64,000 nucleotides of DNA. It comes from Gammaproteobacteria bacterium (GTDB lineage Bacteria; Pseudomonadota; Gammaproteobacteria; Pseudomonadales; Pseudohongiellaceae). The stretch spans positions 196,580-260,579 of the forward strand of contig JAHEGE010000002.1 in the NCBI GenBank assembly GCA_024639905.1, in the 5' to 3' direction. Of this stretch, positions 1 through 64,000 are shown one piece after another (position 1 is the stretch's first letter; every line of letters begins with the position of its first letter). The position numbers and the translations under genes were made by a program. The notes under the pieces were generated by a model, which made no database searches, was not told the origin of the DNA, and saw only the letters and a list, made by a program, of their open reading frames with translations.

Positions 1-1
1 T

Positions 2-556
2 TTCCGTACCACCAATAAGCACACGGCGATTGTTTTGATGGGATACCTTAATCCCGTCGAACGGATGGGGTATGCGCATTTTGTCGAGGGCGCGAGCAGC
101 GCGGGTGTGGATGGCGTTCTTATCGTCGATCTCCCGCCCAGCGAGGCATCCGCTATTAAGCCCTTAATGGACACTAAGGGAATAGACACGATCTTCCTCG
201 TCGCACCAACCACAACCGACGCGAGGGCGGCCCAGATCGCCGCTAACTGCACGGGCTACCTTTACTATGTATCACTGAAGGGCGTGACCGGCGCTGCGCT
301 CATCGATACCGAATCGGTTAGGCAGAGCATAGAGAAGCTGCGAAGGCTGAGCGACCTGCCTATCGTCATCGGCTTCGGCATTAAAGATGCCGCTAGCGCG
401 AAGGCCATGGGATCGATCGCGGACGGTGTTATCATCGGTAGTGCCTTGGTTGAGAAGATCGCCGAGTTGAACGGCGAGACACCACACACAGTAGAGCGAC
501 TTCGCGCTGTCAGCGAGGTCATTCGCCTAGCCCGCGGCGCGCTCGACGAGCGCTGA
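2..556 (+). CDS. trpA: tryptophan synthase alpha subunit (5'-truncated by window edge)
   Basis: Open frame continues to the window edge (FRTTNKHTAIVLMGYLNPVERMGY...); motifs MGYLNP, GVDGVLIVDLPP, GYLYYVSLKGVTGA, GFGIKDA match TrpA. Confidence 0.95.
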   Translation, partial: FRTTNKHTAIVLMGYLNPVERMGYAHFVEGASSAGVDGVLIVDLPPSEASAIKPLMDTKGIDTIFLVAPTTTDARAAQIAANCTGYLYYVSLKGVTGAALIDTESVRQSIEKLRRLSDLPIVIGFGIKDAASAKAMGSIADGVIIGSALVEKIAELNGETPHTVERLRAVSEVIRLARGALDER

Positions 557-621
557 TTCGCGTCAGTTTTTTTGGCTTGGCGGCTTGGCGGCTTGGCAGG
601 GAATAAATTAGGGACGAAGAC

Positions 622-1563
622 ATGAGTTGGATAGACAAAATACTCCCCTCGATTGCGAACGGAACGCGAGAGGCTAAGAAAAGCGGGGTGCCGGAAGGTG
701 TCTGGAAGAAATGCCCGCGCTGCGACGCGATGCTCTATGAAAAGTCGCTAAGCGATAATGCCGACGTGTGTCCGAAGTGTGATCATCATCTGCGTATTAC
801 TGCACGCAGGCGGCTCGATCTATTCCTCGATGCGGGCAGCCAACAGGAATTGTTTGCCGATCTAGCTCCCGTCGACCTGCTCAAGTTTAAAGACCTTAAG
901 CGTTACAAAGACCGGCTTAGTGCAGCGCAGAAGAGCACGGGCGAGAAAGACGCCCTAATCGCGGTGAGCGGCAACTTGAAAGGGCAGCCGCTTATCGCTG
1001 TGGCCTTCGAATTCAACTTCATCGGCGGTTCAATGGGGGCGGTCGTTGGCGAGAAGTTCGTGCAAGCGGTGAATACCTGCATAGAGAAACGCCTGCCGCT
1101 TGTTTGTTTTTCCACCAGTGGTGGCGCGCGCATGCAGGAGGCATTGATCTCCCTAATGCAGATGGCGAAGACGGCTGCGGCGCTTGAGAAACTCAAAGCG
1201 GAAGGCTTGCCCTATATTTCTATCCTCGTAGATCCCGTTTATGGCGGCGTATCAGCGAGTTTGGCGATGCTGGGCGATATTAATATCGCCGAGCCCAACG
1301 CGCTCGTCGGATTCACAGGTCCCGACGTTATCCGTCAGACCGTGCGCGTGAAGCTGCCCGAAGGCTTCCAGCGTAGCGAGTTTCTGCTCGAGCACGGTGC
1401 GATCGATATGATTGTTCCGCGCGGTCAGCTGCCAGAAAAAGTCGCCTCGTTACTCGATAAACTCATGCATTCCGAACGCCCCACGGCCGTCGTTTCCGAG
1501 ACTGTCGACGCAGGAGACACCGCTCAATCCGACCAGTCGGACCAGCCCGAGCAGGAGGCCTAA
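622..1563 (+). CDS. accD: acetyl-CoA carboxylase carboxyltransferase subunit beta
   Basis: N-terminal Cys4 zinc finger (CPRCDAMLY...CPKCDHH), SGGARMQE; classic neighbour of folC-dedD-cvpA-purF. Confidence 0.97.
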
Positions 1564-1570
1564 AGTCAGC

Positions 1571-2947
1571 GTGAGCGACCCAGGCATCGCTGTAGACCAG
1601 CAAGCGCCGCCAACCAGCGCGGGCCTCGATCCTTGGCTCGACTATATCGCCAGGATCCATCCGCGCGAAATAGAGATGGGGCTCGGTCGTGTTGGGCGCG
1701 TGGCGAGCCGACTCGCTCTTGCAAAGCCCGCAACCACTGTGATTACGGTGGCTGGCACTAACGGCAAGGGCTCGACGGTTAAGACGCTCGAGGCGATGCT
1801 CGAAGCCGCAGGTTTCTCAACAGGCGCTTATACGTCGCCGCATATTCTGCGTTTTAACGAGCGCATCCGACTGCGGGCTGAGGATGCCTCAGACGCTCAG
1901 ATCGTCGCGTCTTTCGCCCGTATCGAGGCTGCGCGTGGCGCAGATTCCCTCAGCTACTTCGAATTCACCACGCTTGCTGCACTGCTCTTGTTCGCGGACT
2001 CGGGGCTCGACTTCGCGTTGCTGGAAGTCGGTCTGGGTGGGCGGCTAGACGCCGTCAACCTCATTGACCCCGATTTGTGTGTGATAACCAATATTAGCCT
2101 CGACCACGAGGACTGGCTGGGGAAGGGGCGTGAGAATATCGGCGCGGAGAAGGCGGGTATCTTGCGACGCGGAGTGCCTTTCCTGCTCGGCGATCGAGAC
2201 CCACCTGCGAGCGTGCTAAACGCCGCGCAGGCGCTGGGCATTGAGCCGCTGCGAATAGGCCAAGATTTTGCTGCATTCGAGGCCGCCGAGCAGTGGTCTG
2301 CGAGACTTGTGTCGGCATCGGGGGGCATGAACCTGACGCCTTTGCGGCGTCCCCACCTGATGCTCGATAACGTCGTGGTCGCCCTGCAGGCGCTGGCGAG
2401 TCTTGGCGTGCTTCCCCCTGCGAGCGTGATTAATGAAGTCCTGAGCACGTTGTCGCTTGCAGGACGCTTCGAACGGCGGATTGTCGCGGATTCGGGCTGC
2501 GGCGTGGTATTAGACGTCGCACATAATCCTGGCGCCGCGGAGGCGCTTGCTCAGCGGCTGCGCAGTGAGGAAGGCAATGCAAGGCTGCATATGGTGTTTG
2601 CCGTGATGGCAGATAAGGCGGTCGAAGATATAGTGCGAAGCTTAGAATCCCTCGTCGATATCTGGTATATTGCGCACTTTGATGGCGAGCGCGCGCAATC
2701 GGCTCAAGGGCTCGAGGCGCGAATTCTTGATGCCGCGCCGGCAGCGATCGTTAGGCGCTTCGAGAGCGTCGAGAGGGCGTTCTGCGCGGCCTGTGAAGAC
2801 GCCGCAGCGAGCATCGATTATGCGAGGTGTGTGAGTAGCTCAGACGAGTCGGCAGCAGCACCGCTTGTTGTCGTCACCGGCTCCTTCCACACGCTTGCTG
2901 AAATAACGGCTTTACCGAGCCTGCTTCGCCCCCCACCGGGGCATTAA
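1571..2947 (+). CDS. folC: bifunctional folylpolyglutamate/dihydrofolate synthase
   Basis: TVAGTNGKGST Mur-ligase P-loop, SPHILRFNERIR, VLDVAHNPGA. The supplied ORF start at 1412 overlaps accD; GTG at 1571 is more likely. Confidence 0.93.
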   Translation: MSDPGIAVDQQAPPTSAGLDPWLDYIARIHPREIEMGLGRVGRVASRLALAKPATTVITVAGTNGKGSTVKTLEAMLEAAGFSTGAYTSPHILRFNERIRLRAEDASDAQIVASFARIEAARGADSLSYFEFTTLAALLLFADSGLDFALLEVGLGGRLDAVNLIDPDLCVITNISLDHEDWLGKGRENIGAEKAGILRRGVPFLLGDRDPPASVLNAAQALGIEPLRIGQDFAAFEAAEQWSARLVSASGGMNLTPLRRPHLMLDNVVVALQALASLGVLPPASVINEVLSTLSLAGRFERRIVADSGCGVVLDVAHNPGAAEALAQRLRSEEGNARLHMVFAVMADKAVEDIVRSLESLVDIWYIAHFDGERAQSAQGLEARILDAAPAAIVRRFESVERAFCAACEDAAASIDYARCVSSSDESAAAPLVVVTGSFHTLAEITALPSLLRPPPGH

Positions 2948-2988
2948 AAGCGTCGCCGACTAAGGCGAGCACACAGCGAGACGTCGCG

Positions 2989-3636
2989 TTGACATCACGA
3001 CTTGATACAGACGAAGTGAGCTCCGGCAAGAAGCGCCGAATTGTCGGCACTATTGTCCTGCTTGCCCTCGCGCTTATCATTCTGCCCCAGCTCTTTGACG
3101 GCGGTGGCGACTACCTGCCTCAGGTCGAAAGCCGTATTCCAGAACGCCCCATAATCACACTGATTCCCGAGCCGCAGCAGACGCGTCCGGTAATGACAGC
3201 TGACCTGCCGATAGACAACGAACAGGCAGGCAACGAACAGGCAGGCAACGAACAAACAGGCAATGAACCGACAGCTGAGGAGCCTGAAGCAGTAGCGCGG
3301 CTAATTGACCTCACGCCGCAGAGACAAGACGAAGAAACGGTGGCGCCGGAAGAGTCGAGGCCTACGCTCAATGCAGCTGGGCTGCCAGAGGGATGGGTCG
3401 TACAGGTAGGCACCTTCGGCGACTTAGCCAATGCCAGCAAACTGCGCGAGGAATTACAGGCGAGTGGCTACAAAGCCTACGAGCGCCGCGTGCAGCGAGA
3501 GGGGCGTGATCTGTCGAGCGTCCTAGTGGGACCGGTATTGAGTCGTAGCGAAGCGGACGCGCTGAAGGCGAGGCTGCTCGACGCCTTCGCGCTTAACGGC
3601 CTCGTGAAGCAATATGAAATCGAGGGACTCGATTAG
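2989..3636 (+). CDS. dedD: SPOR-domain protein, DedD-like
   Basis: One N-terminal TM segment, C-terminal SPOR domain (WVVQVGTFGDLANASKLREELQASGYKAY), position between folC and cvpA. Confidence 0.82.
   Translation: MTSRLDTDEVSSGKKRRIVGTIVLLALALIILPQLFDGGGDYLPQVESRIPERPIITLIPEPQQTRPVMTADLPIDNEQAGNEQAGNEQTGNEPTAEEPEAVARLIDLTPQRQDEETVAPEESRPTLNAAGLPEGWVVQVGTFGDLANASKLREELQASGYKAYERRVQREGRDLSSVLVGPVLSRSEADALKARLLDAFALNGLVKQYEIEGLD
3217..3276 (+). repeat. 15-bp in-frame tandem repeat, about 4 decaying units, within dedD
   Basis: aacgaacaggcaggc x2, then aacgaacaaacaggc, aatgaaccgacagct; encodes (N/G)NEQAG-type repeats. Confidence 0.9.
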
Positions 3637-4166
3637 TGCCAGCCAGTTTGCCAGAGGGCGTCAGTCATCTCGACGTTGCCATTATCGCGCTCGTGTTTCT
3701 CTCGGGCTGTGTCGGACTCTGGCGCGGTCTCATCAAGGAGGTGTTGTCATTGGCCTCATTAGTCATAGCGATCGTTGTTGTAAGACTTTATAGCCAAGTA
3801 GGCGCAGCACAACTCGCAGGCTTCATCGACAATGAGATGGTGAGGTTTGCCGTCGTGTCGGCGTTACTCTTCATCACCGTGATGGTGCTCGGGACATGGT
3901 TGATCGCCTTGCTGCAAAAAATCGTGACCTTCACGGGCTTGCGGGTAATAGATCGGCTAGCAGGCGCAGGGTTTGGTGTGGCGCGGGGCGCTCTCATAGT
4001 CCTAGTTATTGTGCATTTCGTCGGCCCATTCGCCGCGAATAACAGTTTTTGGAATACCTCTCTGGGCGTGCGTAAAGCGCAAGAGGCGCTGACTTGGGGG
4101 GCGGCTTATCTGCAACCGGTAACGCCAACGCAGATCACGGCACCCGCTGCGAGACGCATCATTTAG
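3636..4166 (+). CDS. cvpA: CvpA family membrane protein
   Basis: About four hydrophobic TM segments, GLWRGLIKEVLSLASL motif, located upstream of purF. Confidence 0.9.
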   Translation: MPASLPEGVSHLDVAIIALVFLSGCVGLWRGLIKEVLSLASLVIAIVVVRLYSQVGAAQLAGFIDNEMVRFAVVSALLFITVMVLGTWLIALLQKIVTFTGLRVIDRLAGAGFGVARGALIVLVIVHFVGPFAANNSFWNTSLGVRKAQEALTWGAAYLQPVTPTQITAPAARRII

Positions 4167-4231
4167 CACGCTGGGCGACGCAGAAGCGTCTAGCATGAAA
4201 TACAATGCCGAAAGGCTTCTTGGGAGTAGTT

Positions 4232-5797
4232 ATGTGCGGATTAGTAGGTGTGGTGTCTGATCATGATATCGGCGTGTGTCTTTATGACACCCTGACCGTC
4301 CTGCAGCACCGAGGCCAAGATGCCGCGGGCATCATGACTAGCGACAACGGCAAATTAAACCTGCGCAAGGATAACGGCCTCGTCAAAGACGTATTCCGTA
4401 CACGTCATATGCGCAGGCTCACAGGCCAAATGGGTATCGGCCATGTGCGCTACCCAACCGCGGGCTCTTCCAGTCCCGCGCTCGCCCAACCGTTCTATGT
4501 AAATAGCCCTTACGGCCTCGCGCTCGCCCACAATGGCAATCTCACAAATACTAAAGAACTCAGCCGCGACCTCTTTAAGGAAGATCTCAGGCATATCAAT
4601 ACAGACTCAGACTCTGAGGTATTGTTGAACATCTTTGCGCATGAATTACAGCGTCGCAATAAGATGAAGCCGCAACCCGAGGACATCTTCGCGGCAGTGG
4701 CCGGAGTGCATAATCGTTGTCGCGGTGGGTTCGCTGCGCTGGTGATGATTACCGGCTACGGTATCGTTGGTTTTCGTGACCGCAATGGCATCCGCCCGTT
4801 GGTATACGGTTCACGGAAAAAACCGGACGGCAAGGGTCGTGAGTATATGATTGCCTCGGAAAGTGTCGCGTTAGACTCCCAAGGTTTTACCATTGAGCGT
4901 GATGTCGCGCCCGGGGAAGCCGTCTTCGTCGATGCCAAAGGACAGCTCCATACTCAGGTCTGCACAGATGCGGGCGAGCATACCCCCTGCATTTTCGAGC
5001 ATGTATATTTCGCCCGTCCGGATTCATTAATGGACGGTATTTCAGTGTACAAGGCGAGGCTTCGTATGGGCGAGAAGCTCGCAGAGAAGCTGATTAGCGA
5101 GCGTCCAGAGCATGATATCGATGTTGTGATTCCGATACCCGACACCAGTCGTACATCAGCCTTAGAGCTCGCGAATAAATTGGGCGTGAAATACCGAGAA
5201 GGCTTCGTTAAGAATCGCTACATCGGGCGGACGTTTATTATGCCAGGCCAGAGCCAGCGTAAGAAAAGCGTTAGACAAAAGCTGAACGCGATCGACTTGG
5301 AGTTTAGGGGCAAGAACGTCCTGCTCGTCGACGACTCGATAGTCCGCGGCACGACCTGTAAGCAGATTATCCAGATGGCGCGCGACGCGGGCGCTAACAA
5401 GGTGTATTTCGCCTCTGCGGCGCCGGCTATTCGTTATCCAAATGTATATGGGATCGATATGCCTGCCGCAGCCGAACTCATCGCCTCCGGTAAGACCGAG
5501 CTCGAGGTACAAGAAGCGATAGGTGCAGATTGGCTTATTTACCAGAACCTCGAAGACCTCATCTCTGCCGCAACTGAAGGCAATCCAAGTATTGGACGAT
5601 TCGAGTGCTCGGTTTTCAATGGCGAGTATGTGACTGGTGATGTCGACGAAGTATATTTACGCCGTCTTGAAAACAAGCGAAACGATCAGGCTAAGGACTC
5701 TAAAGCTGAGAGGAAGGCCGCTAAAGCGAGTGCGGAATCGATTCGTGATAACGAACCCTCCGAAGAGCAAAGCGTTGGCATGACGAACGACACCTAA
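4232..5797 (+). CDS. purF: amidophosphoribosyltransferase
   Basis: MCGLVGVV (catalytic Cys after cleavage of Met), PRPP motif [13 protein letters not shown]. Internal ATG at 4232 preferred over 4205. Confidence 0.96.
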
Positions 5798-6147
5798 GCG
5801 CCAGCGAGTTTAACCTTCTCAAAGCGCTTCTCCAGCGCCGCTAGCAGGGCGGTCCGATGATCGCCCTGGATCTCGATAATCCCGTCTTTAATCGTGCCAC
5901 CGGTGCCGCACAGGGCTTTCAGCTCTTTAGCGAGGCGGGTAAGTTCCGCGCCCTCGAGCGGTAGACCGCTTATCAAGCAAACACCTTTGCCCTTACGCCC
6001 TTTGGTTTCACGGCTAATGCGCACCACCCCATCACTAGGCAGGCGTGGTTTCTGTTCTTGGCATTGGCATTTGCGCAGGGTTTTGCCGCAGCGCGGGCAG
6101 CTCTGGTTAGCATTTGCGGTCGAGTAGACTAAGCGTGATTCTGGCAT
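5794..6147 (-). CDS. SUI1/YciH-family translation initiation factor-like protein
   Basis: [14 protein letters not shown]-terminus; SUI1-type core [38 protein letters not shown]. Confidence 0.9.
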
Positions 6148-6150
6148 AGG

Positions 6151-7911
6151 CTAGTGGCGATAAAGCGGCGGTAATTGATAGGCCGCTTCGCGCCTTGCGC
6201 GAGTCGTGTCCGCTCGCTGTTTGCTGCGTAATGCCTTTATCGTAGCCAATAGACCTTGCGCATCGAATACGCCGTCACTTTTGGGGTCGAACAGGGCGCT
6301 CTGCAGTGCAGCCGCCCAGCGGCTGAGCTCTCCTGCTCGGTGATTGCGCAAGATGTCGTCCATGCTGCGGGTGCTGCCAGCTCCTAAGAAGTGATTCGAC
6401 CACAGGATCAGCGCATCGCGGATAAGGAGTTTGTCTGCCTTTTTGCAAGCCTGCGCGAGCTGGGCATAGGCGGCCGGTTCATAGTTTACCGCCTGCCGCT
6501 GATCTCGCCATTCGCCAGCTCGTTTGAACGCAACGCCACCGAGGCGGCTGTAGGCGAGACGTGCGAAAGCTAGCGCTACTAACGCGGCGAAGGCCCATTG
6601 TCCAAGACGGACGAGCTCGCTGTCTATTTCGATGAATTCTGCTTCGGCTTGCGCATCGATCATTGCCTGATCGACTACAGGTTCTGGGCTTAGCAGCTGC
6701 CTAATATCTTCTGTACTGGCTACCGCTTGCTCCGAGGGGAGTATGCCGTCGACGGTGGCCACTTCTATTTGCATCGCGGGTAGAACGGCCAGCTGCGCCG
6801 TGTCGCTGTTGACATCCCACCAAGGAATCTCGAGAGCAGGGATGCTGATCTCACCTGCCCGTAACGCGACATAGGTCGATTGTTCGATGCGTGTGCCTAC
6901 GATACTGCCATCAACGAAAGTGCGCGAAATATCCGCGGGGTCGGGGTAGAGGTTTAGGCCATCGATTAATGTCGGTGAAAATGGGGGAAGGAGGGCGCCG
7001 TCGAGGCCTTCCGCACGCAGCGTCAGCGTACGCACGACGCTCTCGCCGACTTTCAATGCTTCGATGTCGCCGTTCCAAGACTCTTCCAGGCTAAGTCCGG
7101 TGACAGGCAGCCACCCCTCGCCAACAGGTGCGCTCGCGGGGCGTTCCTTGATGTCTATCGTGACCCCTTCAATAAACGCCGTGACGCGTCGCGTGTTCAT
7201 GTTACGGAAGACGAAATTACTCGATCCGTCGGTGACCTCCCCACGAAATAAGATGTCGGGGATTTCTAGCGGGCCGCTGCGCTGGGGGAAGATGACATAG
7301 CGCTTCTCATAGACTCCGTAGCGTTCGCCGTCGATGAGGCGCTCGTATTGGTTCGGAGAGCCGATGAGCTGAGTCACCGTGTCTTCCATTTCTAGCTCGG
7401 TAAAGACGGGGTTGCGAATGCCGTTAATGGTGTAGAACAGGCGTACTGTGAACAGCAGCTGCTCTTGTACATAGACGCTGTCTTTGTTGGTCTCGATCTC
7501 GAGATACAGTTCGTCATTGCCTTGATTCGAGCGTGGCCCGGCGTTCACTACCGTGATTGCGATCGCGTCCGTTGTTTGCTCCATAATGGTCAATGGCGGG
7601 ATCACGAGATCGCCTTCTTCCTCAGGGAAGAGGGTGATGACGTAGTCGGTCCAGGACTCAGTGACGCCATTGATCGAGCGAATCTGGCTCGAGGTTCGCG
7701 TGCCGAGTACGTCGAAGTCTTGCGTGAGAGGTGTGAGGTCTAGCTGCATGCCTTGGCGTTGGTCGAAGACGCGTATAGTTAGCGTGAGTGTCTCGCCACG
7801 CGCAAGCTCGGTGCGGTCGACACTCAGCTCGATCTGCTGCGCCTGCGCCGAACCTAGGCTCAGAAGCAGTAGGAGCACTAAGCTCGTTGCCTTGAGGAGA
7901 GTCCTTACCAT
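6151..7911 (-). CDS. batD: BatD-family protein
   Basis: Signal peptide, repeated beta-rich domains, C-terminal TM; last gene of a Bat operon. Confidence 0.85.
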   Translation of the reverse strand: MVRTLLKATSLVLLLLLSLGSAQAQQIELSVDRTELARGETLTLTIRVFDQRQGMQLDLTPLTQDFDVLGTRTSSQIRSINGVTESWTDYVITLFPEEEGDLVIPPLTIMEQTTDAIAITVVNAGPRSNQGNDELYLEIETNKDSVYVQEQLLFTVRLFYTINGIRNPVFTELEMEDTVTQLIGSPNQYERLIDGERYGVYEKRYVIFPQRSGPLEIPDILFRGEVTDGSSNFVFRNMNTRRVTAFIEGVTIDIKERPASAPVGEGWLPVTGLSLEESWNGDIEALKVGESVVRTLTLRAEGLDGALLPPFSPTLIDGLNLYPDPADISRTFVDGSIVGTRIEQSTYVALRAGEISIPALEIPWWDVNSDTAQLAVLPAMQIEVATVDGILPSEQAVASTEDIRQLLSPEPVVDQAMIDAQAEAEFIEIDSELVRLGQWAFAALVALAFARLAYSRLGGVAFKRAGEWRDQRQAVNYEPAAYAQLAQACKKADKLLIRDALILWSNHFLGAGSTRSMDDILRNHRAGELSRWAAALQSALFDPKSDGVFDAQGLLATIKALRSKQRADTTRARREAAYQLPPLYRH

Positions 7912-9779
7912 ATTTGGCCACCCGTCTGGTTCGCCGTGCCGTTAAGTTGTCGCTGACGGTATTGATAGCGGAATTTCCGTCGTAGAAGCTCGCCTGGGTC
8001 ATCGTCGATCCGTCGCAGCCACTGCTCGAGAGCCTGCTGCTCTTCGAAGTCTTCGTTCTCGGTTTCGTTCGCCGTGTTCTGTTCGCTGTTGGACTCGGAA
8101 CTGTCTTGTTCCTCAGGCGCTTGCTGCTGCTGTTGTTCCTGCTCTTGCTGCTCCTGATTGCCTTCTTGGCTCTCTTGGTCTTGCTGTTCGCTACTTTCTT
8201 CTTGTTGATCTGATTCGCTCTCGGAGTTCTGCTGCGAGTCGCTGTCTTCGCTATCGCCTTCTTCCTGTTCGCCTTGCTCCGCTTCTTGTTGTTGCAACAG
8301 TTGCTCGACGATTTCTTTATTCTTTATCGCGTCTTCGTGACTGGCATCTAGGCCGATGGCGATCTCGTAGGCGGTAATGGCTTCTGCGTAGTTGCCGCTC
8401 TGTGCGAGCGCGTTGCCGCGATTGTAATGCCCGTCGGCGCTGGGGTTCGCCGCAAACGCTGCGACCGCGGCTTCGTAGTTCTCGCCGCGATACGCAGCGG
8501 CGCCGCGCCAATCGCCATCTTCGAACAGCGTAGAAGCGATGCCAGGCTCTCCCGCGTTTAAGGCGTCAGCGCCACGTTGATTGGGGGTCTTCCACAAGCC
8601 TTTCCACGCTTCGCTGAGGCTAAACCTCGGCGCTTCTTCGGCGCCAAGAGTCATCGGATTGCCTTCTTCATTAATCTGAATGTCGACGGTCGGGCCGAAG
8701 TCTGCGGCATAGAGTCGCTGGCTGGGTGCGCCGAGAGAGAAAGCGAAGGTCAGGGGTATAACGAACAACCAGCCGCGGCGGAAGCTGAAGGCTGCAAGCG
8801 GCAGGACGAGTAGCAAAAGCCAAGGACCCGCTTCGTACCACACGTCGAACTCTTCTTCGACGTCGGACAGAGCTTCATTGTCGAGCGGATTAATCTCGCT
8901 CAGTAGATACGCGAGATCGGAGTCGGCGAGTTGGATGTCATGGTAGCGACCGCCGACGCGATTGGCGAGGGAGGTGAGTAGGTTGCGGTTGAGTTTAGGG
9001 ACGATGATCGTGCCACGCTCGTCTGTCAGCAGGTTGCCATCGTTGGTGCGTATCGGTGCGCCTTCTTCGGTGCCGATACCCATCACTAGTAGCTCGTTGC
9101 CCGTGCCTTCTAGAAGGTCTGCAATAAGTTGTTCTTCGTCGAAACCGGCTATGCCATCTGTCATCAGCAGGATTTTTCCACTCGCCCCGTCGGTGTTCTT
9201 CAATAGCTCTATCGCGAGGCTGAGGGCGGCGATGGGGTCGCTGCCAAAGAGCGGCATAATGTTTGGGTTTAGCGACGGTACGAGGGCCTCGATAGTCACC
9301 ACGTCGTCGGTAAGCGGCGTAACGGTATGAGCGTCGCCCGCATAAACGACGAGTGCAGTTTGGCCTTCGTCGCGCAGTGCAAGCACATCGCGCAATTTGC
9401 GTTTGGCCAAGTCTACGCGGCTCGGGTTGTGGTCTGGTGCAAACATGGAGAGCGACAGGTCTAGTACGATGACTAACGCATCTTCGCGCTTTTGTACGGG
9501 CTGCGGCAGTTTCTCCCACACTGGCCCCGCGAGCGCGAGGCTGCTGAGGGTCCAGACTACGAGGAGTAAGACAAGCGGCGTGCGCTGTGAAGCGTTCTTA
9601 CTGCGATCGAGGAGGAAGGGGAGCAACTCATGGTCTATCGCGCGGTCCCATGCAGTGACGCTGCTATTGAGACGCCATAGCGCGGCGATGAGGAGGATTG
9701 CAGGCACGAGAGCGAGCAGCCACAGTGGTCGAAGGAATTGGAAATTCTCGATGAGGCTTGTTGGGATTAATACATCCAT
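7905..9779 (-). CDS. VWA + TPR protein (fused BatB/BatC-type)
   Basis: VWA MIDAS DLSLS, N-terminal TM helices, TPR segment (GHYNRGNALAQSGNYAEAITAYEIAIGLD), Gln/Glu/Ser-rich tail. Confidence 0.88.
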   Translation of the reverse strand: MDVLIPTSLIENFQFLRPLWLLALVPAILLIAALWRLNSSVTAWDRAIDHELLPFLLDRSKNASQRTPLVLLLVVWTLSSLALAGPVWEKLPQPVQKREDALVIVLDLSLSMFAPDHNPSRVDLAKRKLRDVLALRDEGQTALVVYAGDAHTVTPLTDDVVTIEALVPSLNPNIMPLFGSDPIAALSLAIELLKNTDGASGKILLMTDGIAGFDEEQLIADLLEGTGNELLVMGIGTEEGAPIRTNDGNLLTDERGTIIVPKLNRNLLTSLANRVGGRYHDIQLADSDLAYLLSEINPLDNEALSDVEEEFDVWYEAGPWLLLLVLPLAAFSFRRGWLFVIPLTFAFSLGAPSQRLYAADFGPTVDIQINEEGNPMTLGAEEAPRFSLSEAWKGLWKTPNQRGADALNAGEPGIASTLFEDGDWRGAAAYRGENYEAAVAAFAANPSADGHYNRGNALAQSGNYAEAITAYEIAIGLDASHEDAIKNKEIVEQLLQQQEAEQGEQEEGDSEDSDSQQNSESESDQQEESSEQQDQESQEGNQEQQEQEQQQQQAPEEQDSSESNSEQNTANETENEDFEEQQALEQWLRRIDDDPGELLRRKFRYQYRQRQLNGTANQTGGQIW

Positions 9780-10837
9780 TATCGTGCCTCCTCGCCAGTG
9801 ATAGCGCCATCTAACTCATCGGCTTGTTCGCGGGGCGTTATACCGAACAAAAGTCGCCAAGGGATGAGGAGCAAGGCCAAGAGAAAACTCAATACCAGGG
9901 CTGAGCCGAGAGGATAGTAGAATAATACTTTCGTTGGGCGGTAGGTTTGTTCGTCCTGTTCTATGGCCTCGAGCCGGTCTAGCTCCTCATAAATTTCGAC
10001 CAGGTCGTTAACATCGCGAGCGCGGAAATAGCGTCCACCGGTCGCCTCTGCGATCTGCGTTAATACCGCTTCATCGAGTTCCGCGGAAGGGTTGATGGCA
10101 CGCGCGCCGAAGAAGGAGCGCTGGATGACTTGATCGGCACCGATGCCTATCGTATAGATTTTGATGCCCTCGGTTGCCGCTAGCCTTCCAGCCTGTTCTG
10201 GGTCTATTTCTCCAGAATTATTGACGCCGTCAGTAAGTAGAATGAGAACGCGACTATTCTCGGGGCGGGTGCGCAAATGCTTGACGCCGAGTCCAATAGA
10301 TTCGCCGATGGCAGTGGCGGACTCTTCGATGATGCCGATATCGGCTTCCTCGAGTAGTGTGCCGACTGTTGCTCTGTCGAATGTGAGCGGCGCCTGAATA
10401 TAGGCGTGCGCGGCGAATAAAATGAGGCCGAGGCGATCTCCTTCACGGCGCTCGACAAAGTCACTAATGACTTCTTTTACCACTGCGATGCGAGATACCT
10501 GGCGATTGCCGATGACCATATCCTGAGCCTCCATCGACCCGGAAATATCGACCGACAGCATTAAGTCGCGTCCAGTCGAGGGCAATTGCACGGGGTCTCC
10601 GAGCCATTGTGGTCGCGATCCCGCTAACACCAGCAGCACCCATATCAGCGAGCACAAGATGAGCGACAGCAGTCGGCCGTTGGCGATGTTGTCACTGTCG
10701 GATTGCAGGCGCGAGAGCATGCTGAAGAAGGGTACAAACAGCGCAGCATCTTGGCGTGGCGCGCGCGCGGCGAGGCGGTAAACGAGATAGGGCAAGGGGA
10801 GTAATGCCAGTACCCATGGCCAAGTGAGTTCTAACAT
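9779..10837 (-). CDS. batA: BatA-type VWA domain membrane protein
   Basis: MIDAS DISGS, TDGVNN, flanking TM helices. Confidence 0.88.
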   Translation of the reverse strand: MLELTWPWVLALLPLPYLVYRLAARAPRQDAALFVPFFSMLSRLQSDSDNIANGRLLSLILCSLIWVLLVLAGSRPQWLGDPVQLPSTGRDLMLSVDISGSMEAQDMVIGNRQVSRIAVVKEVISDFVERREGDRLGLILFAAHAYIQAPLTFDRATVGTLLEEADIGIIEESATAIGESIGLGVKHLRTRPENSRVLILLTDGVNNSGEIDPEQAGRLAATEGIKIYTIGIGADQVIQRSFFGARAINPSAELDEAVLTQIAEATGGRYFRARDVNDLVEIYEELDRLEAIEQDEQTYRPTKVLFYYPLGSALVLSFLLALLLIPWRLLFGITPREQADELDGAITGEEAR

Positions 10838-11346
10838 TAGGCTCGTACCTCGCTAATGGGTGCGACGCTAGGGCGCGAGTATTGTTCTGTTATCCACGCG
10901 CGGGCGAATTGTTCGAGCGCTGCTGTGTCGATACTTGCCGTGCGTTGAAAGCGGCCGCTTGCGAGTCCGTCGAAAAGTGCTGGTTCTAGCGGCTGCGTCG
11001 AATTATCGCGCAAGAATTCGGCCCATTGCGCGCCGCTGAGGCTCGCCACCGAGGCGTGCGGGAAGTGATAGAGCGCGACGCGGCGTAACACCGTATTGAC
11101 GCGGTTAACCAGTGTGAGGACGTTCTCTTGATCGCTGCCTTCGTCTAGGCCGCGATCGAGTTCGGCGAGCGCGAAGCTCAGCAGTCTCCTCCTATCGCGA
11201 CTCTGTTTGTAACTCCGCAGCGCAAAGCCAGACGCGATCAATAGCAGAACGATGACTACCCACCAGCCTGGCGCGAGCGGCCACCAGCCGATCGGCTCCG
11301 GCAGCCGGATATCGGCCAGCTGGGCTAAGAGTTCTTCGCTATCCAT
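10837..11346 (-). CDS. DUF4381 family membrane protein
   Basis: LADIRLPEPIGWWPLAPGWWVV N-terminus plus one TM, between DUF58 and BatA genes. Confidence 0.85.
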   Translation of the reverse strand: MDSEELLAQLADIRLPEPIGWWPLAPGWWVVIVLLLIASGFALRSYKQSRDRRRLLSFALAELDRGLDEGSDQENVLTLVNRVNTVLRRVALYHFPHASVASLSGAQWAEFLRDNSTQPLEPALFDGLASGRFQRTASIDTAALEQFARAWITEQYSRPSVAPISEVRA

Positions 11347-12293
11347 TCTCGGACTTGCTCCACGACTAGTTGATTGGTGCGTAATTTGATGAGGCGGATT
11401 TTCAATCGTTCGAGTTCGCCCTCTATGCCTGCGACGCGTTCCTCAAACTGGGCTTTATATTTGGCCCGCGCCTTGCCGCTGTGGGTGTTGATCGAGCCTT
11501 TACTGCTGCCATCCGTGATGCTGTAAACGCCGGGAATAGGCAGGCTCTCTTCGAGCGCATCATAGACCATGCAGCAAATCACGTTATTATGCCGTGAGAG
11601 CTGGTTAAGGTATTGCAGCGCCTTTCCGTCTAGCGTTGCGAAATCGGAGATGACATAAAGGGTGCTGCCGGGTTTGCTAATCCTGCGTATCTGCCCGAGC
11701 GCATGGGCGAGACCCGGCTCGAAGTCTTCTTGGGGCTCCTGTGGCGCTCGGTCTCTCAGCTTGTTGTTAAACGTAAACACCTGGTTGAGGAGATGCAGCG
11801 CCGACCGCCGCGATCGCTTAGGGCGCACGAGGCTTGACTGCGTGTCGGAGAACACGAGGCCGCCGACGCGATCCCCATTGTCGACAGCGAGCCAGCAAAA
11901 TAGTGCCGCTGCCTGTGCCGCGATGACTGATTTGAAGGCGACTTGGCTGCCGAAATACATACTCGCACATTGATCGACGGCGATAATCACCGGGCGCTCC
12001 CGTTCTTCGCGGAAAACCTTGGTGACGGCGCGACCGGTGCGTGCTGTCGCGCGCCAGTCGATTAGGCGTATGTCATCGCCCGCCTGGTACGGCCTGAACT
12101 CTTCGAAGTCGATACCGCGGCCCCGAATCTTTGACAGGTGCAGGCCTGAGATGCCCGCGATAGAGCGCGCCTGCGAGAGGTAGGCGAGCGTCTTCGCGGC
12201 TTGGCGCTGAATGAGTAACTGCGCCAGCGAGATGAGCGCACCACGACTCTGGTAGCGCTCGTGCTGAGGGTCGAGCCTAGAATTTACTGCCAT
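11325..12293 (-). CDS. DUF58 domain protein
   Basis: GRGIDFEEFRPYQAGDDIRLIDWRATARTGRAVTKVFREER is a DUF58 signature; directly downstream of moxR. Confidence 0.92.
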   Translation of the reverse strand: MAVNSRLDPQHERYQSRGALISLAQLLIQRQAAKTLAYLSQARSIAGISGLHLSKIRGRGIDFEEFRPYQAGDDIRLIDWRATARTGRAVTKVFREERERPVIIAVDQCASMYFGSQVAFKSVIAAQAAALFCWLAVDNGDRVGGLVFSDTQSSLVRPKRSRRSALHLLNQVFTFNNKLRDRAPQEPQEDFEPGLAHALGQIRRISKPGSTLYVISDFATLDGKALQYLNQLSRHNNVICCMVYDALEESLPIPGVYSITDGSSKGSINTHSGKARAKYKAQFEERVAGIEGELERLKIRLIKLRTNQLVVEQVREWIAKNS

Positions 12294-12348
12294 GATCTAC
12301 TGCCGTGAATAACAGGGGCCTTCTGTTCTTGGTCTTCTTAGCCGCTCT

Positions 12349-13308
12349 TTAGGCTGAGGGCACGCGCTGGCGTATTGCCTCTAGGACTTGGTCAGGCGTC
12401 ACGCCACTGGCTTCGGCTTCGAAGCTGAGTAGGATGCGGTGACGCAAGACGTCGAACATCACCTCTTGCACGTCGTCTGGGCTGACGAAATCGCGACCTT
12501 GAATCCACGCATGGGCGCGCGCACAGCGGTCTAACGAAATCGTGCCGCGGGGGCTCGCGCCGTATTCCAGCCAGCCGGCAAGGTCATCGCCATATTGTGC
12601 GGGCTCGCGCGTCGCCATGATGAGTTGAATCAGGTATTCCTCCACCTCTGGGGCCATGTGCATCGCGAGAATTTCTTGGCGCGCGGCAAACAGGTCGTCT
12701 TGCGATATTTCCTTAGGCACCGTGGTTGCAACGTTCGCAGCCTCGTCGCGCACGAGTTTGAGGATAGAGCGTTCGGCTTCTGCTACTGGATAGCCGATGG
12801 CGACATGCATCAGGAAGCGGTCGAGCTGGGCTTCCGGCAGCGGATAGGTGCCTTCTTGCTCGATGGGATTCTGTGTAGCCATCACGAGGAAGAGTGGAGG
12901 CAAGGTAAAGGACTCACGGCCAACGCTCACCTGGTGCTCTGCCATCGCCTCGAGCAGTGCCGATTGCACCTTCGCTGGCGCGCGGTTGATCTCGTCGGCA
13001 AGTACGAGGTTGTGGAAGATTGGGCCTTTCTGGAAGCGGAACGAGCCGTCTTCGGGGCGGAACACCTCCGTGCCCGTAATGTCGCTAGGCAGAAGGTCTG
13101 GCGTAAACTGGATGCGGTGAAAGTCGCCTTCGACGGCGCGCGAAAGGTCTTTAATGGCCTTGGTTTTGGCGAGGCCAGGGGCCCCTTCTACGAGCAGGTG
13201 GCCGTCGGCGAGAAGGGCGATTAGTAGGCGATCTATGAGGCGCTCTTGCCCTATAATCTGCTGCGATAACCAGTCCCTGAGTTCTGTTATTATTCCGTGG
13301 TGGCTCAT
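12349..13308 (-). CDS. MoxR-family AAA+ ATPase
   Basis: Walker A GAPGLAKT, Walker B LADEINRAP, ATQNPIEQEGTYPLPEAQLDRF. Supplied ORF extends to 13485; ATG at 13308 begins MSHHGIITELRD. Confidence 0.93.
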   Translation of the reverse strand: MSHHGIITELRDWLSQQIIGQERLIDRLLIALLADGHLLVEGAPGLAKTKAIKDLSRAVEGDFHRIQFTPDLLPSDITGTEVFRPEDGSFRFQKGPIFHNLVLADEINRAPAKVQSALLEAMAEHQVSVGRESFTLPPLFLVMATQNPIEQEGTYPLPEAQLDRFLMHVAIGYPVAEAERSILKLVRDEAANVATTVPKEISQDDLFAARQEILAMHMAPEVEEYLIQLIMATREPAQYGDDLAGWLEYGASPRGTISLDRCARAHAWIQGRDFVSPDDVQEVMFDVLRHRILLSFEAEASGVTPDQVLEAIRQRVPSA

Positions 13309-13326
13309 AGTGTGGGTCTCAATGTC

Positions 13327-13374
13327 AGTCGTAAGTTCAATCGTAAGTTCAATCGTAAGTTTAGTCGTAGCTAC
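13327..13374. repeat. 12-bp tandem repeat, about 4 units (a[ag]tcgtaagtt[ct])
   Basis: agtcgtaagttc/aatcgtaagttc/aatcgtaagttt/agtcgtagctac at the 5' side of moxR. Confidence 0.85.
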
Positions 13375-13564
13375 CGCTGGATCAGAGTGCGGCGTGTTGT
13401 CGAGGCCAGGCCGAACAGGCTCGGCCAAGGGTATAGTGAAGCCGTCGATTCTAACGGTTTTCGACTGGATGTCTAGGCGCGCCACGAGCGGGCAATAGAC
13501 AAATTGAGTAGCGAGTCGCGCGGTAAGCGCCTAAAAGTGAGATGAGTCGTGGAGATGGCGAGTA

Positions 13565-16500
13565 ATGAGTAAGGATTTGCGTGCAAGAGAGTTACAGAGT
13601 GACACAATTGTGGCGGCCATTGTCGCTGAATCGACTCTCAAATCAGCAGACAAACGCGATCTCTATCGACGATTTAGTAAGCGCTATCTGGCCAATATTA
13701 GCAGCGTAGAACTCTCCGAGGTGCCGGTTTCCTCGATTGCCGCAGACGTTCAGCAAGCGTGGGAATTCGTTCAGGAGCGTAAATCAAGTCGCCCACTCAT
13801 CGCCTTCGAAGAGGGCTCGACTACCGAACAGGGTAGAGTGTTGCCTACCACCGTGGTGAGAGTCTTGCTCGACGATAAGCCGTTTATCGTCGATTCCCTG
13901 CGCCAGGCACTTCTGCGTTGTGGGGTGACGATTAAGGACGTCCGCAACGCGGTATTGTTTAGTGGTCGCCGAAAGTCGGGTGCAAGTAAAGACGGACTGG
14001 GGCGCTTCGGTCGTCTCGTCGATCTTGCCGTGTCCAGTGACGATGATTTTAGTGCCGAGTCCTTCTGTAGTATTGCCTGTGCTCGTTTAGGGGATGACGA
14101 GCTTAAAAGCGTCGAGGCCGAGCTACGCGACACGCTAAACCATGTGATCGCAGCAGTCGGAGGCTACAAAGACATGACGGCCGCAGCCGCAGGGCTACGC
14201 CGAAATCTTCTCACCAATGCCGAATTCCTGCCGGTCTCCGAAGAGAACGTCGCCGAATCGATCGAATTCATCGGATGGCTGGTCGACAACCATTTCACGT
14301 TCCTCGGCTACGAAAAGTACAGTATCCACAGCAAGGGCGCAGAGAGCATCATTCAGCTCGAATCCGATTCCACTTTAGGCGTGTCGCGTTTTAAGTCTGA
14401 ACTTAAAGCGCAAACAAAGCTCAGCTCGCTGCCTGGCGCCGCAGCGGATTTTGTTCGCAGGCCTAAGCTCCTCAGCTTCGCCAAGTCCTCTCAGCGCTCA
14501 AAAGTACACCGCCCTGTGTACTACGACTATGTGCTTGTTAAAGAATTCGACAAAGCGGGAAAAGTGACGCATATGCACCGCTTCTTGGGCCTCTATACCT
14601 CGTCAGTCTATTTTCGTGAGGCGCTCGCCATTCCCTTGCTGCGTAAGAAAGTAAGCCGCGCGCTCGAGAAATCCGGGTACACCAAGAATGGCCACAACAT
14701 GAAGGACTTGTTGCAGGTCATTAATACGTTCCCACGCGATGAGCTTTTTCAGATTAGCAGTTCTGCGCTGTTAGAGACTGCGATCGAGGTGACTAAGATT
14801 CGTGATACCGGCGCATGCAAGTTGTTCGTGCGCAAAGATTTCTATGGGCGCTTCGTCAATTGCTTAGTGTATATCCCGCGCGAACTGTTCAATACAAAGT
14901 CGAGGCTTGCGATCCAGTCGCTGCTCGAACGTCGGTTCGAGGCCGAGGATGTTGATTTCAACACCTACCTTACGGAGTCTTCGCAGGCGCGAATCCATTT
15001 GGTGTTCCGTGTGCCGAAAATTCGCGCTCTAAAAATAGATCGTGCCGAATTGGAGGCTGCGATGATTGCTCTCATTCGTCCCTGGGAAGACGAATTTATG
15101 GAGAGTCTGCGCGCTGATAACGACGAGGCCGAGGCGCAAGCGCAGTACAAGCAGTTTGCTGAGTGTTTCTCGCCAGCGTATCAAGAAACCTACACTGCCG
15201 AAGAGGCGGTGCGTGATGTGCGGTTCATCAATGAGGTTGCGCAGACCGGTCGTCTTTGCGTGGTGCTCAATGAGTCTAGGGTCGAGCGAGCCGAGTTCAG
15301 TTTTAAGCTCTTTAGTCTCGAGTCGCAGTTAATGCTGTCTGATGTCGACCCTATTTTGGAAAATTTGGGACTTCGAATTATTAGCGAGCGAACATTTTCC
15401 CTGCGCGGTCACTGCTCAGACGCCGGAGACTCGGCACCGCGAATCTGGCTGCATGATTTTTTGGTCTACAGGCGTGAGCCGAGCTCACCCCTCAGTGAGG
15501 CGGGCCGGTCTCTCTTCGAGCAAGCATTCTATGCGGTGTGGGAGGGGCGTGCAGACGACGATGCCTACAATAGTCTGGTATTGAGCGCGCGGCTAGATTG
15601 GCGCCAAGCGGCGCTGTTGCGAGCATTGGGTGCGTACCTCAAGCAGATTCGCTTTGGCTACTCGCAGCTATTCCTTGCAGAAACTTTGAGCAAGCATGCG
15701 GCCGTAACTAGCGATTTGCTGACGCTATTTACGCTGACATTTACGCCCGGCTCAGAGCCGAATAAGACTAAGGCTGCGCGCACCCTGCAGCGCATAGAGC
15801 GCGGTATCGATAGCGTGACCAATCTGTCAGAGGACAGTGTGCTGAGAGGCTTTCTAGGATTACTAAAGGCGATGCGCCGCACTAATTTCTTTCAGCGCGA
15901 TACAGCCGGTGAGACAAAAGATTACTTCTCGTTTAAGTTTGAGCCTCGGCTAATCAAAGGCATACCTAAGCCTGTGCCGCTATTCGAGATTTTTGTCTTC
16001 TCAGCTAAGGTTGAAGGCGTGCACTTACGTGGCGGCAAGGTGGCCAGAGGCGGATTACGCTGGTCCGATCGACGAGAGGATTACCGCACCGAAGTGCTAG
16101 GCTTGGTCAAAGCTCAGCAAGTCAAGAATTCGGTGATCGTGCCAGTAGGGGCGAAAGGTGGCTTTGTCGTTAAGGCAGCAACTCCAGCGGCCGATCGTGC
16201 CGAGAATCAGGCGCGTGGCATCAATGCGTATAAGACCTTCATTGCTGGCCTCCTCGATATCACCGATAACCTCAATCAGAGCGTTCTGGTGCCGCCGCCG
16301 GATGTGGTGCGCCTCGATGAAGACGATCCCTACTTGGTTGTTGCTGCGGATAAAGGGACTGCGACGTTCTCTGATATCGCTAACGGCATTGCGGCGAGCT
16401 ATGAGTTTTGGCTCGGCGATGGTTTCGCCTCCGGCGGCAGCAATGGCTACGACCATAAGGCGATGGGGATCACGGCTAAAGGCGCGTGGGTCTCGGTGCA

Positions 16501-18460
16501 GAGACATTTCCGCGAGCGCGGTATCGACATTCAGAAAGACGAGATTTCCGTGATCGGCATTGGCGATATGTCTGGTGATGTATTTGGCAATGGCATGCTG
16601 CTGTCGCAGAAAATAGCTTTAATAGGTGCGTTCAATCACCTGCATATTTTTGTCGACCCCACGCCCGATTCTAAAGCCAGCTTTAAGGAGCGCAAGCGTC
16701 TGTTCCGACTAGCCGGCTCGACTTGGGGTGACTACAAGAAAGAGCTCATATCCGCCGGCGGCGGGGTGTTCGATCGCAGTGCCAAATCGATCACATTGAG
16801 CGCCGCGATGCGTCAGGTCTTTGGCGTCGACGCGGCGACGCTGACTCCCGATGAACTCATTTCGGCGATGCTAAAAGCGCCAGTGGATTTGCTGTGGAAT
16901 GGCGGCATCGGCACGTATGTGAAGAGCGAGAACGAAACGCATGCGCAAGTGGGCGATAAGGCAAACGATGCACTCCGTGTAGATGCCTCGCAGCTGCGCT
17001 GTGTAGCCATCGGCGAGGGCGGTAATCTCGGGATGACGCAATTAGCCCGCATCGAGTACGGGCTACGCCAAGGCGTCTCGTTCACTGATTTTATCGATAA
17101 TTCCGCCGGCGTCGACTGTTCAGACCACGAGGTCAATATTAAGATTCTGCTCAACGAGGTAGCGACCCAATCTCCTGCGCGGACGTCGACTGCGAAGCTG
17201 CAGGCTGAGCGTGAGCGCAGCGAGCTGCTTGAGAGCATGACAGAGGCGGTTGCCGAGCTGGTGCTGGACAATAATTACAAGCAGGTTCAGACACTCGCGC
17301 TAACTTTCGCTGATCGAAGCCTCGACTGCAAACAGTTCAATGATCTCGTTGTTTGGCTGGAGGCACGCGCCGGTCTCGATCGCGCCATCGAGTATTTGCC
17401 GAACGCTGAAGCGCTGGAACGTAGGGGCGCCGCCGGTGGGATGCCTACGCGCCCGGAGTTGGCGGTAGTCACGTCTTATATGAAAATGCATTTGAAAGAA
17501 GAACTTGTGACTGCATCGTATTTGCATGATCCCATGCTCGACACGACGCTGCATAAAGCATTTCCCGCAACCCTCGTCGAGCGCTATCCGGACGCGATTA
17601 ATCAGCACCCGCTGCGCGCCGAACTCATGGCTACTCAGATCGCTAATACGCTTCTGAATCGCGTGGGTGGCTGTTTCATTTTCGAGCTCGTGGAGGCGTC
17701 TGGTAAGTCAGTTTCTGACGTTGTGCGAGCGGCGTTGCTTGCCTGTTCAGTATTAGAGGCGGAGCCTCAGTGGCGGGCCATCGAGTCCTTAGATTTTAAA
17801 GTGTCGGTCGAGCGCCAAAATGACATGATGCTACGTTTGATCAGACTAGTTCGCGAAGCGACCCGTTGGTTGTTACGCAATCGTAAACCCGGCCCAAGTC
17901 TCGCCGCCGAGGCGGCCGACTATGCGCCAGGAATACGTGAGCTACGCAGCTTGATGCCTGCCGTGTTGACCGAACATCTCGCTACAAGGTTCGAGCAAGA
18001 GGTGCAGCAAGTCCGGGCGGAGAGCGTCCCGGCAGCGATTGCCTCGGCCTACGCGCAGCACGGTTTCTTGTCGCCGGCGCTTAGTCTCATCGAGACGGCA
18101 AATGCATGCGGCGAGAGCTTAGAGACGATGACCGCGGCTTATCATTTTATGGGCGCCGCATTGCAGCTCGATTGGCTCGAGGAGTTGATTGCAGGCATCG
18201 CTCCGAACAGCGTGTGGGAAAGCCAGGTGCGAACAACGGCGCTTGAAGACCTGACTTGGCGGCAGCGCGTCCTTGCACGGCGTTTGTTGCGCGAAACCGA
18301 GGGCGTGCGTGGTGTACAGAAGCGTGTTGATGCATGGTTCGCGAAGAACGAATCAGAGTTGTCACGCTCTCGTGCCGTGCTTAGCGCATTGCAGGCGGAG
18401 CCGGTACCGGATTTGGCGATGGTGACCGTCGCGATGCGCGAGTTGAAGAAACTGTCCTAG
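13565..18460 (+). CDS. gdhB: large (~180 kDa) NAD-specific glutamate dehydrogenase
   Basis: 1631 aa; RGGLRWSDRREDYRTEVLGLVKAQQVKNSVIVPVGAKGGFV and GIGDMSGDVFGNGMLLS motifs. Confidence 0.95.
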   Translation: MSKDLRARELQSDTIVAAIVAESTLKSADKRDLYRRFSKRYLANISSVELSEVPVSSIAADVQQAWEFVQERKSSRPLIAFEEGSTTEQGRVLPTTVVRVLLDDKPFIVDSLRQALLRCGVTIKDVRNAVLFSGRRKSGASKDGLGRFGRLVDLAVSSDDDFSAESFCSIACARLGDDELKSVEAELRDTLNHVIAAVGGYKDMTAAAAGLRRNLLTNAEFLPVSEENVAESIEFIGWLVDNHFTFLGYEKYSIHSKGAESIIQLESDSTLGVSRFKSELKAQTKLSSLPGAAADFVRRPKLLSFAKSSQRSKVHRPVYYDYVLVKEFDKAGKVTHMHRFLGLYTSSVYFREALAIPLLRKKVSRALEKSGYTKNGHNMKDLLQVINTFPRDELFQISSSALLETAIEVTKIRDTGACKLFVRKDFYGRFVNCLVYIPRELFNTKSRLAIQSLLERRFEAEDVDFNTYLTESSQARIHLVFRVPKIRALKIDRAELEAAMIALIRPWEDEFMESLRADNDEAEAQAQYKQFAECFSPAYQETYTAEEAVRDVRFINEVAQTGRLCVVLNESRVERAEFSFKLFSLESQLMLSDVDPILENLGLRIISERTFSLRGHCSDAGDSAPRIWLHDFLVYRREPSSPLSEAGRSLFEQAFYAVWEGRADDDAYNSLVLSARLDWRQAALLRALGAYLKQIRFGYSQLFLAETLSKHAAVTSDLLTLFTLTFTPGSEPNKTKAARTLQRIERGIDSVTNLSEDSVLRGFLGLLKAMRRTNFFQRDTAGETKDYFSFKFEPRLIKGIPKPVPLFEIFVFSAKVEGVHLRGGKVARGGLRWSDRREDYRTEVLGLVKAQQVKNSVIVPVGAKGGFVVKAATPAADRAENQARGINAYKTFIAGLLDITDNLNQSVLVPPPDVVRLDEDDPYLVVAADKGTATFSDIANGIAASYEFWLGDGFASGGSNGYDHKAMGITAKGAWVSVQRHFRERGIDIQKDEISVIGIGDMSGDVFGNGMLLSQKIALIGAFNHLHIFVDPTPDSKASFKERKRLFRLAGSTWGDYKKELISAGGGVFDRSAKSITLSAAMRQVFGVDAATLTPDELISAMLKAPVDLLWNGGIGTYVKSENETHAQVGDKANDALRVDASQLRCVAIGEGGNLGMTQLARIEYGLRQGVSFTDFIDNSAGVDCSDHEVNIKILLNEVATQSPARTSTAKLQAERERSELLESMTEAVAELVLDNNYKQVQTLALTFADRSLDCKQFNDLVVWLEARAGLDRAIEYLPNAEALERRGAAGGMPTRPELAVVTSYMKMHLKEELVTASYLHDPMLDTTLHKAFPATLVERYPDAINQHPLRAELMATQIANTLLNRVGGCFIFELVEASGKSVSDVVRAALLACSVLEAEPQWRAIESLDFKVSVERQNDMMLRLIRLVREATRWLLRNRKPGPSLAAEAADYAPGIRELRSLMPAVLTEHLATRFEQEVQQVRAESVPAAIASAYAQHGFLSPALSLIETANACGESLETMTAAYHFMGAALQLDWLEELIAGIAPNSVWESQVRTTALEDLTWRQRVLARRLLRETEGVRGVQKRVDAWFAKNESELSRSRAVLSALQAEPVPDLAMVTVAMRELKKLS

Positions 18461-18496
18461 TTTGGAAATCGATGACTAGTTGGAAAGGAGTAGCAC

Positions 18497-19513
18497 TTGT
18501 ATAGATTACTAAGAGCGGCATTGTTCTTGCTGCCTGCCGAGGCTTCGCATGATCTCGCGCTCAAGGCGATGAGCCTCGTAGAACGTTTAGGCCTCACGGG
18601 TCTGATTGCAGCCCGAACGCGAGGCCTCGCCCGCGAGATAACGGTAATGGGTATCCGATTTCCGCATCGAGTAGGCCTCGCCGCAGGGTTAGATAAAAAT
18701 GCGGATCACGCTGACGCGCTGCAAGGGCTTGGCTTTGCGTGGTTAGAGCTGGGTACTCTCACGCCAAGACCACAGCCGGGAAATCCTAAACCGCGCATGT
18801 TTCGCCTTGCTCAACAGCACGCGATCATTAATCGTCTTGGTTTTAATAATAAAGGGATAGACTACGCGCTCACAAAGCTGTCTACACGCAGGCGCAAAGG
18901 CATTGTTGGCATCAATATCGGCAAAAATGCCGATACGCCTCTCGAGGAGGCGAATGAAGACTATCTCATCGGGCTGCGCAAGGCGTATCCCGTCGCCGAC
19001 TACATCGCAATTAATATTTCTTCACCCAACACCCCCGGCTTGCGCTCTTTGCAGTATGGCGAAGAGCTCGACAGCCTACTTGGCGCCTTGATGGCGGAGA
19101 GACGCACCCTCGCCGCCGCACTGGGTCGGGTTGTGCCTATCGCGGTGAAATTAGCGCCTGATATGACTATCGAAGAACTCACGCTGTGCTGTGGCAAACT
19201 CGTCGCCCATGGGGTGGAGGGGGTGATCGCCACGAACACCACGTTCGATCGTGAACGGGTAGCCGAAAGTGAACACGCAGCGGAGACCGGAGGGCTGAGT
19301 GGTGCGCCTTTGACTGAAAAGGCCTGCGCAACGCTCAGCCACATTAAGGCGCTAGTTGGAGACCGTATGGCGATTATCGGCGTGGGAGGCATTATGACTG
19401 GCGGCGATGCTCAGGCACGCATCGAGGCCGGTGCAGATCTCGTGCAGGTCTATTCTGGGTTTATCTACGCCGGACCACCGCTAATCAGCGATTGCTTGCG
19501 CGCTACGGCCTAA
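18497..19513 (+). CDS. pyrD: dihydroorotate dehydrogenase (quinone, class 2)
   Basis: VGLAAGLDKNADHADAL, NRLGFNNKG, ISSPNTPGLRSLQ. Confidence 0.96.
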   Translation: MYRLLRAALFLLPAEASHDLALKAMSLVERLGLTGLIAARTRGLAREITVMGIRFPHRVGLAAGLDKNADHADALQGLGFAWLELGTLTPRPQPGNPKPRMFRLAQQHAIINRLGFNNKGIDYALTKLSTRRRKGIVGINIGKNADTPLEEANEDYLIGLRKAYPVADYIAINISSPNTPGLRSLQYGEELDSLLGALMAERRTLAAALGRVVPIAVKLAPDMTIEELTLCCGKLVAHGVEGVIATNTTFDRERVAESEHAAETGGLSGAPLTEKACATLSHIKALVGDRMAIIGVGGIMTGGDAQARIEAGADLVQVYSGFIYAGPPLISDCLRATA

Positions 19514-19517
19514 CACT

Positions 19518-19781
19518 ATGACGGACCTCATTTTCTTTACGACCTCGGCTTGTCACTTGTGTGAGGAAGCCGAGCAGTTACTCATCGCTGTAGCCGGCGG
19601 CTTGGCTTTCGAGCTCGAGGTTGAGGCGATCGATATCGCGGAAGCGACAGAGCTAGTCGAGCGTTACGGTGTGCGTATTCCCGTGCTTAGGCGTAACGTC
19701 GATAACGCAGAACTCGACTGGCCGTTCGACGCTGACGCGTTAGCGCCGTTTCTCCGCGTGGCCCATGCCGAGTGTAAATAG
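19518..19781 (+). CDS. glutaredoxin-family (DUF836-like) protein
   Basis: FFTTSACHLCEEAEQLL (CxxC), VRIPVLRR cis-Pro region. Confidence 0.85.
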   Translation: MTDLIFFTTSACHLCEEAEQLLIAVAGGLAFELEVEAIDIAEATELVERYGVRIPVLRRNVDNAELDWPFDADALAPFLRVAHAECK

Positions 19782-20570
19782 CCTGTGGGCATTTAGCGTC
19801 GAGTGCCTGGCGATGTCATCGAATTCGCAGCCGTAACATTCAGCAATTCTCGTCACTACCTCAGGCAGATAACAAGGTTCATTGCGACGCGTCTTGGGCC
19901 GCGGCTTGAGCGTGCGCGGCAGCAGATAGGGCGCGTCGGTCTCGACTAAGAGTCGATCCAGAGGGATGTGGCGCACGATTTCTTGCAAGTCCTTTCCTCG
20001 GCGTTCGTCACATACCCAGCCGGTGATGCCTATATACATGTCTAAGTCTAGATAGGCTTCGAGTGCTGCACGTGTATCGGTAAAGCAGTGAACGACGCCG
20101 CCGACCAAATCTGCGCGCCTCGCGCTAAGTATTTTGTAGAAATCCTCATGCGCCTCGCGCTGATGGAGAAAAAGCGGCTTGTGCGTTGCGGCTGCGATTT
20201 CGAGGTGCGCCTCAAAGGCGGAGATCTGAGCTTCGCGTGGTGAAAAATCACGGTTATAGTCCAGCCCGCACTCGCCAACCGCCACCACTTCTGAGCGCGT
20301 TGCGAGTTCGGCGATAGCGGTTGCAGCTTCTGCCGTGAAGGTGCTGGCAACATGTGGGTGGAAGCCGGCAGTCGCGGCAAACAGGTCCGGTTGTTGGGTG
20401 CTGAGTAACGCGGCTTCGTGAGAAGTCGGAAGGTCGGTGCCAGTGAGCATAATCCGCTCGACCCCAGCGCTGCGAGCGCGCGCGATCACGTCTGCAAAGT
20501 CTGCTGCAAACGACTCGTGGGTGAGGTTCGCACCGATGTCGACGAGCGGGGGGATTGATACGCGTGTCAT
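19740..20570 (-). CDS. TatD-family metal-dependent hydrolase
   Basis: DIGANLTHESF, VAVGECGLDYNRD, VETDAPYLLPR. Confidence 0.93.
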   Translation of the reverse strand: MTRVSIPPLVDIGANLTHESFAADFADVIARARSAGVERIMLTGTDLPTSHEAALLSTQQPDLFAATAGFHPHVASTFTAEAATAIAELATRSEVVAVGECGLDYNRDFSPREAQISAFEAHLEIAAATHKPLFLHQREAHEDFYKILSARRADLVGGVVHCFTDTRAALEAYLDLDMYIGITGWVCDERRGKDLQEIVRHIPLDRLLVETDAPYLLPRTLKPRPKTRRNEPCYLPEVVTRIAECYGCEFDDIARHSTLNAHRLFTLGMGHAEKRR

Positions 20571-20710
20571 GCGGGTTCCTCTTGTTTCTTGGCTGCGGAC
20601 GATGACGGACGAAGCCGCGGCGGGAGTGTAACGCAGGGCACGGCTGGTATAAAACGGCTAGGTGGCTATCTAGCGTTTAACTTGGCGATAGCCGATAATG
20701 ATCTGAGAAC

Positions 20711-21787
20711 TTGACGATTCGATTTAGGCAGTACAAGGATTTCAGCGTGGATGCACAGGTAACAAAACAGCCGCTCAACTGGTCTGAGCTCGGGTTTCAA
20801 TACATTAAGACCGACACTCGCTACCGCGCTGTATGGCGCGACGGGGCGTGGTCGCTCGGCGAGCTCATTGGCGAGGAGAACATCGCCATTCACGAAGGCG
20901 CGCCGTCCATTCATTACGCCCAGCAGTGTTTCGAGGGGATGAAGGCTCAGACTGCTCCCGACGGTCGCATCCTGTTGTTTCGCCCCGAGCTCAATGCAGA
21001 GCGCATGCGGCGCACGGCGCAAAGGCTTCTAATGCCCGATGTCCCTGTTGAAATGTTCGTCGATGCGGTCAAACGCGTGGTTAGCGCGAATGCGTCGTGG
21101 GTTCCCCCCTACGGCTCAGGCGCTTCGCTCTACATCCGGCCAATGCTCATCGGGGTTGGTGAAAACCTGGGCCTGAAGCCCGCGCAGTCCTATGAGTTCC
21201 GGGTATTCGTCTCGCCGGTTGGGCCCTATTATAAGCAGGCGGGGCTGGGCACCATTAGCCTTGCAGTGTCGGAGATGGATCGAGCAGCACCGCGCGGCAC
21301 GGGTAGCTATAAGGCGGGAGCAAATTACGCGGGTGGCTTGCTGGCCACCAAGCAAGCGCAGGCGCTGGGTGCAAACGAGGCCCTGTATCTCGATTCGCGC
21401 GAAGAGCGCTTTATCGATGAGGCGGGGTCCGCGAATATTGTGATCGTGATGAAGGACGGCTCTGTTGCCACCCCGAAGTCAGAAGCGATCCTCCCAAGCA
21501 TTACGCGGCGCAGCATTATGACTCTCGCCGAGAAGAAATTGGGCCTGACGACGGTCGAGCGTCAAATTGAGCTGCGCAAGGAGATCGGCGATTTCGCTGA
21601 AGCCGCAGCGTGCGGCACGGCTGCCGTGCTCTCGCCCGTTGGCCGAATTTGGTTCGATGACGCATGGCATCAGGTCGGGGAAGGCGATGTTGCGGGCCCC
21701 GTGATGCACAAACTCTATGATTTGCTCGTCGGCATTCAAAAGGGCGAGCTCGCAGACGAATTCGGTTGGACTGTCGCAGTAGACTAG
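20711..21787 (+). CDS. ilvE: branched-chain amino acid aminotransferase
   Basis: SIHYAQQCFEGMKA, YKAGANYAGGLLA (PLP Lys), FIDEAGSANI. Start uncertain (TTG 20711 or GTG 20747). Confidence 0.92.
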   Translation: MTIRFRQYKDFSVDAQVTKQPLNWSELGFQYIKTDTRYRAVWRDGAWSLGELIGEENIAIHEGAPSIHYAQQCFEGMKAQTAPDGRILLFRPELNAERMRRTAQRLLMPDVPVEMFVDAVKRVVSANASWVPPYGSGASLYIRPMLIGVGENLGLKPAQSYEFRVFVSPVGPYYKQAGLGTISLAVSEMDRAAPRGTGSYKAGANYAGGLLATKQAQALGANEALYLDSREERFIDEAGSANIVIVMKDGSVATPKSEAILPSITRRSIMTLAEKKLGLTTVERQIELRKEIGDFAEAAACGTAAVLSPVGRIWFDDAWHQVGEGDVAGPVMHKLYDLLVGIQKGELADEFGWTVAVD

Positions 21788-21843
21788 ACTGCGTAGGCCA
21801 GATATCGCAAAGAAGTCCCAATCCACGCGCCTTCGCGAGCACT

Positions 21844-21879
21844 ATTAGCCCATACGATGTCCGCATCGTGAGGGCTAAT
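21844..21879. terminator. 36-bp near-perfect inverted repeat downstream of ilvE; candidate terminator
   Basis: ATTAGCCC-at-ACGATG-tccg-CATCGT-ga-GGGCTAAT; 56 nt after ilvE stop, just upstream of the topA promoter; no strong U-tract. Confidence 0.5.
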
Positions 21880-21891
21880 TTGCGTTAAAGC

Positions 21892-21920
21892 TTGACCGAC
21901 CCACGACCCTTCCTTATATA
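21892..21920 (+). promoter_or_regulatory. candidate sigma70 promoter for topA
   Basis: -35 TTGACC (21892-21897), 17-bp spacer, -10 TATATA (21915-21920). Confidence 0.65.
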
Positions 21921-21966
21921 CTCGCGCACTTCCGGCCCCCGGCCTCAAGTCCAAAGAGTTGCGTTT

Positions 21967-24714
21967 ATGCCCAAATCACTAGTAATAGTCGAGTCGCCAG
22001 CTAAGGCGAAAACTATTAACAAGTACCTCGGTTCTGACTTCATCGTCAAATCGAGTGTGGGTCATATTCGAGATCTGCCCACTTCGGGCTCAGCCAAGCC
22101 TGTAGACCCCAAAGCGCGCGCTGCTGCAGCGGCCAAGACACGCAAACTCGCGCCAGACGAAAAGCTCGTCTATAAAAAGAAGAAGGCGAAAGAGGCGCTG
22201 GTTAAGCGCATGGGCATCGATCCTGAACACGACTGGGCGGCACAATACGAAGTGTTGCCAGGCAAGGAGAAGGTCGTCTCAGAACTGCAAAAGCTCGCGA
22301 AGGGCGCCGACACTATCTATCTCGCAACGGATTTAGACCGCGAGGGAGAGGCGATAGCCTGGCACTTAAAAGAGGCCATAGGCGGTGACGAAAGCCGTTA
22401 TAAGCGCGTCGTCTTCAATGAGATTACCAAGCGCGCTATCCAAGACGCGTTCGCCGAGCCTGGCGAACTGGATATGCGCTATGTAGAGGCACAGCAGGCG
22501 CGGCGCTTCCTCGATCGAGTTGTGGGCTTCATGGTGTCGCCTTTGCTCTGGGCGAAGGTAGCACGTGGGCTCTCTGCGGGGCGCGTGCAATCGGTTGCTG
22601 TGCGCTTGGTGGTTGAGCGTGAGCGCGAGATTCGGGCGTTCATACCAGACGAGTATTGGGAGGTGTTCGCAGACCTCGAGACCGGAAAACAAGAAACGCT
22701 AAAATGCCAGGTCGTTAAGCAGGGGGGGGCGAACTTCCGCCCCACAAGCAAGCAGGAGACCGATACGGCACTTGCCGTGCTGGAGTCTAGCGACTATCGC
22801 GTACTCAAGCGCGATGATAAGCCCACGTCCTCGAAGCCCAAGGCGCCACTGATTACCTCCACTCTGCAACAGGCGGCAAGCACGCGCCTGGGCTTCGGTG
22901 TGAAGAAGACTATGATGATGGCGCAGCGCCTCTATGAGGCCGGTTACATTACTTATATGCGTACTGACTCAACACATTTGAGCGGCGATGCTATCGCCAT
23001 GGCGCGGGACTATATTAAGAGCAAATTCGGTGCTGAGTATCTGCCGGAGAAGCCTCTGTTTTACAGCTCTAAAGAAGGTGCCCAAGAAGCCCACGAAGCT
23101 ATTCGCCCTACCGATGTGCGCATGACCTCTACTCTGCTTAACCAGATGGAGCCAGATGCGGTGCGTCTGTACACGCTAATCTGGCAATTTTTTGTCGCCT
23201 GTCAGATGCCGCCAGCGCGCTATCTCAGCTCCAGTATTAGCATTGGCGCCGCAGATTTCGAGCTTAAGATTAAAGGCCGCATCATGCAGTTTGATGGATA
23301 TCTGCGTGCGATGCCTTCGAAAGACGAAGACGTAGTCTTGCCTGCGCTTAGCGAGGGCGAGCTTCTTAGTTTGAGCGCGTTGAACCCCCAGCAAAACTTT
23401 ACTAAGCCGCCGCCGCGTTTCACCGAGGCAAGTTTGGTCAAAGAGTTGGAGAAGAAGGCGATTGGGCGGCCGTCGACTTATGCTGCCATCATCTCGACGA
23501 TTCAAGATCGCGGCTACGCGCGGGTTGAGAATAAACGCTTCTACGCATTGAAGATGGGCGATATCGTCGCAGAACGATTAATCGAAAGCTTCGCAGATCT
23601 TATGGACTACGATTTTACCGCCAAGATGGAAGAGTCTCTGGACGAGGTCGCCGCGGGTGGTAAGAATTGGAAGGTGCTGTTAAACGAGTTCTATGAGCGC
23701 TTTACGCTCGAGCTTGCTATCGCCGAGGCTGGCGACGGAGGCATGCGCACCAACGATCCAACGGAAACCGATATCGAATGCCCGAATTGTGGACGTAATA
23801 TGCAAATCCGCACGGCATCTACCGGCGTGTTCCTCGGCTGTTCGGGCTATGCGCTACCCCCTAAAGAACGCTGCAAGCAGACGATCAATCTGACGCCCGG
23901 TGAAGATGCGATTCGCACCGATACGGCCGAGGAGGCCGAAGCTGCAGAGAACGTTCAGCTGCGAAATAAGCACCGGTGCACGCTGTGTAATACGGCGATG
24001 GATAGTTACCTCATAGACGAGGGGCGCAAGCTGCACGTGTGTGGCAACAATCCCGATTGCAGTGGCTTCGAAGTCGAAGGCGGCGAGTTTAAGATTCGCG
24101 GTTATGACGGGCCGATTATCGAATGCGACAAATGCGCCGCTGACATGCAACTTAAAACCGGCCGTTTCGGAAAATATTTCGGTTGCAGCAACGACTCCTG
24201 TAAGAACACGCGAAAATTGCTGCGCAACGGCCAGGCGGCACCGCCGAAGATGGATCCGGTTCCCATGCCCGAACTGCAATGCGAGACCGTCGACGATCAC
24301 TATATTTTGCGCGATGGTGCTGCTGGACTATTCCTTGCTGCGAGCCAGTTTCCGCGAAATCGCGAGACGCGGGCACCTCTGGTTTCGGAGTTGTTGCCAC
24401 ACGCCGCGGAGATCGACCCCAAGTACGACTATTTGCTGCAGGCACCTGCTATGGACGACGCCGGCAATCCAACGGTGGTGCGTTACAGTCGCAAGACCGC
24501 CGAGATCTATGTGCAGAGTGAACATGACAAAAAGGCGACAGGTTGGAAAGCATTCTATTCGGGTAGCCAATGGCAGGCCGAAGGTAGCGCGAAGGTAGTA
24601 AAGAAAACCGCAGCCAAAAAGCCGGCGGCTAAAAAGGTCGCAAAGAAAGTCGTGAAGAAGGTTGCTAAGAAGGCTGCACCGAAAAAGGCAGAAGCTAAGA
24701 CCACGGAAGAGTAA
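21967..24714 (+). CDS. topA: DNA topoisomerase I
   Basis: [36 protein letters not shown]-terminal Cys4 fingers, Lys/Ala-rich tail. Supplied start 21892 falls on the candidate -35; ATG 21967 used. Confidence 0.96.
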
Positions 24715-24720
24715 TCCTCA

Positions 24721-24750
24721 AGCGCTTGTCGGCAGATGCCGAAAAGCGCT
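24721..24750. terminator. hairpin between convergent topA and lexA (candidate bidirectional terminator)
   Basis: AGCGCTT-gt-CGGC-agat-GCCG-aa-AAGCGCT; no U-tract. Confidence 0.4.
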
Positions 24751-24767
24751 GTTGCGGGACAGTCCGT

Positions 24768-25373
24768 CTAGTGCCTGCGAATCACGCCGACACTGATTCC
24801 CTCGATCGCGAAATCATTTAAACGCACGTCGACTTCTATCGGCGAGAACTCGGGGTTCTCTGCGATGAGGCTGAGCGTATAAGGCGTTTTGCCCTTCTTG
24901 AGGCGCTTCACCGTGACCTCTTCATCGATACGCGCGACGATGATGTCCCCGTCATTTGCGCGGTCGGTCTTGTGCACAGCTAGCAGATCATCCTCGAATA
25001 TACCCACGTCGATCATACTCGTCCCTTTTACCGTGAGCAGATAATCTGCGGCTGGCGTAAACAGGGTAGGCGGTATGTCACAGTATTCCGAGATGGATTC
25101 TTGCGCGAGAATGGGGCTGCCCGCAGCGACTTGGCCGATGATAGGCAGGCCTAGCTGTTCGTTTATCGGTAGACGCAGCCCCCGCGAGGCGCCGGGCTGT
25201 ATTTCTATCGCACCCTTGCGTGCAAGTGCCCGCAAATGATCTTCGGCCGCATTGGGCGACCGAAAGCCCATTTTCTTAGCGATCTCAGAACGCGTTGGCG
25301 GATAGCCCGTCTCCGAGAGGTAGTCTTTAATGTAGTTGAGAATCTGCTGTTGCCGTAAAGTGAGCTTAAGCAT
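24768..25373 (-). CDS. lexA: LexA repressor
   Basis: [35 protein letters not shown] cleavage site (QVAAGSPI), GTSM serine. ATG at 25373 with AGGAG upstream. Confidence 0.97.
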
Positions 25374-25393
25374 GAGGCGCTCCTGTGCAATCC

Positions 25394-25409
25394 CTGTGTT
25401 TATCAACAG
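25394..25409. promoter_or_regulatory. LexA (SOS) box 1
   Basis: CTGTGTTTATCAACAG fits CTGT-N8-ACAG. Confidence 0.85.
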
Positions 25410-25425
25410 CTGTTATTTTATACAG
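25410..25425. promoter_or_regulatory. LexA (SOS) box 2
   Basis: CTGTTATTTTATACAG fits CTGT-N8-ACAG; directly abuts box 1. Confidence 0.92.
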
Positions 25426-25442
25426 TAATAAGGTCTGTGCAA
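25415..25442 (-). promoter_or_regulatory. candidate lexA sigma70 promoter
   Basis: Minus strand TTGCAC (25442-25437), 16 bp, TAAAAT (25420-25415); overlaps LexA box 2. Confidence 0.6.
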
Positions 25443-25645
25443 GCCTTTTTTTCCTCGTGTTCGCGGGCGAGTTTAGACAGGCGCTGCCTCGTCCTTGCCC
25501 GGCATTTTCCTTGGGGCTAGCCTATGGGATAATTCGCGAGTCCGCAGCCCAATTCAGGGCATCACACTAGCCGAGTCGCGTCCCAGTCGTCGAAGCGGCG
25601 GAGGAGTAAGGCATCATCGAGCAAGCCGCAAGCACTGCTCCAGCA

Positions 25646-26689
25646 GTGAATCATCCGTCCACGGGCCTCATCGGCCCGCTAATGATTAGCATCGAGGGCC
25701 TTTCGCCAACGCTCGAGGAACAGGAGCTCATCGCTAGATCCTGTGTAGGTGGCGTCATCCTCTTCAGTCGAAATTACGCAGATAAAGCGCAGCTTCGTGA
25801 TCTCGTGGCGAGCCTGAGGGCGATGAATCCCGCTATCCTTATTGCTGTCGACCAAGAGGGCGGGCGGGTGCAGCGGTTCCGCGAGGGCTTTTTATCGCTA
25901 CCTGCGTTATCGCGCTTAGGTGCGCTGTATGCCGCTGACCAAAAGGCAGGGCTGGCAGCAGCAGAAGCCTGTGGTTGGGCAATGGCGGTAGAGCAGGTCG
26001 ACGTAGGGATCGACTTTAGTTTTGCTCCGGTGCTCGACGTCTACAACGCCGCTAGTCGGGTGATAGCCGACAGGGCATTTGCCGCTGATCCAGAGGTGTT
26101 GTCTGCCCTCGCGCTACGCTACGTCGCTGGAATGAACGCGGCTGGCATGGCGGCGACTGGCAAGCACTTCCCAGGCCATGGGACGGTTGCGGCCGACTCA
26201 CACGTTGAGCTGCCCATTGATACGCGGCCACTCGATGCGCTGCTTGCCCATGACCTAAAACCCTTCGAGGCACTTGCCTCATCCCTCGGCGGCGTAATGC
26301 CCGCACACGTAATTTATTCAGCGGTCGATCCGCACTGCGCCGGCTTTTCTCGGTTTTGGCTGCAAGATATTCTGCGCAAACGATTCGGTTTCGACGGCGT
26401 TATCTTTAGCGACGACCTGACGATGGATGCGGCGCACAGCGCAGGGTCGGTCGAGGTGCGCGCCGATCTCGCGTTGGAGGCTGGCTGCGATATGGTGCTC
26501 GTCTGCAACGATGGCGAGGCGGCGCGCCGGGTCGCGGATCATATTGACGCACGAGCCGACAGCGGCGTTCCACCATCGGCTTCGCGCTTGCCTCGCATGG
26601 CTGCGCAGTTCGCTAGACACGACGCGGATTATGCGAGCTCGTCGCGTTGGCACGAAGCCCAGGACATTATCGCTTCGCTACCAACCTAG
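25646..26689 (+). CDS. nagZ: beta-N-acetylhexosaminidase (glycoside hydrolase family 3)
   Basis: VGGVILFSRNYAD, VDQEGGRVQRF, GKHFPGHG, FSDDLTMDAA. Start uncertain. Confidence 0.94.
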   Translation: MNHPSTGLIGPLMISIEGLSPTLEEQELIARSCVGGVILFSRNYADKAQLRDLVASLRAMNPAILIAVDQEGGRVQRFREGFLSLPALSRLGALYAADQKAGLAAAEACGWAMAVEQVDVGIDFSFAPVLDVYNAASRVIADRAFAADPEVLSALALRYVAGMNAAGMAATGKHFPGHGTVAADSHVELPIDTRPLDALLAHDLKPFEALASSLGGVMPAHVIYSAVDPHCAGFSRFWLQDILRKRFGFDGVIFSDDLTMDAAHSAGSVEVRADLALEAGCDMVLVCNDGEAARRVADHIDARADSGVPPSASRLPRMAAQFARHDADYASSSRWHEAQDIIASLPT

Positions 26690-26728
26690 CGAAAATCTAC
26701 AGACACTTGACTTCCCGCGGGACTCACT

Positions 26729-27847
26729 ATGCAAGACACATTTTCATTGGACGCGCTACGCGATCTTGATTGGGGGCCTGAGCTTCTGCTGATCGTTACC
26801 CTGACCTTTGTCGCCCGCTTCATTGCACTGCGGTTATTGACCTCGCTCGGCAGGCATTTTGCCCGCACGACTAATGTGTGGGACGACGCTTTGCTGGAGG
26901 CCGCGCGGCGTCCGCTAAGCTGGCTTATTCTTATCTTCGGCTTATTGGCTGCGATCAGCATTAGCGAGGGCTATATCGACGACGAGCTGTTCTCGGTCAC
27001 AAACATTACGCTCGCGCGGCAGGTATCGCTCGTCGTTCTTATCGCTTGGTTCTTAGTCCGCTTCATTTCTTTGGCGGAAGAGAGGGTGCGACAGCGCATC
27101 CTGTCCGGCGGGGCTGAACAGTCTTCACAGTCGTCGCTAGATCCTACGACGCTCGTCGCTCTCGCGAAACTGCTGCGCCTCTCTGTTGTTGTGTCTGCAG
27201 TGCTCGTGCTATTGCCGACGCTGGGCATCCAGATCACTGCGCTACTCGCCTTCGGCGGCGTAGGCGGTATCGCCGTGGGCTTTGCGGCTCAAGATCTACT
27301 CGCGAATTTTTTTGGCGGCTTCATGATCTATCTCGATCGTCCTTTCGCCATTGGCGATTGGATTCGTTCGCCCGATAGAGAGATCGAAGGCACGGTCGAG
27401 ACCATTGGCTGGCGTCTCACCGTTGTGCGGACCTTCGATAAGCGCCCGCTGTATATCCCGAATTCGGTGTTTAACAAACTCGCGCTAGAAAACCCGTCAC
27501 GCATGACGAATCGTCGTATCAAAGAAACCATAGGAATTCGCTATAAAGATGCCGCGAAGATGGGCGCTATTGTTGCCGATGTTAAGACAATGCTGAAAGC
27601 CCATGAGGATATCGATACGACCCAGACGCTGATAGTCAATTTCGTTGCGTACTCGGCATCGTCCTTGGATTTCTTTATTTACACGTTCACTAAGACCACG
27701 AACTGGATCGAGTTTCATGAGATCAAGCAGGACGTCATGTTAAAGATCATTGGCATCGTCCACGCTCACGGCGCCGATTTTGCGTTCCCCACGCGCACTC
27801 TCGACGGCCTCGAGCAACTACGTATGGCGGCGGGGCCGGACGCATGA
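26729..27847 (+). CDS. MscS-family mechanosensitive ion channel
   Basis: AFGGVGGIAVGFAAQDLLANFFGGFMIYLDRPFAIGDWI MscS pore/beta motif. Confidence 0.93.
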   Translation: MQDTFSLDALRDLDWGPELLLIVTLTFVARFIALRLLTSLGRHFARTTNVWDDALLEAARRPLSWLILIFGLLAAISISEGYIDDELFSVTNITLARQVSLVVLIAWFLVRFISLAEERVRQRILSGGAEQSSQSSLDPTTLVALAKLLRLSVVVSAVLVLLPTLGIQITALLAFGGVGGIAVGFAAQDLLANFFGGFMIYLDRPFAIGDWIRSPDREIEGTVETIGWRLTVVRTFDKRPLYIPNSVFNKLALENPSRMTNRRIKETIGIRYKDAAKMGAIVADVKTMLKAHEDIDTTQTLIVNFVAYSASSLDFFIYTFTKTTNWIEFHEIKQDVMLKIIGIVHAHGADFAFPTRTLDGLEQLRMAAGPDA

Positions 27848-28425
27848 CACTCGAGGCCTTGAGTGCCGACACTGAAGAGATTACGCGCTTGCGCCGCAGC
27901 GCCCACTGCCTCCACGACAAGGCGGCGGTAGACGCTGCAATCGAGTCGATGGCGACGCAGATCTCAGGTGAATTAGCGGGTACAGATCCGCTGCTGCTTT
28001 GTATTATGAATGGCGGTTTGGTCTTAAGCGGTAGGCTCGCCACGCTTTTGGATTTTCCTCTGCAGATAGACTATCTGCATGCCACGCGCTACCGCGGCGA
28101 GGTGCGCGGTGCGGAGTTAAATTGGATTAGCTATCCGCGCGAGCGGCTAGCGGGTCGTCCGGTGCTATTGATTGACGACATCCTCGATGAGGGCAATACG
28201 CTGAAAGCGGTTGCTGAATACTGCGAGGCGCAGGGTGCTTCGCGCGTCTATAGCGCAGTGCTGGTCGAGAAAATCCATGGGCGTCGCATTGACGGAATAA
28301 AAGCCGACTGCGTGGGCCTTAAGATCGAAGACCGCTTCGTCTTCGGCTGTGGGTTGGATTATAAAGGCTATCTGCGTAACGCCCCCGGTATCTTTGCGAT
28401 TGACGAAGCGGAATTGTCGCCTTAG
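27844..28425 (+). CDS. hpt: hypoxanthine-guanine phosphoribosyltransferase
   Basis: PRPP motif PVLLIDDILDEGNTLKAV; 193 aa; starts 4 bp inside the upstream gene. Confidence 0.9.
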   Translation: MTLEALSADTEEITRLRRSAHCLHDKAAVDAAIESMATQISGELAGTDPLLLCIMNGGLVLSGRLATLLDFPLQIDYLHATRYRGEVRGAELNWISYPRERLAGRPVLLIDDILDEGNTLKAVAEYCEAQGASRVYSAVLVEKIHGRRIDGIKADCVGLKIEDRFVFGCGLDYKGYLRNAPGIFAIDEAELSP

Positions 28426-31400
28426 AGGCAGACTAGCTCGTTAATAGAGACCAGAAACAGCGCTCGCTGCTGAGGGAGAGATTCGAATCCCTTGAATAAC
28501 GCCGCGTAGCGATCAAGCTGCGGCTGATATTCCAGCGACTGCGCAGCGATAAATTCTTCGCGCGATTGTCCCTCAGTTTGCTGCGATGTCTTGAAGTCGA
28601 TAATCCAGCGCACGCCGTCCTTCACAAGAGTCCTATCAACTACCGAGTGCGCGTGATATTCCTCATTGCCTCGTCGTTCACTGCTTGCCAGTTTGAGCTC
28701 CGTCGCAGCGTCCTCTTGGGAGGCGAATAGCCACGCGTGCTCGCCTTTTAGGCAGTGGATGAGATCTTCGCCGGCTCGAGCACACAGGCTTTTGGCAAGG
28801 GCTGCGCTTGCGCCTTGACGCTGCAGCTGGCGTTGCCAGCGCGGAGTCACTGCGCTCAGTGCCGCGGTTATGTCGAAAGGTTTGAGGCAATAGGCTTCAA
28901 GGAAGGCGTGGCTAAGTGTGCCTAACTGCTGGCTTAGCCTCCGCTGCAGTTCCGCAGCGCCGTCGATTTGAGCGTCGGTGGCTGTCGTGGTTGAGTCGAA
29001 CTGTGCCTGGAGAATGTCTGCTCTGTTCTGCGCAATTGCGAGAGGGTGCTTCAGGCGTTTAATAGGCGTCACGCGAGGTAACTCGTCGTGGTTTTCGGCC
29101 TGTGTGGTTGAGGTAGGGGTTATCACTATCTCGCCTTCGATACCTGCGGCCTGCAAAGGCTCCCAGATGCGTGCCAGTAGGCTGCGTGAATTCGGCTTGA
29201 GTTGTGTCAGCTCTCCATCGTCCTTTTCTTTTTGGTTGAGTGTAGCGAAAAGACTGACGCTGCGTTTAGCTCGTGTCATCGCGATGTAAACGAGTCGCGT
29301 CTGTTCGAACAGATCCTTTTGCTTGTTCTCACCCTGAATGTAGTCGTAAAGCGTTTCGTTGGCCTGCGACTCGGGGGTTGGCTGTTCGCCTTTACGCTTC
29401 ACCGCGGCGATTAGAAGTCGCAGTTCGTTCTGCGTGTTCAGGCGTTCATGAAGGGTAATGAGTGCCTTCTCGTCGTTAGCACCCTGACCGCCGAGCTGAG
29501 GGATGATCACGTAATCGTATTGCAATCCCTTTGACTTATGCATGGTAAGTAGGTGCACCGACCCCGCGTTTTCTGCTGCTGGCTGCATGCTCGAATCTTG
29601 TTCGGCGAGGGGTAGGTTGGGCACGAAGCTCGCCATAATTTTCGCCTCGAAGGCGTCGAGATCGTCTATCGTGCAGTGGCGCTCATTGTCGCCTACTTGG
29701 CTGAAGAAATAGGCGACAGAGGCGTCCTCGGCCGCGCTAGAGATAAGCAGCTCTCCTTCTAATAGGCTCCACGCACACTCCATAAGGTGGCGCAGCGTGC
29801 ACAGGCCCCGTGCCCGCATGACGTAATGCAGAGCGGCGGTGAGGCCGGAGAGGCGGAGTTGCCCCTCTGAAGACAAGGTTGCATTCGGCGTAGGCTCAAG
29901 TGTTTCACTGCTTGCGGTTAGCGCGCGCATATTTGCCCAAATACTCTCTTGCCTGTTGTAGGAGGCGACAGAGAGGAGGTCGACGCTGTCGAGTCCGCAC
30001 CAAGGTGCTCTTAGCAGCGCAAGCCACGCAATGCTGTCAGCGGGATTAGACAGGGCTCGTAATAGGGTCATGAGATCGCCGACGATAGCGAGAGTCCCTA
30101 GGCGGTCAATGTCGGTGGCAATCCAGTCGATGCCGGCACTTCTGAACGCGGGGACTACGGCGCGGAAGTGGTTTCGATTCCGAGCGAGCACCGCAATACT
30201 TGCGGCGGGTTGCTCGCCGCGTATTGCCTGTACACGCTGTGCGATGAGAGTGGCCTCTTGTGCTTGTGCGTCAGATTTCTGTGACGAATCAGCGTAGGTA
30301 ATCCAGGTGGCGTCTAAGGGTGTGTCCCCGCTCGACTCACAGCCTGCTTTGGAGTGGGAATAGGGCACTGCACCACGCGAGATATGCTCGCGTTTAGGAA
30401 AGGCGGGTTCAAACACGCGGTTAATGGTCTCAACCAAGGGTTCTTGGGAGCGAAAGTTCATACTGAGCGTAAGCGGTTCGAGTGATAAGTCACCGACACC
30501 TTCAGCACGCACCTTGAGGTAAATGCCCACGTTGGCGTTGCGGAAGTTGTAGCACGACTGCATGGCGTCGCCGACGACGAATAGAGTGCGACCGTCGCCT
30601 GGTGTCCAGCCTTCGGTGAGTTTTTCGAGCAACTTTAATTGCCGCTCAGAGGTGTCTTGAAACTCATCGATGAGGATGTGTGAGAGCCTGTTATCCAGTG
30701 CCAATGCGAGGTCGGTAGGTCCATCGACTGTTTCCAGTGCGCTGAGTGCTGCGCTGCCCGCATGGGTATGATCGATCACGCCCTGACGCGTAAATTCCAG
30801 AATAAGGTTTCGGTGTAAAAGTCGTAGGGTTTGCGCTAACGACGACAGTAAAGGCCATTGCTGTACTACCGACTCACGCGACGGCAATGTGGTGAGTTGG
30901 GCAAGCGCAGGCGCTTCTACACCCGCGGCTTCTTCTAGTTCCGTCATCAGCGCCTTAAAGCGCGCGATCATGTCTACCGCGTGCGCTTGGCGGTCGGCGG
31001 GCACGCTACTTTTGGCAGGGAATCCTTGGGTCTTGTTGATCGTCTTGCGCCAGTTGCCGTCGGCCGTGAGTAAAAGGCGTGCGATGTTGCGCCATTCGCT
31101 AAGCGCGTCGGCATTGGCGGCGGGTAGCGCAGTCAGCAAAGTAGGTGCTGGGCTCTTGTCTTGGGGCCAGTTGTCTGCGCTGTAATTGTTGAGCTCGACA
31201 AGGGTGGCTGCATAGGGCAGTAGCGCTGTGCGCACAATGGCAAGTGACTCTTCGGCGAGTTCGTCGATGTGCGCCATTAGGGTTCGCTTCGCACTATCGG
31301 GGTCTTGCAGCAGAGACGGCAGATGGTCGAACCATTGGTCGCGCTTATAGAGCATGCTGAGTAGCAGGGACTCGATAGACTCGACGTTATTGTCGAGGTG

Positions 31401-31976
31401 CGCAAAGAGCGTGCGCACCAGCGCTGAGTCCTTTGAAGACTGCTCGAGCAGGGTGAGAGTCTGACGAATAGCCGCGCGGAAGAGGGGCTCTACCTCCGTC
31501 GTGACATTAAGATTGCCACCGACGCGTGAGGCAATCGGTAGCTGATTGGCGAGGTATATATTAAAACTGTCGATAGTCTGGATACGAAGCCTGCCGGGAT
31601 GGCGTTCGAGATTCCAGCCGTGGGTTTTGTCTGCTTCTATGACGGCGTTAGCGATCCTAAAATTCTGCCGCTTGAGCTCGCTTTTTAGAGGGTTCTTGTC
31701 GCTGTGGGCGAGCAGTGTGGCTAGATCATGGGACTCTAGATTTTCATGTGCCTGCTGCAAGGATTTGATAATTCGGTCACGCATTTCTGAAGCGGCTTTT
31801 CGCGTAAACGTAATCGCGAGTACTTCTTCGGGCTCGCTACAGAGTGCGAGCAGGCGCATATAGCGTAGGGTGAGCAGTTCGGTCTTGCCGGAGCCAGCAG
31901 GCGCTTGCACGATAAAACTGCGCGTTGGGTCGAGCGCCTCGTCGCGCTGCGTTTGGTCATTGGCGGGGCGGCTCAT
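28422..31976 (-). CDS. UvrD/RecB-like helicase-nuclease, AddA-like
   Basis: Walker A APAGSGKTELLT, DEFQDTS, TMHKSKGLQYDYVI, C-terminal nuclease WIIDFKTS and QLDRYA. Confidence 0.9.
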   Translation of the reverse strand: MSRPANDQTQRDEALDPTRSFIVQAPAGSGKTELLTLRYMRLLALCSEPEEVLAITFTRKAASEMRDRIIKSLQQAHENLESHDLATLLAHSDKNPLKSELKRQNFRIANAVIEADKTHGWNLERHPGRLRIQTIDSFNIYLANQLPIASRVGGNLNVTTEVEPLFRAAIRQTLTLLEQSSKDSALVRTLFAHLDNNVESIESLLLSMLYKRDQWFDHLPSLLQDPDSAKRTLMAHIDELAEESLAIVRTALLPYAATLVELNNYSADNWPQDKSPAPTLLTALPAANADALSEWRNIARLLLTADGNWRKTINKTQGFPAKSSVPADRQAHAVDMIARFKALMTELEEAAGVEAPALAQLTTLPSRESVVQQWPLLSSLAQTLRLLHRNLILEFTRQGVIDHTHAGSAALSALETVDGPTDLALALDNRLSHILIDEFQDTSERQLKLLEKLTEGWTPGDGRTLFVVGDAMQSCYNFRNANVGIYLKVRAEGVGDLSLEPLTLSMNFRSQEPLVETINRVFEPAFPKREHISRGAVPYSHSKAGCESSGDTPLDATWITYADSSQKSDAQAQEATLIAQRVQAIRGEQPAASIAVLARNRNHFRAVVPAFRSAGIDWIATDIDRLGTLAIVGDLMTLLRALSNPADSIAWLALLRAPWCGLDSVDLLSVASYNRQESIWANMRALTASSETLEPTPNATLSSEGQLRLSGLTAALHYVMRARGLCTLRHLMECAWSLLEGELLISSAAEDASVAYFFSQVGDNERHCTIDDLDAFEAKIMASFVPNLPLAEQDSSMQPAAENAGSVHLLTMHKSKGLQYDYVIIPQLGGQGANDEKALITLHERLNTQNELRLLIAAVKRKGEQPTPESQANETLYDYIQGENKQKDLFEQTRLVYIAMTRAKRSVSLFATLNQKEKDDGELTQLKPNSRSLLARIWEPLQAAGIEGEIVITPTSTTQAENHDELPRVTPIKRLKHPLAIAQNRADILQAQFDSTTTATDAQIDGAAELQRRLSQQLGTLSHAFLEAYCLKPFDITAALSAVTPRWQRQLQRQGASAALAKSLCARAGEDLIHCLKGEHAWLFASQEDAATELKLASSERRGNEEYHAHSVVDRTLVKDGVRWIIDFKTSQQTEGQSREEFIAAQSLEYQPQLDRYAALFKGFESLPQQRALFLVSINELVCL

Positions 31977-34840
31977 TCGGTTGGCCCTCCCTCGGCTTCC
32001 GTCTCGTCGTCTTCGAAGCCGTCGTCACGCCGCAGCTCTTTGATGCGGCAGACGCTACTTAGGCGGCAGTAGTCGCACACCGTTTTCGACTTAATAGGTG
32101 TCACGCGTGATTCTCCCGATTCGAACTCTCGTGCAAATAGGGCGACTTGTTGCTCCCACTTTTGAGTCATCATGTCCCACTGGGCTGCCGCCTCCTCGGG
32201 GCTGGGGTTAGCGCCGCGGTAGCGGGTCGTGAGTTTCTTGCCAGTGAGTGGCTCTATGGCGCTGTCGAAGTTCGCGCCGCGGCTAAGCGCGTGGTAATCG
32301 CAGTCTTCGATGTGCACCTGGCCGATCGCGAGCGCAGCCACCTCGAACTCGCGCTCGCCATTTACGGCGGTGTAATAGACGGGCAGTTGCATCTCTTCCG
32401 GACGTTCACTGCGCAGCGCGCTAATCGCTTGAATCGTTTTACCGGTCTTATAATCGATCAGCGCCACGCTGCCGTCGTTGAGGGTGTCGATACGGTCGAT
32501 ACGAAGGTCTAGTTTGAGCGCGCCGCGCGTGAGCTCGAACGGGGTTTCTGGCTTGTGGGTGGTGAATTCCCCGCGGTGCAAATCGCGTAGCAGAAAGCGA
32601 TTGAGGAGTGTCGTCAGTCGTTCGCTTTCGATTTCGGTGAATAGAGAGCCCATGAGTTCAGGCTGCCGGCGCTTAAGTTTGTCGATTGCGCTGGAGGTGG
32701 CCTCGTTGATCGCAGTATGGAGAGCCGCGCTATCGTCGAATAGCTGAGCAACGGCCTCACTGCTGCCATGCTCTGTGTAGAAGGCCTCGAGCGCCCAGTG
32801 GACCGCGCTGCCGCGGTCGCGCGAATCGAGGCCGCTACTAATGGGCTCGAGCTGCGCCGGACTTACGCGCGATTTAATGAATGCTTGGAAAGGACACTGG
32901 GATTGTTGCGTGATGACGGCATGGCCGCCGCGGATCTTTGTTCCCGCTAAGAGAGGGCTGCGGCGTGCGTCCAACACGATCTCGAATGCGTCTGGAGCTT
33001 GAATGATCTCGTGATTGCCACTGTGCTCTGCATTGGTCATCAGCGGGAATTCAGCGATGAGGTTGCTGAATCGAAACTCTGCTTCATTGCCGTGGCGGAA
33101 GTGGCTTGCGATGAGCGTGTCGCTAACGTCGCTACACACGACGGCTAGGTCGCGCTTCGCTGCTTGATATTGGGCTGCGGCATGGCTGCCCGGGATACCT
33201 AATTCGCGTTGCAGCTCGTTCGGGATCAAGGGGTTGGGATGCGCGGCAGGCGGCCAACTCTGATCGTCGAAACCTAGTAGCCAAAGATGGGTAAAACTGA
33301 GTCCCGCGGCTTCTGCAGGCGAGTAGAGCGATAGACTGCACTGCTGACGATAACGATTGCGCCCCCTGTGCTCGACGACGCCTCGACGTAGTCTATTCAA
33401 AGCCTCGTTGAGGCTAAGCGACGCGCTGAACTCGCTGCTTGCCTCAAACTCAAGTAAGGCCGACTCCCAGGCGTCGAGTGCAGCATACTCGCCAAGCTCA
33501 CCTGTCTCCGAGGCATCTTCAGCAGTGGCTGCAGTGTTCAGGCGTCCGGGCCAGCCGACGAGGGCAAGCTGGAAACGGAAGAGGTTGCCCCACTCTCGCG
33601 GCAGTCGGGCACTCGCGCCTTCGCGCGCGCGTGTGCGCCCAGCTAGCAGCGCCTCATGTAGCAGAGGGCAGGCGTAGTCTTTCTCATGGGCGCCGGTGTA
33701 GCGTGCTATCGCTGACCGCGTCGTTTGTGCCTGTAAATGACGTCGCAGTTGGCGTTCGCAGCGGATGCGTTGTTCTCCTTCGTCGTCAGCGTGGCCGAGA
33801 AAAGGAGAGCGTAATAGGCGACAGAAATCGACTAGCGCGACTTGTTCTCTGTTCAGTTCGAGGACGAGGAGTGCGTCTTGCGCAAGCGCGGTGTCGGCGA
33901 GTGCAATGCCGCTGTCACTCGAGTTAATAAGATGCGGCCTGTCGATCAAATTGAGGGAGGCGTTAGCATCGCTTGCCTGCAGTAGGGCGCGTTCGATCAA
34001 CGGTTGCACGGCGCTCGGTGTCGGCGTCAGCAATCCGATGTGAGCGTCGGGCTCGCGAGCCTGCAAGTCCATTGCCCAAGCGACGACGCTATTAATTTCT
34101 TGTTGTTGGTCGACGAATTCGAAACGGGTAGGAGGCGTTTTCTCGCCGCTTTGTCTATAGAATGCGGCGGCTAGATTCTCCGGCAGGGAGTCTAGCGGCA
34201 GGGTGTCATGACGTGTCAACGATCTGTAGGCATCAAGCGCATCGAAAAGTTGTTGGTAGTTGGGTGGCGGTTGGTAGAAATTCAGCAGTAGGACTGGACC
34301 AATGAGTTCGGCTATGGCCTCATCGGTATGCGCGGCGAGTAGCGTGGTCGCCTCGACGAGCGTGATCCTACCCAACTCCTCGCAGCGCGCGAGGAAGTGC
34401 TCTCGCCACTGTCGAAAAAGGCTAATATCTTCTAAATGCCGATAGTCTTCAAGACTCTGCACAGTGGGGTCTTGCGACCAGCGGTTAAGGTCTTGGAATG
34501 CGCGCGCCGCTATTTGTGCCATCGCTGAGGCGTCGATTAACGGGTGTTGGTTTCGCGTCGCCTCGATCGCTTCGAGCCACAACGCTTTCTCTAGGGCTGA
34601 TTCAAGTATTTCCAGTTCGACGAACGGGGCGAGCCCGCGCGTGGCAAGTGCGTTCCAGCAGTCGCTAATCCACACGTCCACGGGTTGCACGTTTGGCTCC
34701 CGCCAGCTCTGTGTGCCCGCGGCGCTGCCGTAGGCCTCTAATACCGACGCGGCGAGTCGGTAGCTCGGCGTCACAGCGGTGACGCCTGCGGCAAGCGCTT
34801 GTCTCAGTGAATCGCTGAGTCGGAAACGGGTGATCGCCAT
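31973..34840 (-). CDS. AddB-like PD-(D/E)XK nuclease/inactivated helicase ('probable DNA repair protein' type)
   Basis: LIDYKTGK nuclease motif, QCPFQAF plus C-terminal CDYCRLSSVC cysteines, 4-bp overlap with the AddA-like ORF. Confidence 0.85.
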   Translation of the reverse strand: MAITRFRLSDSLRQALAAGVTAVTPSYRLAASVLEAYGSAAGTQSWREPNVQPVDVWISDCWNALATRGLAPFVELEILESALEKALWLEAIEATRNQHPLIDASAMAQIAARAFQDLNRWSQDPTVQSLEDYRHLEDISLFRQWREHFLARCEELGRITLVEATTLLAAHTDEAIAELIGPVLLLNFYQPPPNYQQLFDALDAYRSLTRHDTLPLDSLPENLAAAFYRQSGEKTPPTRFEFVDQQQEINSVVAWAMDLQAREPDAHIGLLTPTPSAVQPLIERALLQASDANASLNLIDRPHLINSSDSGIALADTALAQDALLVLELNREQVALVDFCRLLRSPFLGHADDEGEQRIRCERQLRRHLQAQTTRSAIARYTGAHEKDYACPLLHEALLAGRTRAREGASARLPREWGNLFRFQLALVGWPGRLNTAATAEDASETGELGEYAALDAWESALLEFEASSEFSASLSLNEALNRLRRGVVEHRGRNRYRQQCSLSLYSPAEAAGLSFTHLWLLGFDDQSWPPAAHPNPLIPNELQRELGIPGSHAAAQYQAAKRDLAVVCSDVSDTLIASHFRHGNEAEFRFSNLIAEFPLMTNAEHSGNHEIIQAPDAFEIVLDARRSPLLAGTKIRGGHAVITQQSQCPFQAFIKSRVSPAQLEPISSGLDSRDRGSAVHWALEAFYTEHGSSEAVAQLFDDSAALHTAINEATSSAIDKLKRRQPELMGSLFTEIESERLTTLLNRFLLRDLHRGEFTTHKPETPFELTRGALKLDLRIDRIDTLNDGSVALIDYKTGKTIQAISALRSERPEEMQLPVYYTAVNGEREFEVAALAIGQVHIEDCDYHALSRGANFDSAIEPLTGKKLTTRYRGANPSPEEAAAQWDMMTQKWEQQVALFAREFESGESRVTPIKSKTVCDYCRLSSVCRIKELRRDDGFEDDETEAEGGPTE

Positions 34841-34901
34841 ACTTACCCTGCCATCTGCGTTGATGGGCCGTTAATGAGTCTCTGCATCGAGCGGTTGGTC
34901 A

Positions 34902-36044
34902 TCAGTTATCTATTGCTTTCGCCCAGCTAAGGAAGGCGTCGCTGTTGCCGCGAAAGACGACTCGGCTGGCTTTCTTTTCCATTTGATAGGCGTACATCGG
35001 GTCATAGTAGTCTGTCAGCAGCAGCGTGATCCACTCGCGGTGCTGGTCTAAATCGTTGTCGTGCGATATGGCGCTGTGCATGATGCGGCTGACCGCGGCG
35101 TGGCGCTCATTGCCTAGACGCTTTCTTATTCTGTCGAGACTGCCGAGTAAAGAGTCTTCGAAACGCTGGGCTGCAGTGGTTTGGTCATCATTGATGAAGT
35201 CGTGGAGATTGCCCACGATGTAATCGTTAAGTATTGTCTCGACGCGAAATTCTAGTGATTCTTCGATACTCACTATGGGTGCCTGCGTCATGGCGCGGTG
35301 CAGCTCGAGTGGCAGCGATATCGAGCCGATGGCTCTGCTTTCATCCTCGAGGAATAGGGTGGGGCTAGGATTTTGTTCGCGCTGCAGCAGGGCGATGCCA
35401 AGGCGGTTTTCGAAGACCACTTGTGCCGGCTGCAGGCTTGCTCGGCGTCCGAATGCGGAGCCGCGGTGATTAGCGAGACCTTCGAGATCAACCGACTCTG
35501 TGAGGGCATTGATGAGGTGTGTTTTACCTGACCCGGTTTTGCCGCCAACGATAATGAGAGACTTGTTTGCAGCGATGCGCTGCGTGGCGTTAAGTAAGTG
35601 AGTGCGCAGCGCCTTGAAGCCTCCGTCTACCCGCACAATGTCGACACCTGCGTCTGCTAGCCAGGCCTGTGCAGTCTTGGAGCGGAGCCCTCCACGAAAA
35701 CAGGTGATTAATGCGCCATCATGCGCATCGATACAATGCTGCCACGCGGCGATGCGCTGGGTTCTGCTAGCCCCATTTACCAACTCGTTGCCTAACTCGA
35801 TGGCGGCATCTTGGCCGCGCTGCTTATAGCAGGTGCCGACGAGGCTGCGTTCTTCGTCGTTCAGAATCGGAAGATTGATAGAGCCGGGGATGTGGCCTGC
35901 GGCGAACTCAGATTCGGCTCTCACGTCAATTAGCGGGGTCTGGCTCAAGAGCAGTTGATCGAACGATTCACTACTTAGCGCCGTGCCAGTGAGGGAGGCG
36001 GCGCGCTGTGCGCGCGAATCACTACTTAGGGTTGAGGCTGTCAC
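34902..36044 (-). CDS. mnmH: tRNA 2-selenouridine synthase
   Basis: Rhodanese domain with CFRGGLRS, P-loop GGKTGSGKTHLINAL. Confidence 0.94.
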   Translation of the reverse strand: MTASTLSSDSRAQRAASLTGTALSSESFDQLLLSQTPLIDVRAESEFAAGHIPGSINLPILNDEERSLVGTCYKQRGQDAAIELGNELVNGASRTQRIAAWQHCIDAHDGALITCFRGGLRSKTAQAWLADAGVDIVRVDGGFKALRTHLLNATQRIAANKSLIIVGGKTGSGKTHLINALTESVDLEGLANHRGSAFGRRASLQPAQVVFENRLGIALLQREQNPSPTLFLEDESRAIGSISLPLELHRAMTQAPIVSIEESLEFRVETILNDYIVGNLHDFINDDQTTAAQRFEDSLLGSLDRIRKRLGNERHAAVSRIMHSAISHDNDLDQHREWITLLLTDYYDPMYAYQMEKKASRVVFRGNSDAFLSWAKAIDN

Positions 36045-36170
36045 TACATCTCCCAGTCACGCCTATCGCGACTCGTTTTATCAGTAGTGTATCATCGCTA
36101 TACTGCCCTTGAGTAAACCTGTGGGCTCACCACGCGGCTCCTGCGTGTTTTATGCTCTTCAGACGAGGCT

Positions 36171-36740
36171 ATGACAATCACAGCACCCAAAGACACGAAT
36201 CCACTCGCTACGATTATGGCGGGCGCTAAGGCCGGAGGTGCGCGGGGTCCTGCCCCCGTTCACCTGTGGAATCCACCGTTTTGTGGTGATATCGATATCG
36301 AGATACGCCGCGATGGCAGCTGGTGGCACGAGGGGCGGCCGATTCGGCGGGCGGGTATGGCTCAGCTCTTTGCCTCGATCCTGCTGTACGAGGGCGGCGA
36401 ATATTTTCTGGTGACGCCCGCGGAGAAGGTGCGCATCCGCGTTGAAGATTGCCCGTTTTTGGTTACCGACATGGACGTTGAACAGAAGGGGGAGCCTTCG
36501 ACACAGGCGATCACACTGCACACGAGTCTTGGGGAGGTGGTCACCATCGATCCGGAACACCCCCTATGCTGCGAGGCGAAGACGGAGCCGCATCCCACCG
36601 TGGTCATTCGCTCGGGATTAACCGCTCTGCTCTCTCGCGCGGTTTATTATCGCCTAGCCGAGCTTGCCCAGGCCGAAAGCGACGCGGATGACGCCGCGCT
36701 CGGCGTATGGAGTGGCGGTCAGTTTTTCGCGTTGCTGTAG
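36171..36740 (+). CDS. DUF1285-like protein
   Basis: PAPVHLWNPPFCGDIDIEIRRDGSWWHEGRPIRRAGMAQLFASIL fits DUF1285. Confidence 0.85.
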   Translation: MTITAPKDTNPLATIMAGAKAGGARGPAPVHLWNPPFCGDIDIEIRRDGSWWHEGRPIRRAGMAQLFASILLYEGGEYFLVTPAEKVRIRVEDCPFLVTDMDVEQKGEPSTQAITLHTSLGEVVTIDPEHPLCCEAKTEPHPTVVIRSGLTALLSRAVYYRLAELAQAESDADDAALGVWSGGQFFALL

Positions 36741-36796
36741 CGCTCAATCTTCTTGTTTTATTTTCGTCAACACCTTGTCGTTTTCCTGTGTTTGGT

Positions 36797-36825
36797 TTGA
36801 CCTAAGAAGCCAAAGACGGCATTAT
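36797..36825 (+). promoter_or_regulatory. candidate sigma70 promoter for etfBA
   Basis: TTGACC (36797-36802), 17 bp, CATTAT (36820-36825). Confidence 0.5.
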
Positions 36826-36962
36826 TGGCGGCCTTCGAGGTAGCAAGGACGTTGCCTTAGTGCCCACGCAGAGCCGTGGGTCAATCTGTATACCCTTACG
36901 TATACCGCCTCATTAACTAGATCGAAGCTGCGCGTCTCGCGTACTTCCTATTGGGAGAATCC

Positions 36963-37712
36963 ATGAAGGTTCTTGTAGCTATAAAGCGCGTCGTCGACGC
37001 CTATGTCAAAGTCCGTGTGAAATCTGATGGCACGGGCGTCGATCTTGCCAACGCGAAGATGGCGATTAATCCGTTTTGCGAAATTGCCGTCGAAGAGGCC
37101 ATCCGATTGAAAGAGGCGGGCGCGGCAGAGGAGATAATCGCAGTCTCAATTGGTGCAACTCAATGCCAAGAACAGCTTCGTACTGCGCTTGCTTTGGGTG
37201 CAGACCGCGGCATTCTCGTTGAGAATGACGAGGCGCTAGAGCCTCTGGCCATCGCTAAATTGTTGAAGGCGGTTGTTGATAAAGAAGGCATCGACTTGGT
37301 AATCCTCGGTAAGCAGTCTATCGACACCGACAACAATCAGACGGGTCAAATGCTGGCTGCGCTGTGTAACTGGCCGCAGGGCACATTCGCCTGCAACGCC
37401 GAGATTCAGGACGGAAAGATTCAGGTCACGCGCGAAGTCGATGGCGGCGAACAGACGGTTCTGCTCAACATGCCAGCGGTTGTGACTACCGACCTGCGTC
37501 TCAACGAGCCGCGTTACGCGTCGCTCCCGAATATTATGAAGGCTAAGAAGAAGCCCATCGACACCACGACACCAGCCGAACTCGGTGTCGATGTGTCTTC
37601 TAATCTGAAGACGCTCAGCGTCGAGGCGCCGGCAGAACGCTCTGCGGGTATTAAGGTCGAGTCTATCGAGGAGCTCGTCAACAAGCTCAAGACCGAAGCG
37701 AAAGTCATCTAG
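36963..37712 (+). CDS. etfB: electron transfer flavoprotein beta subunit
   Basis: [45 protein letters not shown]. Confidence 0.97.
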
Positions 37713-37721
37713 GAGCCACTC

Positions 37722-38651
37722 ATGTCAATTTTAGTTATTGCCGAACACGATAACGCGAGCATTAAGCCCGCAACCCGTAACACCGTGACAGCAGCGCTCG
37801 AGATCGACAGCGACCTAACAGTCTTAGTCGTCGGAATGGGATGCCAAGCGGCAGCGACCGAAGCGGCAGCCGTCGCAGGCGTTGCTAAGGTTCTCGTTGC
37901 GGATGCTGCAGCCTATGAACACCAGTTACCAGAAAACGTTGCGCCTCTTATCGCGCAGCTAGCGGCGGGTTATAGCCACGTCTTCGCGCCAGCCACCACT
38001 ACTGGCAAGAATCTTATGCCTCGCGTCGCTGCACTTCTTGATGTTGCGCAAGTGTCTGACATCATCTCGATAAAATCGGCAGATACTTTCGTGCGTCCTA
38101 TTTATGCGGGCAATGCACTGGCTACGGTGCAGAGCGGCGATGCCATAAAAGTTGTTACCGTACGCTCTACTGCCTATCCAGAGGCTGCCAGTGAGGGCGG
38201 CGCCGCAGCAGTCGAGGCCGTCGATACGGTTATTGAGCAAGATATCGCTAGCTTCGTTTCAGAGGCGCTCGCAGTATCCGAGCGTCCTAGCCTAACCGCA
38301 GCATCGATTATTGTTTCAGGTGGTCGTGGTATGCAGAGCGGCGACAATTTCGTGTTGCTGGAGAAAGTCGCTGACAAATTGGGCGCAGCAATCGGCGCGT
38401 CGCGCGCTGCGGTAGATGCCGGTTTCGTCCCTAACGATTACCAAGTGGGTCAGACGGGTAAGATCGTTGCACCAGACCTCTATATCGCCGTGGGTATTTC
38501 TGGAGCGATTCAGCACCTCGCGGGCATGAAAGACAGCAAGGTTATCGTTGCCATCAACAAAGATGAAGAAGCGCCGATCTTCCAGGTTGCAGACTACGGT
38601 CTTGTGGCTGATTTGTTCAGCGCATTGCCTGAGCTCGAAGCGGCTCTATAG
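37722..38651 (+). CDS. etfA: electron transfer flavoprotein alpha subunit
   Basis: [58 protein letters not shown]. Confidence 0.97.
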
Positions 38652-38709
38652 CAGTGGCAAAATAGCCCGCGGCCAATTATTGGCGTGTGATTCCGTAGTC
38701 ACACGGCAC

Positions 38710-38750
38710 AAAAAAAAGCCGAGACATTAACTGTCTCGGCTTTTTTTTTT
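38710..38750. terminator. strong bidirectional intrinsic terminator between etfA and rne
   Basis: AAAAAAAAGCCGAGACA-ttaac-TGTCTCGGCTTTTTTTTTT: perfect GC stem with A and T tracts on both sides. Confidence 0.95.
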
Positions 38751-38834
38751 GCCTCGAATTTAGGAGGCTGATCTTCTCGCTAGTCGCGCGCGCCCGAGCG
38801 GCCTTAAGCCTCGGGGCGGCGCTAGCTGGCGAGC

Positions 38835-41675
38835 TTAGCCGCGCTTGTGACGCGGGTCATTCGGCGCCCTGCGGCGAGCAGGTTTTTCCTCGATGCTTGC
38901 CACCGGTGCGGCCTCTTCAGGGGCCTGTGTGGGTGCATCTACGGCGGCTTCTGCAGAGACTTCGGCCTCTACTGGGGCTGGCGCCTCAATCTCGGGCTCT
39001 GCTGTGGCTGCTGCCTCAGTAACCGGTTCTGCTATGGGTTCAGCTGCCGGTTCGGCGACGACTTCTTCCAGGCCTTGGTCTAGGCTTTCTGAAATCGCGA
39101 GGGCTTGGACTGTCTCAGTTATCTCAGCTGTCTCAGTAGTCTCAGCATCCGGTGCATTGACGCCGTCTGCGGAGGATTCGCTTGCCTCTTCAGACTTCGC
39201 GCGCTTGCGTGGTCGACGTGGTCGACGCTCACGTACTTTGCGCTCGCGTTCTGGATCTGCGTCGTCCGAGGCGGTCTCGACTTCAGCTGCCTCGATGGCT
39301 GGCACGGCCTCTTCTGCGACAACCGATTCAACCTTCGCTTCGACGACTGCCTCTACAGCAGCCTCAACAACTGTCTCGATCGGAGAGGTATCCTCAGCGA
39401 CCGGTTCTGCGACTTCGGTGGCCTCTAATTCTGGGCGCGGCCCACGCTTACGCGGAGTTGTGTTCTTCGGACGCTGACTTGCTGGACGACGTGAGAACTC
39501 CGAGTGAGTTTCCTCATTCTCGACTTGTTCGACGTTTTGCGTTTCAGACTGGTCATTGTCTCGCTTTTCGCCGCTGCGAGAGCGTGATCGACGGCGGCGG
39601 TTGCCTTCGCTTGAGCTACGTTCGCTCTCGTTCTCCGCTCTGTTGCCAGCGTCGTCCGCCTGGTCGCGACTATGTGTGCTGTCGACGTTGTCACCGCGAC
39701 TGCTGTCTCGGTTGTTGTCACGATTGGCGTCCCTATTGCCATCGCGATTACGGCCGCCGCGGCGTCCACCGCGCGAACGGCGTTCGCCACGCTCCGATTT
39801 CGCTTGGTCGTCGTCGCCGCGCTCTTCGTTCTTTGCGCGAGGCTCGCGTCCGCCTTCTGCACTGCGCTCAGCCTTCGCGTTGCGCTCGCCGCGGTTGTTT
39901 TGACCGCGGCCGCCACGTGAAGACGACCTGCCGCGTCCACCACGGTTGCCGCTACGCTTAGGCTTCTCTGCTTCTTTCTTTTTGGAGGAGCCGAATAGGC
40001 CGGCGATGGCTGCGATAAGACTGGCAATGAGACCGGTCTTCGATTCGCTGCTTTTCTTCTCCTTCGTCTCCTTAGGCGTTCGTGCCTTAGGCATGGGAAC
40101 GCCTTCGACCGAGGGGCGTTGTACAGCGGCAACTGGCGCTGAGTTTTTCGCGCTATTGATTGGCTCGGGAGTCACGGTGATATCAACTTCATACTCTTCG
40201 CCTGCTTGGTTAACACCAATGATCTTGTAGTGTGGCGTGAGTAACTCTGGGTGCCCGCTGACCTGAACCTTAGTGCCGCTTTGGGTCTCAATGCCCGCGA
40301 GAGCAACGCGTTTCTCGTTCAAAAGGTATGACGAAACGACGAGTGGGACGTCGGCCCGTACTTCGTTGCATTTCGGTTTGTTCGCCTCTTCCTGAATGAT
40401 TCGCAGAATGGACAATGAGAGTGATTCGACGTCGCGTATAGTGCCTTGTCCGCTGCAGCGAGGGCACGTGATCGCGCTGGTCTCGCCCAAAGAGGGGCGC
40501 AGGCGCTGACGCGACATTTCGAGCAAGCCGAAGCGCGAGATGCGTCCGACTTGCACGCGAGCGCGGTCGGCTTCTAGCGCATCGCGCATTCGGTTTTCGA
40601 CGTCGCGCTGATTGCGGTTCGAGCTCATGTCGATGAAATCGATAACCACGAGCCCGCCCATGTCGCGCAGGCGTAATTGGCGTGCGATCTCGTCAGCCGC
40701 TTCGAGGTTAGTCGTCACTGCTGTCTCTTCGATATCTGCGCCACGCGTGGCCCGCGCCGAGTTAATGTCGATTGAGATCAGTGCTTCGGTTGGATCGATA
40801 ACAACAGAGCCGCCAGACGGGAGCTTTACTTCGCGCTCGAAGGCGCTCTCGATCTGGCTCTCGATCTGGTAGCGATTAAAGAGGGGAAGGGGATCAGAGT
40901 ACAGCTTGATGCGGCTTTCGTACTGCGGCATAACCTGCTTGACGAAGGTCATGGCCTCATCGAAAGCCTCTTGGGTGTCGAATAACACCTCGCCGATGTC
41001 TTTGCGAAGGTAGTCGCGGATCATGCGGATGATGACGTTGCTCTCTTGGTAGATCAGGAACGGCGCACGTTTGCCTTCTGATGCTTCGCCGATCGCTTGC
41101 CATAAGGCGAGTAGATAGTCTAAGTCCCACTGCAGCTCTTCTTGGCCTTTGCCAATGCCTGCGGTGCGCACAATTATGCCCATGCCGTTGGGTATCTCTA
41201 GCCCGCGCAGAGCTTCGCGAAGCTCGTTGCGCTCGTCGCCTTCGATGCGGCGCGAAATGCCGCCGGCCTTGGGGTTGTTTGGCATCAACACCAAATAGCG
41301 TCCAGCAAGACTGATATAGGTCGTGAGGGCAGCGCCCTTGTTACCGCGCTCTTCCTTTTCGACTTGAACGATCACCTGAGTGCCTTCAGGAATAAGCTCC
41401 TTCAGGTTGGTGCGCTCGCCGTTTGTCTTCACATCGCGAGCGTAATACTCGCTTGATATTTCCTTGAGCGGAAGGAAGCCGTGACGCTCGGCGCCGAAGT
41501 CGACGAACGCAGCTTCGAGGCTAGGCTCTACGCGGGTAATTTTGCCCTTGTAGATGTTGGCCTTTTTCTGGATGCGGGTACGATTTTCTATATCGAGGTC
41601 GTAAAGTCGTTGACCGTCGACGAGGGCAACACGGAGTTCTTCTTCCTGTGTCGCATTGATAAGCATTCTTTTCAT
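38835..41675 (-). CDS. rne: ribonuclease E
   Basis: [31 protein letters not shown]1 domain, [12 protein letters not shown] zinc link, long disordered acidic/Arg-rich C-terminus. Confidence 0.97.
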
Positions 41676-42303
41676 TGGTTCACTTTCCTTAAAATACCAA
41701 GGAGTAAACCAGGAAGGGATTCACAAGTTGCGCGCCTACTAGCCTACTAAAGCTAGAGGGTTGCATCTGCCGGCCTCGGCTAAGAGGTCACGGTGGCCAC
41801 TACGGGCGACGAGCGTCGAGCGACGTTAGCTGTATGCGGCATAGATCTCCGCGAGGCTAGCGTCTCTGCTGCTTCTTAGTTATCTGACTGCTTGCAAGTA
41901 AGGCGTGCCGCGGTGGGACAGCCATTCGAGTTCGTCTGTTCTTCAGTGTGTGCTGAGAGTGACATCGTCTTGCTAGGGTCTCGTTGATTGATAAATGAAG
42001 CGAATCTTGTCGTGTATTGGTTACGCTTGAAGGCTGTCTCGCCACTATTGCATCGCCTTGCGGCGGTTTGGGGGGCGAAGCGCACTTCTGGCGATGAATC
42101 TGGTTTCCTGGAGCTCTCTGGTTGTCTGGCAGCTCGGAGCTTTGGGCTCCAGTATTTCGCTGCGGTTTGGCTTCCATTGGTCTTGTGTCTGTTACACTGT
42201 CTTCTCAGGCGATGGCCATTATCGTGTTGCCACCGCGGGACTCTTCCCTCATTCCAAGTCGTCAATTCTTTATCGGAGGCGATTTCGCAGCCGATCGGGG
42301 TCG

Positions 42304-42332
42304 AATATAACAGCAAAGTTGCGTTTACTCAA
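42304..42332 (-). promoter_or_regulatory. candidate sigma70 promoter driving rne
   Basis: Minus strand TTGAGT (42332-42327), 17 bp, TATATT (42309-42304). Confidence 0.6.
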
Positions 42333-42565
42333 ACACTTACAATGCTTTTCTTGAGCCAGTTGCCAGCCTAGGGCTTGTTCCTGGCAAGGTTCCGCTGCGG
42401 GCTGCCATTTCAGCCCTTTGCCTGTGCTTGATAAGGCCGCAGGCGTATGCCTAGAATACCGCTCTACTGCCATCCCTGCGCCGACACGGGTGGCCCATCA
42501 GCTTGACAGTCGCCTAACGGGTTAGCCAATGTGTTTCCGTGCAGCGATTTCCCCGCGGGACTAAC

Positions 42566-43804
42566 ATGTCGCAACCTTTATCGCTTCGAGTAGGCCTACG
42601 ATTCAGCCGCGCGCGCAAGCCCAACGGGCTTCTCTCGTTTGTATCGATGATCGCCATGCTGGGGGTTATGCTGGGTGTTGCAGTGCTTGTCGTGGCCTTG
42701 GCTGTGATGAATGGATCAATCAATTTTTTGCGCGGTGAGGCACTGAAATCTGTGCCTCATCTAACGCTGTCGAGCGCGGCGTTTGAGCGTGACTGGCAAA
42801 GCTACGCCGAAGCCTTCGAAGGGGTAGAAGGGGTGCTAGCCGCCTATCCCGTGTCAGAGATCGAAGCCGTCCTGACGCTGCGAGGCGCGACAGAATTTAT
42901 CGAGTTGCAAGGCGTAGAGGCGGCAACGGAGATTGCGGGTAACAGCGGTGAGCGTGCGCTCGAGCTGCTCGCGGAATTAGCCCAGCGCCCAGATGGTGTC
43001 GTACTCAGCGCGCGCCTTGCCTCCCAGTTGGGCGCGCGGTTGGGTGATGAGGTCAGCATCGCCGGCCTCGATCGAATGCTGCGTCGCTCCAAAGTTCCAG
43101 CTCAGTCCTTCGTTGTGCTTGGCTACGCAGACTTCGGCGCTTACGGGGGCGGTAACATCGCTCTGACGAACCGAATTGCCGTACAATCGCTTGCTGGAAA
43201 GCAGTTTCAGGCCGAGCTGCGGTTGCGGCTCGCCGACGTTTTCGCGGCCGATAGGCTGCAAGCCGAGGTACTCGATCTCGAGATTGCGGCGTCCCTCGAC
43301 GATCTCAGTAGTGAAACCTGGCGGGAGGCCCAATCCGGGCTTTTCGGCGCGCTGGCGATGGAGAAATTCCTTACCGGTCTGATGCTCATGATGATCGTCG
43401 CTGTGGGGGCGGTGAACATCGTATCCACGCTCGTCATGGCAGTGTCTGAGAAGGGGCCTGACGTCGCAATCTTGCGTACGATGGGCGCGTCGCGCGGTGC
43501 TATCTTGCGGGTTTTTATCGTACAGGGTGGCGTGAGCGGGCTCGTTGGGACGCTGCTAGGAGCGCTGCTTGGGTCTGTGTTGGCGACCCAACTTGCGACG
43601 ATAGGCCTGGCGCTAGAGCGCGTCTTGGGCGTCCTCACCAGTAACGATAACCTTGTACTCCTATCCCATCTGCAGACCCAGCTCATCTGGCAGGAAGTCG
43701 CGAGTGTTTGTGTGATCGCATTACTCATTAGTTTATTAGCTACGCTCTATCCAGCGTACCGCGCGAGCAAAATAGAGCCCGCTGAGGTCCTTCGCTATGA
43801 ATAA
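42566..43804 (+). CDS. lolC: lipoprotein-releasing ABC transporter permease, LolC/E family
   Basis: [26 protein letters not shown], MacB/FtsX-type C-terminal TMs ([11 protein letters not shown]). ATG at 42566 preferred. Confidence 0.9.
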
Positions 43805-44501
43805 ACCCGTGCAGGGCCAAGAGTCCGTCGTGCTTCGCGCAGAGGGACTGGGAAAGCGCTACCGTCAGGGGCCTCGGGACATCGTGGTGTTGGATGACTT
43901 GAGTTTCCAAGTCAAAGCGGGGGAGCGCGTCGCTATTGTGGGGAGTTCGGGCTCGGGCAAAACCACTTTGCTGAATTTGCTTGGTGGTTTGGACGAACCC
44001 AGTGCAGGTAGCGTTGTCGTGGCCGGCAATGAGTTAGCCGGTATCACAGAGGCGCAGCGAGGTGTGCTGCGTAATCGTTTCCTCGGCTTCGTCTATCAAT
44101 TTCATCATTTGCTGGCGGAATTCTCCGCGCTTGAGAATGTCTGCATGCCGCTCTACATAGCAGGTATGGATGACGTTCAGGCAGAGGCTAAGGCGCAGGC
44201 TCTCCTTGCGAGAGTTGGGCTAGGTGAGCGGCTCGCGCATAAGCCCTCCGCGCTGTCCGGTGGAGAGCGGCAGCGTGTCGCTATCGCGCGCGCTCTGGTT
44301 AATGATCCTAGCTGTGTCTTGATGGACGAGCCTACCGGTAATCTCGATCGGCAAACGGCGCTCGAAATACATGAACTGATGCGTGAGCTTAGCGAGACAC
44401 TGGCTACCAGCTTCGTTGTGGTCACCCACGATGAAGCGCTCGCTTCTGCGATGGATCGTCGGCTCTCTCTCCGCTCTGGGTCTTTACATGAGCAAGCCTG
44501 A
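43797..44501 (+). CDS. lolD: lipoprotein-releasing ABC transporter ATP-binding protein
   Basis: Walker [36 protein letters not shown]; flanked by the permeases. Confidence 0.95.
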
Positions 44502-45765
44502 AGAGATTCGCTCTGGCCGTAGTTTTGCGCTCGCGCGTCGCATCGGACTGCGCTACGTGCGGGCCGGTTCTTCGAGTAGCTTGGCAGCCTTCATGTCTGC
44601 ACTATCCATCGCCGGACTCGCCTTTAGCGTCGCTTTGTTGATCTTGGTGCTCTCGGTAGTCAATGGTTTCGAGCGCGAGGTGCGCGAAAATGTGCTCGCT
44701 CTCGTGCCGCATCTCGTGGTGACTAGCAGTGAGCCGTTAAATACAGCTGGCTGGAGTGACGTAGAGGCGCGCTTAGCTCGCGTCGCTGAGATAAGCGAGG
44801 TGGAACCTGTCTTAGCTAGCGTTGGCCTTGTGGCAAATGCCGCGACGAGCAGGGCGGTCGTCATTAATGGCCTCGACACCGAAGGAGAGGCCTTGGCTCG
44901 ACTAGGCCGCTTCGCAGTCGCTGGCCAGGTTGCCGAGCTGGGAGCTCAGCGTTGGGGGGCCATCCTCGGGGCCTCGCTTGCTAGAGAACTCGGGGTCGAC
45001 GTCGGGGACACTGTCGATGTGTTTTCGCCTAAGCTAACGCCCAACCCGCTGGCTACTGTCCCAACGTTTAAGGCGTTTCAGGTGGTTGCGATTACCCGCG
45101 TAGGCAGCGCTGAAGTCGACGCTAAACTTGTCACGCTCGCCTTGCCCGATGCGCGCGCATTGCTGCGAGAGCGCTCGCCGCTCAACGCATTACACATTCA
45201 AACACGCGATGTATTGCTCGCCGATAGTGCGGGTTACGCTGTTCGGCAAGCGCTTGGGCCCGGATTTACGACCGAAAGCTGGACTGCCACCCTAGGTGCC
45301 ATGTACCGCAATATCCAATTTTCGCGCAGTATCATCGGGTTTATGTTGTGGCTACTTATCGCCATCGCAGCCTTCAATCTCGTCGTTAGCCTGGTCATGA
45401 TGGTGCGAGATAAGCGCGGAGATGTGGCTATACTTATTACTCTGGGGGCGAGCGCCCGAACCATTGGGGGGATCTTCCTGTGGCAGGGTGTTGCGATTGC
45501 TTTTATCGGTGTCGCCTTGGGCACGGGGCTCGGTGTGGTCGCCGCCCTGTGGATCGGCGAACTGGCTAGCGCCTTCGAGCGTGCGACCGGTGTTGTGCTG
45601 CTAAACCCCGACGTTTACCCCATCGATTTTCTCCCCTCGCAGATCCTTTTGAGCGATCTGCTTGTTGTCGCCTCGGGCGTCTTGGTCCTAGCAGTGTTGG
45701 CTGCCGTCTACCCTGCACGGCAAGCCGCTGCGCTTAAACCCGCGGTGGTACTGCGCGGGGACTAA
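44488..45765 (+). CDS. lolE: lipoprotein-releasing ABC transporter permease, LolC/E family (second)
   Basis: [50 protein letters not shown] at 44488 overlaps the lolD end by 14 bp. Confidence 0.9.
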
Positions 45766-45830
45766 ATTCGACAGAATCTCGCCGACTCGTCAGAGCTAAC
45801 CTAGTGTAAGGGCTACTGGACGGGCGAATC

Positions 45831-48335
45831 ATGCGATCACTTCTGGTGTGTTACTGCCTCGGAATCTTGGCCGTGACGCCTTTCTCAGCGCTTGAGCTTA
45901 TCTTCGCGCATGCGCAGGCAGCGTGTCTGATAACAGCCGGGTTGGCTATTGCAGCGAACGCGCTTTGGATTCGACGAAGCTTCGCGTTGAGGCTCTGTGC
46001 GCTGGCTGCCGGGGCCGCTTTGCATAGCAGCTGGGCGCTTAATCATCTTGATGCTCAACTCGATACGCGGCTAGAAGGTCGAGAACTGCTGGTGCGTGGT
46101 CGAGTGGCGACTATGGCGAAGGCGACTGCGACGGCGCTGCAGTTTGAATTCATTGTGTTGGATTCGGTGCCGTTGGCACCCCTTGGCGCTAGTCAGAATT
46201 GGGAAGTCCCCGGCAGTGCCTCAGGCAGGGTGCTACTAAGTTACTATCCACAGGCGCGTCCACGCAACGAGTCGCAAGCGCCACGGCTGGAGGATTCACA
46301 GTTTCCCCAAGTGCTCAAGCCGGGTTCTGAATTGCAGTTCACGGTGAAGCTCAATCGGCCGCACGGCTTCGCCAATGCCGGCGGCTTCGACTACGAGGCG
46401 TTTCTTTTTCGTCGAGAAATTACGGCCAAAGGCTACGTGAGAGGCGAGCTCGCTCTCTATGCCGAACAAGAGTCACTGCCGCGACCTACGCCGTGGAATG
46501 CGCTACTGATTGCTGCTGAGGCTCTGCGCTTTGAGCTGCGCACTAAAATACTGAATGTAAATTCACCCGCGCTCGCCGAATCGGCTGACGGACTCGCTAT
46601 GATTCTCGCCTTAGGCTTGGGCGACTCAAGCGCAATAAGCAATCGTTTGTGGCAGCTATTTCGAGACACCGGAACGGTGCACCTGTTTGTCGTATCGGGA
46701 CTGCATGTTGCCTTATTCGCCTTTCTTATGTGGCTGCCGGCGACGCTGCTCTGGCATTTGCTTGTGACTCTGGCGCCGCGCTTCGGCGTCCGTGTAAGTC
46801 GCCGCCGGTGGGTAGCTTTGTGGTCTTTTTCGGCTGCGATGTGCTACGCCTTGCTAGCAGGTTGGGGGCTTCCCACGCGGCGTGCGGTAGTCATGCTGTC
46901 AGTCGTTGTCGCAGGCGTTTGTCTGCGACGCCGATTCGGTGCCACAACGGGGTTGTTGGTCGCGCTCGCCCTAGTCTTAACGCTATGCCCACTCGCAGCA
47001 ACCAGCAGTGGCTTTTGGCTGAGTTTCGCTGCCGTCAGCGTCTTGATGTCAACGACGTCTCATGCGGCGGGTATCGCGGGCAGACCCTCTAGTCTCCGTC
47101 GGCTAATAGGGCCTCAGCTGTCTATAGGAATAGGTCTCGCACTGCCTCTACTGATTCTTAACGGCGGTGTTGCGTGGTTGGCGCCAGCGATTAACCTGAT
47201 GGCGATTCCGCTGCTCAGCTTCGTGCTTTTGCCCTGTGTGCTAGTGCTGCTGCTGGCGGTCAGCGTGAATGTCGGTGCGCCGGCGATGCTGCGAATCGCG
47301 AATGACCTGAGCGCCTTACTTGTCAGGTTATTAGAGTCCGTCGCGGGCCTAGGCGAGGCGTGGGAGCCTCAGGTTGCGCTGAGCACGCTTGATGGTCTCG
47401 GCCTCGCGCTTGCAACGGCGATTCTGCTCATTCCGCTAGCTTCGAACGCCCGTCTCTTGATTGGCGGCTGGTTGTCGCTCTGCTTGCTGCTGTCGAGCGA
47501 GACTGCGCATTGCACGCGAAGTCCGGCCTCTTTGCGCCTAGATTTGCTCGATGTAGGGCAAGGCTTGTCAGCACTGGTCCGCACGCGCTGCCACGCGCTC
47601 CTGTTCGATGCCGGTGCGCGACTCGGGCCTGAGTTCGAGATGGGTGGCGCCGTTATTGCGCCTACTTTACGTACGCTAGGTGTTGCGCGCCTCGATCGCG
47701 TGATCCTGAGCCACGCAGATAACGATCATGCGGGCGGGGCGATGGGGTTGATGTCTGCACTGACTGTCACGGAATTATTGCTTGGCGGGCGTCGAGAGGA
47801 GTATGAGCAGCTCAGTGATGAGGCTCGCGCGATGACGCGTGCTTGTCGAGCCGGCCAATCGTGGCGCTGGGATGGAGCTGACTTCGAGATTCTAGGCCCG
47901 ATGCTGCGCGACAAGCAGTCTGCGCGCAATGCGCGGTCTTGTATTTTGAGTGTGAGCTTCGCGGGACGTTCCTTCTTACTGCCCGGCGATATTGAGGCCA
48001 ATGCTGAACTCGCGTTGGTCTCGCGCACCTCTGCGTCCCTAAAAGCGGACGTGCTGATCGCGCCTCACCACGGCAGTAAGAGTTCGTCGAGTTATGCGCT
48101 ACTCAAACGGGTTCTGCCACAGCTAATCTTAGTCCCCGCAGGCTACAAAAATTCCTTCGGTCATCCTCACGAGGCAGTTTTGGCGCGCTATGAACAGCTT
48201 GACGCAAGATATGCCACCACGGCATTGGGTGGCATGTTGAGCCTCGAAGTAGACGCCGGCGGCGGTATGACAGGAGTCATCGAATACCGCCTAGCTGAGC
48301 CAAGGTACTGGCGTCCCCGCGCGCGTGTCCTGTGA
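45831..48335 (+). CDS. comEC: ComEC/Rec2-family DNA uptake channel protein
   Basis: DTGTVHLFVVSGLHVALFAF competence domain, DVGQGLSALV, HADNDHAGG metallo-beta-lactamase motif, APHHGSKSSSS. Confidence 0.93.
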   Translation: MRSLLVCYCLGILAVTPFSALELIFAHAQAACLITAGLAIAANALWIRRSFALRLCALAAGAALHSSWALNHLDAQLDTRLEGRELLVRGRVATMAKATATALQFEFIVLDSVPLAPLGASQNWEVPGSASGRVLLSYYPQARPRNESQAPRLEDSQFPQVLKPGSELQFTVKLNRPHGFANAGGFDYEAFLFRREITAKGYVRGELALYAEQESLPRPTPWNALLIAAEALRFELRTKILNVNSPALAESADGLAMILALGLGDSSAISNRLWQLFRDTGTVHLFVVSGLHVALFAFLMWLPATLLWHLLVTLAPRFGVRVSRRRWVALWSFSAAMCYALLAGWGLPTRRAVVMLSVVVAGVCLRRRFGATTGLLVALALVLTLCPLAATSSGFWLSFAAVSVLMSTTSHAAGIAGRPSSLRRLIGPQLSIGIGLALPLLILNGGVAWLAPAINLMAIPLLSFVLLPCVLVLLLAVSVNVGAPAMLRIANDLSALLVRLLESVAGLGEAWEPQVALSTLDGLGLALATAILLIPLASNARLLIGGWLSLCLLLSSETAHCTRSPASLRLDLLDVGQGLSALVRTRCHALLFDAGARLGPEFEMGGAVIAPTLRTLGVARLDRVILSHADNDHAGGAMGLMSALTVTELLLGGRREEYEQLSDEARAMTRACRAGQSWRWDGADFEILGPMLRDKQSARNARSCILSVSFAGRSFLLPGDIEANAELALVSRTSASLKADVLIAPHHGSKSSSSYALLKRVLPQLILVPAGYKNSFGHPHEAVLARYEQLDARYATTALGGMLSLEVDAGGGMTGVIEYRLAEPRYWRPRARVL

Positions 48336-48394
48336 TAAACTCTGAGGGTCCGCCGGGTCAAATGCGCGGCTAACTCGTGTCAAGGAGTGCTGAT

Positions 48395-49027
48395 TTGTTC
48401 GACGTAGTTAATTCTGGCGGTATCCTTATGCTGCCTATCCTGTTTTGTTCTGTCCTAGCCATCGCTGTCATCATCGAGCGTGCGTGGTCGCTGAGCACCG
48501 CGCGTGTGATGCCTAAATACGCGCTTGCTCAGGTGTGGACTTGGCTAAAGAACGATCAGCTCGATGCGCAGCGGTTACGAGAGGTCAGGCGGTCGTCGCC
48601 TTTGGGGCGTTTATTGGCCGTAGGGCTGAGTAATAGCAAATTTGGTCGTGCGGCGATGGTCGAGGCCATCGAGCTCGCCGCCGCTCAAGTCGTGCATGAG
48701 CTCGAGCGCTACCTCGAGACACTAGGGACGATAGCAGCCATCGCGCCGCTGCTTGGTCTGCTTGGAACGGTAGTCGGCATGATAAGAGTTTTTGGACAGA
48801 TTATGCTTGTAGGCACCGGCGACGCTGGTGCGCTCGCGGGCGGGATTTCCGAAGCGCTCGTCTCCACTGCGGCTGGCCTTTGTGTTGCGATACCGGCGTA
48901 TGCCGCACACCGCTTTTTCCTGCGACGCGTCGATGCGTTAGTGATCGGCCTTGAACAAGAGTCGCTGAAATTGGTTGACGCACTGCACAGCGACAAGAGC
49001 GTCGAGTTGCGGGGCGCAGGCACGTGA
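48395..49027 (+). CDS. ExbB/TolQ/MotA-family proton channel protein
   Basis: Three TMs; LGTIAAIAPLLGLLGTVVGMI and GGISEALVSTAAGLCVAIPAYA. TTG 48395 has AGGAG about 8 nt upstream. Confidence 0.9.
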   Translation: MFDVVNSGGILMLPILFCSVLAIAVIIERAWSLSTARVMPKYALAQVWTWLKNDQLDAQRLREVRRSSPLGRLLAVGLSNSKFGRAAMVEAIELAAAQVVHELERYLETLGTIAAIAPLLGLLGTVVGMIRVFGQIMLVGTGDAGALAGGISEALVSTAAGLCVAIPAYAAHRFFLRRVDALVIGLEQESLKLVDALHSDKSVELRGAGT

Positions 49028-49443
49028 AGTTTAAGCGCGCACGGCGCGAGTCGCCTGCCTTGAATTTGACGCCGTTAATCGACATCGTTTTCTTGCTCCT
49101 GATCTTTTTTATGGTGACGACGAGTTTTAGTCGCGAGACACGGCTGCTTGTGAGTCTGCCCGAAGCCACCGGTGTGCCTCAGAGTCCTGCAGAGGCAATC
49201 GAGGTCTTAGTGACCCGCGACGGCGATTATGCGATCAATGGGCGGCAACTTATCGACCAGCGCGGCGACAGCTTGGTACGCGGACTCGAATTAGAGTCGG
49301 GTGGGGACACGTCGCGCAGCGTGGTATTAGTGGCGGATGCGGAGGTCAGGCATCAGTCTGTGGTGACGGCGATGGAGGCGATAGGGCGCTCGGGCTTTAA
49401 GAATTTGAGCATAGCCACGCGCGAAAGCGCGCAGGATTGTTAG
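49024..49443 (+). CDS. ExbD/TolR-family biopolymer transport protein
   Basis: LNLTPLIDIVFLLLIFFMVTTSF signature. Confidence 0.93.
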   Translation: MKFKRARRESPALNLTPLIDIVFLLLIFFMVTTSFSRETRLLVSLPEATGVPQSPAEAIEVLVTRDGDYAINGRQLIDQRGDSLVRGLELESGGDTSRSVVLVADAEVRHQSVVTAMEAIGRSGFKNLSIATRESAQDC

Positions 49444-49447
49444 GTTG

Positions 49448-49487
49448 GCCTGCTAGGGCTTTCCAGTGCCTGCTAGTGGTTTTCAGT
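49448..49487. repeat. two-copy 20-bp tandem repeat (17/20 identical)
   Basis: GCCTGCTAGGGCTTTCCAGT / GCCTGCTAGTGGTTTTCAGT, contiguous. Confidence 0.85.
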
Positions 49488-49509
49488 AATAGGATGCGGT
49501 GACTCTTCG

Positions 49510-50610
49510 ATGAAATGGTTAGAGCGTGCGTGGTATGCCAATGCCCCTTGGCTGATTGTCCTCTGGCCTCTGCACGCCGTTTTCGTCGCGCTCGCCGCTT
49601 GGCGTCGGCGGCGTCTAACTGCGGTAGCTGAGCCCTATCCAGTGCCTGTCGTCATAGTCGGCAACATTAGCGTAGGGGGAACCGGTAAGACGCCGCTGCT
49701 GATCGCCCTGGTGAAACACCTGCAAGCGAAGGGGCTGCGACCGGGGGTCGTGTCGCGCGGCTACGGCAGTAAGGCGACTAGTTTTCCTGTATCGGTAACG
49801 GCGTCTACTGCGGTGGATGAATCGGGTGACGAGGCGCTTATCATTGCACGACAGTGCGGGTGTCCTGTCGTGGTTGATCCAGATCGCGTGCGCGCCGTAA
49901 ATAGACTGTTCGCCATGGGCGATATCGACGTCATTCTTAGCGATGATGGGCTACAGCATTATGCGATGAGCCGGGATATTGAAGTCGTCGTGGTAGATGG
50001 CGAACGTCGCTTTGGCAACGGTTTGTGCTTGCCAGCCGGCCCCTTAAGAGAACCCGCGGCCCGACTCGCTGACGCCTCGCTCGTGGTTGTAAACGGCGGG
50101 CGCACGGAGAGTGCGAAGACGCGCGAGGTACTCACTGCTAACGGTGTGCACTGGGCGAGTTCCGAGCAGGCGCCTGCGACGCAGTCAGGAGTCGAGCCTG
50201 TAGAGGGCTTCGGTATACGCGTCGAGCCTAACTGCTTCGTTAACGTCGTCAGTGGCGAGAAGAGGCCTTACCAAGGGGCGCCATTCAAAATGGGCAGTCA
50301 CCTGCACGCCGTCTCTGGCTTGGGCAATCCCCAGCGCTTCTATGCTCTGCTCGAAGAGCTCGGTCACAAGGTGACGAAGCACAGCTTTCCTGATCATCAT
50401 CGCTTCACACAGGAAGACTTTTCGCGTCTCGGGTTAGAGGCGAATCAGCCGATAGTGATGACAGAAAAGGACGCGGTGAAGGTTGGTGATTTTGCGCAGG
50501 AAAATTACTGGTTTCTGACTATTCGTATGAAGCTGCCGACGCGTTTCCTCGCGGCCTTCGATAAGCGTCTCGCCGCGGCGCAAAAAGCACGAGCCTGCGC
50601 TGCGCGCTAA
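49510..50610 (+). CDS. lpxK: tetraacyldisaccharide 4'-kinase
   Basis: VGNISVGGTGKTPLLIAL, SRGYGS, ILSDDGLQHYAMSRDIEV. Confidence 0.96.
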   Translation: MKWLERAWYANAPWLIVLWPLHAVFVALAAWRRRRLTAVAEPYPVPVVIVGNISVGGTGKTPLLIALVKHLQAKGLRPGVVSRGYGSKATSFPVSVTASTAVDESGDEALIIARQCGCPVVVDPDRVRAVNRLFAMGDIDVILSDDGLQHYAMSRDIEVVVVDGERRFGNGLCLPAGPLREPAARLADASLVVVNGGRTESAKTREVLTANGVHWASSEQAPATQSGVEPVEGFGIRVEPNCFVNVVSGEKRPYQGAPFKMGSHLHAVSGLGNPQRFYALLEELGHKVTKHSFPDHHRFTQEDFSRLGLEANQPIVMTEKDAVKVGDFAQENYWFLTIRMKLPTRFLAAFDKRLAAAQKARACAAR

Positions 50611-50640
50611 TACTAAAAATGAGAGTTGAGGCTAGAAACT

Positions 50641-50853
50641 ATGCTGGATAAAAAACTACTGACAATCCTTGCCTGTCCGCAGTGTCATGGCGAGCTTAAG
50701 TATGACAAGGCTGCAGCCCCTGCGGCGGAAACACTTGGCGAGCTGATGTGCCTCGCAGATGCGCTCGCTTTTCCGGTGCGAGACGGTGTGCCAGTGATGC
50801 TGATTAACGAGGCTCGCGAGATGAGCCTTGCCGAAGTTGAGGCGCAGCGATGA
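50641..50853 (+). CDS. Trm112/YcaR-family protein
   Basis: LLTILACPQCHGELKY ... LAFPVRDGVPVML. Confidence 0.92.
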   Translation: MLDKKLLTILACPQCHGELKYDKAAAPAAETLGELMCLADALAFPVRDGVPVMLINEAREMSLAEVEAQR

Positions 50854-51575
50854 GCTTCACTGTCGTGATTCCTGCACGCTACGCCTCGACTCGGCTCCCT
50901 GGTAAACCGCTACTTGATATTGCCGGTAAGCCCATGCTGCAACACACCTGGGAACGTGCGAAGACAAGCGGCGCTGCGAGGGTGGTGATTGCAACGGACG
51001 ACGAGCGGATTCTCGACGCAGCGAAGGGCTTTGGCGCGGAGGCGGTGATGACGGCGGCGACGCATGAGTCTGGCAGCGATCGTATTTGCGAGGTGGCCGA
51101 TGCGTTAGCTCTGTTAGACTCCGACATTGTGATCAATGTTCAAGCGGACGAGCCGCTACTGCCGTCTGAGGCTATCGACGCGGTGGCGCAGAGATTAGTG
51201 GTAAATACGCAATTCGGCATCGCTACTTTGTGCGAAGCTATCAATGACGAGGCTGAGTATATACAGCCAAGCGCAGTAAAAGTGGTGATGGATAAATTCG
51301 GCCGCGCATTGTATTTCAGCCGCGCCCCCATTCCCGCCGGCACCGCATTGCCCGCTGAATGTTTTCGTCATATAGGAATCTACGCCTACCGCGTGGGTGT
51401 GCTTCGACAATTTGTTGGCTGGGATGTTGCCCCAATCGAAGCGGTTGAACGATTAGAGCAGCTTCGTGCGCTGTACAACGGGATTCCAATTCATGTCTCG
51501 TTGTCGCCGGTTAAAATTCCTGCCGGAGTTGACACCCCGGCCGACCTAGAAGCTGTGCGGACGTTTCTTGCATGA
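50850..51575 (+). CDS. kdsB: 3-deoxy-manno-octulosonate cytidylyltransferase
   Basis: VVIPARYASTRLPGKPLLDIAGKPMLQHTWERA, VINVQADEPLL. Confidence 0.97.
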   Translation: MSFTVVIPARYASTRLPGKPLLDIAGKPMLQHTWERAKTSGAARVVIATDDERILDAAKGFGAEAVMTAATHESGSDRICEVADALALLDSDIVINVQADEPLLPSEAIDAVAQRLVVNTQFGIATLCEAINDEAEYIQPSAVKVVMDKFGRALYFSRAPIPAGTALPAECFRHIGIYAYRVGVLRQFVGWDVAPIEAVERLEQLRALYNGIPIHVSLSPVKIPAGVDTPADLEAVRTFLA

Positions 51576-52597
51576 CTCAGCCTAATCCCTCGGCCTTAGA
51601 AGCCCTGCAAGAAGACGCAGATCTCACGAGGTTTAATACCTTTGGCGTCGAAGCCCGGGCGCGCTACTTATTGGAATGTCATAGTGTCGAACAGCTGCGT
51701 GCCGGTGTCGAATTTGCCCGAGATAACCGTCTTGGCTTATTGGTGTTGGGGGAGGGCAGCAACGTGCTGTTCGTCAACGACTACCCCGGATTGGTGTTGG
51801 CTAATCGTCTTAAAGGCATTGTTCTCGAAGGCGAGTCCACGTTACGGGTGGCGGCAGGCGAAAGTTGGCATGCCTTGGTCGAATGGAGTCTATCGGAAGG
51901 GCTTTACGGGCTGGAAAACCTTGCGTTAATACCAGGCACGGTGGGCGCTGCGCCGATTCAGAATATTGGCGCCTACGGCGTCGAGGTTGAACGCTTTATT
52001 AAGCGCGTCGTGGTTTTTGACACCGAGCTCGCACAAGAAGTCATATTCGATAAAACCGACTGCGCTTTCGCTTACCGCGATAGTGTGTTCAAGCGAGCGC
52101 GTCGCGGCCGCTATCTCATCATTGAAGTTGAGTTCGAGCTGCTTACTCGCGCATCACCCGTGCTTAGCTATGTGCCTCTCGCCGAGCGATTCGGCGCCGC
52201 GGACGCAACGCCACGGCAGGTATTTGATGCGGTTTGCGAGATTCGACGAAGCAAGCTGCCTGATCCTCGGTTAGTAGGCAATGCGGGCAGTTTTTTTAAG
52301 AATCCAATTGTCTCGGCCTCTAAAGTTGAAAGCCTGCGGGGTCAGGGTAGCGATGTGCCTGCCTATGCCACCGACGAAGAGGGTCTGTTCAAAGTGCCAG
52401 CTGCTTGGTTGCTAGAGGCCGCCGGCTGGAAGGGTAAGGTACGCGGCCGCGCCGCTGTATACGACGCGCACTCCCTCGTGTTGGTGAATCTAGGTGATGC
52501 GAGTGGCGAAGAAATTTATCTGCTCGCCCAAGAGATGGCGAGCAGTGTGTTGCAACGCTTTGGCATAGCATTGCAAACCGAGGTGTTGTTAGTGTGA
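51572..52597 (+). CDS. murB: UDP-N-acetylenolpyruvoylglucosamine reductase
   Basis: LTRFNTFGVEA, LGEGSNVLF, IPGTVGAAPIQNIGAYG, NAGSFFKNP. Confidence 0.97.
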   Translation: MTQPNPSALEALQEDADLTRFNTFGVEARARYLLECHSVEQLRAGVEFARDNRLGLLVLGEGSNVLFVNDYPGLVLANRLKGIVLEGESTLRVAAGESWHALVEWSLSEGLYGLENLALIPGTVGAAPIQNIGAYGVEVERFIKRVVVFDTELAQEVIFDKTDCAFAYRDSVFKRARRGRYLIIEVEFELLTRASPVLSYVPLAERFGAADATPRQVFDAVCEIRRSKLPDPRLVGNAGSFFKNPIVSASKVESLRGQGSDVPAYATDEEGLFKVPAAWLLEAAGWKGKVRGRAAVYDAHSLVLVNLGDASGEEIYLLAQEMASSVLQRFGIALQTEVLLV

Positions 52598-54456
52598 GCG
52601 AAGCTGTATCCCACGCCGCGGTCGTCGACGCCTTCGACCACAAGGATTTTGTCGCGAATCTGAGCAGTCGCCCGGGAGTTTACCGCATGATGGATGTGGG
52701 CGAACGTGTGCTCTATGTCGGCAAAGCGCGCAACCTAAAGAAGCGCGTAGGTAGCTACTTCCGCGCCTCGGGGCTCACCACTAAGACGATGGCGATGGTG
52801 GCGAAGATCGCGCGCATCGAGATCAGCATTACCCACAGCGAGACCGAAGCCTTGCTGCTCGAACAGAGTCTCATTAAAGACCTCAAGCCGCCGTATAATA
52901 TTCAGCTGCGCGACGACAAATCCTATCCCTATATTTTGCTTACCGACCATGCCGAGTATCCGCGCTTGATGTTTTATCGTGGCAGCAAGGCGCGCAAGGG
53001 GCGTTATTTTGGTCCTTATCCCAGTGCTCATGCGACTCGCGACACGCTGCAACTTATGCAGAAAGTCTTCAAAGTAAGGCAGTGTCAGGAGAGCTACTTT
53101 AAGAATCGTACGCGGCCTTGTTTGCAATACCAGATAGAGCGCTGTACCGCGCCCTGCGTGGGGTTGATTTCTCCGGAAGATTACGCACGCGACGTGCGTT
53201 ACTCATCGCTCTTCTTGCAGGGTAAGAACACGGAGCTGACTACCGAGCTTGGGCGCAACATGGAGGCTGCCTCAGAGGCGCTCGAGTTTGAACGCGCGGC
53301 AAAGATTCGCGATCAGGTTGCGATGCTACGCCGCATTCAAGAAGACCAGGTCGTCGCGAATCAGGGCGAGGACGCTGATGTATTGGCAGTGGCGATGCAA
53401 AATGCCGGGGTATGCGTGCATGTCATTACCGTGCGCGCCGGCCGCATTCTTGGTAGCAAGAATTATTTCCCTAGGCATCGGCTTGCCTCTACTGCCGATG
53501 AGCTACTGAGCGATTTTATTTCGCAGAGCTATTTGTCAGATCAGGGTGGTGGCGCGTTACCTGCCGAACTTATCGTGTCGCATGCGTTAGACGACGTCGA
53601 GGCTCTCGCCGAGGCTATGACTTTCGTCGCTGGTCGTAAGGTGCGTCTGGTTAATCGTGTGCGCGGTCACCGGGCGAAGTGGCTTACGCTGGCAGCGACC
53701 AACGCGAACGAGGCGCTCGGTGCGCACCTCGCGAGCAAGCAGAACAGCAAGAAGCGCATCGCGTTGCTCCGTGATGCGCTCGGTCTTGAGTCGCTACCAG
53801 AGCGTATAGAATGCTTCGATATTAGTCATACGGGCGGCGAAGGGACGGTGGGATCCTGCGTGGTGTTTGATGCCGAAGGTGCAGTAAAGAACGACTATCG
53901 GCGTTTTAATATCGAAGGCATTACGGCAGGGGATGACTACGCGGCGATGGAACAGGTCCTTACGCGGCGGTTCGAGAGACTCACCAAGGGCGAAGGCAAG
54001 CTGCCCGATATACTGCTCATCGATGGCGGCAAAGGGCAGCTGACTCAGGCTGCGAATGTGCTCGCACGCTTTGAACTCGATTCGCTCCTGCTCCTCGGTA
54101 TTGCCAAGGGTATTAGCCGTCGAGCGGGGCAAGAGACGCTGTTTCTCAAAGAGGGTGAGCGCTTCAAAGAAGTCGCTATCGCCACCGAGTCCCCAGCATT
54201 GCATTTATTGCAGCAGGTGCGCGATGAGGCCCATCGCTTCGCGATAACGGCGCACCGACAGCGGCGCGGCAATACCCGCAAGCGCTCTCAGCTCGAAGAT
54301 TTGCCCGGCCTCGGACCAAAGCGCCGCCGTGAGTTGCTCAAACATTTCGGTGGCCAGCAGGGGCTCAAAAGGGCGTCGCAAAGCGAGCTCGCCAAAGTTA
54401 ACGGCATTAGCAGCAAACTTGCCGAGGCGATTTACGAGCACTTCCATGTTGACTAG
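52594..54456 (+). CDS. uvrC: excinuclease ABC subunit C
   Basis: GVYRMMDVGERVLYVGKARNLKKRVGSYF (GIY-YIG), CFDISHTGGEGTVGSCVVF, C-terminal HhH. Confidence 0.97.
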   Translation: MSEAVSHAAVVDAFDHKDFVANLSSRPGVYRMMDVGERVLYVGKARNLKKRVGSYFRASGLTTKTMAMVAKIARIEISITHSETEALLLEQSLIKDLKPPYNIQLRDDKSYPYILLTDHAEYPRLMFYRGSKARKGRYFGPYPSAHATRDTLQLMQKVFKVRQCQESYFKNRTRPCLQYQIERCTAPCVGLISPEDYARDVRYSSLFLQGKNTELTTELGRNMEAASEALEFERAAKIRDQVAMLRRIQEDQVVANQGEDADVLAVAMQNAGVCVHVITVRAGRILGSKNYFPRHRLASTADELLSDFISQSYLSDQGGGALPAELIVSHALDDVEALAEAMTFVAGRKVRLVNRVRGHRAKWLTLAATNANEALGAHLASKQNSKKRIALLRDALGLESLPERIECFDISHTGGEGTVGSCVVFDAEGAVKNDYRRFNIEGITAGDDYAAMEQVLTRRFERLTKGEGKLPDILLIDGGKGQLTQAANVLARFELDSLLLLGIAKGISRRAGQETLFLKEGERFKEVAIATESPALHLLQQVRDEAHRFAITAHRQRRGNTRKRSQLEDLPGLGPKRRRELLKHFGGQQGLKRASQSELAKVNGISSKLAEAIYEHFHVD

Positions 54457-54567
54457 TGAGTAGGCGATCAGAGGCAAGCATTGCCGTACAGGCTTGTGTA
54501 GAATAAAGCCTCGAGAAGTGTGCGCCCGCGAGGCGCATTGCGAGCGCTACTAGCGAGAAAACTGACT

Positions 54568-55119
54568 ATGACAAACTGGGCAAATCTCGCCTCATTAAGC
54601 CGTATTGCGCTTATCCCTATTATCGTCCTTTGCTACGAAGCCGACTTCGTCTATGCCGAGCTCGCCGCCGCGGGACTGTTTATTATCGGCAGCATCACGG
54701 ATTGGCTCGATGGGTATCTGGCCCGTAGATTAAATCTGGGTTCGGCATTCGGTGCTTTCCTTGATCCCGTGGCTGACAAGCTTTTCGTGACGGCGGTACT
54801 CATTCTCCTATTGGCTGACTATCCTGGCCTTCTTGTCCCTGCGTTATTAATAGTCGCACGTGAAATAACCATTTCGGCGCTGCGCGAGTGGATGGCGACA
54901 CGGGGTGTGCGCGATCTTGTCGCTGTGGCATGGGTAGGGAAGGTAAAGACGACGCTGCAAATGATCGCACTGGGATTGCTGCTTGGCACCAGCCCAACAA
55001 CGTTACCGATTCTGTTCCATTTAGGTCTTGGTCTTCTATGGCTTGCTGCGCTGCTCGGTCTATGGTCGCTAGGCTCTTATCTGCGAGCCGCGAAAGACAC
55101 GCTGTTGGATGTGAAGTAG
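54568..55119 (+). CDS. pgsA: CDP-diacylglycerol--glycerol-3-phosphate 3-phosphatidyltransferase
   Basis: DWLDGYLARRLNLGSAFGAFLDPVADK CDP-alcohol phosphatidyltransferase motif; uvrC-pgsA-tRNA synteny. ATG 54568 preferred. Confidence 0.95.
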   Translation: MTNWANLASLSRIALIPIIVLCYEADFVYAELAAAGLFIIGSITDWLDGYLARRLNLGSAFGAFLDPVADKLFVTAVLILLLADYPGLLVPALLIVAREITISALREWMATRGVRDLVAVAWVGKVKTTLQMIALGLLLGTSPTTLPILFHLGLGLLWLAALLGLWSLGSYLRAAKDTLLDVK

Positions 55120-55151
55120 GGAGTAAACGCTAACATTCTGTCTTTAAGCGC

Positions 55152-55179
55152 TTGACTTAAACCTGTTTGGCTTTAAAAT
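55152..55179 (+). promoter_or_regulatory. candidate promoter for the tRNA cluster
   Basis: TTGACT (55152-55157), 16 bp, TAAAAT (55174-55179), followed by a GC-rich discriminator. Confidence 0.6.
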
Positions 55180-55280
55180 AGCGCTCTCTCTGGATGGCAA
55201 CAGACCCCAGCCGTCAGACCTCCTTTATTCTGGGAGTTCACAGAGAAAAACTCAGGCACATGCCGGAGTCACCAGATAAA

Positions 55281-55356
<76 letters not shown>

Positions 55357-55534
55357 TCTCTTCTTATGTAAATCTGCTATTCAAATCTACTGAACAAACC
55401 TCTAAGCTTGTCTCGAGTGTAGCGCTCGCTTGCTATAGCTTTCGTTGTAGCGGAGTGGCAGGCTTGTGAGAAGAAAAAGTATGCCTCGGCGAGCAACCTT
55501 TGATATAGTTCGCCCTCGCACTAAATCGCGATAG

Positions 55535-55608
55535 GGCTGGGTGGCAGAGTGGTCATGCAGCGGACTGCAACTCCGTTAACGCCGGTTCGATTCCGACCCC
55601 AGCCTCCA
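55535..55608 (+). tRNA. tRNA-Cys (GCA)
   Basis: GGCTGGG...CCCAGCC-TCCA, anticodon loop CTGCAAC. Confidence 0.96.
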
Positions 55609-55715
55609 TTTCGATTTAGCCTTTTACCGAACTTCTCCTAAGTTGGGTTGTTCGGGTAAAGGATGCCCTTCGCGGCGCGCTCTCCGCGCACGTTGCAGCC
55701 GCAGCAAGCCCCCAA

Positions 55716-55802
55716 GCCCGGGTGGCGAAATTGGTAGACGCAAGGGACTTAAAATCCCTCGCCTGAAAGGGCGTGCCGGTTCGATTCCGGCCCCGGGCAC
55801 CA
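55716..55802 (+). tRNA. tRNA-Leu (TAA)
   Basis: GCCCGGG...CCCGGGC-ACCA, long variable arm, anticodon loop CTTAAAA. Confidence 0.97.
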
Positions 55803-55812
55803 TCGCTTAGTT

Positions 55813-57027
55813 TTAGTCCAGCAACCCAAATCCCATACGACCACGCTCGACTCGATGGCCTACGTCATTCACGTAGTCTGGGCCTATTGAGGCGATTGTC
55901 GGCGTGCCGCTGCCCATCATGGCAATGGTCAGTTCTCGGTTCAGTAAGTTGAGCACGCGCTCGACTCCGGCTTGGCCGAAGGCGCCAAGGCCCCAGCAAT
56001 AAGGGCGGCCGATACCGGCGGCCGTAGCACCGAGTGCGAGCGCCTTGTAGATGTCGGTACCGCGGCGAAAGCCGCCATCGACGATGACGGGGATGCGCCC
56101 GTTGACCGCCGCAATAACCTCAGGCAGACACTCGATTGTCGCGCGCTCTGTTTCCACCGCGCGGCCACCGTGGTTCGATACGACGATGCCGTCGGCTCCG
56201 TGTTTCACGGCAAGCGCAGCGTCCGCGCCGGTTTCGATACCTTTGATCAACACCTTCATGTTCGTCACTTCTTTCATGCGACCAATCACGCTCCAGGTAA
56301 GCGAGGAGTCGTTAAGCATGACGCCGCTCATATCTAGGCCGCGGAACGCAGGCTTCGATTGCCCCGTGTGGCAGACGCTGCAGTCGCGGTCGTCCTCACG
56401 CATAAGCAATGACTGAGTTTCAGTGTTGCGTCCGCCCGGCAGATCTATTGTGAGGGCGACGGCGGTCGCTCCCGCGGCTTCCGCACGTTGCAGCATGGCT
56501 ACAGTGTACTCCCAGCGGTTTGTGGGATAGAGCTGGAACCAGACCGGCGCGTCACGCGCCTCGATCACCGCTTCGATGGGCGTCGATGATTGAGTGGAGA
56601 GGATCATGTGGTGGCCGACCGCCGACGCGGCGCGCGCTGTGCCGAGTTCAGCGTCGGCGTGGTACGCCCCTTGACTCCCTACCGGGCAGATGACGATTGG
56701 CGATTTCGCCTGAGTGCCGAGCAGATCGATACTCAGGTCTGGGTTGCTAACGTCGACGAGACGGCGTGGACGAATCTGGAAGCGAGTGAACCCAGCACGA
56801 TTAGCGCGCAGGGTGGCGTCGCTGTCGACACCCGTATTGAGATAGCCAAAGTGTGCGGGAGGCATTTTTTCGCGCGCAATCGCCTCCATCTCAAACACAT
56901 TGATAACCTCTGTTGGGTCTTTAAGCCGCTCGCCCAGTGTTTCCTCGACCTCCTGTGCGAATGCAGAATAGCTAGTGAGCAGGGGGCTTGCGGCTAAGAA
57001 CTTGAGGAATTCGCGTTTCTGATTCAT
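55813..57027 (-). CDS. FMN-dependent alpha-hydroxy-acid dehydrogenase (LldD-like), probably exported, with internal CXXCH motif
   Basis: SNHGGRAVE active-site His motif, VLIKGI, IPVIVDGGFRRGTDIYKALALGATA; N-terminus KREFLKFLAASPLLTSYSAFA looks like a Tat-type signal; CSVCH at 56368-56382. Confidence 0.88.
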   Translation of the reverse strand: MNQKREFLKFLAASPLLTSYSAFAQEVEETLGERLKDPTEVINVFEMEAIAREKMPPAHFGYLNTGVDSDATLRANRAGFTRFQIRPRRLVDVSNPDLSIDLLGTQAKSPIVICPVGSQGAYHADAELGTARAASAVGHHMILSTQSSTPIEAVIEARDAPVWFQLYPTNRWEYTVAMLQRAEAAGATAVALTIDLPGGRNTETQSLLMREDDRDCSVCHTGQSKPAFRGLDMSGVMLNDSSLTWSVIGRMKEVTNMKVLIKGIETGADAALAVKHGADGIVVSNHGGRAVETERATIECLPEVIAAVNGRIPVIVDGGFRRGTDIYKALALGATAAGIGRPYCWGLGAFGQAGVERVLNLLNRELTIAMMGSGTPTIASIGPDYVNDVGHRVERGRMGFGLLD

Positions 57028-57143
57028 GGGCGGCTCTGTGAATGATTAACTGGATAGGTGATTTTATCGTGAGTGGATAGCGGCTCGCTCAGCCGTTAAT
57101 GTCTAAGATTAAGAGTATGAAAACTAATCGCTTTGCGTACGAT

Positions 57144-57172
57144 TGTCTAGGGTCTGCGGCTTAGCTACACTG
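57144..57172 (+). promoter_or_regulatory. candidate promoter for the gamma carbonic anhydrase-like gene
   Basis: TTGTCT, 17 bp, TACACT. Confidence 0.45.
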
Positions 57173-57205
57173 GTTACGAGATAAATTTTAAAAAGGATAA
57201 GCGAC

Positions 57206-57730
57206 ATGATATACAGCCTAGGCGACGATTCGCCGAAAACCGAGGGCGATGCTTTCTACGTCGCCGAGACTGCAACCGTATTGGGTAATGTCGTCCTGGA
57301 AAGGGACGCAAGCGTGTGGTTTGGCGCGGTGGTCCGTGGCGACACTGAGACAATCACCATAGGCGAGCGCAGTAATGTGCAAGATCTGTCGGTGTTGCAT
57401 GCGGATAAAGGCTTTCCTCTCGTTATCGAAAGCGACGTGACTATAGGTCACAAAGTAATGCTGCACGGTTGCACTATTGGCGCAGGCAGCCTCATCGGTA
57501 TTAATGCGGTAGTGCTTAACGGCGCGGTTATTGGCAAGGGTTGCTTAATAGCGGCTAACGCACTCATCACCGAAGGCATGATGGTGCCTGATGGCTCTGT
57601 GGTGATGGGGTCGCCCGGGAAAGTGCGCGGTCAGCTCGATGAGGCCCGCAAGCAGGCACTCATCGATTCGGCGACACACTATGTCGAGAACGCCAAGCGG
57701 TTTAAGGCGGGGCTAAAACCGATCGATTAA
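57206..57730 (+). CDS. gamma-carbonic anhydrase family protein (YrdA-like)
   Basis: Left-handed beta-helix hexapeptides; [40 protein letters not shown]. Confidence 0.94.
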
Positions 57731-57756
57731 TTAAACCCTAATGCCGGCTGTGCCCT

Positions 57757-59088
57757 TTATGGATTCAACACCGAATAGCCGCGCACCGATTGGGGCTTGT
57801 TACTGTAGCTGTCGACGATCGCTTGCACCGCGGTCACTCCCACGTCTTGTCTTACGTTTAGGTGTGAGTAGGAGCTGATTTGCGTCATCATTATGCCGAC
57901 CATATTCTCCACGGGATCTACCCAGAAAATCGTGCCCCATGCGCCGCCCCAGGTAAATGAGCCCGGCGTTATGGGGTCCCGCGCGGTGCCAGGGTCGTTG
58001 AGGATGCCGAAGCCCAAGCCAAAATTGTAGCCGGGTCCCCTTATATAAATATCGTGATCGCCACTGTGATTGGAGATCATGAGGTTGACCGTTTTAGGGC
58101 TCAGCAGGCGCACGCCATCGAGCTCGCCGCCGTTTAGTAGCATCTGGCTAAAGCGCCAGTAATCGGCTGCGGTGGAGAAAAGCCCTGCGACGCCTCCGTA
58201 GTAGTCGCTGCCGAAGAACGGGACCGCGCTGTATTCAGGCGTACGATACACTTCAATAGTCTGACCAGGGCCCGTGGGTGAGTATACGGTAGCTACGCGC
58301 GCGCGCTTTTCTTCGGGCACGACATAGGATGTGTCGCTCATCTCAAGCGGATCGAGGATCCTCTTCTGCAAAAAGTCTTTTAACGGCTCACCTGCGATGC
58401 GCTCGACGAGCAGCGCAACGTAGTCCGTAGAGCTGCCGTACTGCCAATCCTCGCTTGGGTGAAAGGCGAGTGGCAAAGGGGCGCGCTTAATGAGTGTCGC
58501 CTCGAGGCTGCTTTCTCGTTGCAGTAGCGTCTGCTCGTCTTCGGTGAGCAAGTCGCGGCTAGGGTCCAGCCCAGTGGTGTGAGCTAATACATCACGGACG
58601 GTAATCGGTTGCCGGGGAGTCATGCGGTGGACGCCCGCGTCGTCCTCGATTAACACCTGCTTGTCTGCGATCTCCGGTATCCATTTGCTCACCGGGTCGG
58701 TAAGCAGGAAGCGGCCTTCTTCGTAAAGCATCATAAGTGCGGTAGAGACTATAGGTTTGGTCATGGACATGATGAAGAAGATCGTGTCCTGCTGCATCGG
58801 TTTATCGGCTTCTTTGTCCTGCCAGCCCTGGGTGCCGAAATGCGCGACCTTACCGTCGCGAGCGACTAGGGTCACCGTCCCCGCGAGCTGGTTGGCATCG
58901 ATATAGCGTTGCATGGCGGCGGGGAGTCGCTCGAGTCTTTCGCTCGACAGACCAACTCGTTCGGGACTGGTGCGTGGAAGCGACTGGGCGCTGACGCCAG
59001 TCGTGAAAATCGCTAATCCGACCCACAGCAAAATCTCGGCGCCGAGTGATAGAGGTTTTTGTGTTCTCGTTTCTGGCAATAATCGCAT
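57757..59088 (-). CDS. serine hydrolase, class C beta-lactamase/esterase family
   Basis: SMTK (SxxK) motif, signal peptide, YGSSTDYVALLVERI. Confidence 0.9.
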   Translation of the reverse strand: MRLLPETRTQKPLSLGAEILLWVGLAIFTTGVSAQSLPRTSPERVGLSSERLERLPAAMQRYIDANQLAGTVTLVARDGKVAHFGTQGWQDKEADKPMQQDTIFFIMSMTKPIVSTALMMLYEEGRFLLTDPVSKWIPEIADKQVLIEDDAGVHRMTPRQPITVRDVLAHTTGLDPSRDLLTEDEQTLLQRESSLEATLIKRAPLPLAFHPSEDWQYGSSTDYVALLVERIAGEPLKDFLQKRILDPLEMSDTSYVVPEEKRARVATVYSPTGPGQTIEVYRTPEYSAVPFFGSDYYGGVAGLFSTAADYWRFSQMLLNGGELDGVRLLSPKTVNLMISNHSGDHDIYIRGPGYNFGLGFGILNDPGTARDPITPGSFTWGGAWGTIFWVDPVENMVGIMMTQISSYSHLNVRQDVGVTAVQAIVDSYSNKPQSVRGYSVLNP

Positions 59089-59115
59089 GGTGAAGTCCTT
59101 TAAAGGCGCGCTACG

Positions 59116-60198
59116 CTATGGCGCTAAAGAGGCAGCGAAGCCGCTAATATCGCGTACGGTGGCGTGATAGACGTCGGGTATTGCGCCGACGAAAGAGCAG
59201 TCGGCGGCATGGCAAGTGCCATGCACCGTCCTGCCAACGGCGGAGACGCCCGCCGCGAGTAATTTGCGGTAGTAGGCGAGTCCTTCGTCGCGCAGTGGAT
59301 CGAGTTCATTGACCGACACCACGTGTGGAGGTAGGCCCGCGAGGTCCTCTCTCGTCGCGTGATAGGGCCAGGTGAGGGGATTGGTTGCGTTGGCGCCGCT
59401 GGGGTCGTAGGGTTTCACCAATGCGCTCATCGTCTTCATGTCGAGGAAGTACGCATCGTTCTCAACTAGCGAGGGCAGCTCTGCGGGCTGGCTGCCATAA
59501 AGGCCTGAAATATAAGGGCACTGTGCATAGACGCCGCGAATCTCGCCTAACCAGCCTTCTTGTTTAGCAAGCAGTGTTGTGGCGATAGACAAATTGCCGC
59601 CACCGGACTCGCCGCTCATGATGAGGTGAGAGATGCCTAGCTCGGCCTTGTTTGTTGCTACCCAACGCGCCGCGTCGGCGCAGTCGTGAAGTGCGGCGGG
59701 GAAGGGGTGATTGCCTAATGCGCCCGCGCCATTGCGAAATTCAACGCCGACGACAACCATGCCGGTAGCGGCGAGCTCGCTACGCCAGCGTGCGTAATTG
59801 GCATCAGCGGCGGTGAGAATCACCATGCCGCCGCCATGGGTGTGCACGACGCAGGGGAGTGGTGCGTTCTGCGCGTTGTGCCCACTTGGTGTGTGAATAT
59901 AAAGCGTAATCTCGTTACCATCGCGGCCTCTGATCACGCGCTCGCTCACCTCTACATTATTGGGGCCGGCAGCCGCGCCTGCGAGCATGCCAAACATCGC
60001 ACGCCAGCCTTCTTCGGCGGCTGCGGCGTAGGCGAGGCAAGTGGCTAGATCGCTGTCTGCGTTAACCGGGGGCTCGGCGGCTTGGCCATCTAGGCCAAGA
60101 GCTGCAAGCGCCGCTGCGAGCCTTGGATCGGTTCTAGGGTCAGTGCCTAGGCTCATGGTGGAATCGCCGAGTCGTCCTGGGAGTTGAGGTGATCGCAT
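59116..60198 (-). CDS. alpha/beta hydrolase, HSL-type (bacterial family IV) esterase
   Basis: THGGGMV oxyanion motif and GESGGGN nucleophile elbow. ATG 60198 preferred over ORF start 60387, which overlaps the MFS gene. Confidence 0.9.
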
Positions 60199-60248
60199 GA
60201 TTTTAAGTCTCTCCTTTTTTGTCGTTGTCTTAACTTGTCGCAGTGGTG

Positions 60249-61607
60249 CTATTCCGCTGCCAATGCAATATCTTCGTGGATTGTTTTGGTGGCACGGTAG
60301 TAGTGAAAGGCGCACCAGAGATTCACTAGTACGGTAAGCGACATTGCATAGCGCAGCGCGTCTACGCCATAAGCTGGCGTGAGCCAATCGCTCACCAGTC
60401 CGGTCATCATAGGGCCAAGGCCCAAACCGATTAGGTTGAGCACGAATAACAGAATAGCAGAGGCCATGGCACGCATGCGGATGCCCACTAAAAAGTGCGT
60501 CGCCGCGATGCAGGGGGCGAGATAGAGGCCGCCAAAAAACACGGGAATGAAATACGAGAACGCCGCGCTGTAGCCATCAGGCATGAGTAAGAACGAAATA
60601 AGAGCGAAGGGAATTGCCGCCAGTGTGGAGATAAACGGCACCCAAACATACCACGCCTTGTCGTCGCGCTTGTCCGCCATGCGGTCGGAGAGCCAGCCGC
60701 CTGCGAAGGTGCCCAAGAGTCCGCCGACACCAGCGATAAGACCGTAGTATAGGCCGACGTCGAGTATCGGCATGCTATGCACACGACCGAGAAATAGCGG
60801 CAGAAAATTTCCCATTCCATAAGTCACGAACGCGTGCAGTGCGCAGGCGAAGCTCAGATGGATAAACGAGCGGCGCGAGGCAAGGATGCGCATTACGTGG
60901 AAGAATCCTGGAGGAGCCACGTCCCGACGACCCTCGGCCATACCGCGAGGCGGTTCTTTGATGACGAAGCGCACGAGTAAGGAGAGAAAAACTCCCGGGA
61001 TGCCAACGACGATGAATGCCGTCCGCCAATCGAAATACTGAACTAAATAGGCGCCGCCGACAGTGCCAATCAAGATGCCGCCATAGACCCCTAAAGAATA
61101 AATAGACAGGGCGGTCGCGCGTTGTTTTGCAGGGAAGATGTCGGACACTATGGAGTGTGCGGGTGGCGAACCGCCGGCTTCGCCAATGCCGACACCGAAG
61201 CGTGCAGCGAACAACTGCCCGAAATTCTGAGCGAAGCCGCAAGCCGCGGTCATCACGCTCCAGATGGCTACAGACGCAGCGATGACGTTGCGGCGATTAC
61301 TGAGGTCAGCAAGCCGCGCAATAGGGATGCCAAGCACGGTATAGATAACTGCGAAGGCGAGACCCGAGAGCATGCCGAACTGGCCGTCGGTGAGCTGCAG
61401 GTCTTCGATAATGTAAGAGGCGAGCACGTTGATCACTTGGCGATCGACAAAATTGGAGATGTAGACGACGGTCAGGATGCCGAGCACTAGGTAGCGGTAG
61501 GTGGGGTTTGCATAAGCGGCGACTGTCTTACTTCGCGCGTCGTTTTCCGGGCTATTAGAAGAAGAGTCGTTATGTGGCGTAACGTTGGATCGAACTGCGT
61601 CGTTCAT
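60249..61607 (-). CDS. MFS transporter (spinster-like)
   Basis: About 12 TMs; [40 protein letters not shown]. Confidence 0.92.
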
Positions 61608-61748
61608 ACGGCTACCCTCGGCTTTTTATCGTTTTAATGCGAGTGGCTCGAGTATCACACAAGCAGACGCATTGACCAAGCTACCTCTTAAGGGCTATTT
61701 CGCGGCGCTAGCTATGCTATCTTAGGCGCCAAATTAGAGGTGTCTCCA

Positions 61749-63164
61749 ATGCATGATCCCGTCTGGACTTCGGTCATTCCCCCCTTGCTGGCAATCGGCC
61801 TTGCGATTGCCACGCGCCAAGTGATTCTGTCACTTAGCATCGGTATCTGGATGGGTGTTTGGCTGTTAGGTTCGAGCAATCCGGTTGCGGCGGCAGCAGG
61901 GGCTGTAGATGCGGTTATTTCGGTCTTTAGTGACGTAGGCGATACGCGGGTATTGGTGTTTACCCTAGTCATAGGCGGGCTGATAGCGACTATCGAAAAG
62001 CTTGGTGGCGTGCGCGGTTTCATTCATCTGCTGCAAGACCGCGAATGGATTACAGGGTCACGCAGAGCGCAGTGGCTTGCGTTTGGCACCGGCGTTGTCG
62101 TCTTCATCGAATCCAACATCACGCTATTAATCGCCGGAGCGATATCGCGGCCGTTGTTCGATCGCTTTCGCGTTTCACGCGAGAAACTGGCATACATTAT
62201 CGATGCTACGTCGGCGCCAATCTGCGTTCTTATCCCTTTAAACGCTTGGGGAGCGGTAATCGTGAGCCTGCTAGCATCAAGCGGCATAGAGAACCCAATC
62301 GATGTTTTCGTCGGCGCTATCGCGTTCAATTTCTATGCGCTGGCCGCTGTCGCCGTTTGTGCGGTAGTGATCGCCCGGGATATCGATATTGGCCCTATGC
62401 GGGCGGCGCAGGCGCGCACTCAGGCGGGTGAGTTCCTCTGGCCCAATGCCACGCCTATGGTCGATCCCAGCCTCCTCGATGTGCAGCAAGAACGCCAGCC
62501 AAAGGATTCTGCGCGTCTGATGCTGCTCCCTGTTCTCGCTTTGGTGGTCAGTATGCCACTCGGCTTGTTTATCACCGGCGATGGCGACCTGAGCGCAGGT
62601 TCGGGTTCTACTTCGGTGCTGTGGGCAGTGCTCGTCGCGCTAGGCGTCGCCTGGGCGTTCGCGTTGAGTGCGAGGCTTGCCTCGCTGGAGACGTTGATGC
62701 AACTGTTCTTGAAGGGCGCGGGTGGGTTGTTACCGGTTGCGATGATCTTGCTCTTCTCACTCGCCCTGGGCGATATCGCGAATGCGCTTGGCACCGGGGT
62801 GTATGTGGCGCAGTTGGCGCAAGAAGCCATACCCACTGCATTTCTCTTGCCGCTGCTGTTTTTGTTATCAGCATTTATCGCGTTCTCTATTGGCTCTAGC
62901 TGGGGCACTTTCGCTATCATGATACCGCTGGCGATGCAGCTCGTCGGGGCTCTGGATATGAATGCCTCGCTGTTCTTGGCGGCAGTGTTGTCGGGTTCGG
63001 TATTTGGCGATCACGCCTCGCCGATAAGCGATACGACGGTGGTGGCATCGATGGCGGCGGCGACGGATCATATCGACCACGTGCGTACGCAGTTGCCTTA
63101 TGCGCTCGTGAGCGCTGCGATAGCCACGCTCGCGTTTTTTGGCGCGGGCCTAGTCATGCTCTAA
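61749..63164 (+). CDS. NhaC-family Na+/H+ antiporter-like protein
   Basis: Multiple TMs; GSSWGTFAIMIPLAMQL and LSGSVFGDHASPISDTTVVAS motifs. Confidence 0.9.
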   Translation: MHDPVWTSVIPPLLAIGLAIATRQVILSLSIGIWMGVWLLGSSNPVAAAAGAVDAVISVFSDVGDTRVLVFTLVIGGLIATIEKLGGVRGFIHLLQDREWITGSRRAQWLAFGTGVVVFIESNITLLIAGAISRPLFDRFRVSREKLAYIIDATSAPICVLIPLNAWGAVIVSLLASSGIENPIDVFVGAIAFNFYALAAVAVCAVVIARDIDIGPMRAAQARTQAGEFLWPNATPMVDPSLLDVQQERQPKDSARLMLLPVLALVVSMPLGLFITGDGDLSAGSGSTSVLWAVLVALGVAWAFALSARLASLETLMQLFLKGAGGLLPVAMILLFSLALGDIANALGTGVYVAQLAQEAIPTAFLLPLLFLLSAFIAFSIGSSWGTFAIMIPLAMQLVGALDMNASLFLAAVLSGSVFGDHASPISDTTVVASMAAATDHIDHVRTQLPYALVSAAIATLAFFGAGLVML

Positions 63165-63207
63165 GGCTTTAGCCAGTGAGCGGCCATACAGGACGGGATT
63201 TGAAATA

Positions 63208-63519
63208 ATGAATTACTCACGCATAGATTGGCATTCCGCGCAGGCGATTATCGACGAGCACGGGCTCGAAGGCGTGCATCTCGTTGACGTGCGCGACGAG
63301 CGCAGTTTCGATGCTGGACATGTCGAATCGGCGATTCATTTGGCAGGACCGGCAGTCGCCGAATTTATCGCAGAGGCCGATGGCGCAAAGCCGGTCTTAG
63401 TGTATTGCTATCATGGCAACATGAGCCAAGGCGCCGCGGCGTATCTTGCGGAGCAGGGCTTTGAGACAACTTACAGTATCGATGGAGGCTTCGAAGCTTA
63501 CCGCGAGGCAGGATGGTAG
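63208..63519 (+). CDS. glpE: thiosulfate sulfurtransferase (single-domain rhodanese), GlpE-like
   Basis: VDVRDERSFDAGH, active-site CYHGNMSQGAA. Confidence 0.92.
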   Translation: MNYSRIDWHSAQAIIDEHGLEGVHLVDVRDERSFDAGHVESAIHLAGPAVAEFIAEADGAKPVLVYCYHGNMSQGAAAYLAEQGFETTYSIDGGFEAYREAGW

Positions 63520-63525
63520 GGCTTG

Positions 63526-63915
63526 TTAGGCGCCGTTGTCGGCCTTTTCAAAGGCGCGTTTGGCAGTTAGCGCGGTTACCATATAGAGCAGATTAAGCAG
63601 AGCCCAGCCGAACAGTTCGAAAGACCAAAGGGCGTGCGCGGCGGGGTCTATACTGCGAGCGCCAACAATCCAACCGCTCCACAGCACGAGAATTGCCAGT
63701 GGTAAAGCGGCGACAAGACGCCAACCGCGTTGCCACTGACGCCAGGCGGCAACCGTCAGAGCGGCGCTCGACGAGAGGGTGAGGAAAACAATGACGAGCA
63801 TAACGGTATCCCACAGGGGGATGGCCTCAGCTTGGTTGTTAGCCGCGAGGATAGTGTGAACAGGCGCGCTTAACACGGCGCCGGCAAGGAGTGTTAGAGA
63901 GAGGTTTTTTTTCAT
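63526..63915 (-). CDS. hypothetical membrane protein
   Basis: Signal-like N-terminus and three to four hydrophobic segments; ATG 63915 preferred; no family recognised. Confidence 0.65.
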   Translation of the reverse strand: MKKNLSLTLLAGAVLSAPVHTILAANNQAEAIPLWDTVMLVIVFLTLSSSAALTVAAWRQWQRGWRLVAALPLAILVLWSGWIVGARSIDPAAHALWSFELFGWALLNLLYMVTALTAKRAFEKADNGA

Positions 63916-64000
63916 GCGCGAAGCGTAACCTAGCAAGGTCATGCAACGCAAAGTTTGCGTATGCCGCCGCGGTCACAGCACTTAACATTCACGTAGTAGT

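Follow-up and report, generated by a model that had tools for sequence, protein, structure and literature searches.

The 404-residue product of one open reading frame in the 64,000-nucleotide stretch of DNA analyzed here (the window) belongs to a clade of predicted exported FMN-dependent alpha-hydroxy-acid dehydrogenases that carry a CXXCH motif in loop 4 of the barrel. The members of this clade almost certainly form a real and distinct subfamily of FMN hydroxy-acid dehydrogenases, and their CXXCH probably holds a covalently bound heme c, which would make the window protein an exported, single-domain FMN flavocytochrome c.

The translation, which opens with MNQKREFLKFLAASPLLTSYSAFAQ, matched the Pfam family FMN_dh (PF01070) over residues 51-387 (E 2.4e-109; 366 bits against a cut-off of 24.9). 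The catalytic set is complete (Y62, Y167, D195, R200, K262, H286 and R289, corresponding to Y24, Y129, D157, R164, K230, H254 and R257 in glycolate oxidase numbering), each residue being present in 91-100% of the clade, and His286 and Arg289 presumably have the roles established in the family for His254 and Arg257. An AlphaFold2 model (42-row alignment; pLDDT 84.9, pTM 0.85) predicted a beta8/alpha8 barrel whose best match among solved structures was 1gox, with a TM-score of 0.92 by target length; glycolate oxidases ranked first among the structure matches, followed by mandelate dehydrogenase and flavocytochrome b2. The Pfam match and the intact catalytic residues bear out the identity proposed in an earlier note on this DNA, that of an FMN alpha-hydroxy-acid dehydrogenase, and judged by its sequence the protein is a bona fide FMN-dependent enzyme of this kind with predicted activity on a 2-hydroxy acid. 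The following features of the ORF were located:

55813..57027, minus strand: whole ORF (404 aa), FMN-dependent alpha-hydroxy-acid dehydrogenase, predicted to be exported, whose loop 4 contains CXXCH
55867..56877, minus strand: FMN_dh TIM-barrel domain, residues 51-387 (Pfam; predicted fold like 1gox)
56842..56844, minus strand: Tyr62, equivalent to active-site Tyr24 of glycolate oxidase (alignment to 1gox; Y in 98/100)
56242..56244, minus strand: Lys262, equivalent to Lys230 of glycolate oxidase, neighbour of FMN N1 (99/100, the remaining one unread)
56161..56172, minus strand: His286 to Arg289, equivalent to catalytic His254 and Arg257 of glycolate oxidase (100/100)

Narrower assignments were considered and rejected. 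LldD membership was set aside on NCBIfam scores of 209.5 and 227 (cut-offs 550 and 376), and the NCBIfam models for lactate oxidase and mycofactocin MftD also matched far under their cut-offs, the shortfall for LldD and lactate oxidase amounting to hundreds of bits. Flavocytochrome b2 was rejected because a Cyt-b5 Pfam match is absent and just ~40 residues precede the barrel. The genome (2.67 Mb in 26 contigs) encodes only one other full-length FMN_dh protein, which has neither the motif nor a signal.

The CSVCH claimed for codons 216-220 lies exactly there, and its conservation was assessed in 171 homologs, 100 motif-bearing and 71 motif-lacking, drawn from same-genus genomes, GTDB genomes and then the alphaproteobacterial class and the acidobacterial phylum. 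C216, C219 and H220 are kept in 100/100 relatives (one H being an unread base), a set from which 33 sequences were left at an 80% identity redundancy limit. Entropy is ~0 bits at these three positions versus 2.6-3.1 bits at positions 215, 217, 218, 221 and 224; there are 33 different XX pairs among the 100 carriers, and synonymous codons alternate at the motif (TGC/TGT, CAT/CAC) with divergence reaching down to ~46% identity. Clade members have 23-38 residues between H220 and W245, and in some relatives the distance from the motif to W245 exceeds that in the window protein by up to 14 residues. C300 and C344 were considered as partner cysteines and discarded, neither being invariant across the clade.

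The nearest relatives are from marine OM182/Pseudohongiella-type gammaproteobacteria, and the closest orthologs within the genus (75-91% identical) all have CXXCH, with SV, SN, AS, SS or TV as the XX pair, and their Tat motif is a canonical RRxFLK. The GTDB scan yielded 80 further loci, with identity down to 53%, in Gammaproteobacteria, Alphaproteobacteria, Acidobacteriota and one contig labelled Acidimicrobiia, and the sole carrier in the plasmid collection was Methylobacterium bullatum, where the gene is unannotated and is the same locus as L028/L139. Two metagenome-assembled records have doubtful taxon labels because their placement in the tree disagrees with them: the copy labelled Klebsiella pneumoniae (L124) groups with freshwater gammaproteobacteria and the one labelled Acidimicrobiia (L131) with Caulobacteraceae/Acidobacteria. 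Five acidobacterial sequences (L185-L189) read LCQxCHxH in loop 4, with an extra His two residues past the motif. At four loci (L102, L105, L108 and L109) there is a second, divergent CXXCH paralog on the minus strand, 46-50% identical, which has AHW but no PPAH context; it and the ortholog are in convergent orientation and are separated by a xylose-isomerase-like protein.

The N-terminus was examined for export signals, Tat-type signals being called by motif and hydrophobicity (five RR-bearing rows lay beyond the distance window of one signal scan and were counted from other scans):

56956..57027, minus strand: predicted Tat-type signal peptide MNQKREFLKFLAASPLLTSYSAFA, residues 1-24 (sequence; RRxFLx in 98/100 clade members)
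57001..57018, minus strand: KREFLK, residues 4-9, Tat-like motif in which Lys replaces the first Arg (relatives: RREFLK/RREFLKY)

All 100 carriers have a Tat-type N-terminus, with RR in 98 and KR in two. The Tat-like character that had been suggested for the N-terminus therefore holds for the whole clade, and the KR reported with it is a peculiarity that the window protein shares with a single relative (L112), since even 91%-identical relatives have the canonical RRxFLx-type motif. The Tat-like N-termini of the clade end in a conserved SP(L), and cleavage in the window protein is likely after AFA; AlphaFold2 confidence is low in this region (pLDDT <50 for residues 1-31). Among the motif-lacking homologs, a Tat signal is credible in 8/71 (L141, L184, L190, L191, L194, L198, L199 and L200), and no CXXCH was found in unsignalled FMN_dh homologs among the sequences collected. 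Export therefore does not imply CXXCH, but CXXCH does imply export, so that the suggested co-occurrence stands in one direction only, and conservation of the motif among signal-bearing homologs is strict within the clade and fails outside it. The eight signal-bearing, motif-free proteins would make up another type of hydroxy-acid dehydrogenase that is exported.

In a tree built with the loop columns removed, the motif-bearing sequences form one clade (SH-aLRT 97) that requires one change of state. Its sister group, L141 and L184, is exported and motif-free (support for the joint clade, 98), and the wider neighbours in the tree are ordinary FMN_dh proteins. Given this exported sister group, the signal is probably older than the motif, which was probably gained once, after export. 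Since all carriers belong to one clade, the association between signal and motif counts as a single evolutionary event and not as many.

The position of the motif in the fold, and of a histidine that accompanies it, is as follows:

56290..56442, minus strand: loop 4 region, residues 196-246 (AlphaFold2 secondary structure; strand-4-to-helix-4 definition)
56368..56382, minus strand: CXXCH motif, C216-S-V-C219-H220 (translation; clade-invariant; short helix 217-220 predicted)
56851..56853, minus strand: His59, candidate distal (sixth) heme ligand (from co-occurrence with the motif)

In the FMN_dh family, loop 4 joins strand 4 to helix 4, is flexible and contributes to catalysis, and the FMN site is at the C-terminal end of the barrel (PMC10153336); an elongated loop 4 marks the mandelate dehydrogenases (PMC8491902). 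AlphaFold2 predicted beta-strand 4 at residues 189-193 and helix alpha-4 at 247-252, with the motif between them at a local pLDDT of ~76-82. With FMN at the C-terminal barrel end and the motif in loop 4, CXXCH is predicted to fall on the FMN face. The description of this region as an insert needs correction because loop 4 is rewritten at similar length relative to spinach glycolate oxidase and no segment is added.

A comparison of alignment columns singled out His59: apart from the motif residues, no other His, Met or Cys is clade-invariant and at the same time rare in the remaining homologs. Position 59 is H in 100/100 motif-bearing sequences versus 4/71 motif-lacking ones (L055, L190, L191 and L193). 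His59 is three residues ahead of Tyr62, and it is the obvious candidate for a second heme ligand. The equivalent tyrosine of flavocytochrome b2 is Tyr143, at the interface with the heme domain, and by this analogy a heme bridging H220 and His59 would be close to the place where the heme of flavocytochrome b2 docks. Methionines of the loop (in KPMF and LDM) were rejected as the sixth ligand, the M227 position and M233 both being variable.

The genome is equipped for c-type heme maturation and for Tat export. CcmA, C, E, F, G and H are encoded in one stretch, in which CcmB- and CcmI-like ORFs were also recognized by reading; TatC is encoded, and there are 21 Cytochrom_C domain matches. PF01578 heme-handling proteins were present in 28/28 carrier genomes tested, but Ccm is near-universal in these phyla and its presence discriminates little. 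Predicted periplasmic export, strict selection on the loop-4 CXXCH (100/100) and the presence of ccm and Tat genes together accord with the periplasmic setting envisaged in the earlier note.

The same note had judged the segment too short for a cytochrome c fold, and we concur: no cytochrome Pfam match over cut-off was found in the window protein, in which ~25 loop residues follow the motif. In some members of the clade, Cytochrome_CBB3, Cytochrom_C and CCP_MauG matched exactly at the motif, at sub-threshold levels (E 0.03-0.26), and Ccm is able to mature a CXXCH in a designed non-cytochrome bundle (PMC6127164). The missing cytochrome c fold and the occurrence of His59 in four motif-lacking relatives both count against a heme. 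With His59 as a partner for H220, though, the first of these becomes a candidate bis-His heme site and not an objection.

The mechanism that we infer, from heme attachment and ligands to electron route and substrate class, would begin in the cytoplasm with folding around FMN, followed by Tat export. Loop 4, flexible and exposed, would then receive heme at C216 and C219 from Ccm (CcsA-type factors in other carriers). Tat exports folded proteins and Ccm is thought to act on an unfolded chain, so the loop would have to be free after export. H220 would serve as proximal ligand and His59, located a helical turn ahead of Tyr62, probably as the distal one, through which the heme would dock against the active-site entrance. 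A 2-hydroxy acid would be oxidized at FMN and the electrons passed singly to the heme and from there to soluble or membrane c-type cytochromes, and not to oxygen (as in the oxidases), quinone (as in LldD and mandelate dehydrogenase) or a fused cytochrome b5 (as in flavocytochrome b2), so that the whole flavocytochrome c would be one domain of ~370 residues. This complete picture, a TIM-barrel flavocytochrome c that has no cytochrome fold, with a heme ligated by H220 and His59 near FMN and matured by Ccm on a Tat-exported folded protein, is more tentative than heme attachment as such, and we put its chances at slightly short of even.

The main and serious rival to heme c is a Cys2His2 metal site, in which C216, C219, H220 and His59 would bind zinc or a mononuclear iron or copper and staple loop 4 to the active-site helix; such a site, structural or redox, would be loaded ahead of Tat export. 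The four residues, invariant in the clade and specific to it, make up precisely the ligands of a C2H2 site, Tat favours proteins that have folded with their cofactors in the cytoplasm, and a cytochrome fold would be unnecessary. However, heme c calls for a His immediately after the second Cys, and adjacent Cys and His on one metal are geometrically unusual. Furthermore, none of the cytosolic family members sampled has the site, the XX and following residues are without the usual Gly/Lys pattern of zinc knuckles, and some members are cytochrome-like (CAACHGPNGANG; weak cytochrome profile matches). We therefore regard a metal site as unlikely, though it deserves to be taken seriously.

Less likely again, and improbable in our view, is a C216-C219 disulfide, redox-active or structural, formed under the oxidizing conditions of the periplasm so as to close loop 4, and tuned by H220. 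Two cysteines in a flexible loop of an exported protein would suit it, but it leaves the invariant H220 and the co-conserved His59 unexplained, and Cys-X-X-Cys members without the His were not found among the collected homologs. The idea that an LldD-type enzyme, cytosolic or membrane-anchored, merely happens to contain CXXCH can be dismissed, for although five-residue motifs do arise by chance, and two other frames of the window have one in long non-coding ORFs, invariance to ~46% identity despite synonymous codon changes contradicts it, as do the NCBIfam shortfalls noted above. Covalent heme c thus remains our preferred reading of the motif.

The substrate was sought from gene context, and neighbourhoods vary between lineages. 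In the window the gene stands by itself, flanked by a tRNA-Leu gene and the gene for a hexapeptide-repeat protein. Genes for a beta-lactamase-fold hydrolase, an esterase and an MFS transporter lie farther out, in an order kept in the closest relatives. The tRNA genes on this side are:

55281-55356: tRNA-Gly
55535-55608: tRNA-Cys
55716-55802: tRNA-Leu

A 91-aa ORF at 55194-55469 on the plus strand (...GIAQLVEHDLAKVGVASSNLVSRSI...) overlaps tRNA-Gly and is its translation, not a protein gene. In a freshwater gammaproteobacterial branch, the dehydrogenase gene adjoins those for a PSD/DUF1592-DUF1588 protein with two CXXCH motifs, a DUF1552 protein and an ankyrin-repeat protein. This conserved module, its first protein also including DUF1585, adjoins the gene at L099, L102, L112, L116-L118, L121-L124 and L126 and may provide an electron acceptor; the proximity of a two-CXXCH protein speaks for the heme reading. 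At a single locus, L133, and not at the others, a Tat-signalled thiamine-diphosphate enzyme (L133:9056-11137) directly follows the FMN_dh gene, an arrangement that, by analogy with mandelate-type pathways, suggests periplasmic decarboxylation of the 2-keto acid product.

The open literature (with few subscription journals) and the solved structures yielded no earlier account of an FMN_dh enzyme that is exported by Tat or carries CXXCH, and the clade is apparently an undescribed, widespread branch of the lactate/glycolate-oxidizing flavin family. If the heme is present, a flavin dehydrogenase would be wired to the cytochrome c pool by ~25 residues in place of a whole cytochrome domain, a minimal solution that would be relevant to electron-transfer theory and to lactate or hydroxy-acid biosensors that work by direct electron transfer. 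It would also show that heme c can be attached in nature to a protein that Tat has exported already folded, and would imply periplasmic hydroxy-acid oxidation in marine and soil bacteria that are abundant but uncultured and whose copies so far have a generic family assignment only.

Among known systems, flavocytochrome b2 (yeast CYB2, L-lactate:cytochrome c oxidoreductase, 1FCB) shares with the window protein the FMN_dh barrel, the same catalytic residues, a non-cytoplasmic compartment and the relay from FMN to heme to cytochrome c that we propose here. It differs in that its heme b is non-covalent and held in a separate N-terminal cytochrome b5 domain, whereas the window protein has no b5 domain and its CXXCH is within loop 4. 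MdlB ((S)-mandelate dehydrogenase) and LldD belong to the same family and likewise have a variable loop 4 that decides where electrons exit, but in them loop 4 seats the enzyme on the inner face of the cytoplasmic membrane, where quinone is reduced, and they have neither signal peptide nor CXXCH. Glycolate oxidase/HAOX1 (1GOX) is the closest solved fold (38% identity in the structural alignment) but reduces oxygen, is peroxisomal or cytosolic and has no heme motif. Finally, p-cresol methylhydroxylase, flavocytochrome c sulfide dehydrogenase and gluconate 2-dehydrogenase also combine a periplasmic flavin dehydrogenase with c-type heme; they are FAD enzymes of other folds, however, and their heme c is in a separate cytochrome subunit or domain (PMC6472588). 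As read from its sequence, the window protein is flavocytochrome-like in its predicted working, and it is neither a flavocytochrome b2 nor a c-type cytochrome fold.
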